64,000 bases of DNA. Source: Thauera phenylacetica B4P (lineage in GTDB: Bacteria; Pseudomonadota; Gammaproteobacteria; Burkholderiales; Rhodocyclaceae). The notes under the pieces were generated by a model that was given only the letters and a program-made list of their open reading frames with translations, was not told the origin of the DNA and did no database searches. Shown one piece after another: positions 1 through 64,000 of the stretch. The stretch lies in the NCBI RefSeq assembly GCF_000310225.1, contig NZ_AMXF01000001.1, forward strand, positions 1 through 64,000. Direction: 5' to 3'. The position numbers and the translations under genes were made by a program. Numbering within the stretch: the stretch's first letter is position 1; each line of letters opens with the position of its first letter.

Positions 1-2228
1 CCCGGGCCACGGCCGCCCCGCCTGCGCCCGCGGCCGAGCGCCCCGCGCTCGCGCCGGGCGAGACCGCAGTCAGCGCGCTGCGCATCCACGGCGAGCGCGG
101 GATCGAGCTGGTCGCCGAGGGCGAGGCCGAGCTGCAGCGCGACGACACCCTCCTGACCGCCGACCGCGTCACCTACCGCGAGCCGACCGACGAGGTGCTC
201 GCCGAGGGCGACGTGGTGCTGAGCCGGGGTGGCGACACGATCCGCGGGCCGAAGGCCACGCTGGTGGTGGGCGACCGTGTCGGCAGCTTCGAGACGCCGA
301 CCTACGAGCTCTCGCGCGCCCGCCCGCCCGCGCTCGCCGGCGACGCCCCGCGCACCGTGGCCGGTAGCGGCGAGGCCGACCTGCTGCGCCTGGAGGGCGA
401 GAACCAGTACCGCCTCGCCAACGCGACGTGGACCACCTGCAGCCCCCAGGATCCGGACTGGTACATCAGGGCGCGCGAGCTCGAGCTCGACTACGACCGC
501 GAGGTCGGCACCGCGCGCGGCAGCTCGATCGTGTTCATGGACACGCCGATCTTCTGGATGCCCTGGGCCGAGTTCCCGCTCAGCGGCCAGCGCCAGTCCG
601 GCCTGCTGCCGCCCACCTTCGGCTCGTCGAACAAGACCGGGGTGGACTTCACCCAGCCGTATTACTGGAACATCGCGCCCAACTACGACGCCACCCTGGC
701 GCCGCGCATCATGACCCGCCGTGGCGTCCAGTTCGGCGGCGAGCTGCGCTATCTCGGCGAGGACTACCAGGGCACGACTCGCCTCGAATGGATGCCGAAC
801 GACAAGGTGACCGGCGAGGAGCGCAGGCTCGGCTCGATCCAGCACCAGCATCGCTTCGCACCCAACTTCTATGGCACGCTCGACCTCAATGCGGTCTCCG
901 ACGATGCCTACTTCGAGGATCTCTCGTCGAGTATCGGCGTGGCCTCGCGGGTGAACCTGCTGCGCGAGGGACGCTTGATCTACGCGGGCGGATGGTGGAC
1001 CGCGTCCGCGCTGGCGCAGCGCTACCAGACCCTGAATCCGGATCCGGATGTGCGCAACGCCGAGCCTTATCGCCGCCTGCCGCAGCTGCGCCTCGATGCC
1101 GCACGCGCCGACCTCGCCGGCGGGATGGCCGGCCTGCTCGAGACCGAGTTCGTGCGCTTCGCCCATCGCGAGACGGACCGCGACGAGGCCTCGCGCTTCG
1201 TCGCCTACCCTCAGCTCTCGCTGCCGATGCAGGGCGCCGCCTGGTTCGTGACGCCCAAGGCGGGCGTGCATTACACCAGCTACGACATCGACCGTGCCGC
1301 GGGGACTGCGGGCAAGCCCGATTCGATCACGCGCTCGGTCCCGATCGTCTCGCTCGACTCCGGCCTGTTCTTCGAGCGCGAGTCGCACTACTTCGGCAAG
1401 GACTACCTGCAGACGCTGGAGCCACGGCTCTTCTACCTGCGCGTGCCGAGCCGCAACCAAAACGACATCCCCCTCTTCGACAGCAACCGCTTCGACGTCG
1501 GCTTTGCGCAGATCTTCGCCGAGAACCGCTATTCGGGCAGCGACCGCATCGGCGACGCCAACGACCTCACGGCCGCGGTCACCACCCGCTTCATCGACGC
1601 CGAGACCGGGGTCGAGCGCGTGCGCGCGCTCGTTGGCCAGCGCTACTACTTCTCGGACCAGGAGGTCTACCTGTACGACAAGGACGAGCTGCGCCGCGCG
1701 GGCACCGGCAACGAGATCCTCGCCGGCCTCGGCGGACGCATCACCAGCACGGTGACCGTGGACTCCTACGCGCAGTACAACACCGAGACCAGCCGCACCG
1801 AGCGCCTCAACGCCAGCGTGCGCTACCAGCCCGGCTTCGCGCGCACGCTCAACCTGAGCTACCGCTATGCGCCCAACCTGCGCGTCGACGACGACATCGT
1901 GGGCCTCAAGGACATCGACGTCTCCGGGCAGTGGCCGCTCGCGCGCAACTGGTACGGTGTCGGTCGCGTCACCCACTCGCTCAAGGACGACCGCATCACC
2001 GAGGCAGTCGCGGGCATCGAATACAACGGCGGCTGCTGGGTGTTCCGGACCGCGGTGCATCGCTTCGCGATCGACGAGGACGACGTCACCAACGCCATCT
2101 TCGTGCAGCTGGAACTGAACGACCTCGCCGGGATCGGCTCGAACCCGCTCAGCCTCATCAAGCGCAGCGTTCCCGGCTATGGCAAGATCAACGACTCTTC
2201 GGCCAATCGCGTCTTCGGTGAAGACTGA
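1..2228 (+). CDS. lptD: LPS-assembly protein LptD, 3' part (5' end outside window)
   Basis: Outer-membrane beta-barrel that, with LptE, inserts lipopolysaccharide into the outer leaflet. The reading frame is open from base 3 to the stop at 2228, so the signal peptide and first codons lie upstream of the window. The first about 100 visible codons have the OstA/LptA-like repeat character (alternating GDTL, ADRV, GDVVLSRGG), followed by the long barrel domain rich in aromatic/Arg strands. A Cys in the N-terminal part (TTCSPQDPDW) and one near the end (GGCWVFRTAVHRF) fit the disulfide pairing known for LptD. It lies 31 bp upstream of surA, the usual lptD-surA-pdxA-rsmA order, which supports the call. 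The GTG at 195 is internal and not the start. Confidence 0.95.
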   Translation, partial: RATAAPPAPAAERPALAPGETAVSALRIHGERGIELVAEGEAELQRDDTLLTADRVTYREPTDEVLAEGDVVLSRGGDTIRGPKATLVVGDRVGSFETPTYELSRARPPALAGDAPRTVAGSGEADLLRLEGENQYRLANATWTTCSPQDPDWYIRARELELDYDREVGTARGSSIVFMDTPIFWMPWAEFPLSGQRQSGLLPPTFGSSNKTGVDFTQPYYWNIAPNYDATLAPRIMTRRGVQFGGELRYLGEDYQGTTRLEWMPNDKVTGEERRLGSIQHQHRFAPNFYGTLDLNAVSDDAYFEDLSSSIGVASRVNLLREGRLIYAGGWWTASALAQRYQTLNPDPDVRNAEPYRRLPQLRLDAARADLAGGMAGLLETEFVRFAHRETDRDEASRFVAYPQLSLPMQGAAWFVTPKAGVHYTSYDIDRAAGTAGKPDSITRSVPIVSLDSGLFFERESHYFGKDYLQTLEPRLFYLRVPSRNQNDIPLFDSNRFDVGFAQIFAENRYSGSDRIGDANDLTAAVTTRFIDAETGVERVRALVGQRYYFSDQEVYLYDKDELRRAGTGNEILAGLGGRITSTVTVDSYAQYNTETSRTERLNASVRYQPGFARTLNLSYRYAPNLRVDDDIVGLKDIDVSGQWPLARNWYGVGRVTHSLKDDRITEAVAGIEYNGGCWVFRTAVHRFAIDEDDVTNAIFVQLELNDLAGIGSNPLSLIKRSVPGYGKINDSSANRVFGED

Positions 2229-2259
2229 GGCTGCTCCCGCGCATCCATCCCCCATCGAC

Positions 2260-3576
2260 ATGAAACAACTCCTGCCCCGCACCCGCGTCGCCATCGCCAT
2301 CGGCCTCGCGGCCGCCACGCTCGCGCTGCCGGTGCATTCCGCGCCGCGCGCGGTCGAGGTCGACCGCATCGTCGCGGTCGTCAACAACGAAGTGATCACC
2401 GGCCTCGAGCTGCGCTCGCGCATCGAGCAGACCCGCCGCCAGCTCGCCCGCCAGGGCGTCGAGCTGCCCCCCGAGGACGTGCTGCAGCGCCAGCTGCTCG
2501 AGCGCCTGATCGTCGAGCGCGCCCAGCTCCAGCTTGCGCGCGAGTCCTCGCTGCGGGTGGACGACGCCACGCTCGACCGCGCCATCGAGCGCATCGCCTC
2601 GAACAACAAGCTCTCGATCGACCAGCTGCGTGCCACGCTGGAAAAGGACGGCGTCACGTGGAGCCGCTTCCGCGACGAGATCCGCAGCGAGATCCTGCTC
2701 ACCCGCCTGCGCGAGCGCGAGGTGGATAGCCGCATCGTGGTCACCGACGCCGAGATCGACAACTTCATCGCCAACAACCCCGACGCCTTCTCCGGCCAGG
2801 AGTTCGCCGGCGCCCACATCCTGCTGCGCACGCCCGAGGGCGCCTCGCCGCAGCAGGTCGAGGCGGTGGCCAGGCGCGCCGAGCAGGTGATGGCGCGGCT
2901 GCGCTCGGGCGAGGACTTCGCCCGCGTCGCCGCCGAAGTCTCCGACGCGCCCGACGGCCTTCAGGGCGGCGGCCTGGGCTGGCGCCCGCTCGACCGCCTG
3001 CCGGCGCTGTTCGCCGATGCAGTGCGCCGCATGCGCCCGGGCGAGACCTCGCCGGTGCTGCGCAGCGCCGCCGGGCTGCACATCGTGCGCCTGGTCGACG
3101 TGCGCGGCGGCGGCGCGGCGGCCGTGCAGCAGCTCGAGCAGACGCGCGCGCGCCATATCCTGATCAAGACCTCCGAGGTGCTCTCCGACGCCGAGGCCGA
3201 GGCGCGCCTGCTGGGCATCCGCGAGCGTGTGGTCAATGGCGCCGACTTCGCCGAGCTGGCCAAGGCGAGCTCGGCCGACCTCTCCGCCGCCCGCGGCGGC
3301 GATCTCGGCTGGCTCAACCCGGGCGACACCGTGCCCGAGTTCGAGCGCGCCATGAACGCGCTGCAGCCGGGCGCGGTCAGCGCGCCGGTGCGCTCGCCCT
3401 TCGGCTGGCACCTGATCCAGGTGATGGAGCGCCGCGTGCAGGACGTCACCGACGAGCGCAAGCGCGCCGCCGCGCGCCAGGCCCTGCGCGAGCGCAAGGC
3501 TGAGCAGGCCTACGAGGACTGGGTGCGCCAGCTGCGCGACAGCACCTACGTCGACTACCGCATCGAGCGCGAATGA
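2260..3576 (+). CDS. surA: Periplasmic peptidyl-prolyl isomerase/chaperone SurA
   Basis: Chaperone that escorts outer-membrane beta-barrel proteins such as LptD through the periplasm. The ATG at 2260 gives 438 aa, the usual SurA length, and opens with a signal peptide ([10 protein letters not shown], then an Ala/Leu-rich core ending VHSA). After the N-terminal helical domain come two parvulin (PpiC) rotamase domains: one beginning [13 protein letters not shown] with GGGLGW, the second beginning [10 protein letters not shown] with GGDLGWL and FGWHLIQV. An upstream in-frame ATG at 2179 lies inside lptD and would spoil the signal peptide, so it is rejected. It is probably cotranscribed with lptD and pdxA. 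Confidence 0.96.
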
Positions 3577-3589
3577 GCGCGCCCGCACG

Positions 3590-3655
3590 GCCGCCCGAAG
3601 GCAAGCGTTCGCCTCCCCCGGGGAGGATGTCACGCAGCGACGGGAGGGGAGTCCA
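3590..3655 (+). repeat. GC-rich intergenic repeat between surA and pdxA
   Basis: The gap holds a C-run/G-run hairpin (CGCCTCCCCCGGGGAGG) followed by CAGCGACGGGAGGGGAG. It begins with CGGCCGCCCGAAGG, the same start as the element at 29144 inside the tra operon. Both look like members of the short GC-rich intergenic repeats common in betaproteobacteria. The last G-rich stretch also serves as the pdxA ribosome binding site. Confidence 0.55.
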
Positions 3656-4672
3656 TTGAGCATCGCCGCGGATGCGGGGCGCGGGCTCGTCGCCATCACC
3701 AGCGGAGAACCCGCCGGGGTCGGCCCCGAGCTGTGCCTGCGCCTGGCCGAGCGCGCCTGGCCGCTGCGTCCGGTTTTGCTCGCCGACCTCGGGCTGATGC
3801 GCGCACGCGCCGCGGCGCTGGGCAACGCCGTGGGCGTGGTCGAGTTCGATGCCGCGCGGCCTGCGCCCGCCGGCGTGGTCGAGGTGCTGCACCTGCCGCT
3901 CGCCGCGCCGTCCCGGCCGGGCGTGCTCGATGCGGCCAATGGAGCCTACGTGCTGCGATTGCTCGACCGCGCCATCGCCGGCTGCGTGCAGGGCGAGTTC
4001 GCCGCCATGGTCACCGCGCCGGTGCACAAGGGCGTGATCTGCGAGGGACTGGGTGCCCACGAGACCATGCCCTTTACCGGCCACACCGAATACCTCGCCG
4101 AGCACACCGGCACGGCGCGGGTGGTGATGATGCTGGTGGGCGGCGGTCTGCGCGTCGCGCTGGCGACCACCCACCTGCCGCTCGCCGCGGTGCCGGCGGC
4201 GATTACGCCGCAGGTGCTGGAAGAGACCCTGCGCATCCTGCACGCCGACCTCGTGCGTCACTTCGGGCAGAAATCGCCGCGCATCCTGGTCGCCGGCCTC
4301 AACCCGCATGCGGGCGAGGGCGGGCACATGGGGCGCGAGGAGATCGACGTCATCATCCCGGTGCTCGGGCGCCTGCGCGCCGAGGGCATGCAGCTGGTCG
4401 GCCCGCTGCCCGCCGACACCCTGTTCGTGCCGCACACGCTGGCGCAGGGCGACGCCGTGCTCGCGATGTACCACGACCAGGGCCTGCCGGTGCTCAAGCA
4501 CGCCAGCTTCGGCGGCGGCGTCAATGTCACGCTCGGCCTGCCCATCATCCGCACTTCGGTCGACCATGGCACCGCGCTCGACCTCGCCGGCAGCGGCCGT
4601 GCCGACCCGGGCAGCCTGTTCGCCGCGCTCGAGCTCGCGATCGCGATGACGCAGGCGCGCGCCGCAGCCTGA
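3656..4672 (+). CDS. pdxA: 4-hydroxythreonine-4-phosphate dehydrogenase PdxA
   Basis: NAD-dependent enzyme of de novo pyridoxal 5'-phosphate synthesis that oxidises and decarboxylates 4-phosphohydroxy-L-threonine. The TTG start at 3656 is preceded by GGGAGGGGAG and gives 338 aa, typical for PdxA. Seen motifs: [12 protein letters not shown] at the N terminus, [19 protein letters not shown], the metal/substrate-site segment [13 protein letters not shown], and [11 protein letters not shown] with [14 protein letters not shown] near the end. The next gene, rsmA, follows after 43 bp, as in many proteobacteria. Confidence 0.96.
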
Positions 4673-4715
4673 GCGCGGCGAAGCCAGGCCGGGCCACCCC
4701 GGCGAAAGGAATCCC

Positions 4716-5534
4716 ATGCACGACTTCGACACCGACGGCCATCGCGCGCGCAAGCGCTTCGGCCAGAACTTCCTCTCCGACCCCAACATCATCCGCAAGA
4801 TCATCGACGGCATCCGCCCGCAGCCGGGCGAGCTCATGGTCGAGATCGGCCCCGGCCTGGGTGCGATGACCGACCCGCTGATCGAGCGCCTCGGCCACCT
4901 GCACGTGGTCGAGATCGACCGCGACCTCATCGCCCGCCTGCACGAGCGCTACACCGCCGAACAACTGACGGTGCACGAGGGCGACGCGCTCAAGTTCGAC
5001 TTCGGCAGCCTGTGCGGTGGCCAGGGCGCCGACGACAAGCCGTCGCTGCGCATCGTCGGCAACCTGCCCTACAACATCTCCACGCCCATCCTGTTCCACC
5101 TCGCCGGCTTCGCCGACCAGGTCAAGGACATGACCTTCATGCTGCAGAAGGAGGTGGTGATGCGCATGGTGGCCGAGCCGGGCACCGAGGAATACGGCCG
5201 CCTGTCGGTGATGCTGCAGTACCGCTTCCGCATGGGGCGGCTGTTCGACGTGCCGCCGGGGGCGTTTCGTCCGGCGCCCAAGGTCATGTCGAGCATCGTG
5301 CGCATGGCCCCGCTGCCGGCCGAGCAGCTCGGCGCGCACGACGAGGCCTTGCTCGGGCGCATCGTCGCCGCCGCCTTCGGCCAGCGCCGCAAGACCCTGC
5401 GCAACACCTTGCGCGAGTTCATCGACGACGCCGGGCTGCAGGCGCTCGGCATCGACCCCGGGCTGCGTGGCGAGAAGCTGTCGGTGGAGCAGTACGTCGC
5501 GATCGCGAACGAGTGCGTGAGGCGTGAGGCGTGA
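4716..5534 (+). CDS. rsmA: 16S rRNA (adenine1518/1519-N6)-dimethyltransferase RsmA (KsgA)
   Basis: Dimethylates two adjacent adenines in the 3' hairpin of 16S rRNA during small-subunit assembly. The protein is 272 aa. It starts with the typical [16 protein letters not shown] segment, then the SAM-binding motif [11 protein letters not shown], the acidic VVEIDRDL, and the catalytic [11 protein letters not shown]. The C-terminal domain carries [12 protein letters not shown]. The ATG at 4716 is preceded by GGCGAAAGGAATCCC, a good ribosome binding site. It is the last gene of the plus-strand core operon; its stop codon touches the terminator hairpin at 5533. Confidence 0.97.
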
Positions 5535-5560
5535 AAAAGCCGGCGGGTGCCGGCTTTTTC
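5533..5560. terminator. Bidirectional intrinsic terminator after rsmA
   Basis: A perfect 12-bp stem GAAAAAGCCGGC/GCCGGCTTTTTC with a GGGT loop. The A-run on one side and the T-run on the other allow it to stop rsmA (plus) and the DUF2892 gene (minus, stop at 5576). Confidence 0.9.
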
Positions 5561-5575
5561 GTGGGGTGGGCTCGC

Positions 5576-5767
5576 TTACTTCTTGCTGAGCGGGCAGGTG
5601 TTCATGCCGAGCATCGTGTAGGCGGGGCACCAGCCGAGCAGGCCGGTGGCGAGCGGGACGATGCCGATCCAGGCCCACACCGGGCCGCCGAACACCGCCC
5701 AGGCGAGCAGCGCGATACCGGCTACGATGCGAAGGATCTTGTCGGCGCCACCAACGTTCGTTTTCAT
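5576..5767 (-). CDS. DUF2892 small inner-membrane protein
   Basis: 63-aa protein with two hydrophobic segments (ILRIVAGIALLAWAVFGG and AWIGIVPLATGLLGWCPAY) and a C-terminal TMLGMNTC, the pattern of the DUF2892 family. That family is found alone or fused to rhodanese domains (as in YgaP), and its function is unclear. The ATG at 5767 is preceded by AAGGAGA; longer frames upstream are not supported. The conserved Cys pair in WCPAY...NTCPL could bear persulfide chemistry (inference). The neighbouring Crp/Fnr regulator gene and the palindrome upstream suggest direct control. Confidence 0.85.
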   Translation of the reverse strand: MKTNVGGADKILRIVAGIALLAWAVFGGPVWAWIGIVPLATGLLGWCPAYTMLGMNTCPLSKK

Positions 5768-5832
5768 GTGTGTTCTCCTTGGATCGGATGAGGTGAGTGA
5801 CCGCATTGGAGCACGCGCGGCCGGCTGCGGTC

Positions 5833-5848
5833 TGTAACCGAGGTTACA
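5833..5848. promoter_or_regulatory. Palindromic operator upstream of the DUF2892 gene
   Basis: TGTAACCGAGGTTACA is a perfect inverted repeat of 7 bp around a 2-bp centre, 66 bp upstream of the DUF2892 start codon and about 70 bp beyond the 3' end of the Crp/Fnr gene. The half-site length and spacing suit a Crp/Fnr-family dimer, though the half-site is not the classic FNR TTGAT. Binding is inferred. Confidence 0.6.
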
Positions 5849-5914
5849 CAGCCCGCGCTCGATCCAGGATGTTACGCCCGCCCGCTCCGGGACGGGAGCC
5901 CGCAAGCGTGGGGC

Positions 5915-6616
5915 TCAGGCCGCGCCCCTGCCCTCGGAGGCCATGCGGCGCAGCCCGGACGGATCGATGATCTCGACCTGCTCGCGCGCGAGCTTCACCA
6001 GGCCTTGCTCGGCGAAGCTCTTGAGCAGGCGGCTGACGATCTCGCGCACGCTGCCGAGCTCGTCGGCGAGCTGCTGGTGGGTGACGTGCAGTACGCGGCC
6101 CTTGCCCAGCAGCAGCGCCGCCAGGCGCTGGTCGAGCTTGCGGAAGGCGACCTCCTCAATGAGCTGCATGAGGTCGGCGATGCGCTCGGCGAAGAGGTGG
6201 AAGACGAAGTCGCGGAAGGGGCGCTCGGCCATCATCTCGTCGAACACCGCCTTGGGCAGCAGCATCAGCAGGGTGTCGGACTCGGTGACGCCGCGCGCGT
6301 TGTAGTCCTCGTGGCCGAGCAGGCAGGACGAGGAGATGATGCAGGTCTCGCCCGGGCCCACGCGGTACAGCGGCAGCTCGCGCCCGCTCGGCGCGCACTT
6401 GCTCACCCGCACAGTGCCCTCGACCACGAAGGGGAAGCCCTCGCAGGCCTGGCGGTCGTCGAACAGCATCGCGCCCGCGGGAACGCGCATCCACTGCGCG
6501 CTGTGCAGCAGACGGGCGTGGGCGGACGCGGACAGCGCACCCAGCACCGGATAGCAGCTTTCGAGGCGTTGTGCTTCGGCCTGGGGCGTGGGCATGGCGT
6601 TGGTGTGCGAGGTCAT
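5915..6616 (-). CDS. Crp/Fnr-family transcriptional regulator
   Basis: 233-aa protein with an N-terminal cyclic-nucleotide-binding fold (about residues 25-145, with the jelly-roll segments PAGAMLFDD, FPFVVEGTVRV and YRVGPGETCIISSSCLL) and a C-terminal winged helix (HVTHQQLADELGSVREIVSRLL). It lacks the four-Cys N-terminal array of an iron-sulfur FNR; several scattered Cys (for example TCIISSSC) could sense redox, but this is inference. The gene is divergent from nothing: it reads in the same direction as the DUF2892 gene just downstream, which has a palindrome in front of it. This makes DUF2892 the obvious candidate target. Confidence 0.9.
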   Translation of the reverse strand: MTSHTNAMPTPQAEAQRLESCYPVLGALSASAHARLLHSAQWMRVPAGAMLFDDRQACEGFPFVVEGTVRVSKCAPSGRELPLYRVGPGETCIISSSCLLGHEDYNARGVTESDTLLMLLPKAVFDEMMAERPFRDFVFHLFAERIADLMQLIEEVAFRKLDQRLAALLLGKGRVLHVTHQQLADELGSVREIVSRLLKSFAEQGLVKLAREQVEIIDPSGLRRMASEGRGAA

Positions 6617-6656
6617 CGGCGCATTGTCTTACAGACGGCGGTGGCGCGGTGTGGCG

Positions 6657-7430
6657 TCACGCGCCCAGCGCAAGCTCCAGCACCACCGGCGCGTGGTCCG
6701 ACGGCCGCTCCAGGCGGCGCGGCGCCTTGTCCACGCTGCAGCTGCGGCAGGCCTCGCGCAGCGCGGGCGACACCAGCAGGTGGTCGATGCGCAGGCCGAA
6801 GTTGCGGCGGAAGGCCATCATGCGGTAGTCCCACCACGAGAACGCGCGCTCGGGCTGCTCGAAGAGGCGGAAGGCGTCGATCAGGCCGAGGGCCTGCAGC
6901 GCGCGGAAGGCGGCGCGCTCGGGCTCGGACACGTGGATCTCGTCCTTCCAGTCGGGGTGGGCGTCGCGGTCTTCCGGCGCGATGTTGAAGTCACCGGCCA
7001 GCACCAGGCGCTCGTGCGTCTTCATCTCCTCGCGCAGCCAGTCGGTCAGCGCGGCGAGCCAGCGCAGCTTGTACTCGAACTTGTCCGAGCCCACCGCCTG
7101 GCCGTTGGGGAAGTAGCCGCACACCACGCGCACGCCAGCGATGGTTGCGGCGATGATGCGCTTCTGCTCGTCCTCGAAGCCGGGGATGTTGCGCACCACG
7201 GTGGCTTCGTCGATCGGCTGCGGGCTCAGGATGGCGACGCCGTTGTAGGTCTTCTGGCCGATGAACACGGCGTGATAGCCGGCCGCCTCTAGTTCGGTGA
7301 CCGGGAAGGCCTTGTCCTCGAGCTTGAGCTCCTGCAGGCAGAGCGCGTCGGGCTTGTTGGCGGCGAGCCAGTCGAGGACGTGGGGCAGGCGGACCTTCAG
7401 GGAGTTGACGTTCCAGGTGGCAAACTTCAT
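6657..7430 (-). CDS. xth: Exodeoxyribonuclease III / AP endonuclease
   Basis: Repairs abasic sites and 3' blocks and degrades double-stranded DNA 3' to 5'. The protein is 257 aa, the normal size. The exonuclease-endonuclease-phosphatase motifs are visible: KFATWNVNSLKVRL, ALCLQELKLED (metal-binding Glu), GYFPNGQAV, LVLAGDFNIAPEDRDAH, and the terminal SDHAPVVLEL with catalytic Asp-His. It is the last recognisable core gene before the accessory region; its start codon at 7430 marks the left limit of the unassigned stretch. Confidence 0.95.
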   Translation of the reverse strand: MKFATWNVNSLKVRLPHVLDWLAANKPDALCLQELKLEDKAFPVTELEAAGYHAVFIGQKTYNGVAILSPQPIDEATVVRNIPGFEDEQKRIIAATIAGVRVVCGYFPNGQAVGSDKFEYKLRWLAALTDWLREEMKTHERLVLAGDFNIAPEDRDAHPDWKDEIHVSEPERAAFRALQALGLIDAFRLFEQPERAFSWWDYRMMAFRRNFGLRIDHLLVSPALREACRSCSVDKAPRRLERPSDHAPVVLELALGA

Positions 7431-7863
7431 ATGTTTCGTAGCCTATTGATTTTGTTCGTGTTTTTTGTGAATCATTGACGTCAATCTGTGCTGGCTACAA
7501 GTCTAGCTACAAATCTTGGGCGAGATGGTGTGACCTGCTGGGACATGATCGCCAAGTCACCTGTTTTGTAGCTGGGTGGCAGCCTATCCGTGATCGGCGC
7601 GGACCCGTGCGCCCTCGTGGACAACTGGAGGTGGGCTCCGCCAGCGGGATGACGGGAGGAACGGGATTCCGTGCTGTGCGTGCTGTTGTGGAGCCGTCCT
7701 TGGTTGCAAGAAACATGTCGCCGCCCAACCGGAACGAAGTCGGCCAGATCGCTCTGCAACGTGTCGACAGCGCGCGCGGGTGTGTGGCACGGGATAGGCT
7801 GGGGCTGGACAATCATCATGTGCTTATGGACCTGAAGCTGCATATTTATCCACGACTCTTTGG
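7431..7863. other. Unassigned boundary stretch between xth and the accessory genes
   Basis: No convincing gene is seen; two open frames of about 130 codons (7475-7867 plus, 7481-7882 minus) overlap on opposite strands, lack ribosome binding sites and match nothing I recognise. The stretch is less GC-rich near xth. It contains a perfect 12-bp palindrome ATTGACGTCAAT at 7474-7485 and two near-identical 11-bp direct repeats GCTACAAGTCT/GCTACAAATCT at 7494-7504 and 7506-7516. It may be remnant DNA at the edge of an insertion. Confidence 0.5.
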
Positions 7864-8076
7864 ATGATGCAACGTGCGGCAACCAAGGCCGGAATTAAGG
7901 AACTGCCTGAGGCGATGCCGGGTGCTCACGAGTGGCAGTTGTGGACCTACAGCCCGGCCCTGATTCCAGACCAGGCGACGGTGGATCCGTTGTCGTTGAT
8001 CCTCAGCATGCGGGACATTTTGGATGATCGCGTCCAGATCGCGTTGGGCGAAATGAAGGGGCAACTTCCATGGTGA
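7864..8076 (+). CDS. Hypothetical protein, possibly the C-terminal remnant of an accessory DNA-binding/antitoxin-like protein
   Basis: 70 codons from ATG at 7864; the frame is open back only to a stop at 7795, so any longer ancestor is interrupted. The segment ATVDPLSLILSMRDILDDRV resembles, from memory only, C-terminal parts of longer accessory proteins that partner AbiEii-type nucleotidyltransferases. The resemblance and the lack of an N-terminal domain suggest a remnant. No nucleotidyltransferase follows; instead a hipB-like gene begins about 110 bp downstream. Function not assigned. Confidence 0.35.
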   Translation: MMQRAATKAGIKELPEAMPGAHEWQLWTYSPALIPDQATVDPLSLILSMRDILDDRVQIALGEMKGQLPW

Positions 8077-8187
8077 GTAGCCTGAGGTGGCTTGACGGAC
8101 ACTCATCGCAGTCGGTCGCTCGAGATTTTGTGTCCCGAGGGCTACATTATTGGCCTTGTGAGGTTAATTTGATGCTTGGGGGCTACA

Positions 8188-8451
8188 GTGACGACGCTGT
8201 CCGATGTTGCCGGAATGCTCAGAGGTGCTCGCCGAGAAGCGGGGCTGAGCCAAGATGAACTTGCCCAGCGGGCGGGCGTCGCGCGTACGACCGTGGCGCG
8301 GATGGAAAACCTGGCCAACGGTGACATGAGCGTGTCCGCGCTGGTGAGCTTGCTCGAAGCCGCCGGCTACGACCTGAAGCTGGTGAAGGCTGGACACGCG
8401 CGCACGGTCGAGGACATCCTCGCCGAGCAGCGTCGAGGTGATTCTGCATGA
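8188..8451 (+). CDS. hipB: HipB-like helix-turn-helix antitoxin/regulator
   Basis: Small Xre-type DNA-binding protein of 87 aa when started at the GTG at 8188, which has GGGGG about 7 bp upstream; a TTG at 8176 would add four residues. The helix-turn-helix is plain: ARREAGLSQDELAQRAGVAR followed by TTVARMENLANG. The C terminus carries a charged tail (ILAEQRRGDSA). The stop overlaps the next ATG (ATGA at 8448), the usual hipBA coupling, so it should have served as antitoxin and operon autorepressor for the adjoining HipA-like kinase. It is intact although the kinase gene is not. Confidence 0.82.
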   Translation: MTTLSDVAGMLRGARREAGLSQDELAQRAGVARTTVARMENLANGDMSVSALVSLLEAAGYDLKLVKAGHARTVEDILAEQRRGDSA

Positions 8452-9804
8452 AGCTCGATGTTCAGGTTAGCGGCAAGACCGTCGCTCAACTCTATCGTGA
8501 GCGTGACGAGTACGTCCTGAAGTATCTGCCTGACGCCGATCCGGCCGATTTCGTCAGCCTGACCATGCCGGTGCGTGATGAACCATGGCGCTGGCAGCGT
8601 GATCTGCACCCGTTCTTCCGCCAGAACTTGCCCGAGGGCTATCTGCTGAACATCATTCGCGAGGAGTTCGGGCCACTGCTCGATGGCACAGATCTGTCCC
8701 TGCTGGCAGTTGTCGGGGGCAGCGGCATCGGTGGTGTCGCGGTCACGCCCGAGGGGGGCAAGCCCGGCGTGGACATGGCGCCCCTGCAGATCGAGAGCCT
8801 GCTGACGGCCGAGAACACCGCCGGGCATTTCGCAGTGCTGGTGCGCCGCTATGCCCGCGCATCGATTTCGGGCGTGGTGCCCATTCATCGCGCCGGAAGA
8901 AACGCACGACGAGCCACTGGGACCGCTGGGACCGCTGGGCAAGCCCGCGCTACGCACCAGTCGCCACATCATCAAGGGCTCGGACGACAGCACGCCTTAC
9001 CTCGGCTTCAACGTGTTCTACAGCATGCGGGTGCTGGAGCGCCTGAATGTCGTGCCGGTGGTCCGAACCCGCATGTCCGAGGATCGCCGGGTGCTGGTGG
9101 CCGAACGCTTCGACGTGGACGAGCATGGCACGCCGACGCACGGACTCGAAGATGCCTGCGGGCTGCTCGGCCTGCCGCCCCACGAAAAATACGCGACCAC
9201 CACAGAGAAGGTGCTGAACGCCACGCGCGCCTACCTGCCGTCCGCCCAGCTACGTGTTCAGTTGGAGCAATTCGGCTGGCATGTGTTGACCAACTATGTG
9301 GTGCGCAACGCGGATTGCCACGCCAAGAGCATTGCTCTGCCCTACACCCGGCTCGGCGACGTGGGTTTCACGCCGGTCTACGACATCGTGACGACCCAGG
9401 CTTACCCGCGCTACGCGAACAACCCGCCGGGGCTGTCCATCGATGGCTGTCAGACCTGGGCGGCGGGCAAGGCGCTGCAGCGCTTCTTCAATGCGCGGCT
9501 CGGCATCGCGCCACGGCACTACGCTGAGATGGTCGAGCGCTTGTGCGGATCGGCGGTTCAGATCGGCGAGGAAGTGATCGAAGCGGCCAGGAACGAGCCG
9601 CGCTGGCGTCCGGTTGCCAAGCAGATGGTGCATGCGTGGAATGAAGGCATGACATCGCTACGGGACCCGAAGAAATCCGTAGCGCTCCGAGGCCTGGATA
9701 CCGCGATTGCTGCGGACGGCTTCTCCGACCCAGAGCCACCCGAGCAGCTCCGCGTGACGATAGGCCACTCCGAACCGCTGGCACCGCCACGGCGGAGACG
9801 CTGA
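8448..9804 (+). pseudogene. hipA: HipA-like serine/threonine kinase, frameshifted
   Basis: The first frame (8448 to about 8882) encodes the HipA N-terminal subdomain and reaches ARASISGVVP. The continuation of the family (FIAPEETHDE..., kinase core, NADCHAKS active-site loop, VYDIVTTQAYP, C terminus to 9804) is in the next frame. The break falls exactly in the motif that reads SGVQPK in this family; the DNA GTGGTGCCCATTCATC looks like GTGCAGCCCAAGTTCATC minus two bases. The P-loop lysine that binds ATP is therefore lost even if the frame were restored. The catalytic segment is otherwise well kept, so the lesion looks recent. A sequencing error is the alternative. Confidence 0.8.
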
Positions 9805-9845
9805 TTTTGCGGAAACTCCCATCACTTCAGATTGGTCCAGCCAAC

Positions 9846-10508
9846 ATGACAGAAAAAAGCATCGAGGTCTTCCAAGACCTGCATTTGAAAGGCCGCGTAT
9901 CGGCAAGCTCCATCCGAGCCGGCATCCTGGCCCAGGTTCAGGAACCCTGGCACCACGATCAGGAGCGGGAAGAAGACATCCGGGGTCACGCAAGCGATGG
10001 CGAGGACGTGATCGTTCTCGTGCGAGATGCATTCGATGATGTTGACGAATCCGGCCTGGTGCTCTGGCAGGAGGGAGAAGGCTACAAAGTCTCCAACATT
10101 GTTCCCCGCAATGTCGGTGAACTTGGCATCACCAAGTACAACATCATCCTGCGAGACTTCGTCGCCAGGATTGCAGCGCCTGCCGCCAGCGTCAGCGGCT
10201 TCGATGTTGAACTGACTTCTCCCCATCAATCACTGGATGATTGGCTCGACGCAGAACCCGCGGCAGCATTGCGGCGTTTTTCGCGCTTGGCCAACAAGTC
10301 CACAGGTGCCGCGCATCCCATGGACAGGGAGCGGTGGTATGCCTTCCTGATCGCGACACACCACACATCGAAGCGCCTGGATACCGATCAACTCGTACGC
10401 TGGCTCGTCGAGGTGGAACATTGGTCCGAAGACAAAGCCCACGAATTGGCGATCGATTATGAATTCGGCCTCGGTCTTCTTGAGCAATATGAGCAGTCGC
10501 GCTCATGA
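9846..10508 (+). CDS. Unknown protein coupled to a PIN nuclease (putative antitoxin or partner)
   Basis: 220 aa from ATG 9846; a TTG at 9807 preceded by GGAG would add 13 residues and follows the hipA stop almost directly. I do not recognise the family. The N-terminal half is acidic with alternating hydrophobics (EDVIVLVRDAFDDVDESGLV, then GYKVSNIVPRNVGELG); the C-terminal half is helical (SLDDWLDAEPAAALRRFSRL, then DRERWYAFLIATHHTSK). No signal peptide or membrane segment is present. Its stop overlaps the ATG of the PIN gene (ATGA at 10505), so the two are made together. The position beside hipBA suggests a stability or defence role; which member would be the antidote is inference. Confidence 0.6.
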   Translation: MTEKSIEVFQDLHLKGRVSASSIRAGILAQVQEPWHHDQEREEDIRGHASDGEDVIVLVRDAFDDVDESGLVLWQEGEGYKVSNIVPRNVGELGITKYNIILRDFVARIAAPAASVSGFDVELTSPHQSLDDWLDAEPAAALRRFSRLANKSTGAAHPMDRERWYAFLIATHHTSKRLDTDQLVRWLVEVEHWSEDKAHELAIDYEFGLGLLEQYEQSRS

Positions 10509-11209
10509 GCTTGAGTTCGCAGCAGGTTTCCCGCCTGGTGGGGCTGGGTTCGCCGGTGCTGTGCGTCGACACATGCACCGTGCTTGATGTGGTTCGCGAC
10601 ATCACGCGCGAGACCGCCACGACCGGCGATGTCAATGCCGGACTTGCCTTGCTCTCGATGGCCGAAGCGGGTTCCGGCCTGATCGTCCTCATGGCGGAGC
10701 AGGTCACCCTGGAGATCGCAAGCAACGTCGCGAGCGTGGAACAAGAGGCGCAAGCCGCCTTGCAGAAATTCCTGGCCCAGGCCCAGCGCATACACGATGT
10801 AGCCAAGGCCTTTGGTGCCCAAGGAAATATTCAGGTTCACCATCTCGACGGACATGTCAGCCGCGCCAAGCCGGTACTCGATCGTTGGAAGCAGGTCGCC
10901 AAAGTGGTGCCGCACAACGACGGCGTTGCCAGTCGAGCGTTCAGGCGCGTCAACGAGCCTCGTACCCCTGCTCGGCGCGGCAAGGAGTCGATGAAGGACT
11001 GCGTGATCGTCGAGGCCTACATCGAAGCCACGAGCCAGTTGCGTGCTGCCGGACTGACAGCGCCCATCGTCTTTGCGTCGTCGAATACCAAGGAGTACTT
11101 TGCCCCGAACACCAGACATCTCCAAAACGACATCGCTGGTGATCTTGCGGCGGTGGGCATGGAGTACGCCCCAAACTTCGGGGCCGCGAAGCACAGCCTT
11201 GGCCTGTAG
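10505..11209 (+). CDS. PIN-domain ribonuclease-like protein
   Basis: 234 aa. The N terminus has a beta strand ending in acidic residues typical of PIN nucleases (VLCVDTCTVLDVV, Asp22 and Asp28). Midway sits a conserved-looking KESMKDCVIVEAYIEA (Asp165, Glu170), and near the end FASSNTKEYF (Ser193, Asn194), which matches the final metal-site strand in the larger PIN-like/DUF4935-type proteins. At 234 aa it is longer than VapC toxins (about 130 aa), so this is not a simple VapBC pair. It overlaps the upstream unknown gene by 4 bp. Likely a Mg-dependent RNase acting on tRNA or mRNA; target unknown. Confidence 0.65.
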   Translation: MSLSSQQVSRLVGLGSPVLCVDTCTVLDVVRDITRETATTGDVNAGLALLSMAEAGSGLIVLMAEQVTLEIASNVASVEQEAQAALQKFLAQAQRIHDVAKAFGAQGNIQVHHLDGHVSRAKPVLDRWKQVAKVVPHNDGVASRAFRRVNEPRTPARRGKESMKDCVIVEAYIEATSQLRAAGLTAPIVFASSNTKEYFAPNTRHLQNDIAGDLAAVGMEYAPNFGAAKHSLGL

Positions 11210-11345
11210 TCGCAAGCACGGCAAATTTGGTGGAGTGGTTTGTCGGTCACGTACGTACTTTGCGCTTGGATATTGGCCCGCAGCGATAGCGCCGCACTTG
11301 CAAACTGATCGACCCTGGATAAGCTGGGGTCAGGAGGTGGTGAGC

Positions 11346-11597
11346 ATGCGAAAGTTCTTTTTCTTCTTGATTCTGGTGCTTGGTGCAGGGGGAGGGCTCT
11401 TTGTGGCTTCCCACGAAAGCTGGGCTACCAAGGTGGGAATGATGACACTGGGGATGATGTTTACCGCTCCTTTTGGAGCAGCATTGACCGGTGTGGGACG
11501 TGGTCACAGGCGATCTCGAAGCGATCGGATCCGTGGAGCCAGCAGTCCTGGTTCTTTGTTCAAGGGCGATGTGCCAATCCGGCGGTGGGATCGATAG
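11346..11597 (+). CDS. Small membrane protein of unknown function
   Basis: 83 aa from ATG 11346, with AGGAGG 10 bp upstream, the best ribosome binding site in this part of the window. Two hydrophobic segments are visible (FFFFLILVLGAGGGLFVAS and MMTLGMMFTAPFGAALTGV), followed by a basic tail (GRGHRRSRSDRIRG). It converges on traG, whose stop is 87 bp away. Small two-helix membrane proteins of this kind often border conjugative regions, but I cannot name this one. Confidence 0.6.
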   Translation: MRKFFFFLILVLGAGGGLFVASHESWATKVGMMTLGMMFTAPFGAALTGVGRGHRRSRSDRIRGASSPGSLFKGDVPIRRWDR

Positions 11598-11683
11598 CGG
11601 GAGTGTCCGAATTTCTGTGTTCGAGGCGGATTGTTGAATTCGTCTTTGCGTGATGTTCATTGAACAGATAGCCGCTTTTCGGG

Positions 11684-14461
11684 TTACTTGCGATCCAGCA
11701 AGTCTTTGACTTTGTCTCCGAGGTTGTCAGCCGTTGCAGAAGCATCGCTGCCTACTTGCCTCATCGACTGTAGAACCAAGGACTTTCTTGATTTCAACGT
11801 CCCATCCTCTGTCTTGACGACCTCCGCCTTGTTGTCGAACTCGCCACTCTTGGCTGCAGTCGTGCCCTGAATCTCGCTGGCTCGCTGCTGAACCTCTCGG
11901 CGAATCGGTGAGGGTGGATAGGCGGGGCGGTCAAGCGGACGGCTGGGGTTGCTGCCGAAGCGCGACGTCGCCCCGTTTTGGGCGCGATGGACGTTCTGGA
12001 TATCTGGCGAGAGGGCTGCTTCACTCCGCTGCTGCCGATGAAGCTCACGAATACCCTCGAAAGAAGCGGGTAGGCTGCTTCCATCCGACAGAACGCGGGT
12101 GGGCCCCAGCGACTGCCGGGCGAGTTCCGCCGACATCAAGGTGTGGGCTGCGGCACTGTTGCCACCGTACGTTTGGGCGTAGCGCAGGAACATCTCCATG
12201 TTGTACGGGTCCTGGGCAATGTCGATCGAAATCGCCTCACCCTTGGAGTAGGCGGTTGATGCCTGGTTGGCGAAACTGACTCGATCGGAAAGCGTTGCAT
12301 CTGCCCTTTCCGAACGGGCCTGCGTTGTGCTGAGGCGGGATGACATTTCCCGTGCCTCGCTCGCATCGTTCGAGACCGCCTGCAGGAAGCTGGTGTCTCT
12401 GGAGACGCGGTCGCCGAACTGTTTGAATGCCACCAGTTGGTCTCCAGTCAGGCTGGCCAAGGCCTTCTGATCCTGCGCCGAGAGGCTCGATTGGTACGAC
12501 TTGTCACCGCTGGACTGGAACTTCCCTCCGATGAACTTGGCGTCGGCGCCGACATGTGCCGCAGCACCGAATGCCAGACGTGCCACCTGAGCCTGGCTGA
12601 GCCCGGTGCTCTGCGAGACGGTCTGGACGATCTGGTCCAGCTTGTTCAGTGTTTCCCCCATCTGCTCGAAGCTGCCAGAACTGGTACCGGCGCTGTTGCG
12701 CGTGGAGCGCAGCTTGCTGAGTCCCCGCGAGAACACCTCCGACAGCGCGGCAGACCGTTCTGTAGTGGCGGCCACAGCTTCACCTCGTGCAGCATCGACC
12801 TGTCGGCTGGCTTGCTCAACATCCTGCTCCGACACCCGCATCGACACGACTCGGGAAGCGAATCCCTGGTTGCGCAGCAGACTCACCGCTGTACGTCCGG
12901 TCAGCGCGTTCGACGAGAACGTATCCCCCGAGAGATCGTTCTGCCAACTGCTCATGAAGGCCGAAGTGCGGTTGGGCGCCAGCCGCATCTGGTCCATGGA
13001 GACGTTGCCCAGGCTGGTATTGCCCAGGGCCGCAGACCCCGTCGAGGAGCCCAGCAACGCCTGCAGCCCAGAGAGTCCGCCCACCATGGCGGTCCCGAAG
13101 TTCTCCATGCGCTTCAAGGCTGCCCAGGCGATGAAGGGGATGCTGATCGCCAGGTAGCCGACGATCGCTTCACCGGAGATCGCACGGGAGTAGATGCTGG
13201 ACGCGGTCTGCAGCGTCAGCATCTTCGTTCCTGTGCCGAGATCGGCGGCCGAGGCGATGTCGTAGGCCGCGTAAATCGAGGCCATGTAGTTCAGCACAGC
13301 ATAGAGCGGCGGCCAGAGCTGGATCCAGATCAGGATGGCAGCGTAGCCCTTGAAAGCCATCAGGCTCTCCCGCCCGCTGGTGAGCAGGAGCAGCAGCACG
13401 AAGAGCGGAAAGAGGGCGTAGGTCACCGCCTCGATCACGTTGCGGAACACAGGCAAGGCTTGCTCGGCGGTCTTGCCCGCATTGATCCAGGCGGCGTTCT
13501 GCTGGGCAACGCCTTGGGCGCGGCCGACGGCGAGCACCATGGCGGCCGGGTCGTTCACCTTCTGCCCGACGATCTGGCCGGTGTCGGCGATGGCGTTCAG
13601 CACGGCGTTCTGGCGGATCAGATCCGCCGCGGTGGCTGAGGCCGAGGCGATGTTGTTCTTGATGTAGGCCTGCTGGATCTGGCCGGCGATCACGCTGGCG
13701 GCGGCTGTGCCGGGCAGCGTGGGGTTCAGCCGGAAGGCGAGTTGTCCCTGGATGCGGCTGATCTGGGCGGGAATCCGGGCGCTCAGATTGACGTAGGCGT
13801 TGGGGCAGGTGTCGACCGTCGTGCCGGTCGTGTTGGTGAGCGGGGTGAAGCGTGCCGGGTTGGGCGTGGACATCAGGGCCCAGACGTCGTCCGAAGTAGA
13901 GAATGCTGCCGGCGAGATCGTTCCGTCGAGGAGGTCGTAGGTCGTGCAGTTGTGGATGAAGTTGATCAGGTCCGTGCGAAAGTTCGGATCCTGGAAGACC
14001 ACGCCGCCGGTTTCCCGGATCAGACGGTTGCCGAACATCAGGCCGTTCTGTTCGTAGCGAAGCTCGCTGGGCAGGGCGCCGGGGCCGGGGATGACCTGAA
14101 AAGCCGTCTCGAACAAGCCGGTCAGTGTGTGACCGATGGTGCTGGTGAGACTGCCGAGCACGGCCGCGCCGAAGGGGACGTTGTCGACGACCTGCACTGG
14201 CGTGCCGCCGGTCTTGTCGACGATGCCGACCGTGACCTTGGGGACGATCAGGATCGAGAAGACCAGAACGACCGTCCCCAGCCACTTCCAGCCCTGGAGC
14301 TTCTCGGGAGCGAATGCATAGGCGATGAAGGCGGCGACGAAGCCACAGAATGCCACAGCGGCGACCGCGGAGGCATAGTCGCCGGAGGCATGGATGGCGG
14401 CCGCGGCGTTGAAGACCCCGAACAGGCTGGCCGCGTTCTGGTACGCATAGATTTCCCACAT
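11684..14461 (-). CDS. traG: Conjugal transfer mating-pair stabilisation protein TraG
   Basis: 925-aa inner-membrane protein with a periplasmic C-terminal domain, needed for pilus assembly and mating-pair stabilisation in F-type systems. It opens MWEIYAYQNAASLFGVFNAA with several transmembrane helices in the first about 110 residues, a large periplasmic loop, more helices around residues 340-460 (ALFPLFVLLLLL, then SIPFIAWAALKRMENFG), and a long Ser/Gln/Ala-rich, coiled-coil-like tail. The length matches F TraG (about 938 aa). It is the last gene of the minus-strand transfer operon, 26 bp after traH. Confidence 0.93.
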   Translation of the reverse strand: MWEIYAYQNAASLFGVFNAAAAIHASGDYASAVAAVAFCGFVAAFIAYAFAPEKLQGWKWLGTVVLVFSILIVPKVTVGIVDKTGGTPVQVVDNVPFGAAVLGSLTSTIGHTLTGLFETAFQVIPGPGALPSELRYEQNGLMFGNRLIRETGGVVFQDPNFRTDLINFIHNCTTYDLLDGTISPAAFSTSDDVWALMSTPNPARFTPLTNTTGTTVDTCPNAYVNLSARIPAQISRIQGQLAFRLNPTLPGTAAASVIAGQIQQAYIKNNIASASATAADLIRQNAVLNAIADTGQIVGQKVNDPAAMVLAVGRAQGVAQQNAAWINAGKTAEQALPVFRNVIEAVTYALFPLFVLLLLLTSGRESLMAFKGYAAILIWIQLWPPLYAVLNYMASIYAAYDIASAADLGTGTKMLTLQTASSIYSRAISGEAIVGYLAISIPFIAWAALKRMENFGTAMVGGLSGLQALLGSSTGSAALGNTSLGNVSMDQMRLAPNRTSAFMSSWQNDLSGDTFSSNALTGRTAVSLLRNQGFASRVVSMRVSEQDVEQASRQVDAARGEAVAATTERSAALSEVFSRGLSKLRSTRNSAGTSSGSFEQMGETLNKLDQIVQTVSQSTGLSQAQVARLAFGAAAHVGADAKFIGGKFQSSGDKSYQSSLSAQDQKALASLTGDQLVAFKQFGDRVSRDTSFLQAVSNDASEAREMSSRLSTTQARSERADATLSDRVSFANQASTAYSKGEAISIDIAQDPYNMEMFLRYAQTYGGNSAAAHTLMSAELARQSLGPTRVLSDGSSLPASFEGIRELHRQQRSEAALSPDIQNVHRAQNGATSRFGSNPSRPLDRPAYPPSPIRREVQQRASEIQGTTAAKSGEFDNKAEVVKTEDGTLKSRKSLVLQSMRQVGSDASATADNLGDKVKDLLDRK

Positions 14462-14487
14462 GGTGGCGCTCCCCGGTCAGCGACGGA

Positions 14488-15933
14488 TCAGCGCGCCATG
14501 TAGGCGGCTTGCTGCCCGAGCATGTCCATGACGTGCTGGGGCATGCTGGAACGTAGCTGGCGCTCGAGTTCTTCCAGGTGGCTCGATACCGCGCGGAACG
14601 AACCGACCTTCTGGTAGAGGAGGTTCTTTTCCTGGGCGATCTGGGAGAGCATGGCCATGGCGCGCTGGCGGATGTAGACGGCTTGCTCCCGCTGGGTCTG
14701 CTGCAGCGTGAAATCCTTCTCCAGGGCCGCGAGCCCCACGCGCAGGTTGCGATCAAGGAAGACGTAGGCGTAGTCGGCGGCGATCAGGTCGCGGTACTGG
14801 GCGATCAGGCTGTCCGCGAGGCCTGAGCCGGGAATGCTGGTGCCGATCGACAACATCTTGTAGACCGGCTCTGTGGTCTGATTGACGAAGCCGACCTCCA
14901 CCGAGTTGTTCGGGATGGCGGTCCGTGTGGCGATCTTCTCCGCGATGGAGCGCATCAGTGTCTCCACCTTGGCGGTGAACGGGGTGTGGTTGTAGGCGGT
15001 GTTGAGGGAGACGACGTCGCAGTCGCTGTAGTTGTTGCAGCTCAGCATGTGCTGGACCACGTTGGTGCCGCTGCCGGCCGCTTGACCATAGAGCAGCTGG
15101 CTGATCGAGGTCAGTGTCGGCGCGACGGGTTCGGGGTCGCGCGCATTTTCCTCGGGGTAGTAGATGACGGTACCCACGATGCTCATGATCAACTCGCGTT
15201 CGGCGTCGTCCAGATAGCTGCCTGTCCGCTGCAGGGCCTTCCAGGTCAGGTTGCCCACGAAGGGCGCCTTGTTGCGGACATTGGCATCACCGGAACTGCG
15301 CGCCGACGCGAGGATGCTGGGGCGGTCGCTGGAGCAGCGGCGGCGGGCCGCATCGCGGTCGCTTTCCATGCCCATCTCGATGGCGAGGTCGGCGCAGGTC
15401 TCCTGCGAGCTATAGCCCAGGGATTCGGCGGCCGTGCTGACAATGGCCTTGGCCGTCTCGCAGGAGTTGATGCGGGCGTTGTTGATCCAGGTTTCCAGAC
15501 CCTTGGCCCATTTCGTGAGGCCACCCAGCAGGGGAGAGACGGCCTCGAGTGCGAGCTGGAAGGCGATGCCCGGAAGCGCAGCCGTGATGTTCTTCAGCAT
15601 GTTCTTGAACTCGGTCGCAGAGATGTGGCTGAAGCTGCCCCCGAAGACGTCGATTCCGCCGCAGCCCGCCTTGGCGCTCGGGAACTGGATGGCCGCGAGC
15701 TGGTAGACCTTGTTCGGCGTGCGCATCATCAGATTGCCCCCGGTGTAGGTGTTGTAGGTCTGGCCCCGGAACGCGCCGGGAGCGGTGTAGTTGCCGATGG
15801 CGCCCAGGCTGTTGAACATGTTGTTGACCTCGGCGTTGAGGTCTCCCGCACGGAGCGGGGCGGACGTGGTGGCGACGGCGATGGACAGCGCGATGGCGAT
15901 CACTCGGCGGACTGCGGGTTGGATTCGGGGCAT
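14488..15933 (-). CDS. traH: Conjugal transfer protein TraH
   Basis: 481 aa, exported pilus-assembly protein of the F-type apparatus that works with TraF and TraW in the periplasm. Signal peptide: RRVIAIALSIAVATTSAPLRA. Family segments seen: GGNLMMRTPNKVYQLAAIQF early on, GCGGIDVFGGSFSHISATEF, ARINSCETAKAIV and MLSCNNYSDCD, with C-terminal coiled coil (LAALEKDFTLQQTQREQAV). Cysteine pairs suit DsbC-assisted folding. It lies between traF and traG, the standard order. Confidence 0.95.
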   Translation of the reverse strand: MPRIQPAVRRVIAIALSIAVATTSAPLRAGDLNAEVNNMFNSLGAIGNYTAPGAFRGQTYNTYTGGNLMMRTPNKVYQLAAIQFPSAKAGCGGIDVFGGSFSHISATEFKNMLKNITAALPGIAFQLALEAVSPLLGGLTKWAKGLETWINNARINSCETAKAIVSTAAESLGYSSQETCADLAIEMGMESDRDAARRRCSSDRPSILASARSSGDANVRNKAPFVGNLTWKALQRTGSYLDDAERELIMSIVGTVIYYPEENARDPEPVAPTLTSISQLLYGQAAGSGTNVVQHMLSCNNYSDCDVVSLNTAYNHTPFTAKVETLMRSIAEKIATRTAIPNNSVEVGFVNQTTEPVYKMLSIGTSIPGSGLADSLIAQYRDLIAADYAYVFLDRNLRVGLAALEKDFTLQQTQREQAVYIRQRAMAMLSQIAQEKNLLYQKVGSFRAVSSHLEELERQLRSSMPQHVMDMLGQQAAYMAR

Positions 15934-15942
15934 GGGCGGCTC

Positions 15943-16824
15943 CTAAGGCAAGGCGATCTGACGTGTAGCGCTGGGGAGCATGGCCTTGCCCTCGGGGCTG
16001 CTCACGATGGCGATGCGCTCAAGCAGTTGCGATTCCGAGAGCACGCCAAAACCGATGGGCGTGATCTGGCCGGAGAAGGGCTGCGCGAGGAAGACTGCGG
16101 GCACCTGGGCGACTTGCAGGGCATTGGCAATGCCGTTGTCGCGCCGGGCCCCCGGAAAACCGGTCATGGGACCGCCATCGATGCTGACAGCGACCACCTG
16201 GATGCCGTGCCGCGCCTGGAAGGCTTCCAGCACTGGCGCGAAGGCGTGGCAGTAGGGGCAGTCCGAGCGATAGAAAAAGAACAGCACATGGTCTTTGCCC
16301 AAGTGGGCCACGGCCCGGGAGCGTTCGGCGCGCTGGGTTTCGTCAAAGACTTCCAGGGCCTTGGCGTTGACGGGGCGACCTTGAAGTGTCGGGTCCAGTT
16401 CCGGCGTCGCCCATGCAACGCGCTTGGCCATGTCGGCGAAGGCGGAGGCTTGGCCCACCACCTTGGATTCGAGTTCCATGTAACGTCGCACGTTGGCCTC
16501 GGTCGGGCGGATGATGGCGATGTTGCGGTACTCCTCCAGGGTCTTCTGCAGGCGGGCAAACTCTTCCAACTCGGGTATGCGTGCCTTCTGCGGCTGCGCT
16601 GTTGCAGTTGATGGCGCTGGAGTCGGCTGCGGAATTTGCTCGTCTTCCTGGGCCGGGTCTTCGTAGAAGTGCCAGCCGCGCCAGCGGTCCCTCCAATAGG
16701 TAGAGGGTGGCGTGGCGCGCGCCGTGGCTTGGGATGGTCCGGCCTCTTGAGCGGGCAGGGAGGCCGTCGCCAACAACATGGCGAAGCCGAGGGCCATTCC
16801 GGCAATGAATCGGCGGTGCTCCAC
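15943..16824 (-). CDS. traF: Conjugal transfer protein TraF, thioredoxin-fold
   Basis: 293 aa from the GTG at 16824 (GGGGG just upstream), beginning MEHRRFIAGMALGFAM with a signal peptide ending SLPAQ. After a linker it has the conserved YWRDRWRGWHFYEDP segment and then a thioredoxin fold with CPYC redox motif (FFFYRSDCPYCHAFAPVL), which many plasmid TraF proteins have lost. This suggests an active disulfide function for folding TraN, TraH and TraU. The gene starts 8 bp after the preceding small exported protein and ends 9 bp before traH. Confidence 0.92.
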   Translation of the reverse strand: MEHRRFIAGMALGFAMLLATASLPAQEAGPSQATARATPPSTYWRDRWRGWHFYEDPAQEDEQIPQPTPAPSTATAQPQKARIPELEEFARLQKTLEEYRNIAIIRPTEANVRRYMELESKVVGQASAFADMAKRVAWATPELDPTLQGRPVNAKALEVFDETQRAERSRAVAHLGKDHVLFFFYRSDCPYCHAFAPVLEAFQARHGIQVVAVSIDGGPMTGFPGARRDNGIANALQVAQVPAVFLAQPFSGQITPIGFGVLSESQLLERIAIVSSPEGKAMLPSATRQIALP

Positions 16825-16832
16825 GAAACCCC

Positions 16833-17216
16833 CTACGAGAGTGAGCCGGGCGGACGCCCGTCGAGGCAGTAGTTGATGCCGAATTCGACGGTCTGGCGCC
16901 GGGGTGCCGCTGCTCCGGGCAGGTTCACGCCGTCCTGCCAGAAAGACACCTTCAGGCGTGCGCATCCGGGCTGGGCGTAGCGCTTCTCCGTGGAGACATC
17001 GATGTAGATGGGCGAGGACGCGCTGAAGCGTTTGGTGATGGCTTCGGCAACGTCGCCGATGAGCACGCCATGGGCTTGCCCGTCGCTGGACTGCAGGGCG
17101 GCGAACATCAATGGACGAGGATCGGTGACGGGAGTGCGGGCCACATCGTCGGCGCGTGCGCATGGCGCGAAGGCTGCGATCACCAGTGCAAAACGGATGA
17201 GAGCGGTGCGGTTCAT
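16833..17216 (-). CDS. Small exported protein of the tra operon, unknown
   Basis: 127 aa from ATG 17216, overlapping the traN stop as ATGA; an ATG 6 bp upstream is also possible. Signal peptide MNRTALIRFALVIAAFAPCA followed by RADD. The mature part has FAALQSSDGQAHGVLIGDVA, two or three Cys (QPGCARLKVSF, INYCLDG) and no membrane helix. It occupies the traN-traF gap where other F-type clusters also carry variable small genes. Probably a periplasmic accessory factor; I cannot name the family. Confidence 0.75.
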   Translation of the reverse strand: MNRTALIRFALVIAAFAPCARADDVARTPVTDPRPLMFAALQSSDGQAHGVLIGDVAEAITKRFSASSPIYIDVSTEKRYAQPGCARLKVSFWQDGVNLPGAAAPRRQTVEFGINYCLDGRPPGSLS

Positions 17217-18526
17217 TGGCATTTCCCTTGACCGTAGTAGCAGGAGGTCACGCGGGCGGCGTTGTTGCTCTGGAGGCTGCCCACGTTCGGCAGCGTGGGC
17301 ACGATGGAGGCGTAGAACTCGGTCAGGTCCATCGCCGAGAAATTCAGGCTTTGCAGTTCGGCGACCGTGAAGCCCGAGCAGTCGGGACTCCTGGCGGCTC
17401 CCCAGCCTCTTCCGACCTGCATTCGCCCTTGCTCGTTGATGAGCCGGGCGAGCTTGCTGTTGAAGCAGCACTTGCTGGTGGTGTGTTCGATGCACGAGAC
17501 GCACTTGCCGAGAATGCGGATGCATGACGAGCACCAGGTGCCGACCGTGTGGCACAGGCCGGCCCCTTCCTTCATAGCCAGCTTCCCCTCCTCTTCGTTG
17601 CAGGACATCATTGACATCACGATGTAGATGACGACCGCGATGGCCAGTGTCCAGGGGTCAAAGGCGATGACCAGGCTGTCTCCCGCGTAGAGCACAGCGG
17701 AGCCTGCAGGCAAGGCCGCGCCGTTCACGGCCACGGTGACGCCGTAGGTGGTGAACGTGCCGGAGAAACCGCCACTCATGAGCAGCGCCTGCATGCCCTG
17801 ATAGAGGAACTGTCGGTTCTCAGCATTCATGAGCACATCGAAGACGAGTCTCGATCCGGTACCGAAAAGGCTCTGGTTGGTCATGCCTGCGCCGGCCGAG
17901 TCCGAATGGCAGCAGTTCTTCAGCAGCCGGTCGCGGCAGCGGTTGTCTTCGCCCTTGAAGACCCGCATGTTCGTCGTGTCGAGATAGACACCGGCCTCCC
18001 GTACGGCCTCCATGTAGGTCATGGACCGAGCGAAGTCGGCGTCATTGGTGTAGCTGGTGTTGAAGCAGTTCGAACCCAGGCAGAAGACGTTCGACGGGCA
18101 GCTTGAAGCTGCGCACCCGGAGTAGTAGTCGGCAAGGCTGCCGAGCACGCTGTTTGGGCTGTCGGCGATGTTGCGGGCTGTCGTTACCGAGGGGTCGTAG
18201 GGCGAGATGGCGGTACGCGGGGTATTGGCGGAGATCGCCGCAGTGCTTTGCGCCTGGCACACCGGGTCGGTGGAATTGCCCGAGCAAGCGGCAAGGCGAG
18301 CGTTGGCGGCACCGGATAGGCTGGGCTGGCCGTAGTACGCCGTCTCCGCAGGCGTCGTCGTATAGCCCGGCACGACACTCGAAGCGCTCGATGTCCCGAC
18401 CGCGCCTCGGGCGACCGGGTTGGTCGCCTGCCCGGCAGCCGTGCCCTCTTCGAATGGCCCGGCAATGGCTGCGGTCTGCGTTGTGACGAAGCAGGCGAGG
18501 GTGAAGTAGACGATGAAGCGGCGCAT
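17213..18526 (-). CDS. traN: Conjugal transfer mating-pair stabilisation protein TraN
   Basis: 437 aa, Cys-rich outer-membrane adhesin of F-type systems that stabilises donor-recipient contact. ATG 18526 has GGAG 8 bp upstream; a GTG 9 bp further up is possible. The signal peptide ends TAAIAGPFEEG. More than 20 Cys are clustered (FCLGSNCFN, CRDRLLKNCCHSD, MSCNEEEGKLAMKEGAGLC, KCVSCIEHTTSKCCF), the hallmark of TraN, plus a hydrophobic segment (TLAIAVVIYIVMSMM). It is shorter than F TraN (602 aa), as in several chromosomal F-type clusters. Confidence 0.92.
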   Translation of the reverse strand: MRRFIVYFTLACFVTTQTAAIAGPFEEGTAAGQATNPVARGAVGTSSASSVVPGYTTTPAETAYYGQPSLSGAANARLAACSGNSTDPVCQAQSTAAISANTPRTAISPYDPSVTTARNIADSPNSVLGSLADYYSGCAASSCPSNVFCLGSNCFNTSYTNDADFARSMTYMEAVREAGVYLDTTNMRVFKGEDNRCRDRLLKNCCHSDSAGAGMTNQSLFGTGSRLVFDVLMNAENRQFLYQGMQALLMSGGFSGTFTTYGVTVAVNGAALPAGSAVLYAGDSLVIAFDPWTLAIAVVIYIVMSMMSCNEEEGKLAMKEGAGLCHTVGTWCSSCIRILGKCVSCIEHTTSKCCFNSKLARLINEQGRMQVGRGWGAARSPDCSGFTVAELQSLNFSAMDLTEFYASIVPTLPNVGSLQSNNAARVTSCYYGQGKCQ

Positions 18527-18547
18527 GGTGGTCACTCCGTCCTGGGC

Positions 18548-19252
18548 TCAGGGTCTGAGGCGCGCGAGGAAGATGCCGGCGTCGGAATCGAAGCGGGGCG
18601 CCGCACGGCGCAACTGATTGAGGGCGTAGTCGAGGCTCACGTCTCCCGCTGCGCTGACATAGTCGGTCGGGGGCGGGCAGGTGCTGCCAGCACAACCGGC
18701 GGGCCGGCTGCCATCCCGGGCAAGCACGAAGGTGGGCACCCGCTTGACCGCGTAGCGGTCGAAGGCCTGCGGATCGATGAGGATGGCGATCTCGCGCGTG
18801 CCGATGAGTTTCTGGATACGCATGACCGTATCGCGCAGCGAGCCATTGGCGAAGCCCCGGATGAGGATCGCTGCCTTTGCGCGTGCCGCCTGATCCACGA
18901 GACGCGCCAGGGTGGACTCGGGCATGGCCAGGCTTACGAACACGAAGAGGCCTGGGTCGGAACCGAGTGCGGGAGGTGTTCCCTGCGCATATCCTTGGGC
19001 GATGTCGCCGATGTTGGGCAACGCATTCGTCAGGGGCTTGGGCAGTGCATCGATGCGCGGCGTGGTGACCGCCCCGGCTTGGGGTACCGGGACCGAGTGC
19101 TGTCGCTGGATGCGGCGGACATCGTCTTCCGTGACGGTCGGCGTCTCGCGCCGGACCCTCGCGAGGTCTTCGTCGGTGATCACCGGCGCAGGCTGCGCCG
19201 CAGCCCCGAGGGGAAACAGCAGAGCGGCCAGTACGGCAGAGGGGCGGATCAC
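18548..19252 (-). CDS. trbC: Type-F pilin assembly protein TrbC
   Basis: 234 aa from the GTG at 19252; the longer frame upstream runs antisense-like through traU and is not supported. Signal peptide: MIRPSAVLAALLFPLGAAAQ. The C-terminal half has the TrbC_Ftype/thioredoxin-like fold: FVFVSLAMPESTLARLVDQA, ILIRGFANGSLRDTV, ILIDPQAFDRYAVKRVPTFV, GDVSLDYALNQL. It needs TraW for periplasmic stability in F (in F some systems fuse TraW to TrbC). Located 19 bp after traU and 21 bp before traN. Confidence 0.92.
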   Translation of the reverse strand: MIRPSAVLAALLFPLGAAAQPAPVITDEDLARVRRETPTVTEDDVRRIQRQHSVPVPQAGAVTTPRIDALPKPLTNALPNIGDIAQGYAQGTPPALGSDPGLFVFVSLAMPESTLARLVDQAARAKAAILIRGFANGSLRDTVMRIQKLIGTREIAILIDPQAFDRYAVKRVPTFVLARDGSRPAGCAGSTCPPPTDYVSAAGDVSLDYALNQLRRAAPRFDSDAGIFLARLRP

Positions 19253-19271
19253 GGAACCGCCTGGAAAAAGA

Positions 19272-20294
19272 TCAGTAGCCCACACAGCAGTTCCTTTTGC
19301 GAAAGAGCATGAAGGCGAAGTCCTCGCCCTTGACCGGGTATTCCTTGCCTGCGCCCCAGATGATCGTGGTGCGGCCGAAGGGCTGGCAGCAGCGGCCGCC
19401 TTCCTTTGCGGTGTTGGGGATGGGGTAGGTGAGTTGGGTCTTGTAGGCCGTCTTGTCCATGACGGGTTCGAAGTAGGGACCGCACAGGCCGGGGGTTCCA
19501 TGCCAGCCCCAGGCGATCAGTTCGCGGTGCATCTTGGCGGTGAGCCGCTGGACCAGCAGCGAGGCGGTGCGCACACCGCCCATGTGGTAGGGCACGTGGC
19601 CGTCCATGGGGTAGATCGCGCCCTGGCAGCCCGCACACCAGAACATCTCCTTGATGCCGAAGCCCATGGTCGCGGCCACGCAGTCGGCAGCGCAGGCCGC
19701 GACTGCGATGGGATTGGCGAAGAGCACCGCGTCCGGGTTTAGGATCAGGGTCAGTTCGTCATCCGCCCACAGGGGATCGACTTCGGTCAGGTAGGCGAGA
19801 TCGAAGGAGCCTCTTTCCAGGCAAGGGAAGTCGGTGACAACCTCCAGCCAGTACATCACCGGGTTGATGTAGAAGTGCGCCTGGTAGAAGCTGCCGCCGT
19901 CGCCATCGCCTTCCGGGCGTGTGAAGCGGGCGGCCTCGGGTGCCGGGATGCCAGGATCGAGATCGATGCCGCCCAGGGAGACGAGGCAGTAGGGCTTCCT
20001 GACCACCTCGACGTGCCGGGCCGGCTCCCAGAAGCCGATCGAGAGTCCGATGATCGGATTCACCCCGCAACTGCAGATCGGGCTGGACGGGTTGTCGGTG
20101 TCTTCCTGGTTGCCGTAGTTGCCGATGCGGGCGCTGCCGACGCTGATGGGCAGGATGCAACTCCAGCAGATGTCGGTGATGGGGTTCGGGAACTTGCCGG
20201 TGCAGGTGGCGGCACCGGCCGCAAGCGCCTGGGCCCACGCGATGCAGGCCAGGAGGGCCAGCAGCAGGGATCGAAGGAGCCGGGCGGCTGTCAT
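19272..20294 (-). CDS. traU: Conjugal transfer protein TraU
   Basis: 340 aa, periplasmic protein needed for pilus assembly and DNA transfer in F-type systems. Signal peptide LLRSLLLALLACIAWAQALA followed by CTGKFPNPITDICWSCILPI, the signature TraU start. Further family segments: CSCGVNPIIGLSIGFWEP, GMNPVMYW-like FYINPVMYWLEVV, FWCAGCQGAIYPM, GTPGLCGPYFEPVMDK, and the terminal FRKRNCCVGY. Ten or more Cys explain the local DsbC. ATGA overlap with traW upstream. Confidence 0.96.
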   Translation of the reverse strand: MTAARLLRSLLLALLACIAWAQALAAGAATCTGKFPNPITDICWSCILPISVGSARIGNYGNQEDTDNPSSPICSCGVNPIIGLSIGFWEPARHVEVVRKPYCLVSLGGIDLDPGIPAPEAARFTRPEGDGDGGSFYQAHFYINPVMYWLEVVTDFPCLERGSFDLAYLTEVDPLWADDELTLILNPDAVLFANPIAVAACAADCVAATMGFGIKEMFWCAGCQGAIYPMDGHVPYHMGGVRTASLLVQRLTAKMHRELIAWGWHGTPGLCGPYFEPVMDKTAYKTQLTYPIPNTAKEGGRCCQPFGRTTIIWGAGKEYPVKGEDFAFMLFRKRNCCVGY

Positions 20295-20932
20295 GGCTTG
20301 ACCTCCAACTCGTCGATGCGCAGCCGCTTGCCTTCCTGGGAGACCAGGGCGGGCACCTGCCGGATGCCCAGGCGCCTGGTCAGGAGGCCGTGCTGGTCGT
20401 AATAGACGGGCGAGCGCCAGGCTTGCATGAGGTCGAGGTAGGAGCCTGCCGTGAGGATGGGCTTCACCTTGCCGTCGTGGTGCTTCATCAGACTGCGGGC
20501 CTGGGCGACCTGGCGTGGGTCACGGGCGTCGAAGAAGAACAGGCGGCGCGACAGGGAGACGACGTCTAGAGGATTGGCGCGGGTGCCGGCGGCGAACATG
20601 AGCCGCCCCTGGGCGTCGCTCACGTTGCGATCGAGGACGTAGGTCGGATCGAAGTAGAAGGTGCGTTTCGCCTGGGTGGTCACGAGACCGGCTACGGGCT
20701 GGGGGTCGCGCACGGAATCGACGCCGCGGGCGCGCGCTTCCTGTTCCAGGCGCTGCAGTTCGCCACTCGCGGCCTTGTCGCGCAGGCGCTGCTCGATGAA
20801 GCGCAGGAGATGCGGTTCGGCAATCTCGTAGGTCGGGCCGATCACGCCGGCATCCGCTGCATGGGCCGGCGTGGTTCCAGCCAGCAGGGCGAACGTAGAC
20901 AGCGCAAGGAGGGGGAGCATGCGCAGGTTCAT
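20291..20932 (-). CDS. traW: Conjugal transfer protein TraW
   Basis: 213 aa from ATG 20932, periplasmic partner of TrbC in pilus assembly. Signal peptide MLPLLALSTFALLAGTTPAHA. Family segments: GPTYEIAEPHLLRFIEQRL, FYFDPTYVLDRNVSDAQG, NPLDVVSLSRRLFFFDARD, and a thioredoxin-like end with GIRQVPALVSQEG. Overlaps both neighbours by ATGA, with the unknown gene upstream and traU downstream, so translation is coupled. Confidence 0.94.
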   Translation of the reverse strand: MNLRMLPLLALSTFALLAGTTPAHAADAGVIGPTYEIAEPHLLRFIEQRLRDKAASGELQRLEQEARARGVDSVRDPQPVAGLVTTQAKRTFYFDPTYVLDRNVSDAQGRLMFAAGTRANPLDVVSLSRRLFFFDARDPRQVAQARSLMKHHDGKVKPILTAGSYLDLMQAWRSPVYYDQHGLLTRRLGIRQVPALVSQEGKRLRIDELEVKP

Positions 20933-21357
20933 CGCGTCCCTCCTGCGGTGCAACGGATCTGCCGGATGAACTGGGCGCGCTGGGTGGTGTCCTGTTCCTG
21001 GGTGGCACGGATCAGCCCCATCAGCACGGGATCTCCGCCTTCCTTGGAGACGGCCTGGCGCAGTTCGGCCATGGTCAGCGTGCGGCCGCATTGGAGGCGG
21101 TAGGCGGCCAGATAGACCTTGGCGCCGTCCGCGGCAGCCGGCGCGAGTTGCTGTAGCAGACCCAGGTAGTCCGCCAAGGGCATGTCATTGGTTGCCGAGG
21201 CAGGGCCTCGTGCAGGGCTGGTTTGTGCCCGAGCCGTGACCACTGTTCCCAAGGCGATGAGCGTTGCCAGAATCGCGATCACCAGTAGCCGCGTGAAGCG
21301 TACGAGCCGGGCAATGCTCAGAGGATGGTCAGGAGGATGGCGAAAGGGGAAGGGCAT
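20929..21357 (-). CDS. Unknown protein of the tra operon with an N-terminal membrane segment
   Basis: 142 aa with an excellent ribosome binding site (AAGGAG, 6 bp before ATG 21357). A single hydrophobic segment (FTRLLVIAILATLIALGTVV) after a basic start suggests a signal anchor or signal peptide; the mature part is periplasmic, with two Cys (YRLQCGRTLTMAEL and RQIRCTAGG) able to pair. ATGA overlap with traW. It sits where other F-type clusters have no fixed gene between the peptidase and traW. I do not recognise its family. Confidence 0.75.
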   Translation of the reverse strand: MPFPFRHPPDHPLSIARLVRFTRLLVIAILATLIALGTVVTARAQTSPARGPASATNDMPLADYLGLLQQLAPAAADGAKVYLAAYRLQCGRTLTMAELRQAVSKEGGDPVLMGLIRATQEQDTTQRAQFIRQIRCTAGGTR

Positions 21358-21367
21358 GGCGGCTCCT

Positions 21368-21955
21368 TCAGAACAGCGGGTCGACGACGCCGATCACCTG
21401 CTCGATTTGCACGAGGCCGCTTTCGCGGTAGCGGGAATCGAAGGAGTCGGGGCTCAGACCCTGGACGTAGTAGCGGCCGGGCGGAATGACGCCGGGCGCG
21501 ATCGGCTCAAGCGGTTGGCGATCGAACGCATGGGACTTGGCGATGCCGACCAGTTGGCCATTGATCCGCACCTCGCGGCCGGCGACGCTGATCGTGTCGC
21601 CCGGCAGGCCACGCACGACCTTGAAGAAGGGCTGCCCGGCAAGGCCTGGGTAGCGGCGGCTGCCTTCGCCCGCGAAGGCAAAGACGATGAAGTCTCCGCG
21701 GTGCAGCGCCGAGGTGCCTTTGTGAAGTATGGCGACCTTGTACGGCAGGCTGGGTGTCCAGTTGAACAACACCGGCACCCGCGGCGTGGCGTCGACGAAC
21801 AGGCGCAGGTAGGCCAAGCCCCAGATTGCGAAGATGGGCAGGTAGAGGTACCAGCGCTGACGCATGTGCCGCAGGAAATCCATGGCCGCATGCCGTGTGC
21901 GGATGGGCCAGGATGGCTGCCCCCGCGGCTGGCTGCGGATCGGGGTCGTGTTCAT
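21368..21955 (-). CDS. S26-family signal peptidase (TraF/TrhF type)
   Basis: 195 aa from ATG 21955, overlapping the trbI stop as ATGA. One transmembrane helix (YLYLPIFAIWGLAYLRLFV) anchors a periplasmic S26 serine-lysine peptidase: the likely catalytic Ser lies in TPSLPYKVAILHKG, and the Lys in FFKVVRGLPGDTI, the two boxes of the family; GRYYVQGLSPDSFDSRY is the third. Such peptidases in conjugation systems process the pilin (and cyclise it in P-type systems). Here TraA is the probable substrate (inference). Confidence 0.87.
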   Translation of the reverse strand: MNTTPIRSQPRGQPSWPIRTRHAAMDFLRHMRQRWYLYLPIFAIWGLAYLRLFVDATPRVPVLFNWTPSLPYKVAILHKGTSALHRGDFIVFAFAGEGSRRYPGLAGQPFFKVVRGLPGDTISVAGREVRINGQLVGIAKSHAFDRQPLEPIAPGVIPPGRYYVQGLSPDSFDSRYRESGLVQIEQVIGVVDPLF

Positions 21956-22317
21956 GGCGTTTCCACCTTCTGGCGCAGACGCGCCGTGAGATCGACGGTG
22001 TAGGGCGTGGGACCGGCGACGGAAGCCTTGAGAACCACGAGGCAGCCGCATTCGGCTGGCAGGCTCTCCAGGGCGACGGGCAGCCGCTGCGCGAAGGCCC
22101 TGGCCATCTGCAAGGTGGCTTGGCGCTCTTCTTCCGTATGCGCGGCGGTGAGCCGCCGGGTGAACTCGTCTTCCTTGGTGCGATAGACGTCGGCGAGATC
22201 CACGACGCCGATGGTCCGGGCCGGAAGGATGACCAGGCGGTTGTAGGCGAGCAGCGCGCTGCCGACTGCGATCAGGCTCACCAGCAAATTGGCGACAAAC
22301 AGGACGCGCGGGCTCAT
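21952..22317 (-). CDS. trbI: Type-F conjugative transfer protein TrbI
   Basis: 121-aa bitopic inner-membrane protein: hydrophobic helix VLFVANLLVSLIAVGSALLAY near the N terminus, then a periplasmic domain with VVDLADVYRTKEDEFTRRL and coiled-coil character, typical of F-type TrbI, which affects pilus retraction. Not related to P-type TrbI/VirB10. Overlaps the traC stop and the S26 peptidase start by ATGA. Confidence 0.85.
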   Translation of the reverse strand: MSPRVLFVANLLVSLIAVGSALLAYNRLVILPARTIGVVDLADVYRTKEDEFTRRLTAAHTEEERQATLQMARAFAQRLPVALESLPAECGCLVVLKASVAGPTPYTVDLTARLRQKVETP

Positions 22318-24890
22318 AACGCATGCCCCCGCTGGCGCAGCAACTCGGCAATGGCTTCGTCGATGGAGTAGCCCCGGGCGCGCAGTTCGTCGATGGGCGC
22401 GTTGTCCTCGAGTTTGTTGCTGAAAAGCAGATGCGTTGCCGGGTCGAGGATGTTGCGGGCCACGCCTTCGCCCACCGGGGAAGAGATGTAGAGTTCGGAG
22501 AAGGCGCCGGCCTCCGTGCGCAGGGAGTTGAGCAGCCGCTTCTTGGGTTCGTCCATCGTGAGCCGGCCCTTGCGGTCCAGCATCTCGATCGATTCCGGCT
22601 TCTGCCGCAGCAGGAAGACCCAGTCCGAGCAGTTGAAGGCGGCTTCCATTTGGGCGGAGCCGTAGTAGTCGTCGGCGCTCTGGGTCGCGGTGCCGAGCGC
22701 GCCACCATACTTGCGAGCGCGGCGGGCCGCTTCCTCGACTACGGCAGCTTTCACGGGATCGTCGGCGCCGATGTCGCCCAACTGCTGCTTCAGTTCGTCG
22801 ATGAAGAGTACCTTGCGCCGGTTGCGCGTGAGGTACATCTCGCCCGTGATTTGGTGCAGCAGCAGGATGTTCACCACGGCGTGCAGATCGGGCCGCCGTT
22901 TCAGTTCCTCGTTCTCGATGACGATGAAGTCGTTCGAGAAATCGACGTTGGCTCGGCCTTCGAAGAAGCGTTCGTACTGCCCACCCTTGGCGTAAGGGTT
23001 GAGCATGATCGCGAGATCCTTGATGCGCTGATCATTGACTGCCCCCAGCTCTTCCAGGGAGCCAGTGCGGAAGGCATCTCGCAGACCGGTGATCGTGAGG
23101 TCCTGGCCGTACTCGCGCCACAGCTTCAGGACCATGGCCGAGATGGCCTTGTACTGGACTTCCTCCAGGGCGTGCTGCATCGAGCACATCTTCGAGATGC
23201 CCGGCACCAGCATGTCGATGTCTTCGTTGATGTCCTGGACGATGGAGAAGGGATTGAGGCAGAGGTCCACGTCGGGCCTGAACTCGATGTATGTGCCCCG
23301 CGCCTTGCGGCACAGCTTCTCGAAGGAGCGGCCCAGATCCAGCATCCAGACCTTGGCGCCGATGGCGCGGTAGGACCAGGCCATCTCGTTCATCAGCACG
23401 GACTTCCCGGAACCGGGGGCGCCGATGATGGCGAAGTTGTAGTTGCCCAGGTCGTTGTCGAAGAGATCCAGCGTCATGAGCTGACCACGCCGGCCGCCGA
23501 AGACCAGGGCCGGTGTGCGGGTGCCGCGCCATTCAGCGATCAGCGGGGCCATGTGGATGGCGTTGGACATCGTCTTGCGCGTGACGCGGCGCATCTTCAC
23601 GAGGTCCTTGTGGAAGCGCTCGGTCAGCGTCATGGGCAGGCTCGCCAGCAGCGCCTGGCGGTGCATGTAGGCGTCGGCGTTGAGCTGAAAGCCCCGGCTG
23701 CGCCAGATCGCACTGGCCGCCTCATGGGCAGCCGCGGCCTTTTCCGGCGTCGAGAAGATGGCGAGCTGGTGGTACAGGCTCACCAGATTCCCGCCGGTAT
23801 CGATGGCATCGGCGGCGGCCGTCCAGTCGTCGAGCTTCTTCCGGACGTCCGGCATCACGTCGGCCATCTTCGACTTGGCGTTCTGCGTGGCGCGGACGTG
23901 GTTGGCGGTGACCACCGACTTGGTGACGTTGGGGTCGAGGATCTGAACGCCCAGGGTGAGCAGGAAGGGCGCGCTGTACTGCAGCGCCGGCTGCATCAGG
24001 TCGCCGATGAGCGAGCCCATCTGCCACAGCGCAAATCGCTCCGGAAAGCTCTTGATCGAATAGAAGCGCGCTTCCAACACATCCGGACTGGCCTCCTTCC
24101 AGAAGGTGAGGCCGCTCGGGTGAGGGTCCTGGATGGTGTCGAAGTCGACGATCTGGTCGCGCAGTTCCCGGCCGTCGTCGTAGTTGAGGTCGGGCGCGTC
24201 CGTGCCGGACATCCGGTCCGGGTTGGTGAAGATCGCACACCAGTTGATGAGGTCGGAGGCGTCGCAGACCCGGTTCGGCAGCGACGCCGAGCGTAACGTA
24301 GAGGCCATCGAATCGCGCAGGGCCAGCAGTTCCTCGCGCTTGTTCAGGTTGCCGGGGTCGGCCGGAAAGGCGACCGACAGCATCAGGCGGAAGTCGCGGA
24401 TGGTGTAGTGAAAGCCCGCCGTGAGGGACTTCTGCGCCCCTTCGAGCAGGTGGCCCACGCGCTGGCGTGCCAGGGCACGGAACAGGTTCTCGTTGCGCGC
24501 GGGGCGGCCCCAGTGCTGGGCCTTCTCGAACTGATCCTCGTCCTCGACGCGCAGGTTGGCGTAGCGACGCAGTTGGGATCGGACGTGGGGCGAGGCGAAC
24601 AGGTGGAACTGCACGCCGGTGCCGGCGGGGCAGTTGGTGTAGAGGGAGACCAGAACCTCCGTCATGCGATCGTCCGCGCCGGACTGGGGCATCAGCTCGA
24701 GCATGAAGCCCATGCCGTCGCGGTTCGCGAAGATGCACTCGGCGTCCAGGTACCCCATGTAGGGGAGCCAGCTGGCGAACTGCTCGGCCGGGGTGTCCGG
24801 CGAGACGCCCAGGCCGAAGGGCAGGTTGATCGACCGCCAATCGCTGCGGCCGCGCTGCGCGGGCCGTGGGGTGTCGGTGGCGGTGCTCAT
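22314..24890 (-). CDS. traC: Type IV secretion ATPase TraC (VirB4 family)
   Basis: 858 aa from ATG 24890, which overlaps the traV stop. It powers pilus assembly at the inner membrane. Early family segments include SINLPFGLGVSPDTPAEQ and GYLDAECIFANRDGMGFMLE. Walker A lies near residue 489 (GAPGSGKSVLMNEM) and Walker B near 692 (VLFIDELKQQLG), followed by ATQSADDYYGS. The usual F TraC length is about 875 aa. A much longer upstream open frame runs through traV in another phase and is not used. Confidence 0.96.
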   Translation of the reverse strand: MSTATDTPRPAQRGRSDWRSINLPFGLGVSPDTPAEQFASWLPYMGYLDAECIFANRDGMGFMLELMPQSGADDRMTEVLVSLYTNCPAGTGVQFHLFASPHVRSQLRRYANLRVEDEDQFEKAQHWGRPARNENLFRALARQRVGHLLEGAQKSLTAGFHYTIRDFRLMLSVAFPADPGNLNKREELLALRDSMASTLRSASLPNRVCDASDLINWCAIFTNPDRMSGTDAPDLNYDDGRELRDQIVDFDTIQDPHPSGLTFWKEASPDVLEARFYSIKSFPERFALWQMGSLIGDLMQPALQYSAPFLLTLGVQILDPNVTKSVVTANHVRATQNAKSKMADVMPDVRKKLDDWTAAADAIDTGGNLVSLYHQLAIFSTPEKAAAAHEAASAIWRSRGFQLNADAYMHRQALLASLPMTLTERFHKDLVKMRRVTRKTMSNAIHMAPLIAEWRGTRTPALVFGGRRGQLMTLDLFDNDLGNYNFAIIGAPGSGKSVLMNEMAWSYRAIGAKVWMLDLGRSFEKLCRKARGTYIEFRPDVDLCLNPFSIVQDINEDIDMLVPGISKMCSMQHALEEVQYKAISAMVLKLWREYGQDLTITGLRDAFRTGSLEELGAVNDQRIKDLAIMLNPYAKGGQYERFFEGRANVDFSNDFIVIENEELKRRPDLHAVVNILLLHQITGEMYLTRNRRKVLFIDELKQQLGDIGADDPVKAAVVEEAARRARKYGGALGTATQSADDYYGSAQMEAAFNCSDWVFLLRQKPESIEMLDRKGRLTMDEPKKRLLNSLRTEAGAFSELYISSPVGEGVARNILDPATHLLFSNKLEDNAPIDELRARGYSIDEAIAELLRQRGHAL

Positions 24891-25504
24891 TGCGACACCT
24901 CGCTGGGGCTGTTCAAGAGGCGAGCCGGCGCCGGGGGAATGGGCCTTCCTGCAGGCTGTGTCGGGGAACTGGGGCCATCGACAGCGTTTGAGGGCGCGGA
25001 GGTCGATGGCGGCGGACGCAGGGGCGCGTTGGCATCGCGTATGCGTTGATGGACGTGGTCGATCAGCCAGCGGCCCTGGTCGATCTGGACATAGACGTGG
25101 GCCTGGTCGTAGAGGTCGCCGTCGATGTCTTCCCAGGGCTTGATCCACAGGCGCAGGTAGCGCGATTGCGCGCGCAGCGGGGTTCCATCCTCCGGCGGGG
25201 ACGAACTGCCGTCGGCCGGCAGTCCCGTGCGCGTCGGATCCGAGGTGCGAGGCGTAGAGGGCTCCGGCTTCCGGGTGTCTGCTGGGGACTCGCGCTTGCG
25301 CTGGCTCGGCAGGTTGTTTGTCACCGCGTTCGCATAGGTCCCCGAGACGGATTCGCACGCCACCCCTTCCGGGGCCTTGCATGCGTACTTGGAATCGCCT
25401 CCCAGGCCGGACATGGACATGCAGCCGCCCAGGGCCAGCACGGACAGGAGCGGAAGGAGCCGGAGCGCGGGATAACCGAAGGCGGAACGAACGAAAGCAC
25501 TCAT
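24887..25504 (-). CDS. traV: Conjugal transfer outer-membrane lipoprotein TraV
   Basis: 205 aa from ATG 25504. Lipoprotein signal with lipobox LALGGC, then [29 protein letters not shown], the family region with two Cys. A Pro/Ser/Thr-rich linker follows, then [23 protein letters not shown] near the end. TraV is the VirB7-like subunit that anchors the TraK-TraB channel in the outer membrane. ATGA overlap with both dsbC upstream and traC downstream. Confidence 0.93.
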
Positions 25505-26319
25505 GGCCGGCCCCCCGGGGCGGCGGCCGCCAAGCGGGATTCGATGGCGGCCCGGTCGATGAAGCCTTCCGTGCGCTCCCCGTCGGCCCAGATGAGGGTG
25601 GGCGTGCCCTGGATGCCGAAGCCGCGGGCCAGCGCGAGGTTGCGCGCGATGGGGTGGGCGCAGGGCGTGCCGGCGTGCTGCCGGCTCGCATCGCCCTTGC
25701 TCATCCAGTCGTGCCAGGCAGCCACCCGATCCGCCGCGCACCAGATGGCGATTGGACGCGCTTCGCCCAGGAAGGGGACGAGGAAGGTGTAGACCGTGAC
25801 GTTGTCGATGGTGGCAAGCTCTGCTTCGAGCTGCTTGCAGTACGGGCAGGCCGGGTCGCTGAGCACGGCGAGCTTGCGGACGCCGTTGCCCCGGACCGTC
25901 TTGATGGCGTCCTGAAGCGGCAGTTGATCGAAGACGATCGGCTTGGCGGCGGCCATGCCCGGATTGGACGGGGCTCGCTGGGCGAGCTTGGGGCCGGTGA
26001 GATCCTTCATCGCCTGCGTGTCGAAGAGCCGCCCGAAGAGGAAGTAGCGGGGATCCTGGGCGAGCACGTAGGCCACGTTCCCGTCCATCCAGACTTCGTA
26101 CAGCCCCTTGACGGGGGCCGGAGCGATGTCAGTGAAGCGGGTACCCGGATGGGCTTTCTCAAGCGCGGCGCGCAAGCGGCTGGCTTCGTCGGGCGCCGCG
26201 TGGGCGGTGGGCGCGATCCCCGATGCCACCAGCAGGGCGAGCAGCGCCCCGGTGACGAGCGTGCGCTTGTGCATGGACACGTGCGGGGGTATGTGCCCGC
26301 CCTCAGTAATTCGGGTCAT
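25501..26319 (-). CDS. dsbC: DsbC-family periplasmic disulfide isomerase of the tra operon
   Basis: 272 aa from ATG 26319 (GGAGA upstream, overlapping traB by 17 bp); an internal ATG at 26274 begins the signal peptide itself ([18 protein letters not shown]). The mature protein has a DsbC-like dimerisation domain ([20 protein letters not shown]), then a thioredoxin domain with CPYC ([17 protein letters not shown]), an acid-rich hinge and a cis-Pro segment [10 protein letters not shown]. It most likely folds the Cys-rich TraU, TraN and TraH. Location between traB and traV is standard for GGI-like F-type clusters. Confidence 0.92.
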
Positions 26320-27712
26320 CGGAAGTCTCCAGATAGCGGTTGGCGGGGGACAGGGCGCTGCGGCTGGTGGTCGCCGCAGCGGTCATCGGGGTATCGATGC
26401 GCACGCCTTTGGTGATCACCACGTCGATCTCGCGGCCGGCATCGACCTCGATGACGGGGAAGGTGTTCTCGGCCAACTTGATGTAGTACTGGGCAAGTCG
26501 GTCGAGGGCCTTGCCCACACCGGAGCCCAGGCCGGCGCGGTAGGCGTCCGAACCGTTGGCGGTGGCCACCGTCCCCAGCGCCGAGGTGCTGTACTCGGTG
26601 GATGAGGTGGCAAGCCCCTGGCCAATGCCGCTGACGACACCGGCAAGCAGCGCGTTGGCGAGCATCTGGCCTTGTTTGGTCACGAGCCGCCCGCGCAGAC
26701 CGACCTTGCCGTCTTCGCCGTAGATGGAGCCCTGGATTCGCACTTCCAGCGTTGCGCCGTCAGGACGCACGCAGGAGAGGGACTCGGTGCGCAGATAGGC
26801 CCGCTCGGAGCTGATGTCGCCGTAGCCGGCGGCGATGACGAAGCACTCCCGGTACTCGCCGCGCATGCGGTTGGGCAGGACCGAGGTGTCGGACAGCCGG
26901 ATCAGGACCGGGTGCGGGTTGCTCTGGGACTGGCCGCCGGTGGGTGCATCCAGGCCACCGAGCAAGGTTCCGCGGGTGAAGCTCACGGGCAGGAAGGTCG
27001 AGATGGTGCGGGCGTCAGTGGCTTTCGTGCCGTCGGCGTGGGTCGTTGCTTCCGTGGCGGCTGGTTGCGCGGAATGGCTGGTCGCGTTGTCGCGCGGGGT
27101 GATCGTGATCCGCGAGATGCGAGGGGTTTCCGGCAAGGTGGGGGCAATGGGCATCGCCGGCGTGCCGGGAGGCATGCCCAGTTGGGCGCTGTCATGGCCG
27201 GCGGGCCTTTGCGGGAGCGCCTCGGCCGGCGGCATTGCCGTCGTCGGTGCTGTGGGTGCCGGTGCGGCGGGCGGCTGCACCGAGGGTGGCACCGATGCGG
27301 CAGCCTGGCTTGCCGAGGTCAGCTTCTGCTCCAGTTCGGCAAAGCGCTGCATCGTGCGCTGCTCGAACGCCGAGCGCTCCTTGTTCAGGCGGTTTTGTTC
27401 GTCGCGTTCGGATTCGTACTGGGCGAGCTTGCGGCCGGCGGTGCCGACCCACTGGTCCACCGGATTGACCTGTGCGCCGGGTGGCAGGACGCCGATGTTG
27501 GTGACCCCGCCAGCGTGATCCTGGGGCTTGGGCGTGCTGCCAGGGTTCGGTGGCGACGCGGTGAGTGCGAGGATCATCCAGAGGAGGCTGACGCCGGCGA
27601 CCAGGATCAGACCCAGCAAGGCGTATTGGCGCTGGCGCGGCGACAAGCGTTCGGCGATGCCGCGCACTGCGCTGCCCGCGCGCTCGCGCAGGGGAGGGAT
27701 CTGCCCGTTCAT
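26303..27712 (-). CDS. traB: Conjugal transfer protein TraB (VirB10-like)
   Basis: 469 aa spanning inner membrane to outer-membrane core complex. One N-terminal helix ([20 protein letters not shown], about residues 29-48), a coiled coil (about 93-140, [20 protein letters not shown]), a Pro/Ala-rich stretch, and the C-terminal TrbI/VirB10 domain with [46 protein letters not shown] and [17 protein letters not shown]. Overlaps traK by ATGA. Length near F TraB (475 aa). Confidence 0.95.
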
Positions 27713-28575
27713 GGCTGAACCTCCTTGCGGATCACGAAGACCACGGTGCGCTCACCCGGACGTAGGTTGTGGTGTTCGATGGCGATGCCGGCCACGCTGC
27801 CGGATTCGTCGTCTTCCCGATCGAACTCGGCTTCGGTCAGCACCATGGGGGTGTCGCTGACGTTCTGCAGCACGTAGCGCTCGCCGAGCAGGCCACGTCC
27901 GCGGTAGGTGCGTTCGAGCGTGAAACGGGCCTCGCGCCACAAGGGCACCGGCTGGCCGATGGTGTCGACCTGGATGTCGGAGGGCACGTGTCCAGAGGCC
28001 ATGGCCACGAGCAGGGCCTTCAGGCCCCGCACATGGCTGGCGGCAGCGCCTGGAGCAGGGCGGGCTGCCGCGGTGTCGGCCCGGCGCTGCAGGGCAGCCT
28101 TGTCCCGGATGACGATGGTGTCGGCCGGCGTGTCGGCACGGCGCAGCACAAGCGTGTAGGTTCCGCGTGCCGACGACACGAAGAGGTTGATGGGCTTCTT
28201 GCCTTCGCCCACGGGCCGGACGTAGATCTCGCCCTTGTCCCGATCGCACTCGAGCACGATCTCGCCGACTGGGTTGATCGACGAGGCGGGCGGCGCGGAA
28301 GCGGGCGTGCCCACGGCTGGCGAAGCGCCGACAGGGAGGGCCGCTGGCGTCGGCAAGGCCGCGCAACCGCTGCTGTAGATGTTGCCGAAGATATCCGTGA
28401 TGGCACTGCCCTCGATGCGGATGCGGGTCGGCTCCTGGATCGACAGGATGGCTTCCACCGATGCGCCGTCGCTGGCATCGATGACCTGCAGCGCCTGGGC
28501 ACTGCCCATGGCGCAGAGGAGCGCCACGGCGCACGCCAGACGGGGGGGCAGGGCGCGCGTTTCAGTGGCTTGCAT
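27709..28575 (-). CDS. traK: Conjugal transfer secretin-like protein TraK
   Basis: 288 aa, VirB9-like outer-membrane core subunit. Signal peptide ends AMGSAQALQVIDASDG. Then the typical TraK repeats: QEPTRIRIEGSAITDIFGNI, ILECDRDKGEIYVRPV-like VLECDRDKGEIYVRP, INLFVSSARGTYTLVLRRAD, and YVLQNVSDTPMVLTEAEF near the C terminus. Binds TraV and TraB. Its start overlaps the end of traE by 14 bp. Confidence 0.94.
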   Translation of the reverse strand: MQATETRALPPRLACAVALLCAMGSAQALQVIDASDGASVEAILSIQEPTRIRIEGSAITDIFGNIYSSGCAALPTPAALPVGASPAVGTPASAPPASSINPVGEIVLECDRDKGEIYVRPVGEGKKPINLFVSSARGTYTLVLRRADTPADTIVIRDKAALQRRADTAAARPAPGAAASHVRGLKALLVAMASGHVPSDIQVDTIGQPVPLWREARFTLERTYRGRGLLGERYVLQNVSDTPMVLTEAEFDREDDESGSVAGIAIEHHNLRPGERTVVFVIRKEVQP

Positions 28576-29128
28576 AGGGCACCTCCCGGAAGGTTTTCAG
28601 GTGCATGCGCGCGCCGGCGAAGCCGAATTCGACCAGATAGGCCTTGGGATCATTGGCGGTTTCGACCCCATTCACCAGGGTGCGCAGGCGGCCCCGGATC
28701 ACGACGCTGCGGCCGTTTTCGCTGGGCACGAGTTGATCGAGGGCGAATGCCGTGGTGGCGTTGATGCGCTTCAGGCGCTCGGCTTCCACCTCCTGCCGGG
28801 ACTTGAGGGCGCCGTGCTGGGCCGGCTCCACGTAGGTCAGCAGGACGTCCTTCTTCCAGTCGATCGTGGCGGGCGTCACGTCGAGGATCAGCCAGGCGAT
28901 GAAGGTGCCCATCTGTTCCAGATAGGCGCCGCTGGCCTTCTCGTCGGTGACCCAGAAGGACTTGTTGAGGGTCGGTGGCACGACGACCGTGCGCTCCGAC
29001 CCGAGCACGTTCAGGAGGGCGACCAGGGTGAGCATCTGGCCGATGGCGAGAGCGCCGACCGCAAGGCCCAGGCCGCGATTGCGGCGCTGGAGTTCCTTGC
29101 GGTCGACGTTGAGACGTTCGAAGTCCAT
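28562..29128 (-). CDS. traE: Conjugal transfer protein TraE (VirB5/VirB8-type)
   Basis: 188 aa from ATG 29128. A cytoplasmic start (MDFERLNVDRKELQRRNRGL) leads into one membrane helix (AVGALAIGQMLTLVALLNVL) and a periplasmic domain with VVPPTLNKSFWVTDEKASG, YLEQMGTFIAWLILDVTP and AYLVEFGFAGARMHLKTF, which match the TraE family needed for pilus assembly. A far longer open frame continues upstream through traL in the same phase but includes no sensible start. Confidence 0.94.
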   Translation of the reverse strand: MDFERLNVDRKELQRRNRGLGLAVGALAIGQMLTLVALLNVLGSERTVVVPPTLNKSFWVTDEKASGAYLEQMGTFIAWLILDVTPATIDWKKDVLLTYVEPAQHGALKSRQEVEAERLKRINATTAFALDQLVPSENGRSVVIRGRLRTLVNGVETANDPKAYLVEFGFAGARMHLKTFREVPYASH

Positions 29129-29143
29129 GGTCAGCGCCCGCCC

Positions 29144-29215
29144 GGCCGCCCGAAGGGCGCTGAACGCCCCCTTGGGGGGCAGCGAACGAAGTGAGCGTGG
29201 GGGTTCATCTCTTCC
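29144..29215. repeat. GC-rich intergenic repeat between traL and traE
   Basis: The traE-traL gap is filled by GGCCGCCCGAAGGGCGCTG, then CGCCCCCTTGGGGGGCAGCG and AACGAAGTGAGCGTGGGGG. The element has inner stems CGCCC/GGGCG-type and CCCCC/GGGGG and matches the short GC-rich repeat scattered through many Burkholderiales genomes (from memory). Its presence in the transfer operon, where most genes overlap, marks an insertion or a natural attenuation point. Confidence 0.65.
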
Positions 29216-29223
29216 TCCCCGCT

Positions 29224-29523
29224 TCAGCCGACCATGCGGCGGATGTGTGAAGGAGGCGTGGCCCGGAGCGCCGTGAGCGGCGTGGCGGGCAGGTTCCACC
29301 ACAGCCAATGCACGGCGAAGGCCGGGTGCTTGTCCGCCTTGAGCTTCGAAACCCAGCGCGAGAGCGCAATGCCCACGGTCATGCAGACCGCGAAGGAGAG
29401 CTTTGTTCCAGACAGGTAGCCGATGAAGAAGGCAAACAAGGCGGGCGCCGCGACATCGACGTCCCAGAAGCCGATCTTCCAGCTGTCGTCGAGGCGACGC
29501 GGGATGTAGGTGTCGGTGCGCAT
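29224..29523 (-). CDS. traL: Conjugal transfer pilus-assembly protein TraL
   Basis: 99-aa inner-membrane protein. It has the family start (YIPRRLDDSWKIGFWDVDV), two hydrophobic stretches (APALFAFFIGYLSGTKLSFA and AVCMTVGIALSRWV) and the conserved LKADKHPAFAVHWLWWNLP that ends VirB3/TraL-like proteins. It lies 27 bp after traA and before traE, the canonical A-L-E-K-B order. Confidence 0.92.
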   Translation of the reverse strand: MRTDTYIPRRLDDSWKIGFWDVDVAAPALFAFFIGYLSGTKLSFAVCMTVGIALSRWVSKLKADKHPAFAVHWLWWNLPATPLTALRATPPSHIRRMVG

Positions 29524-29550
29524 GCCGGACTCCCTGGACCCGAGGCCGGC

Positions 29551-29898
29551 TCAGATCACCGCGCCCATGATCGCCCCGGCGATCACGAGACCCACGGCGC
29601 CGAAGATGGCGAGGCCCACGTAGAACAGCACCGGGCCGAAGTTGCGCAGCGCGGCCAGCGAGATCAGCGCCACAACGAAACCCACGAAACCGACCAAGGC
29701 CTTGATGCCCGGACCGAGGGACGCGATCTGCGTCAGGGCCGACGTGAGCGGACCCGTGATGCCGGTGAAACCCACCAGATCGAGCGCGAAGCTCGGGAAA
29801 GCCGCGAACAGGCCGAGCAATGCGATGGCCAGCAGCGTGAGAAAGGCGAGGGGACGGCGCGCGTCGATGGACGACGGCGCCAGCGTTGCAGTGCTCAT
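29551..29898 (-). CDS. traA: F-type pilin TraA
   Basis: 115-aa pilin precursor from ATG 29898, which has GGAGG 5 bp upstream. A long leader (basic DARRPLAFLTLLAIALLGLFAAFPSFA) would be cleaved before LDLVGF, leaving about 70 residues with two hydrophobic segments (ALVGFVGFVVALISLAAL and VLFYVGLAIFGAVGLVIAGA) joined by a short loop, the F-pilin pattern. The S26 peptidase of the operon is a candidate processing enzyme. Confidence 0.85.
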   Translation of the reverse strand: MSTATLAPSSIDARRPLAFLTLLAIALLGLFAAFPSFALDLVGFTGITGPLTSALTQIASLGPGIKALVGFVGFVVALISLAALRNFGPVLFYVGLAIFGAVGLVIAGAIMGAVI

Positions 29899-29970
29899 GA
29901 AGACCTCCGTTGAGATGAGCGTCGAGAGACGGGTCGCGGACGGGTCGGAGCGGGTGGCGGACGCAGGTGA

Positions 29971-30020
29971 AAGGCGGGTGGATGCGGGTGAAGGCGGGTG
30001 GATGCGGGTGAAGGCGGGTA
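29971..30020. repeat. 20-bp tandem repeats upstream of traA
   Basis: The unit AAGGCGGGTGGATGCGGGTG occurs twice exactly (29971-29990, 29991-30010) and a third, partial time (to 30019), with a degenerate copy just before (29951-29970). It lies in the 155-bp gap between the OmpA-like gene and traA. Purine-rich on the plus strand, C/T-rich on the coding strand. Could be a protein-binding array or slippage product. Confidence 0.8.
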
Positions 30021-30053
30021 GATTGATTCGGGGCGATGGGGAAACGGCTTGGT

Positions 30054-30752
30054 TCAGGGCGGTGCAGCTTGGTGCCCCACCGCGATCTCGACCCGCCGAT
30101 TGCGGGCGCGGCCGGCTGGTGTGTCGTTGGGGGCGGCGAAGCAGCACTTGCCTGCGGCCTCAACCGTGATCGCGCTTTCGAGTTCGGGGCGGGCACGCAC
30201 CAGGTGGTCGCGGACAGTGGTGGCGCGTGCCTTGGCCAGCGCGTCGTTGATGGGCGCTGGGCCCGCGTCGTCCGTGCGACCCGCAACCGTGATGCGGCCT
30301 TGAGCTGGAAGCTCGGCGGTCACCTGCTTGAGGATGCCGAGTCCGGCAGCACCGAGCCGAGCGCTGCCGAAGGCGAAGGGGATGCTCCAGGTTCTGTGTT
30401 CCGTGATGGCGGCTACCTCAGGATCGACCGAAGGGCTTGTTTCAGCGGGCAATGCTGCCAATGAACGGGGGGCGGGCAAAGGAGAGGCTTCCTCGGCCAC
30501 TGCCTGGTTGGCTTCGATGGCCGGGGTTGCCCCCAGCGTCTTCCGGGTGCGCGTCGGGCATTGCGGCGGCATGCATTGAACGAAGTCCGCCTGATTGCCA
30601 TAGCCCACCTGGGCGAGCCGCGGTGCGGGCGAAGGCGGGGCCGGCAGATGGCGTGTTTCGATCACTTGATGCCCGCACGACGCGAGCATGAGTATCGCCG
30701 CTACGGCAGGGAGCGTTTCCAGAGCGGAAGTAACGAGAGTGAGGACCTTCAT
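30054..30752 (-). CDS. OmpA-family lipoprotein of the transfer operon
   Basis: 232 aa. Lipoprotein signal with lipobox LMLASCG (Cys about residue 26), a Pro-rich linker with two further Cys (QCMPPQCPTR), and a C-terminal OmpA/peptidoglycan-binding domain (about 120-228: WSIPFAFGSARLGAAGLGIL, RITVAGRTDDAGPAPINDAL, GRARNRRVEIAV). It should tether the outer membrane to peptidoglycan near the transfer machine. Its ATG overlaps the stop of the lytic transglycosylase gene (ATGA), so cell-wall opening and anchoring are produced together. Confidence 0.88.
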   Translation of the reverse strand: MKVLTLVTSALETLPAVAAILMLASCGHQVIETRHLPAPPSPAPRLAQVGYGNQADFVQCMPPQCPTRTRKTLGATPAIEANQAVAEEASPLPAPRSLAALPAETSPSVDPEVAAITEHRTWSIPFAFGSARLGAAGLGILKQVTAELPAQGRITVAGRTDDAGPAPINDALAKARATTVRDHLVRARPELESAITVEAAGKCCFAAPNDTPAGRARNRRVEIAVGHQAAPP

Positions 30753-31294
30753 GGCGCCACCCGCACGGCCAGCAAGGGGATCGTGATCGCTGAGGGCGCT
30801 GCGGCGGACGGGCGACGTGCTGCTGGGGACGTTCGAGCGGATCGGCTGTTTGCCGGCAGTTGCCGGTACACCTTCCAGGCGTAGCGCGCCCGCGCCTTGG
30901 TGCAGTCGTCGCCCTTGAGTTCGGTGCAGGCGGCGTTGTAGGCGCCGACGCTGTCCCAGCTCAGTCCAAGACGCGCGAAGAGCTCGGCCAGCAGCCCGGC
31001 GCCGACGTCGAGGTTGGTGCAGGGCTCGAACAGGCTGGATTCCGAGATGCCGCGCTTGGCCAGTTTGGGCAGATGGCGGCTGTTGATCTGCATGAGGCCG
31101 ATGTCGATCGAGCCTGTCCGCTGGATGTGGGAGCGATTGACAGCCTTGGGGTTGAGGCCGGACTCCACCTTGGCCACCGCATAGAGCAGATCGGTGGAGA
31201 CACCGTGGCGCTGCGCCACCTCATCCCAGCAGGCGAGCGCCCCAAGGGGCATGCCGCAGAGCATGGACAGCGCGACGAGCAGAGTTCGGGGCAT
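30749..31294 (-). CDS. Lytic transglycosylase of the type IV secretion system (VirB1/IpgF-like)
   Basis: 181 aa, exported (signal TLLVALSMLCGMPLGALA). The SLT domain begins CWDEVAQRHGVSTDLLYAVA and contains the catalytic Glu in AKVESGLNPKAVNRS, then GSIDIGLMQINSRHLPKLA, and GAYNAAC near its end; the pattern is that of IpgF/VirB1-type enzymes. A Pro/Ser/Arg-rich tail follows. It opens peptidoglycan for pilus assembly. Preceded by AGGTGATCC just before the ATG at 31294. Confidence 0.9.
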   Translation of the reverse strand: MPRTLLVALSMLCGMPLGALACWDEVAQRHGVSTDLLYAVAKVESGLNPKAVNRSHIQRTGSIDIGLMQINSRHLPKLAKRGISESSLFEPCTNLDVGAGLLAELFARLGLSWDSVGAYNAACTELKGDDCTKARARYAWKVYRQLPANSRSARTSPAARRPSAAAPSAITIPLLAVRVAP

Positions 31295-31439
31295 GGATCA
31301 CCTCTCGACAGCCAAGCCGCCTCCCGCGGCTGCGGAAGGTTCCAGGGGTAGGGCCGGACAGTCCGGTCGAGGTAGGCGACGGGTGGGCCTGCGCTTGGCA
31401 GGCGAGGTGATCTACGCGGGTGGATTCGGTGGCTGGCGA
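31295..31439. other. Structured intergenic region before the transglycosylase gene
   Basis: 145 bp with several inverted repeats: GATCACCTC at 31297 pairs with GAGGTGATC at 31404; CCGGACAGTCCGG (31354-31366) is a perfect palindrome; GCCTGC/GCAGGC (31387-31403) forms a hairpin with a 5-nt loop. No open frame is supported. It could be a processing or attenuation site in the transfer mRNA. Confidence 0.5.
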
Positions 31440-31934
31440 TCAGCCGGGCGAAATCACGGATCGAACCGTGGCGCGCTGAACCATGTTGAGACGCGCGTAC
31501 TTCAGGACCAGCGTGCCCGACGGGTCGGCCTGGCGGCAAAGTGCCACGGCGGCAGTGGTCAACTGGTCCAACTGGAACTTCGGATTGGGGTGCTGATTCG
31601 CAGGCGAGCGCTGCAGCGCCTGCAACTGCTCATACTGTGGGCGCCACATGGCCTCGCGACGGCGGGCCGTGGCGGGGTCGCGCAGCACGAGCTGGATGCC
31701 GAGGTAGTCGAACAGCGCGCGAGCCCCTTCGGACGAAGACAGCGTGGATGTCACGCACGCGCTGATGAGATCGGGGAAGCGAAAGGTGGGCGCCTGATTG
31801 GCCGGACTCTTGAGGATGCCGTAGAGCCAGTTGTGCTCGTCGATCCAGAGCCGCGTCTCGACGATGTCGGCGGTGGGTGTGTCCTTCTCGCCGTCGTGGT
31901 GGCTGTGGGACGGGGGCGTCTGGATCGAATGCAT
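31440..31934 (-). CDS. Unknown protein at the head of the transfer block
   Basis: 164 aa from ATG 31934 with AGAGG 8 bp upstream. No signal peptide. The N terminus is His/Ser-rich (PPSHSHHDGE), then WIDEHNWLYGILKSPANQAP, a predicted helical region (FPDLISACVTSTLSSSEGAR) and RRREAMWRPQYEQLQALQRS. It is probably cytoplasmic and soluble. It is the first gene of the minus-strand transfer block and has a strong hairpin over its ribosome binding site, which suggests a regulator or early transfer factor (inference). I do not recognise the family. Confidence 0.7.
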   Translation of the reverse strand: MHSIQTPPSHSHHDGEKDTPTADIVETRLWIDEHNWLYGILKSPANQAPTFRFPDLISACVTSTLSSSEGARALFDYLGIQLVLRDPATARRREAMWRPQYEQLQALQRSPANQHPNPKFQLDQLTTAAVALCRQADPSGTLVLKYARLNMVQRATVRSVISPG

Positions 31935-31937
31935 AGT

Positions 31938-31985
31938 GGCGACCTCTCGATACGGTGTGGAAGCAAGCGTATCGATGTGGTCGCC
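31938..31985 (-). promoter_or_regulatory. 5' leader hairpin enclosing the ribosome binding site of the 31440-31934 gene
   Basis: On the coding strand GGCGACC, four bases, CGATAC, a 15-nt loop, GTATCG, AGA, GGTCGCC form two perfect stems (6 and 7 bp) that end 3 bp before the ATG. The purine-rich ribosome binding site (AGAGG) lies in the bulge and lower stem, so folding should block initiation. Confidence 0.7.
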
Positions 31986-32280
31986 GCAAGTCTCCTTCGA
32001 AATCAGGCGGTTTTGGATCGAATTCGCGATCAGTGCGCAGTTGCTCGCAAAGTCTGCGTGCAACTGCTTCCAAAGTCCGTTGTTTCGACGTGGTTGATGC
32101 AGGCTGATCTTCTCAGTTTAGGCCCCCCAACGCTACCAGTTCATATTGGCGGCATTACGTGCCGGTTTCCGGCCCGGCGCCGACACCGCCCAGCAATGGA
32201 TGAGCACAGCGGCGTGGCGCAGGCGGGGCGAGGATATGGCGAAACGAACTCGGGCGCCGGCGGCAGTGCGGCGCGTGATG
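31986..32280. other. Intergenic stretch between the transfer block and receptor cluster
   Basis: No gene is seen. It should carry the promoter of the transfer block on the minus strand; the part near 32000-32060 has short AT-richer stretches. The right half (32200-32280) is weakly alike to 41660-41720, the corresponding tail of the second receptor gene. Confidence 0.45.
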
Positions 32281-32336
32281 GGGGGTGAATAGCGTGAAAC
32301 CTGTTTGCGGCGTGACCGCGCATATGTTTCACCCCC
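32281..32336 (-). terminator. Hairpin downstream of TonB receptor 1
   Basis: Two alternative perfect stems: GGGGGTGAA (32281) with TTCACCCCC (ends 32336), and GTGAAAC (32294) with GTTTCAC (ends 32332), with GCGG/CCGC inside. It lies about 45 bp past the receptor stop; no long T-run. The same place after receptor 2 holds a related hairpin. Confidence 0.55.
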
Positions 32337-32379
32337 GGCTATGACATACGAAATCTGGACAAGGGCACCGGCCTCGGCG

Positions 32380-34821
32380 TCAGAACTCGATTTGCGCGCC
32401 GAGCTTGATGGTGCGCGGGGCGCCTTGCTGCAAGTTGCTGGATTCGGACTGCGAGACCCAGTAGGCCTTGTTGGTCAGGTTGTCGATGCTGAGCCGCAGG
32501 GAGACGGGTTTGGTTCCCCATTTTGTTTCGTAGCGCGCACCTGCGTCGAGCAGGGTGACCGAGCCAACGTGCCACTGGTTATCTGCATCCACTGGTCGTT
32601 TACCCACATAGCGTGCACCGGCTGTCAGGGTAAGCGGCAGCCCGGCGACACTGTATTCGCCGTAAACGCTCGTCTGCTCGCGCGCCACGCCTTGAATGCG
32701 CTTGCCATCTAGTGCTCCACCCTCGGTCTTCTGGTTGGTCGCATCCAGCCACATGGTGCTGGCGGTGACAAGCCACCGCGGACTCAGGCGGAACTTGCCT
32801 GAGATTTCTAGCCCCTGGTAGCGCGCCTCGCCGTCCTGGGTGAAGACGTTGTCGGATGTGGTGTAGGTGAGCCCGCGTTGCAGTCGGAACAATGCTGCCG
32901 TAGCCGACCAGTTGCGGCCCTCAGCTTTTGCGCCGACTTCGTATTGTTTGCTCTTGAGCGGGGCGAAGACCTCGTAGGCGTTGGCGGCGGTTTCAGGTGC
33001 GGTGGCGCCTTCTTCCAAGGCCTCGACGTAACTTCCATACAGCGACAAGCCTTGGGTCGGGCGGAAGACGGCAGCCAGTGTGGGCGTGGTGGCTGTGCGG
33101 TTGTAAGCGGTGTCTTTGACTTCCAGTCGCCCGCGTCGCAAACCGACAATCAAATCCCAGTCGCTGCCCAGATGTAGCGTGTCGGAGACGAACAGCTCAC
33201 GCCGACGCATGAAACCGAACTCTTCGTTTGCATCGTCATAGGAGGCGAAACCTGGGAAGGGACTGGCTGCATCTGCGGGGTTGCCCAAATTGCCCGCGTT
33301 CGCAAGGTTGGACGCTTGATACGGACCAGAAAAGCTCTGAGTCACGTTGTGCGATGCGCCCATGACCAACTCATGCACAACCGGCCCTGTGGACAATTTT
33401 CCTGAAATTACCCCCTGCGATTGCCGGCTTTCAAATCGGGTAGCGAGGTCGTAATAGCGCAGCGAGTAATCCCCGTTCGTGTTGGCAAAAATGGCCGGTT
33501 GGGTAAACTCGCGCCCGTTCTCGGAAATCCGATGAGACAAGGAGAGTTTCCAGTCGGACGCAAATTGCCAAGCCAGATCGGTACCATAGGTTTTGTGACG
33601 AGAGCCATATCGTGTGAATGTGGGGGCGAGACGCCTGCTGCCGTCGATCGGCTCGAGAGGTGTTGCCGTGGTCCAGTTGCTCGCGGCCCCGTCAGCGTTG
33701 GGTATGACTGCCCAGTATCCACCTTTGCGAACGTGTTCGCCCACGAGAGCATCGGCGCGCCATACGAGATCAGGCGTAATGCGCCAGTCCAGAGCCAGTG
33801 AGCCGGAATGGCGACGCGATTTCCCATCATTGATGTAAGTGGCACCTTCCTCGTTGACGAGATTGACCCGATAGCCGAACGCATCCTGCGCGCCGAAGCG
33901 ACCACCCAGATCTCCGTGGATAAGCGTCAAGCCGCTGTCCATGATCTGTGTGCTCAGGCTACGCACGGGCTCGTCAGTGGGACGCTTCAAGACATAGTTG
34001 ATGGTGCCGCCGGGAGCGCCGAATCCATACAGGAAGCCTCCCGCACCCTTGAGGATCTCAACGCGCTCAAGGTGCTCCAGAGGCAGGTCGTTGGCACGTA
34101 CGCGAGAGTTTAAGCCGTCAATCTTCTGACCAGTTGCAGAGTCTGGACCGAGGCCGCGAATCGCCAGGGAGTTGTTTTCGGTAACGATGTTGTCCTGCTG
34201 CAGACTGATCGAAGCATCGGCCTTGGTCAGATCTGCCAGCGACCGTGCTTGCTTGTTCTCCATCAACTCCCTGGAATACACCTCAATGCTGTATGGAGTG
34301 TCCTTCAGAGACTTCTCGCCCAGGGCACCAACGCTGGCGCTCTTGACGAGGTAGCCGCTGGCCGTACTTCCGTCCGTATCGGCACCCGCCCGTACCGTGA
34401 CCACCGGCAGCACCGCCTCCTTCGCACCGCCCGGTGCTGGCGGCACCGCCTTGATGACGATGGACGCCCCTTCCGTACCGGCTGCCAGCCCGCTGCCGGC
34501 CAGCAGTTGCGCCAGCGCCTCGCGCAGCGTCATCCGGCCCTTGAGCGCGGGTGCGGTCTTGCCTGCGGTCAGCGCGGCGTCCGCTGTCAGGGGCACGCCG
34601 GACTGTGCGGCGGCGCGGGTCAGGGCGGTGGACAGCGGGCCGGCCGGGATGTCGAACTCATGCATCGCCTGCGCCGGTGCCTGCGCCGTGGCTTGGGCGT
34701 GTGCGGCGGACGGCGCGGCGAAGATCGCTACGCCGGTGGCCGTCATGGGTAGGGCCATCATGGCGGCGTGCACGGCCAGTGCCAGCCGCTGCGGGCGGGG
34801 GGAGAAGGTGGGTTTCGTCAT
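32380..34821 (-). CDS. TonB-dependent siderophore receptor 1 with STN signalling domain
   Basis: 813-aa outer-membrane receptor for a ferric siderophore. Signal peptide to about residue 43 (AAPSAAHAQA); STN (secretin/TonB N-terminus) domain about 55-125 (FDIPAGPLSTALTRAAAQSG, then LAGSGLAAG), which contacts FecR; TonB box EAVLPVVTV at 135-143; plug about 160-275 (SLAIRGLGPDS, VEILKGAGGFLYGFGAPGG); 22-strand barrel ending LGAQIEF. It follows fecR-1 by 89 bp, so it is the cognate receptor of the first FecIR pair. The leader has a hairpin over the ribosome binding site. Ligand unknown; the closest of the other receptors here is receptor 2. Confidence 0.94.
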   Translation of the reverse strand: MTKPTFSPRPQRLALAVHAAMMALPMTATGVAIFAAPSAAHAQATAQAPAQAMHEFDIPAGPLSTALTRAAAQSGVPLTADAALTAGKTAPALKGRMTLREALAQLLAGSGLAAGTEGASIVIKAVPPAPGGAKEAVLPVVTVRAGADTDGSTASGYLVKSASVGALGEKSLKDTPYSIEVYSRELMENKQARSLADLTKADASISLQQDNIVTENNSLAIRGLGPDSATGQKIDGLNSRVRANDLPLEHLERVEILKGAGGFLYGFGAPGGTINYVLKRPTDEPVRSLSTQIMDSGLTLIHGDLGGRFGAQDAFGYRVNLVNEEGATYINDGKSRRHSGSLALDWRITPDLVWRADALVGEHVRKGGYWAVIPNADGAASNWTTATPLEPIDGSRRLAPTFTRYGSRHKTYGTDLAWQFASDWKLSLSHRISENGREFTQPAIFANTNGDYSLRYYDLATRFESRQSQGVISGKLSTGPVVHELVMGASHNVTQSFSGPYQASNLANAGNLGNPADAASPFPGFASYDDANEEFGFMRRRELFVSDTLHLGSDWDLIVGLRRGRLEVKDTAYNRTATTPTLAAVFRPTQGLSLYGSYVEALEEGATAPETAANAYEVFAPLKSKQYEVGAKAEGRNWSATAALFRLQRGLTYTTSDNVFTQDGEARYQGLEISGKFRLSPRWLVTASTMWLDATNQKTEGGALDGKRIQGVAREQTSVYGEYSVAGLPLTLTAGARYVGKRPVDADNQWHVGSVTLLDAGARYETKWGTKPVSLRLSIDNLTNKAYWVSQSESSNLQQGAPRTIKLGAQIEF

Positions 34822-34832
34822 GGCATCGGGCT

Positions 34833-34859
34833 CCGGATGAGATTGAGTGTTTCATCCGG
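34833..34859 (-). promoter_or_regulatory. Leader hairpin in front of receptor 1
   Basis: CCGGATGA and TCATCCGG (8-bp perfect stem, 11-nt loop) end just before the GAG of the receptor ribosome binding site (CCGGAG, 9 bp before the ATG at 34821). It could modulate translation or mark an mRNA processing site between fecR and receptor. Confidence 0.55.
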
Positions 34860-34910
34860 TATGCCCCGCAGCGGGCCAAAAGGGGAACTGCGGTGTGCGC
34901 ACCGATCCGC

Positions 34911-35933
34911 TCAGCGCGCGCGGATGTGCACGCCACCCGCCGGTGTGCGCTCGACGCGCACCGGCAAGGCGCTCTCCAGTGCGGCGAGGATGACGGGGAT
35001 GTCGCGGCTGGGCTGGGCGATGGGGTAGGCACCCACGAGCCGCAAGGGTGCGGCCTGCGGGCTGACCGTGACGGAAACCGAGGTGTAGCGCGAGAGCTCG
35101 GCCACAAAAGCGGCCAGGGGAATGTCGTCGGCGACCAGTTGGCCGCGCGACCAGCTTTCTCGCGCCAGGTCGGCGCGGCCGTCGGGTTCGATGCCATCCG
35201 CGGTGAAGCGGGCCTGCCGGCCGGCGGGTACGTCCAACTGCGCGCCGTTGGCCAGGCTGATGCGCACGGCGCCCTCGAACACGGCAACGTGGCCGCTGAA
35301 TGCCTCGTTGCGGGCATCGCCGCGCACCGCAAAGCGGGTGCCCAACGCGGTGAGGCGCGCACAAGGGGTATCGACGACCAGCGCGCGGGCGGGCGCCTGC
35401 GTGTCGGGGGCGGAATCGACCAGGATTTCTCCGGCGTGCAGCACGATGCGCCGCAACGACCGGCCGAAGTCCACATCCACCGCCGTGGCGGTGTTGAGGT
35501 CCAGGCGCGTGCCGTCCGGGAGCGTGAGGCTGCGCTGTTCGCCGATGTCCGTGCGGTGGTCGGCACGGGCCACGGCGTACTCGTGCAGCCAGCCCTGCCA
35601 GGGCAGCGTCAAGCGGGCCAGCAGGCCGGCCCCGACCGTCACGCCGCCCAGGCTCAGCACCCGCAGCGCGCGGCGGCGTCCAGCCGACTGCGCCTTGGCG
35701 AGGGTGTCGCGCAGTGCCTGTGCCGGGGCGGCGTTGGCGGCCTGGGCGAAGGGCTGGCTGATGGCCTTGACCCGCTCCCAGACGCGGGCGTGGGCGGGGT
35801 CGGCATCGATCCAGGCGCGCCAGCGCCTGCGCTGCTCTTCGCTGGCCTGTTCGTCGTGCAGCACGGCGAACCATTCGGCCGCCTCGCGCTGGACGATGCG
35901 CTCGTCGTCGGCGGCGTCGCCCCTATCGGCCAT
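34911..35933 (-). CDS. FecR-type anti-sigma/sigma regulator 1
   Basis: 340 aa. N-terminal cytoplasmic DUF4880 (QREAAEWFAVLHDEQASEEQ, WRAWIDADPAHARVWERV) binds the sigma factor; a single membrane helix (LRVLSLGGVTVGAGLLARL, about residues 92-110); periplasmic FecR domain (GEQRSLTLPDGTRLDLNTAT, ALGTRFAVRGD, VFEGAVRISLANG, AGRQARF) and a C-terminal STN-like segment (LRLVGAYPIAQPS) that meets the receptor STN. It overlaps fecI-1 by 11 bp and precedes receptor 1. Confidence 0.93.
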   Translation of the reverse strand: MADRGDAADDERIVQREAAEWFAVLHDEQASEEQRRRWRAWIDADPAHARVWERVKAISQPFAQAANAAPAQALRDTLAKAQSAGRRRALRVLSLGGVTVGAGLLARLTLPWQGWLHEYAVARADHRTDIGEQRSLTLPDGTRLDLNTATAVDVDFGRSLRRIVLHAGEILVDSAPDTQAPARALVVDTPCARLTALGTRFAVRGDARNEAFSGHVAVFEGAVRISLANGAQLDVPAGRQARFTADGIEPDGRADLARESWSRGQLVADDIPLAAFVAELSRYTSVSVTVSPQAAPLRLVGAYPIAQPSRDIPVILAALESALPVRVERTPAGGVHIRAR

Positions 35934-36483
35934 CGTCGGCCTGCAGGCAGCACAGCATGGCCTGCGCCATGTACTTCTTGACCATGCGCTCGCCCACGCC
36001 GAGCCGCTCGCCGATCTGTTTGTAGGTCAGCCCGTCGAGCTGCGAGAGCAGGAAAGCCTCGCGGACCTTGGGCTTGAGCGTGTCGAGCAGGCGGTCGATC
36101 TCGACCAGGGTTTCGAGCAGGATGGCGCGCACCTCCGGTGCCGGGGCCACCGGTTCGGGCAGGGCCGCCAGCGTCGCGACCCAGGCCTCTTCCAGTTGTT
36201 GGCGGCGCCAGTGGTTGGACACCAAGCCCTTGGCCACCGTGGTCAGGTAGGCGCGTGGCTCGCGCAGCTCATCCAGCGCCAGCGCCTCGCGCCTAGAGAG
36301 CAGCCGCACGAAGGTGTCGTGCGCCAGATCGGCGGCCTGGTGCGAGCAGCCCAGTTTGCGGCGCAGCCAGCCGTACAGCCACCCGTGGTGGTGGCTGTAG
36401 AGGGCATGCACTTGCTGCTGGATGGCGGATTCGGCGGCGGACACGAACACCCTTGCGCGGAAGTTGGCTGGGGTGCTCGGCAC
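35923..36483 (-). CDS. FecI-type ECF sigma factor 1
   Basis: 186 aa when started at GTG 36483; a second GTG at 36444 with AAGG six bases upstream gives the more usual start MSAAESAIQQQVHALYS and is at least as likely. Sigma-70 region 2: HHGWLYGWLRRKLGCSHQAA and DLAHDTFVRLLSRREAL; region 4: LKPKVREAFLLSQLDGLTYK, QIGERLGVGERMVKKYMAQA. It should direct RNA polymerase to the receptor promoter on siderophore binding. A Fur-box-like sequence lies just upstream. Confidence 0.93.
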   Translation of the reverse strand: MPSTPANFRARVFVSAAESAIQQQVHALYSHHHGWLYGWLRRKLGCSHQAADLAHDTFVRLLSRREALALDELREPRAYLTTVAKGLVSNHWRRQQLEEAWVATLAALPEPVAPAPEVRAILLETLVEIDRLLDTLKPKVREAFLLSQLDGLTYKQIGERLGVGERMVKKYMAQAMLCCLQADDGR

Positions 36484-36492
36484 CTTGGCTGG

Positions 36493-36517
36493 GAATAAGA
36501 ATGGTTCGCATTTTATC
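36493..36517 (-). promoter_or_regulatory. Fur-box-like site upstream of fecI-1
   Basis: On the coding strand GATAAAATGCGAACCATTCT then TATTC, alike to the sites in front of the other two fecI genes (50385, 60683). The shared core AATGCGAAnnATTC resembles the Fur consensus in its 6-bp NATWAT-like units. Iron repression through Fur is the expected control. Confidence 0.7.
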
Positions 36518-36606
36518 GTGTTGTGTCAGAGGGGCGCAATTTCGTGCTGACGGCCCTCACACATCCAACTCGCCCTGGGTCATGCCACCGCCCCGACCTT
36601 TTGTTG

Positions 36607-37119
36607 TCAGAGTGTCTGTTTCTGATGTCGCTTGACAGATCCTGGTGCGCTGGCATTGCAAGCCGAGCACACGCCGACAAGTGTCAGTCTCTGGTTGAGA
36701 TGAAAGCCGAGCCTGGCGGCACCCTCGAAGAGCTGCGTAAGTAGCGCATCGCTACCGAGTGCCTGGGCATGCCCGCATCGGCGGCAGACGAAGTGCGGTT
36801 GGGCGGCTTCACCTTCCGGCACCATGCTGTAGAACGTGCGCGCGCCAAGTTGTGTCGCTTGCGCGATGCGCGCCTTGTCCAACTCGGCGAGAATCCGATA
36901 CACCGAAGTGAGGTTCACGCGCCAGGTCGCGGCCTTCGTCCATCGGTGCACGGCCTCGGCATCCAGAAAGCGACCGCGGTTGTCGTGCAGGGCCCTCAGC
37001 ACTGCGCGCCGTGCCAGCGTGAGCCTGAGTCCCGAAGCACGCAAGCGCTGGAGCGTCGCCGTCCCTGGCTGCCAGGAGAGCTGGTTCGTATCGCTAGGGG
37101 TGGGTGTCTGAACTGGCAT
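36607..37119 (-). CDS. Fur/Zur-family metal-dependent repressor
   Basis: 170 aa. Winged helix about residues 20-95 (LRLTLARRAVLRALHDNRGR, NLTSVYRILAELDKARIAQA), metal-binding dimerisation domain with two CxxC structural zinc pairs (Cys112/115 in VCRRCGH and Cys151/154 in VCSACNA) and His in PHFVCRRC. Last gene of the DUF3649-PepSY-DUF3325-tonB-exbB-exbD operon, 75 bp after exbD, so it is likely an iron-status regulator of this cluster; Zur-like specificity cannot be excluded. Confidence 0.88.
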   Translation of the reverse strand: MPVQTPTPSDTNQLSWQPGTATLQRLRASGLRLTLARRAVLRALHDNRGRFLDAEAVHRWTKAATWRVNLTSVYRILAELDKARIAQATQLGARTFYSMVPEGEAAQPHFVCRRCGHAQALGSDALLTQLFEGAARLGFHLNQRLTLVGVCSACNASAPGSVKRHQKQTL

Positions 37120-37194
37120 CGCGGTACCGGCCTCAAGCCGTGGCCGCCAAAGTAACGAGCCAAGTCGCTGCCGAAGTGGCCATGCTCGTCATGC

Positions 37195-37608
37195 TCAGTT
37201 CCCCGGCTCGGTCACGAAGCCGAGCTTGAGCACGCCGGAGCGTTGCACGGTGGCCATGACCTGCGCCACGCGCTCGTACTCCACCTTGCGGTCACCGCGG
37301 ATGAACACCTCGGGCTGCGGCTCTTTCCTGGCTGCCGCCTCCAGGCGCTGGCCGAGTTGTTCGTCGCTCACGCGCTCGTCGTTCCAGAAGACGCTGCCGT
37401 CGGTCGTGACCGACAGGTTCACCGTCTCGGGTTTGACCAGGTTGGGCGTGTTGTCCGCGCGGGGCAGGTCCAGCTTGACCGAGTGGGTGAGCACCGGCAC
37501 GGTGATGATGAAGATGATCAGCATCACCAGCATCACGTCGATCAGCGGCACCATGTTGATGTCGCTGACCACGTCGTCGTTGTCGTTGAGATTGCCGCCG
37601 AAGGCCAT
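37195..37608 (-). CDS. exbD: Biopolymer transport protein ExbD
   Basis: 137 aa. Short cytoplasmic start, one membrane helix (VPLIDVMLVMLIIFIITVPV) with the proton-carrying Asp24, then a periplasmic domain (VNLSVTTDGSVFWNDERVSD, VFIRGDRKVEYERVAQVM, GVLKLGFVTEPGN). Couples proton motive force to TonB with ExbB. It starts 1 bp after the exbB stop. Confidence 0.95.
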   Translation of the reverse strand: MAFGGNLNDNDDVVSDINMVPLIDVMLVMLIIFIITVPVLTHSVKLDLPRADNTPNLVKPETVNLSVTTDGSVFWNDERVSDEQLGQRLEAAARKEPQPEVFIRGDRKVEYERVAQVMATVQRSGVLKLGFVTEPGN

Positions 37609-37609
37609 G

Positions 37610-38353
37610 TCAGCCTCCTTGAGTGGCGAGCCTGGCCGGCGCCTTGCGGGCCGGTGCTGCCGGTGCGCTGGCCCTGGCCACCGGCGAGCCGGTCAGGAAG
37701 TAGGCGTGCAGTTGCCGTGCGAAGCGATTGAGCTTGTTCACCACGCCTTTGTTGTTGCGCGTGAGCGCGTTGTAGCCCAGCACCGCCGGGATCGCGACGA
37801 ACAGGCCGAACGCGGTCATGATCAGCGCTTCGCCCACCGGACCGGCCACCTTGTCGATGCTGGCCTGGCCCGAGGTGCCGATGCCCACCAGCGCGTGGTA
37901 GATGCCCCAGACGGTGCCGAACAGCCCGACGAAGGGCGCGGTGGAGCCCACCGAGGCCAATACCGCCAGACCAGACTGCATGCGCTCGGCGCTTTCGTCG
38001 ATGGCGCCGCGCAGGCTTTCGGTCAGCCACTCGGCCAGGCTGATCTGCCCGTGCAGGTCGTCGCCGTTGCTGCGGTGGTGGTCCACTGCTGCCTGGGCTT
38101 CGGCGGCCACGTGGCGGAAGGGGTTGGCCTCGCCGTGTTCGTCCAGCAGCGCCATGCCTTCGGCAAAGCTGTGCGTGTGCCAGAAGCCAGCCATGGCGCG
38201 GCTGGCCCGGCGTAGCCTGGCCGCGCGCCATGTGCGGGTGACGATGATGGTCCACGACACGATGGACATCAGCAGCAGCGCGACGGCCACGCATTTGATG
38301 ACGGCATCGCCCTGGTTCCAGAGTGCGGCAATGCCGTAGGGATTGGATGGCAT
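37610..38353 (-). CDS. exbB: Biopolymer transport protein ExbB
   Basis: 247 aa, three membrane helices (about 18-38, CVAVALLLMSIVSWTIIVTR; 130-155, VLASVGSTAPFVGLFGTVWG; 170-195, GEALIMTAFGLFVAIPAVLG) with the MotA/TolQ/ExbB family core. Forms the motor around ExbD and energises TonB. A Pro/Ala-rich tail (ARASAPAAPARKAPARL) is unusual but harmless. Placed 53 bp after tonB. Confidence 0.96.
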   Translation of the reverse strand: MPSNPYGIAALWNQGDAVIKCVAVALLLMSIVSWTIIVTRTWRAARLRRASRAMAGFWHTHSFAEGMALLDEHGEANPFRHVAAEAQAAVDHHRSNGDDLHGQISLAEWLTESLRGAIDESAERMQSGLAVLASVGSTAPFVGLFGTVWGIYHALVGIGTSGQASIDKVAGPVGEALIMTAFGLFVAIPAVLGYNALTRNNKGVVNKLNRFARQLHAYFLTGSPVARASAPAAPARKAPARLATQGG

Positions 38354-38406
38354 GGGTGGGATCTCCTAAAAAGGTTGGATTCGGAAGGGTTCGCGGAACC
38401 CGTCGA

Positions 38407-39099
38407 TCAGGAGCTGTACTCGAAATCGATGGGCTGCACGTACCAGTAGGGAATGGGTTCGTCGCCGCGTTTGGCGGGCACGTAGCGCCAGCGGCGCACG
38501 GCCTCCAGTGCGGCTTCGTCCAGACGCGGGTAGCCGCTGCTGCGCTTGAGCCTGATCTCGCCCACGCTGCCGTTGGGCAGGATGTACACGTCGAACAGCA
38601 CGCGCCCCTCTTCGCGCAAGCGGCGCGACTGCGCCGGGTACACCGGCGCCGGGTTGTTGAGGTGGGATGCGTCGGAGCGCGGCGGTGCCACCGGCTCCGG
38701 CTCGGCCTTGGGCGACGGGGCGGGTGCAGGTGCGGCGGCCGGCACGGGCTGCATCGGTTCGGCAGGCGCTGGCGTGTCATTCACCGGCGGCTCGGGTTCG
38801 GCCAGCGGGGCGGTCACGGCACGCTCCGAGGGCGGCGCCTTGGGCAAGGGCGGCACGGGTGTCGGGCGCGGCTTGACCACCGGTTTGGGGCGGGGCGGCT
38901 CGGGCTGCATGGGCAGCGGTTGAGGCTCGGTCACCGGCGCCTGCGAGACGAGCTGCCCCGCCACGGAAGGCGGGATCACCGGCGTCGGACTGCGCGCCAG
39001 TGCGGTCGTGGCAAGCCACAGGAGGACGAGATGCGCTGCGCCGACCAGTGCGAACGGGGCGGCTTGGCGAAAGAGGTTGGGAGGGGCGGTCGCGGGCAT
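38407..39099 (-). CDS. tonB: Energy transducer TonB
   Basis: 230 aa from ATG 39099. N-terminal membrane anchor (PFALVGAAHLVLLWLATTAL), long Pro/Glu/Lys-rich periplasm-spanning linker (about 45-140, EPPRPKPVVKPRPTPVPPLP), and C-terminal TonB domain (YPAQSRRLREEGRVLFDVYI, LPNGSVGEIRLKRSSGYPRL, VRRWRYVPAKRG). It should serve all five receptors here, which share one TonB-box sequence. The upstream frame extends without a good start. It follows DUF3325 after 65 bp. Confidence 0.95.
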   Translation of the reverse strand: MPATAPPNLFRQAAPFALVGAAHLVLLWLATTALARSPTPVIPPSVAGQLVSQAPVTEPQPLPMQPEPPRPKPVVKPRPTPVPPLPKAPPSERAVTAPLAEPEPPVNDTPAPAEPMQPVPAAAPAPAPSPKAEPEPVAPPRSDASHLNNPAPVYPAQSRRLREEGRVLFDVYILPNGSVGEIRLKRSSGYPRLDEAALEAVRRWRYVPAKRGDEPIPYWYVQPIDFEYSS

Positions 39100-39164
39100 G
39101 TCAGTGGAAGAGGGGGCAGAGACGGCAGTCCCCCCAAGGGGCGGCGCGTCAGGTTGTGGCGGTG

Positions 39165-39497
39165 TCACGAGGCGGACGTCGATGGCTCCGGCTTTGGCTG
39201 CGCCGTCACCAGCGCCAACCAGCGCGGCCGATAGGCGAGCACCAGCGCCACCGTCAAGGCGGCGACCGTCATCAACCCCAGCCAAATCACGGTTCCGGTG
39301 GCTCCGCCTGCGTGAGCCGCGCAGGTGGTCAACGCCGCGCCCAGGCCGATGACGCCTGCACACCGTAGCAGCAGGCACTGCTTGCGTGATGGCGCGCGCT
39401 GCCAGACCTGTCGGTGATGCCGCTCCATGGCCAGGGCAAGCGCCACGAAGCCGGCCAGGCTCAACAGCAAGGCCATCAGGTGTGCAAGCGCCGCCAT
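39165..39497 (-). CDS. DUF3325 membrane protein
   Basis: 110 aa from ATG 39497, overlapping the PepSY stop (TGATG). Three hydrophobic helices (LMALLLSLAGFVALALAMER, LLLRCAGVIGLGAALTTCAA, VIWLGLMTVAALTVALVLAY). DUF3325 proteins occur beside PepSY and DUF3649 genes in iron-uptake operons; their exact role is unknown, probably assisting the PepSY protein. Confidence 0.85.
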   Translation of the reverse strand: MAALAHLMALLLSLAGFVALALAMERHHRQVWQRAPSRKQCLLLRCAGVIGLGAALTTCAAHAGGATGTVIWLGLMTVAALTVALVLAYRPRWLALVTAQPKPEPSTSAS

Positions 39498-41119
39498 CAC
39501 CGTATGGCCCCCGCCGTGGATGCTTCCACCGTCATCAAGGTCGCTGATGCGGACTGCCTCGCTGCGTTTCTCGCCTTGCGAGCTAGATGCCGCGCCAGGC
39601 CCGCGAACACCGCCCCCAGCGCGAGCATGGCGAGGTCGAACCCCGCCATCACCCAGTCGCCCTGCGGCAGCGACGCACCCAGGTGGCGGTGGGTGGTCAG
39701 CGCATTGAGCACCGGCAGCAGGCCAAATGCCAGCGCCGCCACAGTCGCTTGCTCGCTCCAGGCGCGCGCCACCGGGCGCAGCGCCGCGTGCAGCAGCAGT
39801 GCGGCCCAGACGATGAAGAGCACATGTGCTTCCCACGCCGCCCGATCAGACAGGGCCAGCGGCAGCAGCCGGTTGGCCCAGAAATACGCCGCAATACCCA
39901 CGGGCAGGCCGATGATGCCGCCCACATTGAGCCGCTCTACCAACCACAGCCCGCCATGCACGCGCCCCGCCTTGGCTGCGCGCTGCCGGCGCTTGACGGC
40001 CCATAGCACCAGGCCGGTGGCGATCATGGCGGCGCCCATCAGGCCCGAAAGCACGTACAGCCCACGCAGCAGCGGCCCCGCATACAGCCCCTCGTGCAAA
40101 CCCAGCAGCACGTCGCGCACTGCCTTCGGTGTCGAGCCCGCGGCCGGCAGCACATGAAGCAGTGCGCCGTTCGTGCCGTCGAACACCAGGGTTTCGCTGC
40201 TGCTCAGCGGGGAACTGTCTTCCCTGGCGCGCAGCGCGACCCGCGCGTTCGCGTCGCCGGGGTAACGGATGTCGATGCGGCTGAGTTTGTCCGCGCCCCA
40301 GCGTGCTTCAGCAAGCGCCAGCATGGGTTGCAAGGGCGCCAGCGGTGCGGGTCGGCCCGCGCGCTCCAGATGCAGGCCACCTTCGAACGTTTCGTTGAAG
40401 AACACCTCGCGCCCGCTCTTGCCGGTGGCGGCGTCCGGCGCATAGTGGGCTGAGACCACCAGCGGCAGGTAGACAAACATCATGAACACCAGCCCGGACC
40501 AGGTGATCATGAGTTGGAAGGGCAGCGTCAGCACGCTCATCAGGTTGTGCGCGTCCAGCCACGAGCGCTGCCCCTTGCCCGGCCGGAAGGTGAAGAAGTC
40601 GGCAAAGATCTTCTTGTGCACCACGATGCCGGTGACCAGCGCCACCAGCAGGAACATCGCCGCCACGCCCACCAACCAGTCGCTCACGCCGCGCGGCAGG
40701 TAGTGCAGTTGCCAGTGCATTTGGTAGAGAAACTGCCCGCCGCCGGTGGCGCGTGCGCCGAGCGATGCAAGCGGCGCCCCCGAGGCCGCGTCCAGGTCCA
40801 GATCGCCATCGGCCTGCGGGCCTTTGCCCGCCTGCCAGAAGACGGAAAGGTGCAAGGCTTCGCGCCCGGTTGGCAGGCTGATGAACCAGCGATCGGCCTG
40901 CGGTGCGCGCTGTGCGAGCAAGGCGAGCGCCTTTTCTGCGGCCGGCGCCGGTTCCATCGCCTGGGCGACCGGGGGCAGTTCGGGCTGCATCCAGCGGTCG
41001 ATCTCGGTATCCAGATAGCCCGCCGTGCCGGTGACGAACATGAAATAAAGCACCCAGCCCAGCAGCAAGCCGGCCCAGGTGTGCAGCCAGGCCATCGAGG
41101 CGCGGAAGGTTTCCTTCAT
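39497..41119 (-). CDS. PepSY-domain inner-membrane protein 1 (iron-siderophore utilisation)
   Basis: 540 aa from ATG 41119. Start segment FRASMAWLHTWAGLLLGWVL with His typical of PepSY_TM proteins; further helices at about 140-165 (LVGVAAMFLLVALVTGIVVH), 195-220, 335-360 and four more in the C-terminal extension (LVERLNVGGIIGLPVGIAAY, VMAGFDLAMLALGAVFAGLA). PepSY loops contain PLSSSETLVFDGTNGALL. Related proteins (FpvG, PiuB type) reduce ferric siderophores at the inner membrane; that role is inferred here. Followed by DUF3325 and tonB in the same operon. Confidence 0.9.
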   Translation of the reverse strand: MKETFRASMAWLHTWAGLLLGWVLYFMFVTGTAGYLDTEIDRWMQPELPPVAQAMEPAPAAEKALALLAQRAPQADRWFISLPTGREALHLSVFWQAGKGPQADGDLDLDAASGAPLASLGARATGGGQFLYQMHWQLHYLPRGVSDWLVGVAAMFLLVALVTGIVVHKKIFADFFTFRPGKGQRSWLDAHNLMSVLTLPFQLMITWSGLVFMMFVYLPLVVSAHYAPDAATGKSGREVFFNETFEGGLHLERAGRPAPLAPLQPMLALAEARWGADKLSRIDIRYPGDANARVALRAREDSSPLSSSETLVFDGTNGALLHVLPAAGSTPKAVRDVLLGLHEGLYAGPLLRGLYVLSGLMGAAMIATGLVLWAVKRRQRAAKAGRVHGGLWLVERLNVGGIIGLPVGIAAYFWANRLLPLALSDRAAWEAHVLFIVWAALLLHAALRPVARAWSEQATVAALAFGLLPVLNALTTHRHLGASLPQGDWVMAGFDLAMLALGAVFAGLARHLARKARNAARQSASATLMTVEASTAGAIR

Positions 41120-41145
41120 GGTGCTGCCCTCAAAAGTCGTTCGTC

Positions 41146-41207
41146 GGGCCGCCCCAAGAACGACGCTACCCCCTCGGGGGGCCTGGCAAGGCCAGGTTTG
41201 GGGGCGC
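41146..41207. repeat. GC-rich intergenic repeat between DUF3649 and PepSY genes
   Basis: GGGCCGCCCCAAGAACGACG, ACCCCCTCGGGGGGC and the perfect hairpin CCTGGC-AAG-GCCAGG (41182-41196). Same style as the elements at 3590 and 29144: GGCCGCCC start and C-run/G-run core. Confidence 0.55.
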
Positions 41208-41492
41208 TCATGTCGCCACCCAGGCCGCTGCCCCGGCCAGCACCACCGCACCGAGCATGCCAAGACCGGCGTGGCGGGCACTCTTCGCCGCGAAGGCCCA
41301 CATCACCGCCGCCGCGTAGAGCGGAAACGCCGCCAGCATGCCCGTGAGCACGCCATCGGCGCGCGACAGCGGCAGAGCCCCGGCCAGGGCGATGGCAGTG
41401 AGCACGGTCAACGCGTAGCCGCCCAGAACGGCGGATGCCACTCGGGCGAGGACGGGCAGGGCAGAGGCGAGTGAAAGCGGCGGATGACGCAT
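41208..41492 (-). CDS. DUF3649 membrane protein
   Basis: 94 aa with three hydrophobic segments (VASAVLGGYALTVLTAIALA, GVLTGMLAAFPLYAAAVMWA, GLGMLGAVVLAGAAAWVAT), the whole length of the DUF3649 family, which is found at the head of PepSY-DUF3325 iron operons. Probably a partner of the PepSY protein in the membrane. First gene of the operon running to the fur-family gene. Confidence 0.85.
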   Translation of the reverse strand: MRHPPLSLASALPVLARVASAVLGGYALTVLTAIALAGALPLSRADGVLTGMLAAFPLYAAAVMWAFAAKSARHAGLGMLGAVVLAGAAAWVAT

Positions 41493-41525
41493 CGATTGTT
41501 GTTCTTTGAGGATCGGGGTAATTGC

Positions 41526-41544
41526 AAATGAGTCTTACTCTTTC
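41526..41544 (-). promoter_or_regulatory. Possible Fur-type operator before the DUF3649-tonB-exbBD operon
   Basis: AAATGAGTCTTACTCTTTC contains GAGT-CTT-ACTC and lies 34 bp before the start of the DUF3649 gene. AT-rich against its surroundings; partial likeness to Fur boxes (AATGAG...). Weaker than the fecI sites. Confidence 0.4.
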
Positions 41545-41733
41545 TATAGACGCACGACGGCCGAAAATGTGCAGTCCTTTGGTGGGTTTTCTCTATCCGG
41601 TCAACCTCGCCATCGGCAGAACTTCGACCATGACCTTCCCCTACCAGCGAAAGACGAACGCGGCGGCTGGGCAGAGGCGGGGCCGCCGAAGTCAATTCCA
41701 GGCGGTGGCGGCACTTCGGGGAGGTATGGGAAA
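41545..41733. other. Intergenic stretch between receptor 2 and the tonB operon
   Basis: No gene seen. It should hold the operon promoter near 41545-41580. The part 41660-41733 resembles the tail after receptor 1, consistent with duplication of receptor plus downstream DNA. Confidence 0.4.
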
Positions 41734-41760
41734 CCTGTACGCGGCGCGGCCGCGCACAGG
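41734..41760 (-). terminator. Hairpin downstream of TonB receptor 2
   Basis: CCTGT and ACAGG flank GCGCGGC/GCCGCGT: a stem of about 12 bp with one mismatch and a CGC loop, followed on the coding strand by TTTCCC. It lies about 90 bp past the receptor stop and likely ends its transcript. Confidence 0.6.
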
Positions 41761-41848
41761 GGTCTCACTTGCTATGACACGCGAGATCGGAAAAAGGACA
41801 CTCGCTCAGGTGTTGCCTCACGAAGTTGTCATACATGCCGATATTCGT

Positions 41849-44311
41849 TCAGAAAGCCACGGACAAACCACCCCACACCGTGCGGGGCACACCTACCTCC
41901 AGTGCGTCGTTGTCCACCTTTGCCCAGTAGCGTTTGTTGAAGAGGTTGTCCACATTCAGGCGGAAGGTCACGTCCTTTCCGGCAATCTTGCGCTGGTGGC
42001 GCAACCCCAAGCCAAAGAGTTCATAGCCCGGTGCGATGGCTGTGTTGGCCGCATCAACGGCACGGCTGCCCGTGTGGGTCAAGTTGGCTGCAAAAGTCCA
42101 CCCCGACAACGCAGCAGGCGCGTACTCAGCCGTCAGCGCCACCCGTTGATTGGCCGCGCCCGTCGGGCGCTTGCCGGCGGTGGCGGGATCTCCCGTTTCT
42201 TTCAGCTTGGCATCCAGCCACATTGCGCCGCCGAACAAGGTGACTTCGCGCGTGACTTTCCCGGAGACCGAAAACTCCAGCCCTTGATGCAGCTGTTCAC
42301 CGGTTTGCACGTAGGTGTTGGCTCCATTCGTGTACTCGGCGGGTCTGGAGATGCGAAAGATGCTGGTTTCCCAAGCCAATTGCCCAATCTCGCCCTTGAG
42401 GCCGGCTTCGACTTGCTTGCTCACCAGCGGCGGCATGATTTGATTGACGTTGGTCGTACCGGTTGGCGCCGTGCCGCCCGTTTCCAGACCTTCTGTGTAG
42501 CTCACGTAAGCGGATAGGTCGGGGCGCGGCTTGAATACCAATGCGACGGTGGGCGTGAAGGCGGTCTTCTCATAGGCGGAGTCGGCATACGAGGCCTGAT
42601 CTTCGACCACGCCGTAGCGTCCGCCCAGGTGGATGTCCCACTTCTCACCAAGGGCAACGACGTCATTGATGAAAAATCCGTCTCGCCGAAGATCCGTGTC
42701 GCCACCGCTGTCGTACGTGCCGCTGGGCCGGACAAGGGCAACCGGGTTGTAGATGTTGGTGCTGCCGAAGGCGCTCACCCACGCTGCGTTCCAAGCGAAC
42801 TTCACTCGCGTGTGCTCATAGCCAAAGGCCAGGTCATGCTGAAGGCCCGCCGTCGCAAACTTTCCGTTGGTCGCGAACCGCACCCCAGTGGCCTCGCCCT
42901 TGTCGTTGGGAGAATGCCAAAGATTGACGTCAGCATCACCGTTCGGCGCAATCGAGTCGAAACCGAGCCAAGTGTTGTCGCGCTTGAGAATGTGATGGCC
43001 GATGGCAAGCGAGGAAGACCAATCGCTGCTGAAGCGGTGCTCCAGCTTGCCGCTCATCGCAGTCGAGTCAACATTGAAGCTCGCCCACTGTTGCCCCAAA
43101 AACGTGGATGGGCTGGGCATTGCGGGTATCTTGCCATCTGTGTTCAACGTGAGATTGGGCTGGAATGTCTTCTTGCGTTGCTCGTGCTCAATGTCGAAAT
43201 CGAAGCTTGTGTTCGGGGTGATCTTCCAAGCAACCGCCCCTGAAACGAAGCTGCGCGGCCCATGGACATGGTCGATTTGGTTGCGCTCATCTTCCACTGC
43301 GGCATTCAGGCGAACACCAACGTCATCGGTCAGCATGCGCCCGACATCCACATGCATCTTTGCGTTGCCAAACTGGTTGACGGTCAGATGAAGCTCCGAA
43401 ATGTCTTCCGGCCGCTTGATGACGTAATTGATGACGCCACCGGGACTGGAAAAACCCGCCTGAAGCCCGGACAGGCCCTTGAGCACGTCGACCCGCTCCT
43501 TGTTCTCCAGTCCGACGGTGTACGGCTGTTGAAAGGCGAGACCATTGCGACGGTAGTTGGTGTCGTTGACGAGCGAGAAGCCTCGAATGAACTGGCCGGG
43601 ATACCAGTTGCTGTATGAGTTGCTTACCGACGCGTCGATTTGATCCAGTTTCCCCAGATCGCCGACACCGCGATTGAGCATCAATTCGCTGGAAACACTC
43701 TTGACCGAGAACGGTGTGTCTTTGATCGGGCGTTCGGTGAATCCAGCGACACCGCTACTTGTCACCCAGTAGCCCTCTGCTGCCAAGCCGGTGCGCGTTG
43801 TATCCGCCCCGGCCCTCACCGTTACCACAGGCAACACGGCCTCGGCCGCCGTGTGCGCCGGACTCGCCGGGGTTGGCACCGCAGCCGGCGCAGCCTGCCG
43901 CAACGCGTAGCTGCCATTCGCCTGCCGCACCGCGTCCAGCCCGGAGCCGGCCAGCAGCGCCTTGATGGCGGCATCAAGGGTGTAGGTGCCGCTCAGGCCT
44001 GGGCTGTTGCGGCCCTGCACCAGCTCAGAGGCGCCAGCCAGCAGCACGCCCGAGGCGCCTGCAAACCTGGCCACCACAGTGCCCACCGGCCCAGCAGGAA
44101 TGTCGTAGCGCTTTGGCGCTGCTTCAGCCGAAGATGCCGCCGTGCCGCTGCCCTGCGCATGGGCCACGGTGCTCCAGCCGGACGCCATCAGCGTGCCGCC
44201 CATGAGCGCAAGGTGCAGGGCCACTACCAGGGGCGTGGGCCGGAGGTGGGTCGAATGTGTGGCTTGGGGCGTGGCGGCCCTGCGGCGGGCGTGGATGGCG
44301 CGGTTGGTCAT
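41849..44311 (-). CDS. TonB-dependent siderophore receptor 2 with STN domain
   Basis: 820 aa. Signal peptide to about 52 (ASGWSTVAHAQG), STN domain about 68-140 (RYDIPAGPVGTVVARFAGAS, LAGSGLDAV), TonB box EAVLPVVTV at 157-165, plug (FIRGFSLVNDTNYRRNGLAF, VDVLKGLSGLQAGFSSPGG) and barrel ending VWGGLSVAF. AGGAAG lies 8 bp before the ATG. No FecIR pair directly precedes it; it comes 241 bp after PepSY-2, with a 30-bp palindrome in between, so it may be served by FecIR-2 or be separately controlled. Ligand unknown. Confidence 0.93.
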   Translation of the reverse strand: MTNRAIHARRRAATPQATHSTHLRPTPLVVALHLALMGGTLMASGWSTVAHAQGSGTAASSAEAAPKRYDIPAGPVGTVVARFAGASGVLLAGASELVQGRNSPGLSGTYTLDAAIKALLAGSGLDAVRQANGSYALRQAAPAAVPTPASPAHTAAEAVLPVVTVRAGADTTRTGLAAEGYWVTSSGVAGFTERPIKDTPFSVKSVSSELMLNRGVGDLGKLDQIDASVSNSYSNWYPGQFIRGFSLVNDTNYRRNGLAFQQPYTVGLENKERVDVLKGLSGLQAGFSSPGGVINYVIKRPEDISELHLTVNQFGNAKMHVDVGRMLTDDVGVRLNAAVEDERNQIDHVHGPRSFVSGAVAWKITPNTSFDFDIEHEQRKKTFQPNLTLNTDGKIPAMPSPSTFLGQQWASFNVDSTAMSGKLEHRFSSDWSSSLAIGHHILKRDNTWLGFDSIAPNGDADVNLWHSPNDKGEATGVRFATNGKFATAGLQHDLAFGYEHTRVKFAWNAAWVSAFGSTNIYNPVALVRPSGTYDSGGDTDLRRDGFFINDVVALGEKWDIHLGGRYGVVEDQASYADSAYEKTAFTPTVALVFKPRPDLSAYVSYTEGLETGGTAPTGTTNVNQIMPPLVSKQVEAGLKGEIGQLAWETSIFRISRPAEYTNGANTYVQTGEQLHQGLEFSVSGKVTREVTLFGGAMWLDAKLKETGDPATAGKRPTGAANQRVALTAEYAPAALSGWTFAANLTHTGSRAVDAANTAIAPGYELFGLGLRHQRKIAGKDVTFRLNVDNLFNKRYWAKVDNDALEVGVPRTVWGGLSVAF

Positions 44312-44396
44312 GCTTCGTCTTCCTGGACAAGGGGTTGATCAGCGAAATCAAGCTGCCCCTTCGCGCCAACCCAGCGGAGGAATGGACGATTGGGAA

Positions 44397-44426
44397 GCCT
44401 CTCATCCGGTTAATCGAATGAGAGGC
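44397..44426. promoter_or_regulatory. 30-bp near-perfect palindrome upstream of receptor 2
   Basis: Arms GCCTCTCAT and ATGAGAGGC are perfect over 9 bp; the 12-bp middle CCGGTTAATCGA is itself nearly symmetric, so 26 of 30 positions are self-complementary. It lies 86 bp before the receptor ATG and has no T-run, which favours an operator or mRNA structure over a terminator. Confidence 0.65.
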
Positions 44427-44515
44427 CCAAAAGCGGAACCGTTCGTGATTCAAGTCCTGAATCTTCGAGGAGGCCGGATCCAGCGACGACGGTCAGCGGC
44501 TCCGCATGCCAGTGT

Positions 44516-44530
44516 TGACCACAGTGGTCA
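44516..44530. other. 15-bp perfect palindrome after PepSY-2
   Basis: TGACCACAGTGGTCA, 7-bp arms around one base, starting 22 bp past the PepSY-2 stop. Protein site or weak terminator stem; no T-run follows. Confidence 0.45.
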
Positions 44531-44552
44531 TGTTGCTGGAGCTGTGCTCACT

Positions 44553-45842
44553 TCAGCGCTCCTGTCGCCCGCGCCGCTTGCGCCACCAAATCACCACCCC
44601 GGTGACCGACAGCATGGCCACCACCAGCCCCAAAGCCGAGACCAGGATCCGGCCGGGCAGCCCCAGGATGCGTCCTGAGTGGACAGGGAACTGGGCCTGC
44701 ACAAAGAGGTCTGCCGCTGTGCCCTTCCACGGCTCACGCGCACCCAGAACCCGCCCATTCTGTCCGTCCAGGTAGAGCGCACGCGGCCCCACGCCCCCGG
44801 CGCCATGCTCGTCCTCCGGCGCAAAGAACTGAACCGTGTAGATGCCCACGCTGCGGTCATAGCCGATGGCCCCGGCTGGTTCGGGCCAACCGCGCCGCCC
44901 CGCCTCTTGCGCGGCCAAGGGAAGGATCGCCTCGAACGACACCCCTGGGGCAATGGGCCGATCCAGCGGTGCCGGCGTGCGCGTGTCCGACGGTGAGGGC
45001 GTGACGTCGGACACCCACGACATCGCCGGAAAAAACACCTCCCGGTACAGGTTCAGCGAAAACGCGGTGAAGGCCAGCACCAGCAGCAGGCCCCAGGCCC
45101 ACAGGCTGCCCGCACGGTGCAGGTCGAAATTGACTTTGTATGCATTGGCACGCCAGCGCACCTTCCAGGCCGGGAGCCAGCGCTGCCACCATGCACGGGC
45201 ACGCGAGATGGCCGCCGATGGCCCGCTCTGCCTGCGCGTGGCAGCGGGCAGGGTCAAGTACAGGCCGGTGAAGCAGTCCAGCGTCCACAGCAAGGCCACG
45301 ATACCCATCAGCCACACGCCCCAACGGTCGATGCCGCCCCAGGTGGGCAGGTGCAGGCTGTAGTGCAGCACGTAGAGGAAGGAGACGAAGTTCTCCTGGC
45401 TGATCGGCCACACGGCGCCCCACTCGCGCCGCCCGAGTTCGTTGCCTGTCGCCGGGTCAACGAACACCTGGTTGAAACCCGGTGTGAAGAGCTTGCCGGT
45501 TTTCGGGTTCACCCGAGGCTCGACGAACAGCGCTAGCGAATGGCCGGGCTCGACCGACAACGGCACGTAGGTCACCTCCACCTGCGGATGCCGTGCCTCT
45601 GCCTGCCGCGCCAAGGCCAATGGTGCCAGTAACGGGCCGGCCGCTGCAGCCTGTGCGGGGGCCTCGACGAGGTGCGGGTTGAGCCACTCGTCCAGTTCGT
45701 GGTCCCAGGAGATCACGGCGCCGGTCACCCCCGCCACAAACAGGAAGGCTGCCATGCCCAGGCCCACCCACCGGTGCAGCAGAACCATGGCCGACCGGAC
45801 ACGCCAGCGTCGGGGCGCCGCGCCGCGTTCCGGGCTCACCAT
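44553..45842 (-). CDS. PepSY-domain inner-membrane protein 2
   Basis: 429 aa. Begins with RSAMVLLHRWVGLGMAAFLF (His-containing first helix), then GVTGAVISWDHELDEWLNPH, the conserved family start; other helices near residues 175-195 (GVWLMGIVALLWTLDCFTGL), 235-260 and 385-410 (GRILVSALGLVVAMLSVTGV, ending in WWRKRRGR). Conserved WKVRWRANAYKVNFDLHRAG. Its ATG overlaps the receptor 3 stop, so they form one unit; likely reduces or processes the iron chelate that receptor 3 brings in (inference). Confidence 0.9.
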   Translation of the reverse strand: MVSPERGAAPRRWRVRSAMVLLHRWVGLGMAAFLFVAGVTGAVISWDHELDEWLNPHLVEAPAQAAAAGPLLAPLALARQAEARHPQVEVTYVPLSVEPGHSLALFVEPRVNPKTGKLFTPGFNQVFVDPATGNELGRREWGAVWPISQENFVSFLYVLHYSLHLPTWGGIDRWGVWLMGIVALLWTLDCFTGLYLTLPAATRRQSGPSAAISRARAWWQRWLPAWKVRWRANAYKVNFDLHRAGSLWAWGLLLVLAFTAFSLNLYREVFFPAMSWVSDVTPSPSDTRTPAPLDRPIAPGVSFEAILPLAAQEAGRRGWPEPAGAIGYDRSVGIYTVQFFAPEDEHGAGGVGPRALYLDGQNGRVLGAREPWKGTAADLFVQAQFPVHSGRILGLPGRILVSALGLVVAMLSVTGVVIWWRKRRGRQER

Positions 45843-48325
45843 TGGTAGTTGAAGCTAGCCACCACGGTGCGCCCGCGACCCCGGTAGCAGTAGCCGTCCT
45901 GGCATGAGAGGTAGCGCTTGTCGGTCAGGTTGGTGGCGTTCAGGCCCAGCTTGGCGCCCGGCAGCACCTCGCGCAGGTCGTAGCCGATGCGCGCATCGAC
46001 GATGGTGTAGCCGGCATTGCGCGCGGTGTTCGCGGCGTCTGCGAAGGTCTCGCCCGTCCAGCGGGCGCCCAGGCCCAGGTCAACGCCTTGCAACAGTCCG
46101 CTGCCAAAGCGCTTGTGCACCCAGGCTGCGGCCATGTGCTTTGGGGTGGTGATCGGCCGCTTGCCTTCGTTGCCGTCGTTGCTGCGGGTGATCCTGACGT
46201 CGCTGTAGGTGTAGCTGGCGGTCAGGTCCAGGCCAGCGGCCAGACTGAGGTTGGACTCCAGTTCCACCCCTCTCGAACGCACCTCGCCGGTCTGGACGTA
46301 ATTGACCTCGTTGGCCGGATCGCGGGTCTTGACGTTCTGCTGCACCAGGTTGAACACACTGATGGTGTGGCTGACGCGGCCGCCGTCCGGCTGGTACTTC
46401 AGCCCCAACTCCACTTGCTTGCCCTTGGTGGGCTTGAAGGCATCGCCCGCCAGGTTGCTGCCGAACTGCGGGATGAAGGAGGTGGCCACGCTGGCGTAAG
46501 GCGACCAGGTGTTGTCGATGCGGTAGAGCACGCCCAGGCTGCCGGTGGTGGCGTGGTCGGTCTGAGGTGTGCGCTCACCCGTGCTCAGATCGGTCTGGGT
46601 CTGGCGCACCGTATCGCGCCGCACGCCGGCCGACAGCCGCCAGTTGTCCACCGTGATCTGGTCGTTAAGGTAGAGGCCAGTTTGCGTGCCTTTCACGCCT
46701 TGCTCGACCAGCACGGTATCGGGCCGGGCGATGGCCTGATGGTAGTCAGGGCTCATCATGCTGATCGACGGTGCGCTGCCATACAGGTAGCTCACGTCCG
46801 CCGTCAGGCGGGAATGGTCCAGGCCCAGGGTGAGCGCGTGGCGCAGCGCGCCGGTGGACAGGCGGCCTTCCAGCGCGGTGTCCACGGCCAGGGTCCGCAT
46901 CTTCTCGTAGACGCCGTAGCTGTCGCGCAGGATGGTGGTGCCGTCGGCATCCAGCGTGCCTTCCAAGTACTGGTTGTCGGTGCGCACCCGGGCGTAGCGC
47001 AGGTTCTGGCGCGCGGTCCAGTCGTCGGAAAACTGGTGGCGGGCCTCGTAGCCCAACGCCCACTGCGTCTGCTTCAGGCCGTCGAAGTCGACGTCGCCGT
47101 TCCAGAATTCGGTGAGTGTGCCGTCCGGCGCCTGAAAGGGTTTGGGTGAGCCCGAGGTTTCGTAGCGGTTCCAGTGCGACAGGAAGGTGACCTGGGTGCG
47201 CGCCGAGGGCGCCCAGGTCAGCGCTGGGGCGATGTAGGTGCTGTCGTCGTTGACGCCCACCGTGCCGGTGTTGGCCTTGCGCGTCAGACCCACCAGACGG
47301 TACATCCAGTCGCTCTGCGGTGCCAGCTCTCCGCCCAGATCGAACTGCACCTGGCGGTGGTCGTTCGTACCCAGTTGCACCTCCACCTCACGCACCGTAT
47401 CTCGGCTGGGCCGCTTGCTGACCCGGTTGACGAGGCCTCCGGGGCTGATCTGGCCGTAGGTCACCGAATCCGGACCCTTTACCACCTCCAGGCGCTCCAG
47501 GGCATAAGGCTCGGTGTGGAAGTACGACAGCCAGCCCGTGTTGGGCTGGCGCAGGCCGTCGCGATAATCGGCGTCGGTGGTGACGTCGAAGCCACGCACC
47601 TTGATCTGATCGAACCGCGGATCGTCACCCGCCGTGGCCACCTGCACGCCGGCCGTGTACGCCACGGCATCTTCCACCGTCAGCACCTTGCGGTCTCGCA
47701 TCTGGTCTTCGGTGATCACCGACACCGCGCGCGGCGTTTCCGCCAGCGGGAGGTCGGACTTGGTGGCGCCCAGGCTGCGCCTGGCCACGTAGCCGGTAAC
47801 CGGCCCCGTCGCCGTCTGCTGTTCTGCCCCGGCCTTCACCGTCACCACCGGCAACACTGCCTCGCGGATCACTCCCGGCGTGGGCGCGCTCGCCGCAGGC
47901 ACCGCGCTCTTGCGCAGGGCATAGCCGCCTCCCGGCAGCGCCATCGCCTCCAACCCACTGCCGGCCAGCAGCGCATTCAGCCCGGCCGACACGCTGTAGC
48001 TGCCGCTCAGCCCCTTGCTGGTCAGGCCGGCAACCAGTGCGGCGTTATAGCTCAGGTTGACGCCCGCTGCCCGTGCAAAACGATCCAGCACCGCATCCAG
48101 CGGCCCGGCCGGTACGTTGAATGTCTTGCCCCCCGCCTCTTGCCCGATAGCGGTTTGAGGTGGGGTCTGTGCCTGAGCCGGGGCCTGTGCCGCCGCATTG
48201 ACGGACATGGCCAGCAAGGTGGCTTGCAGCGAGGCCGCCAACAGCGTGCGCTGCGGCAAATGCGGGTGTTTGCGGCGGATGGGGTGGCGCGAAGCGGCAG
48301 CTTGCGCGGATCGGTGCGAGGTCAT
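45836..48325 (-). CDS. TonB-dependent siderophore receptor 3 (FhuA/hydroxamate-like) with STN domain
   Basis: 829 aa. Signal peptide (LLAASLQATLLAMSVNAAAQ), STN about 68-140 (FNVPAGPLDAVLDRFARAAG), TonB box EAVLPVVTV at 155-163, plug with TPRAVSVITEDQMRDRKVLT, VRGFDVTTDADYRDGL, LEVVKGPDSVTYGQISPGG, and barrel ending NLTDKRYLSCQDGYCYRGRG. The Cys-x-Cys end and the barrel motifs resemble FhuA/FoxA-type hydroxamate receptors (family knowledge), so a ferrioxamine- or ferrichrome-like ligand is plausible. Transcribed after fecIR-2 and coupled to PepSY-2. Confidence 0.93.
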   Translation of the reverse strand: MTSHRSAQAAASRHPIRRKHPHLPQRTLLAASLQATLLAMSVNAAAQAPAQAQTPPQTAIGQEAGGKTFNVPAGPLDAVLDRFARAAGVNLSYNAALVAGLTSKGLSGSYSVSAGLNALLAGSGLEAMALPGGGYALRKSAVPAASAPTPGVIREAVLPVVTVKAGAEQQTATGPVTGYVARRSLGATKSDLPLAETPRAVSVITEDQMRDRKVLTVEDAVAYTAGVQVATAGDDPRFDQIKVRGFDVTTDADYRDGLRQPNTGWLSYFHTEPYALERLEVVKGPDSVTYGQISPGGLVNRVSKRPSRDTVREVEVQLGTNDHRQVQFDLGGELAPQSDWMYRLVGLTRKANTGTVGVNDDSTYIAPALTWAPSARTQVTFLSHWNRYETSGSPKPFQAPDGTLTEFWNGDVDFDGLKQTQWALGYEARHQFSDDWTARQNLRYARVRTDNQYLEGTLDADGTTILRDSYGVYEKMRTLAVDTALEGRLSTGALRHALTLGLDHSRLTADVSYLYGSAPSISMMSPDYHQAIARPDTVLVEQGVKGTQTGLYLNDQITVDNWRLSAGVRRDTVRQTQTDLSTGERTPQTDHATTGSLGVLYRIDNTWSPYASVATSFIPQFGSNLAGDAFKPTKGKQVELGLKYQPDGGRVSHTISVFNLVQQNVKTRDPANEVNYVQTGEVRSRGVELESNLSLAAGLDLTASYTYSDVRITRSNDGNEGKRPITTPKHMAAAWVHKRFGSGLLQGVDLGLGARWTGETFADAANTARNAGYTIVDARIGYDLREVLPGAKLGLNATNLTDKRYLSCQDGYCYRGRGRTVVASFNYQW

Positions 48326-48407
48326 CGATTCTTCTTTCGGCAGGACGGATGAGAAACTCCCCGGCCGCGCGATTCGAAGACTTCAGAACCCAGGCCGCAG
48401 AGCGCTT

Positions 48408-48713
48408 TCACCAAGTAGGCCGAACGAGAATCGAAATCCCCTCACCTTGCAGCCGTTTGTCGCCGCCTGGGCCGCTCAGGATTGTCCGCAAGGGCTCTGC
48501 GCCCTTTCGGTGTGGCGATGTAGCCCCCAGTTCATCGCTGGCCAGGCAGTCCCTCAACAGGAGTGCGCGGATGGTGACTCCCAGGAAGGCGTGTTCGGCC
48601 CGGTCATGGCCCTTGCCGACACGCTGGCTGTAGATGGCCCGCTCGGATGCGGCCATCAAGGCCGCGTGCTGGCTGGGGCTCAGGGTTTGGCGCGAAATGA
48701 TCAACTCCTGCAA
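48408..48713 (-). CDS. Doubtful small ORF between fecR-2 and receptor 3
   Basis: Open frame of 101 codons from TTG 48713; no convincing ribosome binding site and no family recognised (TLSPSQHAALMAASERAIYS, then DRAEHAFLGVTIRALLLRDC). It fills most of the 423-bp gap in which the other FecR-receptor junctions (89 and 115 bp) have no gene. It could be a small regulator, a decayed gene or noncoding leader. Confidence 0.3.
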   Translation of the reverse strand: MQELIISRQTLSPSQHAALMAASERAIYSQRVGKGHDRAEHAFLGVTIRALLLRDCLASDELGATSPHRKGAEPLRTILSGPGGDKRLQGEGISILVRPTW

Positions 48714-48748
48714 GGGCGGTCACGCGCGGGTGGCGTGGCGCATGGGTT

Positions 48749-49819
48749 TCACGGCAAGGATTGCGGCCCGACCGTGACCCACCAGCGTGTGCGGTAGGCG
48801 ACGCTGACGGGCTGGGTCTGCGCGAGGAAGCGCAGCGCCTGATCGGTGTCGCGGATGTGGAACACCCCCGACACCCGCAGCCCGGCCACGCGATCATCGC
48901 AGGTGACGCGGCCGCTGCGATAGCGCCCCAGCTCGGCTACCAGATCGCCCAGGCGAATGTTGCGCCCGGCCACGACACCTTCGGCCCAGGCATCGGCCTC
49001 GAAGCCCAGACTTTGCGCGGGCGCGCTGCCCGCTTCGCTGAGCCAGCGGCTTTCGCCAGCGTGAACGATGGCTGGATCGCCAACTTCGGCAGCGGGGTTG
49101 TCGGGATGCAGTGCCACGGCGCCTTCCTGCACGCTGACGCGGGCTCTGTCCGGCTCCAGCCTGACGACAAAGCGCGTACCCAGCGCCTGCATGCGGCCGA
49201 ACGGCGTGTGCACCCAGAAGGGCCGAGAGGAGCGCTTGGCCGCAGCACCCCGGCCGCTGGCGCCGGCATCGGTGCCAGCGTCGGCGCCGGTGGTCACCAT
49301 GATCTCGCCCCGCCGCAGCACGATGAGCCGGCGCTCGCCTTCCACGTCGGTACTGACGGCACTGTCCGTGTTGAGTACAAGCACGGTGCCGTCCGCCAGA
49401 TGCAGGGTCTTCTGCTCGCCCACACTCGTGGAGGCATCCGCCAGCAGGCGCTGCCAGGGGGCATGGTCGCGCGCGGCCCAGCCCAGACCGAGCACCAAAC
49501 CCGAAAGGGAGAGGAGTTTCAACGCTTGACGGCGCTCATGGTGAGTCGATTTGTGGGCCGATTCACGCTGCGCCTCGACCGCCTGCAGCGTGTCCAGCGC
49601 CAGGCGGGTGGGCAACTGGGCCAGGTCGCCGCGCAAGGTGCCGATCCGCGACCAGGCCAGCACGTGCAGCGGATCGGCCCGCAGCCATTGCTCAAAGGCC
49701 TGCCGCGTGGCGTCCGTGGCGCGGTTGTAGTCGAGCTTGACCGACCAGGCGATGGCGGCATCGACCATCTCGTCGGGCAAGCGTTGAGCTTGTTCGGGCG
49801 GCTGTGCGGGAGCGCTCAC
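48749..49819 (-). CDS. FecR-type regulator 2
   Basis: 356 aa. N-terminal sigma-binding DUF4880 (DAAIAWSVKLDYNRATDATR, QWLRADPLHVLAWSRIG), membrane helix (ALKLLSLSGLVLGLGWAAR), periplasmic FecR domain (GEQKTLHLADGTVLVLNTDS, RRGEIMVTTGADAGTD, ALGTRFVVRLEPDRARVSVQ) and a C-terminal STN-like end (RVSGVFHIRDTDQALRFLAQ, WWVTVGPQSLP). Stop precedes receptor 3 with the long gap described. ATGA overlap with fecI-2. Confidence 0.92.
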   Translation of the reverse strand: MSAPAQPPEQAQRLPDEMVDAAIAWSVKLDYNRATDATRQAFEQWLRADPLHVLAWSRIGTLRGDLAQLPTRLALDTLQAVEAQRESAHKSTHHERRQALKLLSLSGLVLGLGWAARDHAPWQRLLADASTSVGEQKTLHLADGTVLVLNTDSAVSTDVEGERRLIVLRRGEIMVTTGADAGTDAGASGRGAAAKRSSRPFWVHTPFGRMQALGTRFVVRLEPDRARVSVQEGAVALHPDNPAAEVGDPAIVHAGESRWLSEAGSAPAQSLGFEADAWAEGVVAGRNIRLGDLVAELGRYRSGRVTCDDRVAGLRVSGVFHIRDTDQALRFLAQTQPVSVAYRTRWWVTVGPQSLP

Positions 49820-50367
49820 GGCTCAAAACGCAGCTCGTAGCAACGGCGCAAGGCCTTGGCGACGTAGCGCTCCGCAGTGGCCAGGGATACGCCCAGGCGT
49901 TGCGCGATCTGCGGGCAGGTCAGCCCTTCGAGTTGCGCCCAAAGAAAGGCTTGGCGAACGGCGGCAGGCAGTTCCTCCAGCGCTTGGTCAACGGCGATCA
50001 GCGCCTCAAGGATGGTCAAGCGCTGCTCGGGACTCGGCGCCTGTGCCTCGGGCAGAGCGGCCAGGGTGTCCAGCCAGGCCTGTTCGATCTCGCGCCGACG
50101 CCAGTGGTCAATGACCAGCCCCCGCGCAATGGTGGACAGATAGGCGCGGGGCTCGTCCAGCCGGGCCGGCATACGGGAGGTGAGCAGCCGAACGAAGGTG
50201 TCGTGTGCCAGATCGGCCGCCCGGTGGGTGCAGCCCAGCTTGCGGCGCAGCCAGCCGTGCAGCCAACCATGGTGGTCGCTGTACAGCGCATGCACTTGCT
50301 GCTGAATGGCGGACTGAGCGGCGGACACGAACACCCTCGCGTGAAAGCTGGCTGGGGTGCTCGGCAC
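49816..50367 (-). CDS. FecI-type ECF sigma factor 2
   Basis: 183 aa from GTG 50367; as in the paralogues, a GTG at 50328 with GAGG six bases upstream may be the true start. Region 2: HHGWLHGWLRRKLGCTHRAA, DLAHDTFVRLLTSRMPA; region 4: LPAAVRQAFLWAQLEGLTCP, QIAQRLGVSLATAERYVAKA. The first 45 residues are nearly identical in the three FecI proteins. Controls receptor 3 (and perhaps receptor 2). Confidence 0.92.
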   Translation of the reverse strand: MPSTPASFHARVFVSAAQSAIQQQVHALYSDHHGWLHGWLRRKLGCTHRAADLAHDTFVRLLTSRMPARLDEPRAYLSTIARGLVIDHWRRREIEQAWLDTLAALPEAQAPSPEQRLTILEALIAVDQALEELPAAVRQAFLWAQLEGLTCPQIAQRLGVSLATAERYVAKALRRCYELRFEP

Positions 50368-50384
50368 CTTGGCTGGTTAGTGTG

Positions 50385-50410
50385 TAATTGGGAATTATTC
50401 GCATTCTATC
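50385..50410 (-). promoter_or_regulatory. Fur-box-like site upstream of fecI-2
   Basis: On the coding strand GATAGAATGCGAATAATTCC then CAATTA, the most AT-rich of the three matching sites (others at 36493 and 60683). Confidence 0.7.
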
Positions 50411-50488
50411 TTGGCATGGAACACGGTGGCAATTGGTTCAGCGCCCGTGTTGCCCGCGTCGCCGGCGCCACCTCCAGGTACGGGGTCC

Positions 50489-50575
50489 GGTCCACAGGCT
50501 ACCCGTACGACGCAAGTCGAAGTCGACCTTGTAGGCATTGGCACACCGGCGCACTTTTCGGGCGGGAAGCCTGCG
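50489..50575 (-). pseudogene. Remnant of a PepSY gene
   Basis: Translating the minus strand gives RRLPARKVRRCANAYKVDFD followed by LRRTGSLW, which matches WLPAWKVRWRANAYKVNFDL...RAGSLW of PepSY-2. About 29 codons are left, without start or stop in phase. The remnant sits between fecI-2 and the DUF5916 gene, evidence that a PepSY gene (or a whole module) once lay here and was lost. Confidence 0.75.
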
Positions 50576-50643
50576 TGTTGAGTCACGAGAAAGGTCATGT
50601 CAAAGTCGTAGAAGCCTGGCAAATCTTGATCAACGCAGCGGTT

Positions 50644-52845
50644 TCAAGGTTCAAAGTTCCACACCAGCTTGAGCATGCCGACAGTCTGGCCAATTTGACC
50701 GGCATTGCGTTCGCCGGTGTAACCCAGGCGGTCGAGGGCTACGATGGCTTCCTTGCCCGGGGACCATTGCCAGCGCAGTCTGGCGCTGAAGCCGAGTTGA
50801 TGGGTGACGTTGTCCCACTGGACAAGCAGGCTTTGCCCGAGACGCGTGCTGGGGGTGTAATCGATGCGGAACGAGCTTGTCCAGGCGGTGAAGGATGCGT
50901 CGGGCAGGACCAGTTCATTGCGGGCCAGCCCGAGTTGAGCGCCCCAGGAGGGGGTCGGTTTCCAGTCGATCCTGGCTGACTGGTCGTTGCGTTTGCCGTC
51001 GTAGTAGCCACCAAAGCGCCATTCGGCGGTGAAATACATCGGGCGCGACGTGGCGGATTGCAGGGTGCCGAACAGGTAATGCCAGCGATAGCTGCCCGGC
51101 GGAATCCACAGCTTCGGTACGGGGGCGTAGCCGCTGGCGAGCGTATCCGCTTCGACGAACCATTCAACCAAGCCACCTTCGCCGGCCGGGGTGAAATAGG
51201 CAATTTCCGGGTTGAGTTGCCAGCTCGTCTCGCTGCCATCGAGTTTGCGGCGGTATTGCCAGTCCAGGCCTGGCATGATGTCGGCACCCTCGACGGTACG
51301 ATGCCACCATGCCGATTCACCGATGCTGCGGACGATGCCGGATTCGGCCAGATACCCGAGGGCGGGGTTGAAGTTCGTGCCGATGCGTTGCACCTCGGCG
51401 CGGAGATTGAGACCGACGTTGGGTAGCAGGATGCTGCCGCCCCAGGCGCTGTCGTCACCTTGGCCTTCATTGCGCGAATGCATGGCCCAGGCATGCGCTT
51501 CCAGCGTTTTGTCACCTTGCCATTGCGTGTCGCGGTGTTGGTAATCGAGGCCGACCAGACTGCTGCTGCTTGTTCCGGCCGGGTTGCCGGTAGTTGCCAG
51601 CAGGCCGAGGCGGCCATGTTCGCCCTGTGGGCGGGCAAGGCGAACCACCGCTACTTCGGCCGCCCGCTGATTGGGGCTGCCCGGTTCGGTCGGGCCGCCG
51701 GCGACACGGCTGGCAAAGGCGCCGACATCCCAGCCGCCAAGCTGGCCGGATACCTTCAGGCCGGCATCCAAGCTGCGCCCGCGCCCGTTGGCATCAAGCC
51801 CGACGCGGCGGGAGTAATAGGGGATGACCGTCGACTCGATCAGCCCGCCAAAGGTGAAACGGCCGGCATCGCGGAGAAAGAACTCCCGCTTTTCCGGGCG
51901 AAAAAGCTCGAAGCGGGTGAGGTTGACCTGGCGCTCATCGGCCTCTGCTTCAGCAAAGTCGATGTTCAGTGCCAGGGCGCTGCGCAGGCCGCTTTGAGCT
52001 TGATGGAACACCTCCAGCGAGGGTTCGAGGCGCTGCCTGTCCCGGCCGGTGCCGGACGCCGCTGCCGACTCGCCAACCCAGCGCAGGGCCGGCTTAAGGC
52101 GAAGGTTCTGTGCCGTGGATTCGGCTTCGATGGCGGGGATGCGAAGGGCGTCGCCCAGGGAGTGTACGTCCTTGTCGGGCTGAACGCCGGCCAACCGTAC
52201 TCGCTCGCTACCGCGCGGCATCCAGCGTTCCGCATTGATCCGCCAGTGCCGCCGCGACTCACCCGCTGGCTGGCTGGCCAGCGCAGCCAGCGGAATGCTC
52301 AGTTCAGCCTGCCAGCCATCGGCTTCAATGCGTGCGTTGCTGATCCACTGCGCATCCCAGTCAAAGCGTATCTGCCCGCCGTCGAAAATCAAGGCGTCGA
52401 ATTGCGCTCCGTTGGGGTTGACCACGAACAGGTAGCCGTTACGGGCGTCGCCTTCCGGGTCTATGGCGATGGCCAACACATCCTCGGCCAGCATGGCCTC
52501 CACGTCACGCCGCATCTGCTGGGCGACGATGCTGCCCGGTTCGTCGTCATATGCCTTGAAGCGTACATACAAGTTGCGATCGTCGTGGCCCAGCCGCAAC
52601 TCCGTGCGCCGGCTAGGCGTGGCACCCACCCGCGGCGCAACCTGCGAAAATTCGGCAATCGGTGCCAAGGTGTTCAGCGCCTCCCAAGGCTCACCGCTCA
52701 GGCGGGGTATGGTGGCCAACCCCAGTGATGGCGATGCGACCTCCGTCTTTCCTTTACCAGAGGAAGCTTGAGCATCCAGCGTTGTGCCCGCCAGCCAGAC
52801 CAGGCTGAGGAAGAGCGCCCGCCGCCAACGCCGAGCATGCTTCAT
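50644..52845 (-). CDS. DUF5916 outer-membrane protein with N-terminal carbohydrate-binding-like domain
   Basis: 733 aa. Signal peptide (LFLSLVWLAGTTLDAQA), a CBM9-like beta-sandwich at about 45-220 (TELRLGHDDRNLYVRFKAYD, VLAIAIDPEGDARNGYLFVV, WQAELSIPLAAL), then the DUF5916 beta-barrel (RPEKREFFLRDAGRFTFGGL, TVIPYYSRRVGLD) ending LKLVWNF. Family function is unknown; some members are linked to outer-membrane uptake. Its start overlaps the Fur-like gene (ATGA), tying it to PepSY-3 and an iron-related regulator. Confidence 0.88.
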   Translation of the reverse strand: MKHARRWRRALFLSLVWLAGTTLDAQASSGKGKTEVASPSLGLATIPRLSGEPWEALNTLAPIAEFSQVAPRVGATPSRRTELRLGHDDRNLYVRFKAYDDEPGSIVAQQMRRDVEAMLAEDVLAIAIDPEGDARNGYLFVVNPNGAQFDALIFDGGQIRFDWDAQWISNARIEADGWQAELSIPLAALASQPAGESRRHWRINAERWMPRGSERVRLAGVQPDKDVHSLGDALRIPAIEAESTAQNLRLKPALRWVGESAAASGTGRDRQRLEPSLEVFHQAQSGLRSALALNIDFAEAEADERQVNLTRFELFRPEKREFFLRDAGRFTFGGLIESTVIPYYSRRVGLDANGRGRSLDAGLKVSGQLGGWDVGAFASRVAGGPTEPGSPNQRAAEVAVVRLARPQGEHGRLGLLATTGNPAGTSSSSLVGLDYQHRDTQWQGDKTLEAHAWAMHSRNEGQGDDSAWGGSILLPNVGLNLRAEVQRIGTNFNPALGYLAESGIVRSIGESAWWHRTVEGADIMPGLDWQYRRKLDGSETSWQLNPEIAYFTPAGEGGLVEWFVEADTLASGYAPVPKLWIPPGSYRWHYLFGTLQSATSRPMYFTAEWRFGGYYDGKRNDQSARIDWKPTPSWGAQLGLARNELVLPDASFTAWTSSFRIDYTPSTRLGQSLLVQWDNVTHQLGFSARLRWQWSPGKEAIVALDRLGYTGERNAGQIGQTVGMLKLVWNFEP

Positions 52846-53285
52846 CCTTGTGCCAGAGAGGTGGTCACGATGCGCCAGGCCGGCGACGAAAGCGTCACCC
52901 CTTCGGCCAGCGCCACGCGATCCAGATCATTGAGCAAGGACGCATCGCGCACACGACAGAGCGTGCCGCCGGCTGCGTCAGTGAATTCGATTTCACGCAG
53001 CGTGGCGTTGGTGCGGCACCAGCGATAGGCGAATTTGCCTTGGTTGTCCCGGCATCGCTCCAGTAGGCCTTGTTGATGGAGTTCGCCCATCAGTCGGTAG
53101 ACTGACGTAATCGAAACACCATGGCGCTCAAGCATCATGTACTGAATCAGGGTGTCGAAACGGCAAAACTCGTTGGGGCGAGCCGCAATGTAAGACAAGA
53201 TCGCCACCCGTGCCCGACTGGGGCGCATGCCGGCCTGCGCCGGCAGGGCCAGGGGTTGCTGGTTGGCGCTGCTAATGCTCGTCAC
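52842..53285 (-). CDS. Fur-family-like winged-helix protein without the metal-binding Cys pairs
   Basis: 147 aa from GTG 53285, which overlaps the PepSY-3 stop (GTGA). The DNA-binding half is plainly Fur-like: MRPSRARVAILSYIAARPNE, MMLERHGVSITSVYRLMGEL, QQGLLER. The C-terminal half lacks any CxxC and the usual His cluster; the few Cys are scattered (41, 78, 90, 110). It may bind DNA without zinc or sense another signal. Translationally coupled on both sides, PepSY-3 upstream and DUF5916 downstream. The longer frame upstream belongs to no better start. Confidence 0.82.
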   Translation of the reverse strand: MTSISSANQQPLALPAQAGMRPSRARVAILSYIAARPNEFCRFDTLIQYMMLERHGVSITSVYRLMGELHQQGLLERCRDNQGKFAYRWCRTNATLREIEFTDAAGGTLCRVRDASLLNDLDRVALAEGVTLSSPAWRIVTTSLAQG

Positions 53286-54544
53286 CGGATTTTTCCTTGA
53301 GTTGGTTGCGTTCTTGTGGGCTGGGTAGCAGGCAAACCTTGTTTCATCCGCCCTTGGCGCTTGCGCCACCATACATAAACCCCGGTAATCGACAGTGATG
53401 CCACCGCCAAGCCCAGCAACGTCACAAAAATCCGGAAAGGTAGCCCCCACACGGCAGCCATGTGCAAGGCAGTCAGCCAACTGGTGACGGTATCCCCGGC
53501 GGCGGCACCGCTTGGCAGCCAGAGGCCGAGCAGGGCGCCGCTGTCGGCATCGAAGCGGATGGCAGTCTGGCCACCTTGGTCGCGCAAGTCCCAGCTGCTG
53601 CGCACGATGTAGCGATACATTCCATGCTCGGCATCGTGAACCAGCATTTCCTCACTTTCTACGGTAAAGCCCTCGCGTGCGGCAGCTTGGGCCATCAATT
53701 CGCGACCCCGCTCGCGGGCGGCCGTCCAGTCGAGCTTGCCAATCAGGCGCGGGTTTGCCAGCTTGGGCAGCGATTCTTCATCGGGCTGATGGGCGAATAC
53801 CGCCCGCATTACTGGCTCGTACACGTAGTGCATATTGAACGCCACGCTACTCCACGCCAACATGAGCAGCATGGCCCAAGGCCACAACCCACCGGCGCGG
53901 TGCAGATCGAAATAGCGCTTGTATGCACCACCATGCCAGCGCAGCTTCCACGATGGCCACCAGCGCGTCGCCCAATGGCGAATGGATGTACCGGCACGGC
54001 TTGCCGGGAAGGTCAGATACGCTCCGACAACGCAATCAATGGTCCACAGCAGTGCCACGATGCCGAACAGCGTGGCGCCGATGTCGCCTAGTGCCAGCGA
54101 GAAGTGCAGACGGTAAATGAATGGCATCAGATTGGCCAACCCCTGGCCGATATCGCCCCATTTGCGCGCCCCGAGAATGGCGCCGGTGTAGGGGTTTACA
54201 AAGACTTGATCCACCGCCAATTCTGCTTCCTTGCCGGTAACCGGGTCAGGCGGCGAGAAAAGAAAAAAGACCAGTGGTTTTCCCTCCTGGCGGGACAAGG
54301 GGAGTGCTGCCACGACGGCTTCTGGGTAATGTGAAGCAACCAACTGCCGCAATTCAAGCGGGTCAATTCGATACGGCGCAATCGATGAGGCTTCGGGTTG
54401 GGGGACGCGGAACAAGGTCGGGTTGATTGCGGCCTCCAGTTCGTCGTTCCAGACCAGCAGCGAACCGGTGAGGCCGGCGACAAGCAGAAAACCCGCCATG
54501 ACCAAGCCGAGATAACGGTGGATGATCAAGAAATTTCTGCGCAT
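53282..54544 (-). CDS. PepSY-domain inner-membrane protein 3
   Basis: 420 aa. Start MRRNFLIIHRYLGLVMAGFL then GLTGSLLVWNDELEAAINPT, the PepSY_TM pattern; further helices at about 140-165 (LGDIGATLFGIVALLWTIDC), 215-235 (PWAMLLMLAWSSVAFNMHYV) and near the C terminus (IFVTLLGLAVASLSITGVYV, WWRKRQGR). PepSY loop segment AVAALPLSRQ-like VVAALPLSRQEGKPLVFFLF. Heads an operon with the Fur-like and DUF5916 genes; probable role in using imported ferric siderophore. Confidence 0.9.
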   Translation of the reverse strand: MRRNFLIIHRYLGLVMAGFLLVAGLTGSLLVWNDELEAAINPTLFRVPQPEASSIAPYRIDPLELRQLVASHYPEAVVAALPLSRQEGKPLVFFLFSPPDPVTGKEAELAVDQVFVNPYTGAILGARKWGDIGQGLANLMPFIYRLHFSLALGDIGATLFGIVALLWTIDCVVGAYLTFPASRAGTSIRHWATRWWPSWKLRWHGGAYKRYFDLHRAGGLWPWAMLLMLAWSSVAFNMHYVYEPVMRAVFAHQPDEESLPKLANPRLIGKLDWTAARERGRELMAQAAAREGFTVESEEMLVHDAEHGMYRYIVRSSWDLRDQGGQTAIRFDADSGALLGLWLPSGAAAGDTVTSWLTALHMAAVWGLPFRIFVTLLGLAVASLSITGVYVWWRKRQGRMKQGLPATQPTRTQPTQGKIR

Positions 54545-54748
54545 GTTTCAAAGACCTCGATCAAAATGGCTGAGGAGGGCGCCCGGCACGGGTTGAACGC
54601 GCATCAGCGATCGATGGGGTAAATAAAAACGATAGTGGGGCAAGCGGATCTCAATGAAAAACTCGGTTTCAATAGACATGACGCGCGAGATTGAAAAAAG
54701 GGTCATTGTTCAGAAAAAAGCGGTGTTCGGTCCTCGGTTTCAGGCCGG

Positions 54749-56416
54749 TTATGTCTCCGAGGTTTTGATGTCCGAGATGATGCATCCTGCATCCATGCAA
54801 ACCAAATGATCGGCGGTGGAAAAGTAGCGGTCGTCATGGGTGATTGCGATGATGGTCTTTCCTTGCTCACGTAGGGCCGGCAACAAATCGAGATAGAAAT
54901 AACGCTTAAATTCCGGGTCCTGATCGGCGGCCCATTCGTCAAAGAGCAAAATGGATTTTTGCTCTAGCAGCGCGACGACCAAGGCCAGCCGTTTGCGTTG
55001 GCCGGAAGACAACGCCGTGGTTGAGAAGGATCCCTGATCAATGCTGACTTTGTGATTCAATTTCAGGTGCTGTAGCCACTCCTTGCCCTGCGACTCCAAG
55101 GTGTCGTTGGCGGGAGAAAGTAGCTCGTCAAATAAATGGAAATCCGAAAAAACGGCAGAAAAATACTGCCGATAGCGGTCTTGGCTGTCAGCTGTCAAGA
55201 TTTGGCCTTTGTAGATCAATTGACCGGAATCGGGTATATACAAACCACAGATCAGCTTGGCCAGCGCGCTTTTACCGCTTCCGTTGCCGCCAACAATAAA
55301 AAGAATCTCTCCGGAATGAATGGATAGATTGATTGGCCCAAGCGCAAATCCGGATTCACCATCGTCGCTCTTGAACTGAAACCGCAGGGCACTTAATTGT
55401 AGAAGTGGAGTGCATGGTAGCGTTGGCATTTGTTCCTCGGCTGGCGGGGTTGGAGCGTCGTTTTGCGGCTTGGCGCAAGCGCTGCGCACCGGCGCAATCG
55501 AAAGCTGCATCAGCATGGCCTCGACATGCTGTGCGGCCAAGGCAGCAACGCTGAACTCCGGCAGACATACGAGTAGTGCTTCAAGGGGTGTCATCATGAA
55601 TACCAGCACCAAGGCATACCCGGTGCCGATGCGCTGATCCCCTCCGCTTTGATCGATCATCCAGAACACAACCAGTCCGACGAATATATGCGTCAGGAAG
55701 CCGCCCCAGTTGCTGGCGATCATGAAAATTGACATCCCGCGGGTTCTTTCTTGTCGGACTTTGTCGATCGTGTGCGTGAGTACGTCTTCGCTGAAATACG
55801 CGCGCTTGCGCGCGTTGAGTCGGAGTTCCTTGGCGCCCCCCAAAAGCCCGGCGAAATGCTTGAACAGGCGGTCTTGTTCGTTGCTGGCCTTATTGAGATG
55901 CTTGACGGCACGCAGGTGGACCAGGTGGTAGCCCATATACCCAAACCCCAAAGTCAGTACGCCCATCAGAAAAACTTGCCACGACAGCCAGGCGAGATAG
56001 GCCATGGCACCGAGCACAATGGCGCCATTGACGATGACTTGCGGCAATAGTTGGAAGAATCCACTGATGCTCGCAACATGATCGGTCAACGCGGCTTGAA
56101 TGGGGGGGTGACCTGTTTTTTCGAATTGCGCGTAATCGGCGTCAATGACTGCAGAGGCGAGTTGCTTTCTCAAAATGGCAATCCCTTGCTGCGCCATACT
56201 TTCAAAGAGCAGCGATGAAAGAACGCTCATCGCAAACGTGGTGATTGAAAGAACAAGAAATCGAATCAACAGCTCAGCGCGTTGTGCCGTGTCGAAGGCA
56301 AGTGCGTCGTTGATCGTCGCAATCAGCAACACGCCGCAGCTTCCTGCAATCACGCAGGCAATGCTCGCCAGAATGAGGAGGCCGCGCGTTTCCTTGATCA
56401 GGCGGGAGATCAGCAC
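54749..56416 (-). CDS. Cyclic-peptide-type ABC exporter (PvdE/SyrD-like)
   Basis: 555 aa, fused membrane and ATPase domains. Six helices in the first about 290 residues; Walker A at 376-383 (GGNGSGKS), signature LSSGQRKRLAL at 469-479, Walker B and the following LFDEWAADQDPEFKRYFYLD, HDDRYF near the end. The DEWAADQDP stretch is typical of the cyclic-peptide exporter family that includes PvdE (pyoverdine precursor) and SyrD. It starts 6 bp after receptor 4 ends, so it is cotranscribed. No siderophore-synthesis genes are in the window, so it may return or shed a ligand, or act on a peptide made elsewhere. Confidence 0.9.
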   Translation of the reverse strand: MLISRLIKETRGLLILASIACVIAGSCGVLLIATINDALAFDTAQRAELLIRFLVLSITTFAMSVLSSLLFESMAQQGIAILRKQLASAVIDADYAQFEKTGHPPIQAALTDHVASISGFFQLLPQVIVNGAIVLGAMAYLAWLSWQVFLMGVLTLGFGYMGYHLVHLRAVKHLNKASNEQDRLFKHFAGLLGGAKELRLNARKRAYFSEDVLTHTIDKVRQERTRGMSIFMIASNWGGFLTHIFVGLVVFWMIDQSGGDQRIGTGYALVLVFMMTPLEALLVCLPEFSVAALAAQHVEAMLMQLSIAPVRSACAKPQNDAPTPPAEEQMPTLPCTPLLQLSALRFQFKSDDGESGFALGPINLSIHSGEILFIVGGNGSGKSALAKLICGLYIPDSGQLIYKGQILTADSQDRYRQYFSAVFSDFHLFDELLSPANDTLESQGKEWLQHLKLNHKVSIDQGSFSTTALSSGQRKRLALVVALLEQKSILLFDEWAADQDPEFKRYFYLDLLPALREQGKTIIAITHDDRYFSTADHLVCMDAGCIISDIKTSET

Positions 56417-56422
56417 GGTAAC

Positions 56423-58933
56423 CTACCAGCGATAGGCCGCAGTTAGATTGATTTGGCGCTGTGTTCCGTAGTAGCACCAGCCGTAGCCACAACTCGCGAT
56501 GTATTCCTTGCCTGCCAGATTGCGAACATTCAGGCGTATGGCCCAGGGGCCGGTATCGTAGCCGAGCATGGCGTCCCACAAGGTATAACCGGGAACCTTG
56601 GCGTTAGCGGTGTCTGAGTCCCCATGGTTGGAACTCGTATATCGGAATCCGGTACCGGCTGTGATTCCGTTGGCCCAGCGATAATCTGCCCAAGCGCTAA
56701 GACCGTGGCGCGACGTACCGTTGAAATTTTTTCCGATGTCCTCCGGGGCAACGCTTTTGCTGACTTTTGCCGTGGGAGTCAGGGTGTACGAGAACGTCAG
56801 ATTCATGGCTCGCAGGGGTTTAAGCAAAGCCTCAACCTCTAGGCCCTTCACGGTTACCTCGCCGAGTTGCCTTGGGACACCCGCACCATCCGTTGTGATG
56901 TAGTTTTGGCGACGTAGATCAAACAGGGAGGCGCTGAGCATGCCCTCGCTGCCTTTCGGCTGGAACCGGACGCCAAGTTCCCATTGCTGTCCTGTTTCAG
57001 GATTGAAGGCCTTCCCAGTGTCCGGATTGATGGTAGTGACCGGGAAAAACGATGTCGCATAACTGATATATGGCGCTACCCCGCTATCCATGAGCCAAAC
57101 AACGCCCGTGCGTCCGGTGGGCTTGCTTTTGCGTTGCTGGTCGCTTGAGCCATCTACCTTGTTGTCGGACGCCATCGACGCCCAGTCATTGCGAGCGCCC
57201 AGTGTAAGAACGAGTTGATCATGCCATTTTCCTTGCCACTGACCATAAACGCCCAGTTGTTTCAGGCGTGTCCAGCCATCGAAATAGGGATCTCCCTTCG
57301 TAATGCTTTGACCGTAGACCGGTGCGTACAGATCGAGCGGGGCGAACGCGTCCCCTTGATACGTGGTCTGGTCGAAATGACTATTTTGATAATCCAGGCC
57401 CGTGAGAAAAGTGCTGGACCAGTTTCCAGTCTTCCAGGTCGCCGTTAGCTGGTTATCGATGGCCAGTGAGCGTACTTTCTCGTTTGAGCCAAACGTCGTT
57501 CTTTCGAGAATGCGAAAATTCTGGGGGTCACTTGGATCATTTGAGTTGATGGTGACATAGCCGCTGGGTACGAAAACCTGATCGAGTTTGGCTCTGAGTT
57601 GCCCATACCGCAAATTCTGGCGAAACTGTAAATTGTCGGCAAAACGATGCTCGAACAAGTACCCGATCGACCACTGGTCATGCTCCATATGATCGAACTC
57701 GGGGTCACCAAGGTAGGTCTTGGGGACTTTTGTTCCCGCTGCTGTTGGGCGAAGTGAGCCTTCCTCCATGGCGTAACGGGAATATACTCCCGCACGGTCG
57801 CGCATGACATGGCTCAACAGCGTCAGCGATGTGTCGCCGTTGGGTTTCCAGGTCAATGCCGGGGCAAGGAAGTAGCGGTCGTCGTTGATGCCATCGACCG
57901 GGTACTCCGCATTCCGGATCACGCTGGTCAATCGATATTGCCATACGCCTTCTGCATCGAATGCCCCGGTGAAATCGCCCGCCAGTTGCCGACGATGATT
58001 GTTGCCAAGCTGAACCTGAACCTCATTTTGTGTTTCTGGCTGGGGTCTCTTGCTGACAACATTAACAAGGCCGCCTGGCTTGGCCTGACCATAGAGTACA
58101 GATGTGGGGCCGCGCATCACCTCTAGCCGCTCGGTGGCGTAGTTCTCCGTCCGCCAAGCGCCCCAGGTCCAGTTGTTCCGGAGCGGAAGTCCATCTTGAT
58201 AGGGGCCGGGCTGAATCGATTCAAATCCCCGGATGTTGATCCACGTGCTCTCCAAACGTGAGTCTGGTCCCAGCGGCTCAATCTTCACCCCGGGAACATA
58301 GCCGAGGGCATCACGCATATTGACCGCGCCAGTGGCTGCAATCCGATCTGCCGTGAGGATGGTGAGCGACTGAGGTGTTTCAATCAGGGGCGTATCGGTT
58401 TTCGTTGCAGTTGCACTGCGTTTGGCCACGTAGCCCGCCACCGGCCCTGTGGCAGTCTCGCGCGCCGCCCCCGCCCTCACCGTCACCACGGGCAACACGG
58501 CTTCCTTGAGCGGTGCAGTCGGCTCGGGCTTGGCCGGTGCGGGAAGTGCCTTCTTCAGTGTGTACGTGCCATCACCGCCGGGTGCGACTTCCAACCCGCT
58601 GCTCGCCAGAGCCTGCTCCAGCGCCTGTTGGGCGGTCATGCGGCCTTTAATCGCAGGGGCTGTCTTGCCTTTGACCATGGTTGGGTCGAAGCTCAGCAGC
58701 AGGCCGGCGGATTCGCCGATGCGGTTAAGTGTGGTCGCCAGCGGCCCGGCGGGGATGTCGAACTCGCGTGCCGTGCTCTGCGCTTGCGCCATGGCCGGCG
58801 TGGGCAGCGCCACGGCTGTCAGGCAGGTGCCGCCGAAGATGAGGTGCAGCGCCAGGGCAAGGGGGGGGATGACGGGCCGGGTGGATGGGGGGGACGGGCG
58901 GCGGATGGGCATCCGGATGTGCTGGCTGTGCAT
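56423..58933 (-). CDS. TonB-dependent siderophore receptor 4 (FhuA/hydroxamate-like) with STN domain
   Basis: 836 aa with AGGAAG 8 bp before the ATG. Signal peptide (LALALHLIFGGTCLTAVALP), STN about 57-128 (FDIPAGPLATTLNRIGESAG), TonB box EAVLPVVTV at 144-152, plug (TPQSLTILTADRIAATGAVN, INIRGFESIQPGPYQDGLPL, LEVMRGPTSVLYGQAKPGG), barrel ending EYIASCGYGWCYYGTQRQIN. The terminal Cys pair with YYG is the FhuA/FoxA pattern. It follows fecIR-3 and is coupled to the ABC exporter. Confidence 0.94.
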   Translation of the reverse strand: MHSQHIRMPIRRPSPPSTRPVIPPLALALHLIFGGTCLTAVALPTPAMAQAQSTAREFDIPAGPLATTLNRIGESAGLLLSFDPTMVKGKTAPAIKGRMTAQQALEQALASSGLEVAPGGDGTYTLKKALPAPAKPEPTAPLKEAVLPVVTVRAGAARETATGPVAGYVAKRSATATKTDTPLIETPQSLTILTADRIAATGAVNMRDALGYVPGVKIEPLGPDSRLESTWINIRGFESIQPGPYQDGLPLRNNWTWGAWRTENYATERLEVMRGPTSVLYGQAKPGGLVNVVSKRPQPETQNEVQVQLGNNHRRQLAGDFTGAFDAEGVWQYRLTSVIRNAEYPVDGINDDRYFLAPALTWKPNGDTSLTLLSHVMRDRAGVYSRYAMEEGSLRPTAAGTKVPKTYLGDPEFDHMEHDQWSIGYLFEHRFADNLQFRQNLRYGQLRAKLDQVFVPSGYVTINSNDPSDPQNFRILERTTFGSNEKVRSLAIDNQLTATWKTGNWSSTFLTGLDYQNSHFDQTTYQGDAFAPLDLYAPVYGQSITKGDPYFDGWTRLKQLGVYGQWQGKWHDQLVLTLGARNDWASMASDNKVDGSSDQQRKSKPTGRTGVVWLMDSGVAPYISYATSFFPVTTINPDTGKAFNPETGQQWELGVRFQPKGSEGMLSASLFDLRRQNYITTDGAGVPRQLGEVTVKGLEVEALLKPLRAMNLTFSYTLTPTAKVSKSVAPEDIGKNFNGTSRHGLSAWADYRWANGITAGTGFRYTSSNHGDSDTANAKVPGYTLWDAMLGYDTGPWAIRLNVRNLAGKEYIASCGYGWCYYGTQRQINLTAAYRW

Positions 58934-59048
58934 GGGAGAGCTTCCTCGGGTTCGGTTGGATGAAGGTTTTCACCCTGCACGCCAATCGAACGCGAAAAAG
59001 GTACAGCGCGGATTGCATTCGGCCAGCGGCCGTCATGACGAAGCCGCT

Positions 59049-60128
59049 CTATCGCGGGCGGATCGCAAGCCCTCCCGCCGGATCGTTCCCTCTCGCCGGC
59101 ACCACGCGCACCGGCAGCGCGCGGGCCAGCGCGGCCAGCGCCTTGTCGGTGTCGGTCAAAGGGTAGGTGCCGGAGATGCGAAGCGCCCGCACCGCCGGGT
59201 CGCACAGCAGCGGCGAAGTACGGTAGCGCGCCAGTTCGGCCACGAAGTCGGCCAGGGGCAGGTCGTCCGCCACCAGCATGCCGCGCGCCCAGGCGCTGTC
59301 GGCACTGCGGGCTGCGCTGCGGCCAAGCAGGCCCAGGCGGTTGAAGCGTGCGGCTTCACCCGCAGCGAGGATGGGGGCATCGTCCGTTGCCACCGCCTCA
59401 GCCGTGGGCGCGAACCCGAAATGACCGAGAGCACCGGCGTGGATGGCCACACGCGCCTCCATCACGGCCACGTGCGTGCTGCCAGCGTCCTGTCGCACCG
59501 CGAAGCGCGTGCCCAGCGCCTGCACGCGGCCTTCGGCGGTTTCGACCCAGAACGGTGGCGGGGGTTGGTCGCCATCACCCTCGCCCTTTGGCTTGGCGGT
59601 GGTGATGAGCACGCGGCCGCGCCGCAGGTGGATCAGGCGCTCGCTGGCCGAGAACGCCACGTCGATGGCAGTGTCGGTGTCCAGGCGCAGTTGGCTGCCG
59701 TCGGCAAGCAGCAGGTCGCGCTGTTCGCCCACGGCGGTCAGCGCGTCGGCGGAGGCGTCGCTGCTGCGCCAGCCTTGCCAGCCGAACCAACCAGCGCAGA
59801 ACAAGCCGGCCAGCCCGCCCAGGCTTTTGAGCGCCTGGCGGCGAGCGGCGCGCCGGCCTTGCTGCTTTTCGAGTGCGGCCACCGAGACGCCGGCCTGGGC
59901 TGGGGGGATGTGGGCAAAGGGTGCGGTCACGGCCTGGGCTCTTTGCCAGGCGGCTTCGTGCCGGGGATTGGCGGCGCGCCAGGCCTGCCAGCGCTGGTGG
60001 TCGGCCTCGGTGGCTTCGCCCGAGGCCAGCAGCACAAACCAGCGGGCGGCGGCTTGCAGGAGTTCGGCCGATGGGGCTGCGTCGGGGCCAGACGTGGAAG
60101 ACGTAGAGGTCGACGGGGTCGAGCTCAC
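59049..60128 (-). CDS. FecR-type regulator 3
   Basis: 359 aa. DUF4880 at the N terminus (ELLQAAARWFVLLASGEATE, RWQAWRAANPRHEAAWQRA), membrane helix (KSLGGLAGLFCAGWFGWQGW), FecR domain (GEQRDLLLADGSQLRLDTDT, RRGRVLITTAKPKGEG, ALGTRFAVRQDAGSTHVAVM) and C-terminal STN-like end (RISGTYPLTDTDKALAALAR). Overlaps fecI-3 by ATGA and lies 115 bp before receptor 4. Confidence 0.92.
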   Translation of the reverse strand: MSSTPSTSTSSTSGPDAAPSAELLQAAARWFVLLASGEATEADHQRWQAWRAANPRHEAAWQRAQAVTAPFAHIPPAQAGVSVAALEKQQGRRAARRQALKSLGGLAGLFCAGWFGWQGWRSSDASADALTAVGEQRDLLLADGSQLRLDTDTAIDVAFSASERLIHLRRGRVLITTAKPKGEGDGDQPPPPFWVETAEGRVQALGTRFAVRQDAGSTHVAVMEARVAIHAGALGHFGFAPTAEAVATDDAPILAAGEAARFNRLGLLGRSAARSADSAWARGMLVADDLPLADFVAELARYRTSPLLCDPAVRALRISGTYPLTDTDKALAALARALPVRVVPARGNDPAGGLAIRPR

Positions 60129-60673
60129 GGCAGCGCCACGCCCATGCAGTGCGTCATGGCCTGGAGCATGTACTTCTTGACCATGCTGACCGACACGCCC
60201 AGCCGCGTGGCGATGTCGGCGTACTTCAAGCCTTCGAGTTGCGAGAGCAGGAAGGCGCTGCGCGCCTTGGGCGGCAGGCCGTCGAGCAGGGCATCGATCT
60301 CATGCAGGGTTTCGAGGATCATCGCCCGCTCCTCGGGGCTGGGCGCATGCGGCACGGGCTGGGCAGCCAGCGCTTCGAGGTAGGCGCGCTCCAGGTCTTG
60401 CCGGCGCAGGTGGTTCACCATCAGGCCGTGGGCCACCGTGGTGAGCCAGGCACGCGGCTCGCGCAACTCGTCCAGCCGCGGGGCCAGCAAGGCGCGCACG
60501 AAGGTGTCCTGCGCCAGATCGGCGGCCTGGTGGGTGCAGCCCAGCTTCTTGCGCAGCCAGCCGTGCAGCCAACCATGGTGGTCGCTGTACAGCGCATGCA
60601 CTTGCTGCTGGATGGCGGACTGAGCGGCGGACACGAACACCCTCGCGTGAAAGCTGGCTTGGGTGCTCGGCAC
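60125..60673 (-). CDS. FecI-type ECF sigma factor 3
   Basis: 182 aa from GTG 60673, aligned with the starts of its paralogues; the frame extends further upstream without a family match, and the GTG at 60634 may be the true start. Region 2: HHGWLHGWLRKKLGCTHQAA, DLAQDTFVRALLAPRLDE; region 4: LPPKARSAFLLSQLEGLKYA, DIATRLGVSVSMVKKYMLQA. Drives receptor 4 and the ABC exporter. Confidence 0.92.
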   Translation of the reverse strand: MPSTQASFHARVFVSAAQSAIQQQVHALYSDHHGWLHGWLRKKLGCTHQAADLAQDTFVRALLAPRLDELREPRAWLTTVAHGLMVNHLRRQDLERAYLEALAAQPVPHAPSPEERAMILETLHEIDALLDGLPPKARSAFLLSQLEGLKYADIATRLGVSVSMVKKYMLQAMTHCMGVALP

Positions 60674-60682
60674 CTCGGCTGG

Positions 60683-60707
60683 GAATGAGAATGGTTCGCA
60701 TTTTATC
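60683..60707 (-). promoter_or_regulatory. Fur-box-like site upstream of fecI-3
   Basis: On the coding strand GATAAAATGCGAACCATTCT then CATTC; differs from the fecI-1 site by one base. It lies 10 bp before the GTG at 60673. Confidence 0.72.
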
Positions 60708-60806
60708 GTGTAGCAGCAGACATTTGCAACGCAAGCCTGGCAAATGACGTCCGAGGCGGTGTTGGCATGCTGCACGACGCCGTGGAGCTGGCGCGGCGCG
60801 CTGGAT

Positions 60807-63089
60807 TCAGAACCGCATCGCCAGTTCCACCCGGATCTCCCTGCCGGGTTCGCGGAAGCCCACGACACCCTCGTAGCCGGCGATGTGCTGGAAGTCCTCA
60901 TTGCTGCCGTGGTCGAGGTAGGTCTTGCCGAAGAGGTTCTTCACGACGAATGAGACCGTCAGACCCGCCACAGTGGAAGGCCGCCAGTTCGCGTAGATGT
61001 CGTGCACGCTGTAGCCGGGCTTCCTGACCGTGCCGACCGTCGTGTCCAGAGCGTCGATGCCCTTGACGAAACGGCCCAACCAGCCGATGTCGAGCCGCTC
61101 GGACACGGCGTGGTCGATGCTCATGGTCAGCGTGTCGCCCTGGCTGGTGCCCAGCCCGTTGTGCTCATAGCCGTTGAGACGCCGACTGTTGAGCGTGGAC
61201 CGGTTGTGATGGAAGCCAGCACCCAGCTTAAAGCTATGCCAGTCGTAGGCGGTATGCAGCAGCATTCCGTTCGATTTCAGGGTACCCACGTTTTCGAATT
61301 GCACGGGCTTGCCGACGGGGTCCGCGATCGCATCAGCCACCGTGGTCTGATACACCTTGGCGTTGACGCGCCAGGCACCCTCCCCGTAATCGAAGCCGAC
61401 CTCCGAGGTGCGGGCGCGCTCCGGACGCGTGTTGGTCGCCGTGGTCGCCACCGTTTCCAGCTTGAAGGCGTCGCGCGCCTGGGGGCCGCGCAGGGCACGC
61501 GCATGGCCGGCCAGCAACGCCAGCTCCGGGGTGACGCTGTAGCGCAGGCTGAGGTTGGGACTGGTGCCGCTGGCTCTCTGGCGGGCGCCGTTGACGTTGG
61601 TGAGTTGATAGCGGTCGTGGCGCGCGCCGAGCCTGATCTCCAGATCGTCGGTGGCCGCCATGCTGGCCTGGATGTAGGCGCCGCTGACTTGACCGTCTTC
61701 CTGCTGCTCGGACGGATTTGCCGCGTAGCCTGCCCGCACACGGTCCTCCCTGTGGTCCAGGCCGTAGGTCAGGCGATGCGCGCCGAAGCGCTGCGTATTG
61801 CGCAGGTCCAGTCCGGTGGATTCGATCTTGCCCAGGTAGTGGCCCCAGCGCCCGACGACGTTCTGGTCCAACTCGGCCTGGGTCTGGAACAGCGAGATTT
61901 CGACGTCTGCATTTGTGTCCGTCGGTTGCCAGCGGTAGCCCAAGTTCCAGGTCTGCCGGTCCCGCTGCAAGGGGTAGGCGCGGTTGAAGCTGCTGGGCAC
62001 CCACTGGGGACGCTGGGTGCGATCGCCTTCATCGCGGTTGTGGTCGTAGCTCAGGCGCAGCGTGTGATCCTGTGCGACCTTGCCCACCAGCTTGAGGAAA
62101 CCGAGCTGCTGGCGCGACCCGGTCGGCGTCACAGGCCGGCCGCTGCCGTCTTCATAGTCATTCTGGTCCTGGCGCGTCAACGCGGCCATCGCCGACCAGT
62201 CGTCACTGAGTCGGCCGAACACGCTGGTATGCGCCTTGTATCCCTCGGCATTGCTGTAGTAGCCCCCCTTCATCAAGGCACCCACACGTTCGCCGGGGCG
62301 CAGCAGTTCCAGCGGGTCCTTGGTCACAAAGCGCAGGGTTCCCCCAAGGGCGCCTGGACCGGCGGTGGCATCACCCGTGCCGGATTGCACATCGACGCGG
62401 CTGAGCAGTTCCGGTTCGATCTGCACCCGTGCCGTGTGGTGAAACACCTGGCCCACCTGGCTGGCACCGTCGACCCTCACGTTGAACAAGGTGTCCTCCA
62501 TGCCGCGCACGTAGATCTTCTGTGCCGCAGCATGCCCCCCGCCCACGCTGACCTCGGGCTGAGAGGCCAGCACATCTTCCAGGTCCGTGGCGGCATAACG
62601 GGCTATCGTTTTGCCAGTCACCCGTCCCGGTTCGACGGAAGAAATACCCCCTCCGGCCCCCGCCCTCACCGTCACCACCGGCAGCACTGCCTCCTTGAGC
62701 GGCACCGTCGCTTCTGGCTTCGGCGGGGCTGGTGGCACTGACGGTGCTTTTCTCAGCGTGTAGCTGCCATCGCCGCCGGGTGCGATCTCCAACCCGCTGC
62801 CGGCCAGGGCCTGGGCGAAGGCCTGCTCCAGTGTCAGGCTGCCGCGCACAGAGCCCGCCGTGCGGCCGCTGACCAGTGCGGGGTCGATGACGATGATGCG
62901 GCCGGCGCGGCGGGCGATGCCGGTGAGCGTGGCGTCGAGCGGCCCGGCGGGCAGGTCGTAGGCGGCGGTCTGGGCGTCGGCGGCAGACTGCGCGCGGGCC
63001 GGTGCGTGGGCCAGGGCGCCGCCCAGGGCGAGCAGAACGGCCAGCGCCAGCGGGTGCAGCGCGGCGGGTCGGGCGTGTTGATGGTGCAT
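60807..63089 (-). CDS. TonB-dependent receptor 5 with STN domain
   Basis: 760 aa from ATG 63089 (GGAGA 6 bp upstream). Signal peptide (LALAVLLALGGALAHAPARA), STN about 44-113 (YDLPAGPLDATLTGIARRAG), TonB box EAVLPVVTV at 133-141, plug (IYVRGMEDTLFNVRVDGASQ, VDVQSGTGDATAGPGALGG) and barrel ending EIRVELAMRF. The plug lacks the siderophore-type segments of receptors 1-4 and is closer to BtuB/colicin/haem-type receptors. Its FecR is probably the partial gene at the right edge, from which it is separated by parDE. Confidence 0.9.
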   Translation of the reverse strand: MHHQHARPAALHPLALAVLLALGGALAHAPARAQSAADAQTAAYDLPAGPLDATLTGIARRAGRIIVIDPALVSGRTAGSVRGSLTLEQAFAQALAGSGLEIAPGGDGSYTLRKAPSVPPAPPKPEATVPLKEAVLPVVTVRAGAGGGISSVEPGRVTGKTIARYAATDLEDVLASQPEVSVGGGHAAAQKIYVRGMEDTLFNVRVDGASQVGQVFHHTARVQIEPELLSRVDVQSGTGDATAGPGALGGTLRFVTKDPLELLRPGERVGALMKGGYYSNAEGYKAHTSVFGRLSDDWSAMAALTRQDQNDYEDGSGRPVTPTGSRQQLGFLKLVGKVAQDHTLRLSYDHNRDEGDRTQRPQWVPSSFNRAYPLQRDRQTWNLGYRWQPTDTNADVEISLFQTQAELDQNVVGRWGHYLGKIESTGLDLRNTQRFGAHRLTYGLDHREDRVRAGYAANPSEQQEDGQVSGAYIQASMAATDDLEIRLGARHDRYQLTNVNGARQRASGTSPNLSLRYSVTPELALLAGHARALRGPQARDAFKLETVATTATNTRPERARTSEVGFDYGEGAWRVNAKVYQTTVADAIADPVGKPVQFENVGTLKSNGMLLHTAYDWHSFKLGAGFHHNRSTLNSRRLNGYEHNGLGTSQGDTLTMSIDHAVSERLDIGWLGRFVKGIDALDTTVGTVRKPGYSVHDIYANWRPSTVAGLTVSFVVKNLFGKTYLDHGSNEDFQHIAGYEGVVGFREPGREIRVELAMRF

Positions 63090-63221
63090 GCGGTTTCTCC
63101 GAAAGAACGGTGGGATGGCTGGAAGCGATGTCTTCATCAGCCTTGAACCGCGAGCGGAGAAAAGTGACAGGGGGTTGCGCGAAAAAGTTGGGAGAACCAC
63201 AGAGACAACTGGGCTGCACCC

Positions 63222-63536
63222 CTACCGCCCGAAATCCTCCCGGAAACGTTCGATCTGGTGCATGCGCTCGTGCAGCACGGTGACGATACCGATGTCGCCG
63301 TTGTCGAGTCGCTTCCAGTAGACAAAGTGTTTTTCGTACCGGAAGAAGGAACCCTGTACGCCGAACTCGGCGGGAATGGGGCGAGAGGCCACGCCGTGCG
63401 TCGCGATCTTGCTGAAGGACTCGAACAGACCGGTCACGTAGCGGTCGGCCTGCTCGGCACCCCAGCGATCCCGGGTGTGGCGGTAGATGTCGTCGATGCG
63501 CAGCGAGGCCGCTTGCTGAACACGCACCCGGCTCAT
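63222..63536 (-). CDS. parE: ParE/RelE-superfamily toxin
   Basis: 104 aa. ParE pattern: ASLRIDDIYRHTRDRWGAEQ, ADRYVTGLFESFSKIATHGV, then GSFFRYEKHFVYWKRLDNGD and IVTVLHERMHQIERFRED, the core strands and terminal basic residues of the family (gyrase-targeting in known ParE). ATG overlaps the parD stop (ATGA). Confidence 0.9.
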   Translation of the reverse strand: MSRVRVQQAASLRIDDIYRHTRDRWGAEQADRYVTGLFESFSKIATHGVASRPIPAEFGVQGSFFRYEKHFVYWKRLDNGDIGIVTVLHERMHQIERFREDFGR

Positions 63537-63799
63537 TCGGCGGGCCTGGCCCGATTGCGGGCGATGACCTCGGCGGCCGCCAGGGGGATGTAGGTGGCAT
63601 CCGGGGCGGCAAAGGCTTGGGCCAGCTCTGCCTGGAGGCGTTGGAAGGTCTGCTGCTCGACGCGTTCCTTGTCACGCCGGATGAGGTCGCGGATGTACTC
63701 GCTGACGTTCTCGTAGGCCCCTGTCTCGCCCACGTTGGTAGCGACAAATTCGCTGAGTGCGCCGCTGACGCGCACGGTCATGGTGGTTGTGGGAGGCAT
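63533..63799 (-). CDS. parD: ParD-type antitoxin
   Basis: 88 aa from ATG 63799. Ribbon-helix-helix at the N terminus (MTVRVSGALSEFVATNVGET) and the helix NVSEYIRDLIRRDKERVEQQ, typical of CC2985/ParD. It is upstream of and coupled to parE. A longer frame upstream has no ribosome binding site. Confidence 0.9.
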   Translation of the reverse strand: MPPTTTMTVRVSGALSEFVATNVGETGAYENVSEYIRDLIRRDKERVEQQTFQRLQAELAQAFAAPDATYIPLAAAEVIARNRARPAE

Positions 63800-63866
63800 G
63801 GCGAGGTTTCTCTTGAGATGGGTGTATTCAGGATAATCAATATTGAAGACGCTGGCAACCAAAGCT

Positions 63867-63886
63867 CGCCCGGTATTGACCGGGCG
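63867..63886. terminator. Hairpin between fecR-4 and parD
   Basis: CGCCCGGT-ATTG-ACCGGGCG: 8-bp perfect stem, 4-nt loop, 6 bp past the fecR-4 stop. No clear T-run on the minus strand, so termination is uncertain. Confidence 0.5.
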
Positions 63887-63891
63887 GCTAT

Positions 63892-64000
63892 TCAGCGCAT
63901 GTCGATGCTCACCCACCAGCCGGTGCGCCGATGCACTGTGATCGGGAGCGCCCGGGCGAGCGCGACCAGGGTGCGCTCGCTGTCGTCCAGCGGAAAGCTG
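63892..64000 (-). CDS. FecR-type regulator 4, C-terminal end (cut by the window edge)
   Basis: The last 35 codons are visible and read FPLDDSERTLVALARALPIT then VHRRTGWWVSIDMR and stop. They align with the C-terminal STN-like end of FecR-2 (RDTDQALRFLAQ...WWV) and FecR-3 (LTDTDKALAALARALPV). The gene continues past base 64000. It would pair with receptor 5 across parDE. Confidence 0.75.
   Translation of the reverse strand, partial: SFPLDDSERTLVALARALPITVHRRTGWWVSIDMR

Follow-up and report, generated by a model that had tools for sequence, protein, structure and literature searches.

A PIN_12-type nuclease gene and its unnamed overlapping partner on bacterial mobile elements: a putative type II toxin-antitoxin-like module

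PIN-domain toxins are among the commonest bacterial toxins, and the partners known for them come from few, mostly DNA-binding, antitoxin families; many antitoxins act through a short flexible neutralising tail. The gene pair described here consists of a PIN-domain gene (PIN) and an upstream partner gene (UP). It resembles VapBC in the PIN fold and acidic active site, in the upstream and overlapping position of the partner gene and in its carriage on mobile elements. It departs from VapBC in that PIN encodes 234 aa with a helical insertion instead of a small toxin of about 130 aa, and in that UP has 220 aa and contains none of the RHH, AbrB and Phd antitoxin domains according to Pfam. The passages of PMC7157771 considered here place toxin-antitoxin (TA) pairs of Tn3-family transposons mostly directly upstream of the resolvase gene. 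In Table 1 of that source the sole tnpS/tnpT case is TnHdN1, which carries VapB and PIN_3 in the order <tnpT tnpS> A> T> tnpA>. Five toxin and six antitoxin families are listed there as Tn3 passengers, with neither PIN_12 nor UP among them in these passages. DS-5 of DefensePredictor, as described in passages of PMC13092281, is like UP-PIN in combining a PIN nuclease with one partner protein, defends against phage and apparently is not a TA system; deletion of its partner, which has DUF5830 and an AcrIF4-like domain, abolished defence and released no toxicity. A Pfam search at E ≤ 10 detected DUF5830 in none of 17 UP proteins, a comparison made by the domain description in these passages. The UP-PIN pair was unnamed in the literature searched (titles, abstract openings and passages, mostly open-access and excluding preprints; the accessible text of PMC6722718 mentions DUF4935). 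Judged by these libraries and this literature, the PIN family is known, and UP as a whole and its pairing with PIN appear to be new.

In the window, by which we mean the whole stretch of 64,000 nucleotides of Thauera phenylacetica B4P that was analysed, UP lies at 9846..10508 on the plus strand and encodes an acidic protein (pI 4.91) from an ATG start, with an alternative TTG start at 9807 that would give 233 aa. PIN follows at 10505..11209 on the same strand, and the two genes share the 4-bp start/stop overlap ATGA (10505..10508), so that both the ORF coordinates and the overlap proposed in an earlier sequence-only reading of this DNA were recovered. Of 18 pairs whose junction was measured, 15 overlap by precisely 4 bp and the remaining three have values of +6, +5 and -26. 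Both genes are under purifying selection, with dN/dS of 0.06-0.20 for UP (window against 10 relatives) and 0.07-0.14 for PIN (against 9 relatives), rough values as several dS exceeded 1; these low ratios indicate that UP and PIN are real protein genes. A promoter scan of 7900-11700 detected 0 sigma-70-like sites against 1.0 expected, and 3 terminator-like sites against 3.2 expected were found in the same interval. No tRNA genes were found within the 64-kb window. Just 3' of PIN, at 11346-11597, lies an ORF of 83 aa whose N-terminus is hydrophobic and for which Pfam gave no convincing match.

PIN was assigned to PIN_12 (PF16289) over residues 20-198 with an E value of 1.5e-7 and 32.4 bits, just over the Pfam gathering cut-off of 32. 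The three motifs that had been pointed out from the sequence, CVDTCTVLD, KDCVIVE and ASSNTKEYF, were all found. Across 14 PIN proteins (alignment A6, identity down to 23%) D22, E70, D165 and N194 are invariant; the codons of the predicted catalytic residues Asp22, Glu70 and Asp165 lie at 10568..10570, 10712..10714 and 10997..10999, and that of Asn194, the fourth active-site position within the SSN motif, at 11084..11086, all on the plus strand. A structure model of fair quality (pLDDT 77.7 from 12 sequences) was compared with known structures, and PIN structures topped the list, the best VapC giving Z 11.3 and an rmsd of 3.3 over 131 residues. PIN therefore combines the acidic active site with the PIN fold, as expected of PIN_12. 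At 234 aa it is indeed about twice the size of VapC, whose chains among the structure matches have about 127-145 aa, and in the model helical additions appear to account for the difference.

PIN_12 proteins are mostly found in genomes without UP. At E ≤ 0.001 they were detected in 14 of 200 genomes, of which 13 had no UP match and only one (G006) also contained UP, in a family search that is not fully sensitive because it missed the PIN of the window itself. Next to three PIN_12 genes examined from genomes lacking UP, no UP-like ORF was present. One PIN_12 gene of another type (L062, 1459-2265) was seen between ORFs that by eye resemble HsdS and HsdR of type I restriction.

UP as a whole fits no recognised family in the libraries searched, as had been claimed: Pfam, NCBIfam and PADLOC gave no match at E ≤ 1, and comparison with PHROGs gave chance-level matches only. 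Pfam likewise recognised none of the usual DNA-binding domains (RHH, AbrB, Phd, HTH) in the UP of the window (E ≤ 1) or in 17 UP proteins (E ≤ 10); these searches leave room for a diverged or new type of DNA-binding domain. An AlphaFold2 model (pLDDT 92.5 from 16 sequences) predicts two well-folded domains. The N-terminal alpha/beta domain (9846..10229, plus strand) has a KA1-like topology in the model, with structure matches over residues 6-127 and the best of them to KA1 domains at Z up to 8.3; since this fold is common, the match says little about the function of UP.

The C-terminal helical domain of UP (10230..10505, plus strand) is DUF1889-like through one intermediate protein and contains a signature, N-K-S-T-G-x-x-H-P-x-D-x-x-R-W, from N150 to W164 (10293..10337). 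In an alignment of 19 proteins, N150, T153, G154, H157, P158, D160, R163 and W164 are invariant or conserved at 90% or more; K151-S152 is replaced in L046 and L047, and most of the motif is lost in L042. The similarity to DUF1889 was recognised through a single protein (L081, 1131-1451), which a search with the UP profile returned at E 1.3e-6 for one genome, has DUF1889 at E 3.7e-13 and matches PDB 2ES9. One-to-one comparison of the UP C-domain with L081 gave a probability of 96 and an E value of 4e-9, and N-x-STGxAHPxDxxR is common to both. DUF1889 (PF08986) had no direct Pfam match in the UP of the window or in 17 UP proteins, and direct comparison of UP with E. coli YoaC, a stand-alone DUF1889 protein, detected no similarity, so that the link rests on this one intermediate. 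L081 is thus a possible sequence bridge from UP to YoaC, the difference being the N-terminal alpha/beta domain added in UP. The sequence-only reading would have failed had UP belonged to a known family with an unrelated function; what was found is a C-domain that appears related to a domain of unknown function. In addition, structure comparison with BFVD gave A0A345MLQ5, a protein of 115 aa and a possible relative from phage of one of the UP domains (24% identity and rmsd 2.2 over 80 columns, probability 1.00, E 0.034).

Intact, adjacent UP and PIN genes were found in 21 loci, namely the window and 20 further ones (L001, L002, L005-L009, L011-L015, L017, L042 and L044-L049), so that the pair proved to be conserved elsewhere, though several of these loci are related to one another. 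The number of independent loci is below 21, because L011, L012 and L045 have 9.5-10 kb in common at 93-96% identity and a single unit is common to L046-L049. The 21 do not include the DUF1889 protein L081, a decayed UP fragment (L055), a remote PIN with no UP adjoining (L075), the decayed copies L050 and L051 (the PIN of L050 being cut by the contig end), L053, which lies on the contig of L007, and the PIN remnant L004; five loci that have UP but no working PIN are not counted either. The intact pairs range from Proteobacteria, including Burkholderiales, to Planctomycetota, and the arrangement is kept even in the most diverged pair, a second Singulisphaera copy (L042) in which UP is 20% and PIN 23% identical to the window. 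Distances among UP and PIN proteins were correlated (Mantel r 0.965, 14 pairs), although the two trees disagree in their deep branching. The pair thus has the organisation of type II TA systems, i.e. two small, adjacent, coupled genes that are kept together, with exceptions in the five loci where UP has no working PIN.

Used as a query against 84,980 species genomes, UP recovered 13 loci, and plasmid searches gave three records with UP and three with PIN. Because only part of the candidates was scored, the whole-genome tallies are lower bounds: UP was present in at least 2 of 299 genomes of the phylum sample, 2 of 266 of the class sample (the second being the DUF1889 protein), 2 of 300 of the order sample (the second being a fragment) and 6 of 249 of the family sample, each including the genome of the window, and in at least 1 of 246 genomes of the phylum of Singulisphaera, that Singulisphaera genome itself. 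No UP was found in the seven listed genomes of the same genus within the family sample. In a reciprocal search of 249 family genomes sampled alike, UP was detected in six and PIN in seven, all six being among the seven; the seventh contains the remote PIN mentioned above (345 aa, L075).

The pair usually travels on mobile elements, among them conjugative elements, a Tn3-type unit and rhizobial plasmids; a further element has a ParA-like gene, with an integrase in L011. In the window, F-type transfer genes (TraG-, TraH- and TraF-like) begin at 11684 on the strand opposite to the pair. Identity to L006 rises from 77% (6771-7874) to 92% (7876-11327), and this step places the probable border of the F-type conjugative element near 7875, with the pair just inside it; the mobile-element border that had been suggested for the pair is therefore borne out. 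To the left of 7875, host genes that by eye resemble ksgA, a Crp/Fnr regulator and exonuclease III were observed.

The pair is preceded in the window by hipBA, for which the earlier reading had used the word dead. This applies to hipA (8448..9804, plus strand; Couple_hipA and HipA_C), which has a frame-shifting 2-base gap when compared with L006, L007, L009 and L015, four relatives whose 449-aa hipA is intact, and which is frame-shifted in Roseateles L005 as well. It does not apply to hipB (8176..8451, plus strand; HTH_3/HTH_31), which is open, nor to hipA of the four relatives. Although hipBA and the pair occur together in the window and these five loci, DNA shared with the window is limited to the pair in seven others (L008, L010, L011, L012, L013, L014 and L045; matches above 150 bases considered, more distant loci having no DNA match to the window). 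There the shared DNA starts at 9841-9921 and ends at 11193-11214, or at 10944 in L010 with its broken PIN. A special role of hipBA thus found no support; as seven loci share only the pair with the window, the idea that hipBA belongs functionally to the module was rejected, and hipBA is regarded as a neighbour outside it and a fellow passenger.

The Tn3-type unit was analysed in two genomes of one Burkholderiales genus (L047 and L048), where the order is tyrosine recombinase, UP and PIN, followed by a small ORF and a Tn3 transposase gene on the converging strand (Pfam on L047). The two loci have this 6.3-kb block at 95% identity and a separate 1.4-kb stretch in common; L047 and L049 share 13.75 kb including the left flank, and in L046 recombinase, UP and PIN are present with only part of the transposase shared. 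Near the ends of the unit in L047 and L048 no terminal inverted repeats (30 bases, up to 5 mismatches) were found, for which reason it is not regarded as a demonstrated complete transposon. As in TnHdN1 (passages of PMC7157771), the pair follows a tyrosine recombinase, here a putative TnpS, on the same strand and in the order expected for antitoxin and toxin; unlike in TnHdN1, where tnpA is on the same strand, tnpA here converges on the pair. The recombinase has matches in 2,069 plasmid records, and in a Variovorax relative a Tn3-family transposase gene directly follows the recombinase gene with no pair between them. The unit carrying the pair was seen in L046-L051, in genomes G487, G529 and G391; G487 has two intact pairs and fragments of a decayed copy, and G529 has one intact and one decayed copy.

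Mobile settings were varied, and defence genes lie beside some copies in what is an uncontrolled tally. L013 adjoins an AAA ATPase gene and a TniQ-like gene (below the Pfam cut-off), and L014 adjoins an integrase, Vsr and a C5 cytosine methylase. On a Sinorhizobium plasmid, genes with the annotations nucleotidyltransferase, ThiF, Mov34 and SAVED, which we read as CBASS, immediately precede the pair. Beside the pair on a Sinorhizobium plasmid (L001, 11423-18222), one block is annotated as DUF3800, PP2C phosphatase, hypothetical protein and AAA; it is perhaps another defence system.

An intact UP without a working PIN was found in five loci. The PIN gene of L010 has lost its start and contains three in-frame stops, that of L016 is recognisable in its N-terminal half alone, and in L003, L019 and L020 no PIN was found anywhere in the record, the two virus records being possibly fragments. 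A terminase gene is present on L003, a plasmid of the cyanobacterium Fischerella. L019 and L020 are the two UP loci found in viral contigs, the former being refound in a repeat search; in L019 the orphan UP lies upstream of a tail-protein gene, and in L020, which has a terminase gene, an Abi_alpha gene lies directly upstream of the orphan UP (1303-1929 and 2040-2681). As a separate observation, the orphan UP of the viral contig (L019 7788-8441; L082 9001-9654) appears as an extra gene amid apparent tail genes. Viral contigs gave no match with PIN queries or with the Fischerella UP. Among 50,697 phage records there was no UP or PIN match, the UP of L019 had none at E ≤ 0.1, and the UP C-domain matched over just 35 residues (E 9) in a single phage represented by two records. 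Conversely, one PIN remnant without UP was found on a Rhizobium plasmid (L004), and no intact close PIN without UP was met in searches of which the largest was led by UP, so that PIN-only loci would escape it, and those led by PIN were small. For this reason, and because the virus records may be fragments, the asymmetry by which UP outlasts PIN in these sequences is suggestive only. On the L010 branch, dN/dS of UP was about 0.16, against about 0.05 on the L008 branch (arithmetic on distances with L008 and the window). By these sequence estimates the UP of L010 would still be constrained, perhaps in a relaxed manner, and PIN may have been lost only late on that branch.

Taken together, we consider it somewhat probable (roughly 0.58) that the pair is a type II TA-like module of mobile elements in which PIN is an RNase effector and UP its dedicated regulator. 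UP, being upstream, would be translated first, and its amount would be coupled to that of PIN through the 4-bp overlap. It would most likely bind PIN and hold the nuclease inactive; loss of the element, or a phage attack that removes or inactivates UP, could then release PIN, which would cut RNA and stop growth. This proposal is favoured by the conserved pairing in 21 loci, the co-occurrence of UP and PIN in the reciprocal search, the correlated distances of the two proteins, the loci whose shared DNA is limited to the pair, the coupling in 15 of 18 pairs, the conserved active site, the VapC matches of the PIN model, the purifying selection, the mobile settings, the position of UP and then PIN after the recombinase, as in an antitoxin-toxin order, and the five loci with UP and no working PIN. 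Against it stand the absence of a recognised antitoxin domain from UP and its nearly toxin-like size, the general lack of coupling between PIN_12 proteins and UP, the PIN remnant without UP in L004, and DS-5 as a PIN protein with a partner that, in the passages of PMC13092281, is apparently not a TA system.

The main rival is a two-part anti-phage nuclease: UP would then serve as the sensor or activator that activity requires, and PIN alone would be harmless. DS-5 is a precedent, as loss of its partner ends defence without toxicity in the passages of PMC13092281, and the prediction of UP as two well-folded domains, unlike a flexible antitoxin tail, would agree with this reading, as would the CBASS-like genes, Vsr and C5 methylase near pairs and the Abi_alpha gene beside an orphan UP. 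An activator alone would not explain why UP is kept without a working PIN in five loci, however; in the Tn3-type unit the two genes come after the recombinase in the sequence typical of antitoxin and toxin, and Pfam recognised DUF5830 in none of the 17 UP proteins searched. On account of the orphan UPs and the order in the Tn3-type unit, the genomic evidence leans towards a TA module over a DS-5-like defence nuclease, which we consider possible but rather unlikely.

That the pair is mobile cargo which acts neither as a TA nor in defence but in some other RNA-related or regulatory way would agree with the resemblance of the UP C-domain to DUF1889, which also occurs as a stand-alone protein, but the patchy presence and varied mobile settings fit a selfish or defence module better, and such a role seems very improbable. 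Slighter still is the chance that UP, as an RnlA-like RNase or some other enzyme, is the true effector, with PIN as its partner in processing or regulation: RnlA is the top Foldseek match of UP (E 0.011, probability 0.80) and the well-kept signature resembles a functional site, but homology to RnlA was not supported, as profile comparison with a single E. coli RnlA gave a probability of 0.3% and the structure match (Z 5.7) covers the N-domain only, of common fold, and lies below the KA1 domains, and L042 keeps PIN though most of the UP signature is lost. A Pfam RnlA_toxin search of 150 genomes gave no match anywhere, controls included, and is therefore uninformative.

The pair is noteworthy for its unnamed partner family, its wide range of phyla and its presence on several unrelated kinds of mobile element. 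Should UP neutralise PIN, it would represent a new antitoxin family, and if the orphan UPs of viral contigs neutralise as well, they would provide a ready-made counter-defence. More speculatively, UP may found a class of antitoxins built from a DUF1889-type and an alpha/beta domain, with the orphan UPs of phages and phage-like plasmids acting as counter-defence antitoxins that disarm a host PIN; we hold this to be doubtful at present. The pair also makes DUF1889, a domain of unknown function, more accessible to study, and if the proposal were true, stand-alone DUF1889 proteins including E. coli YoaC would for the first time have a function open to testing, namely the regulation of PIN nucleases.
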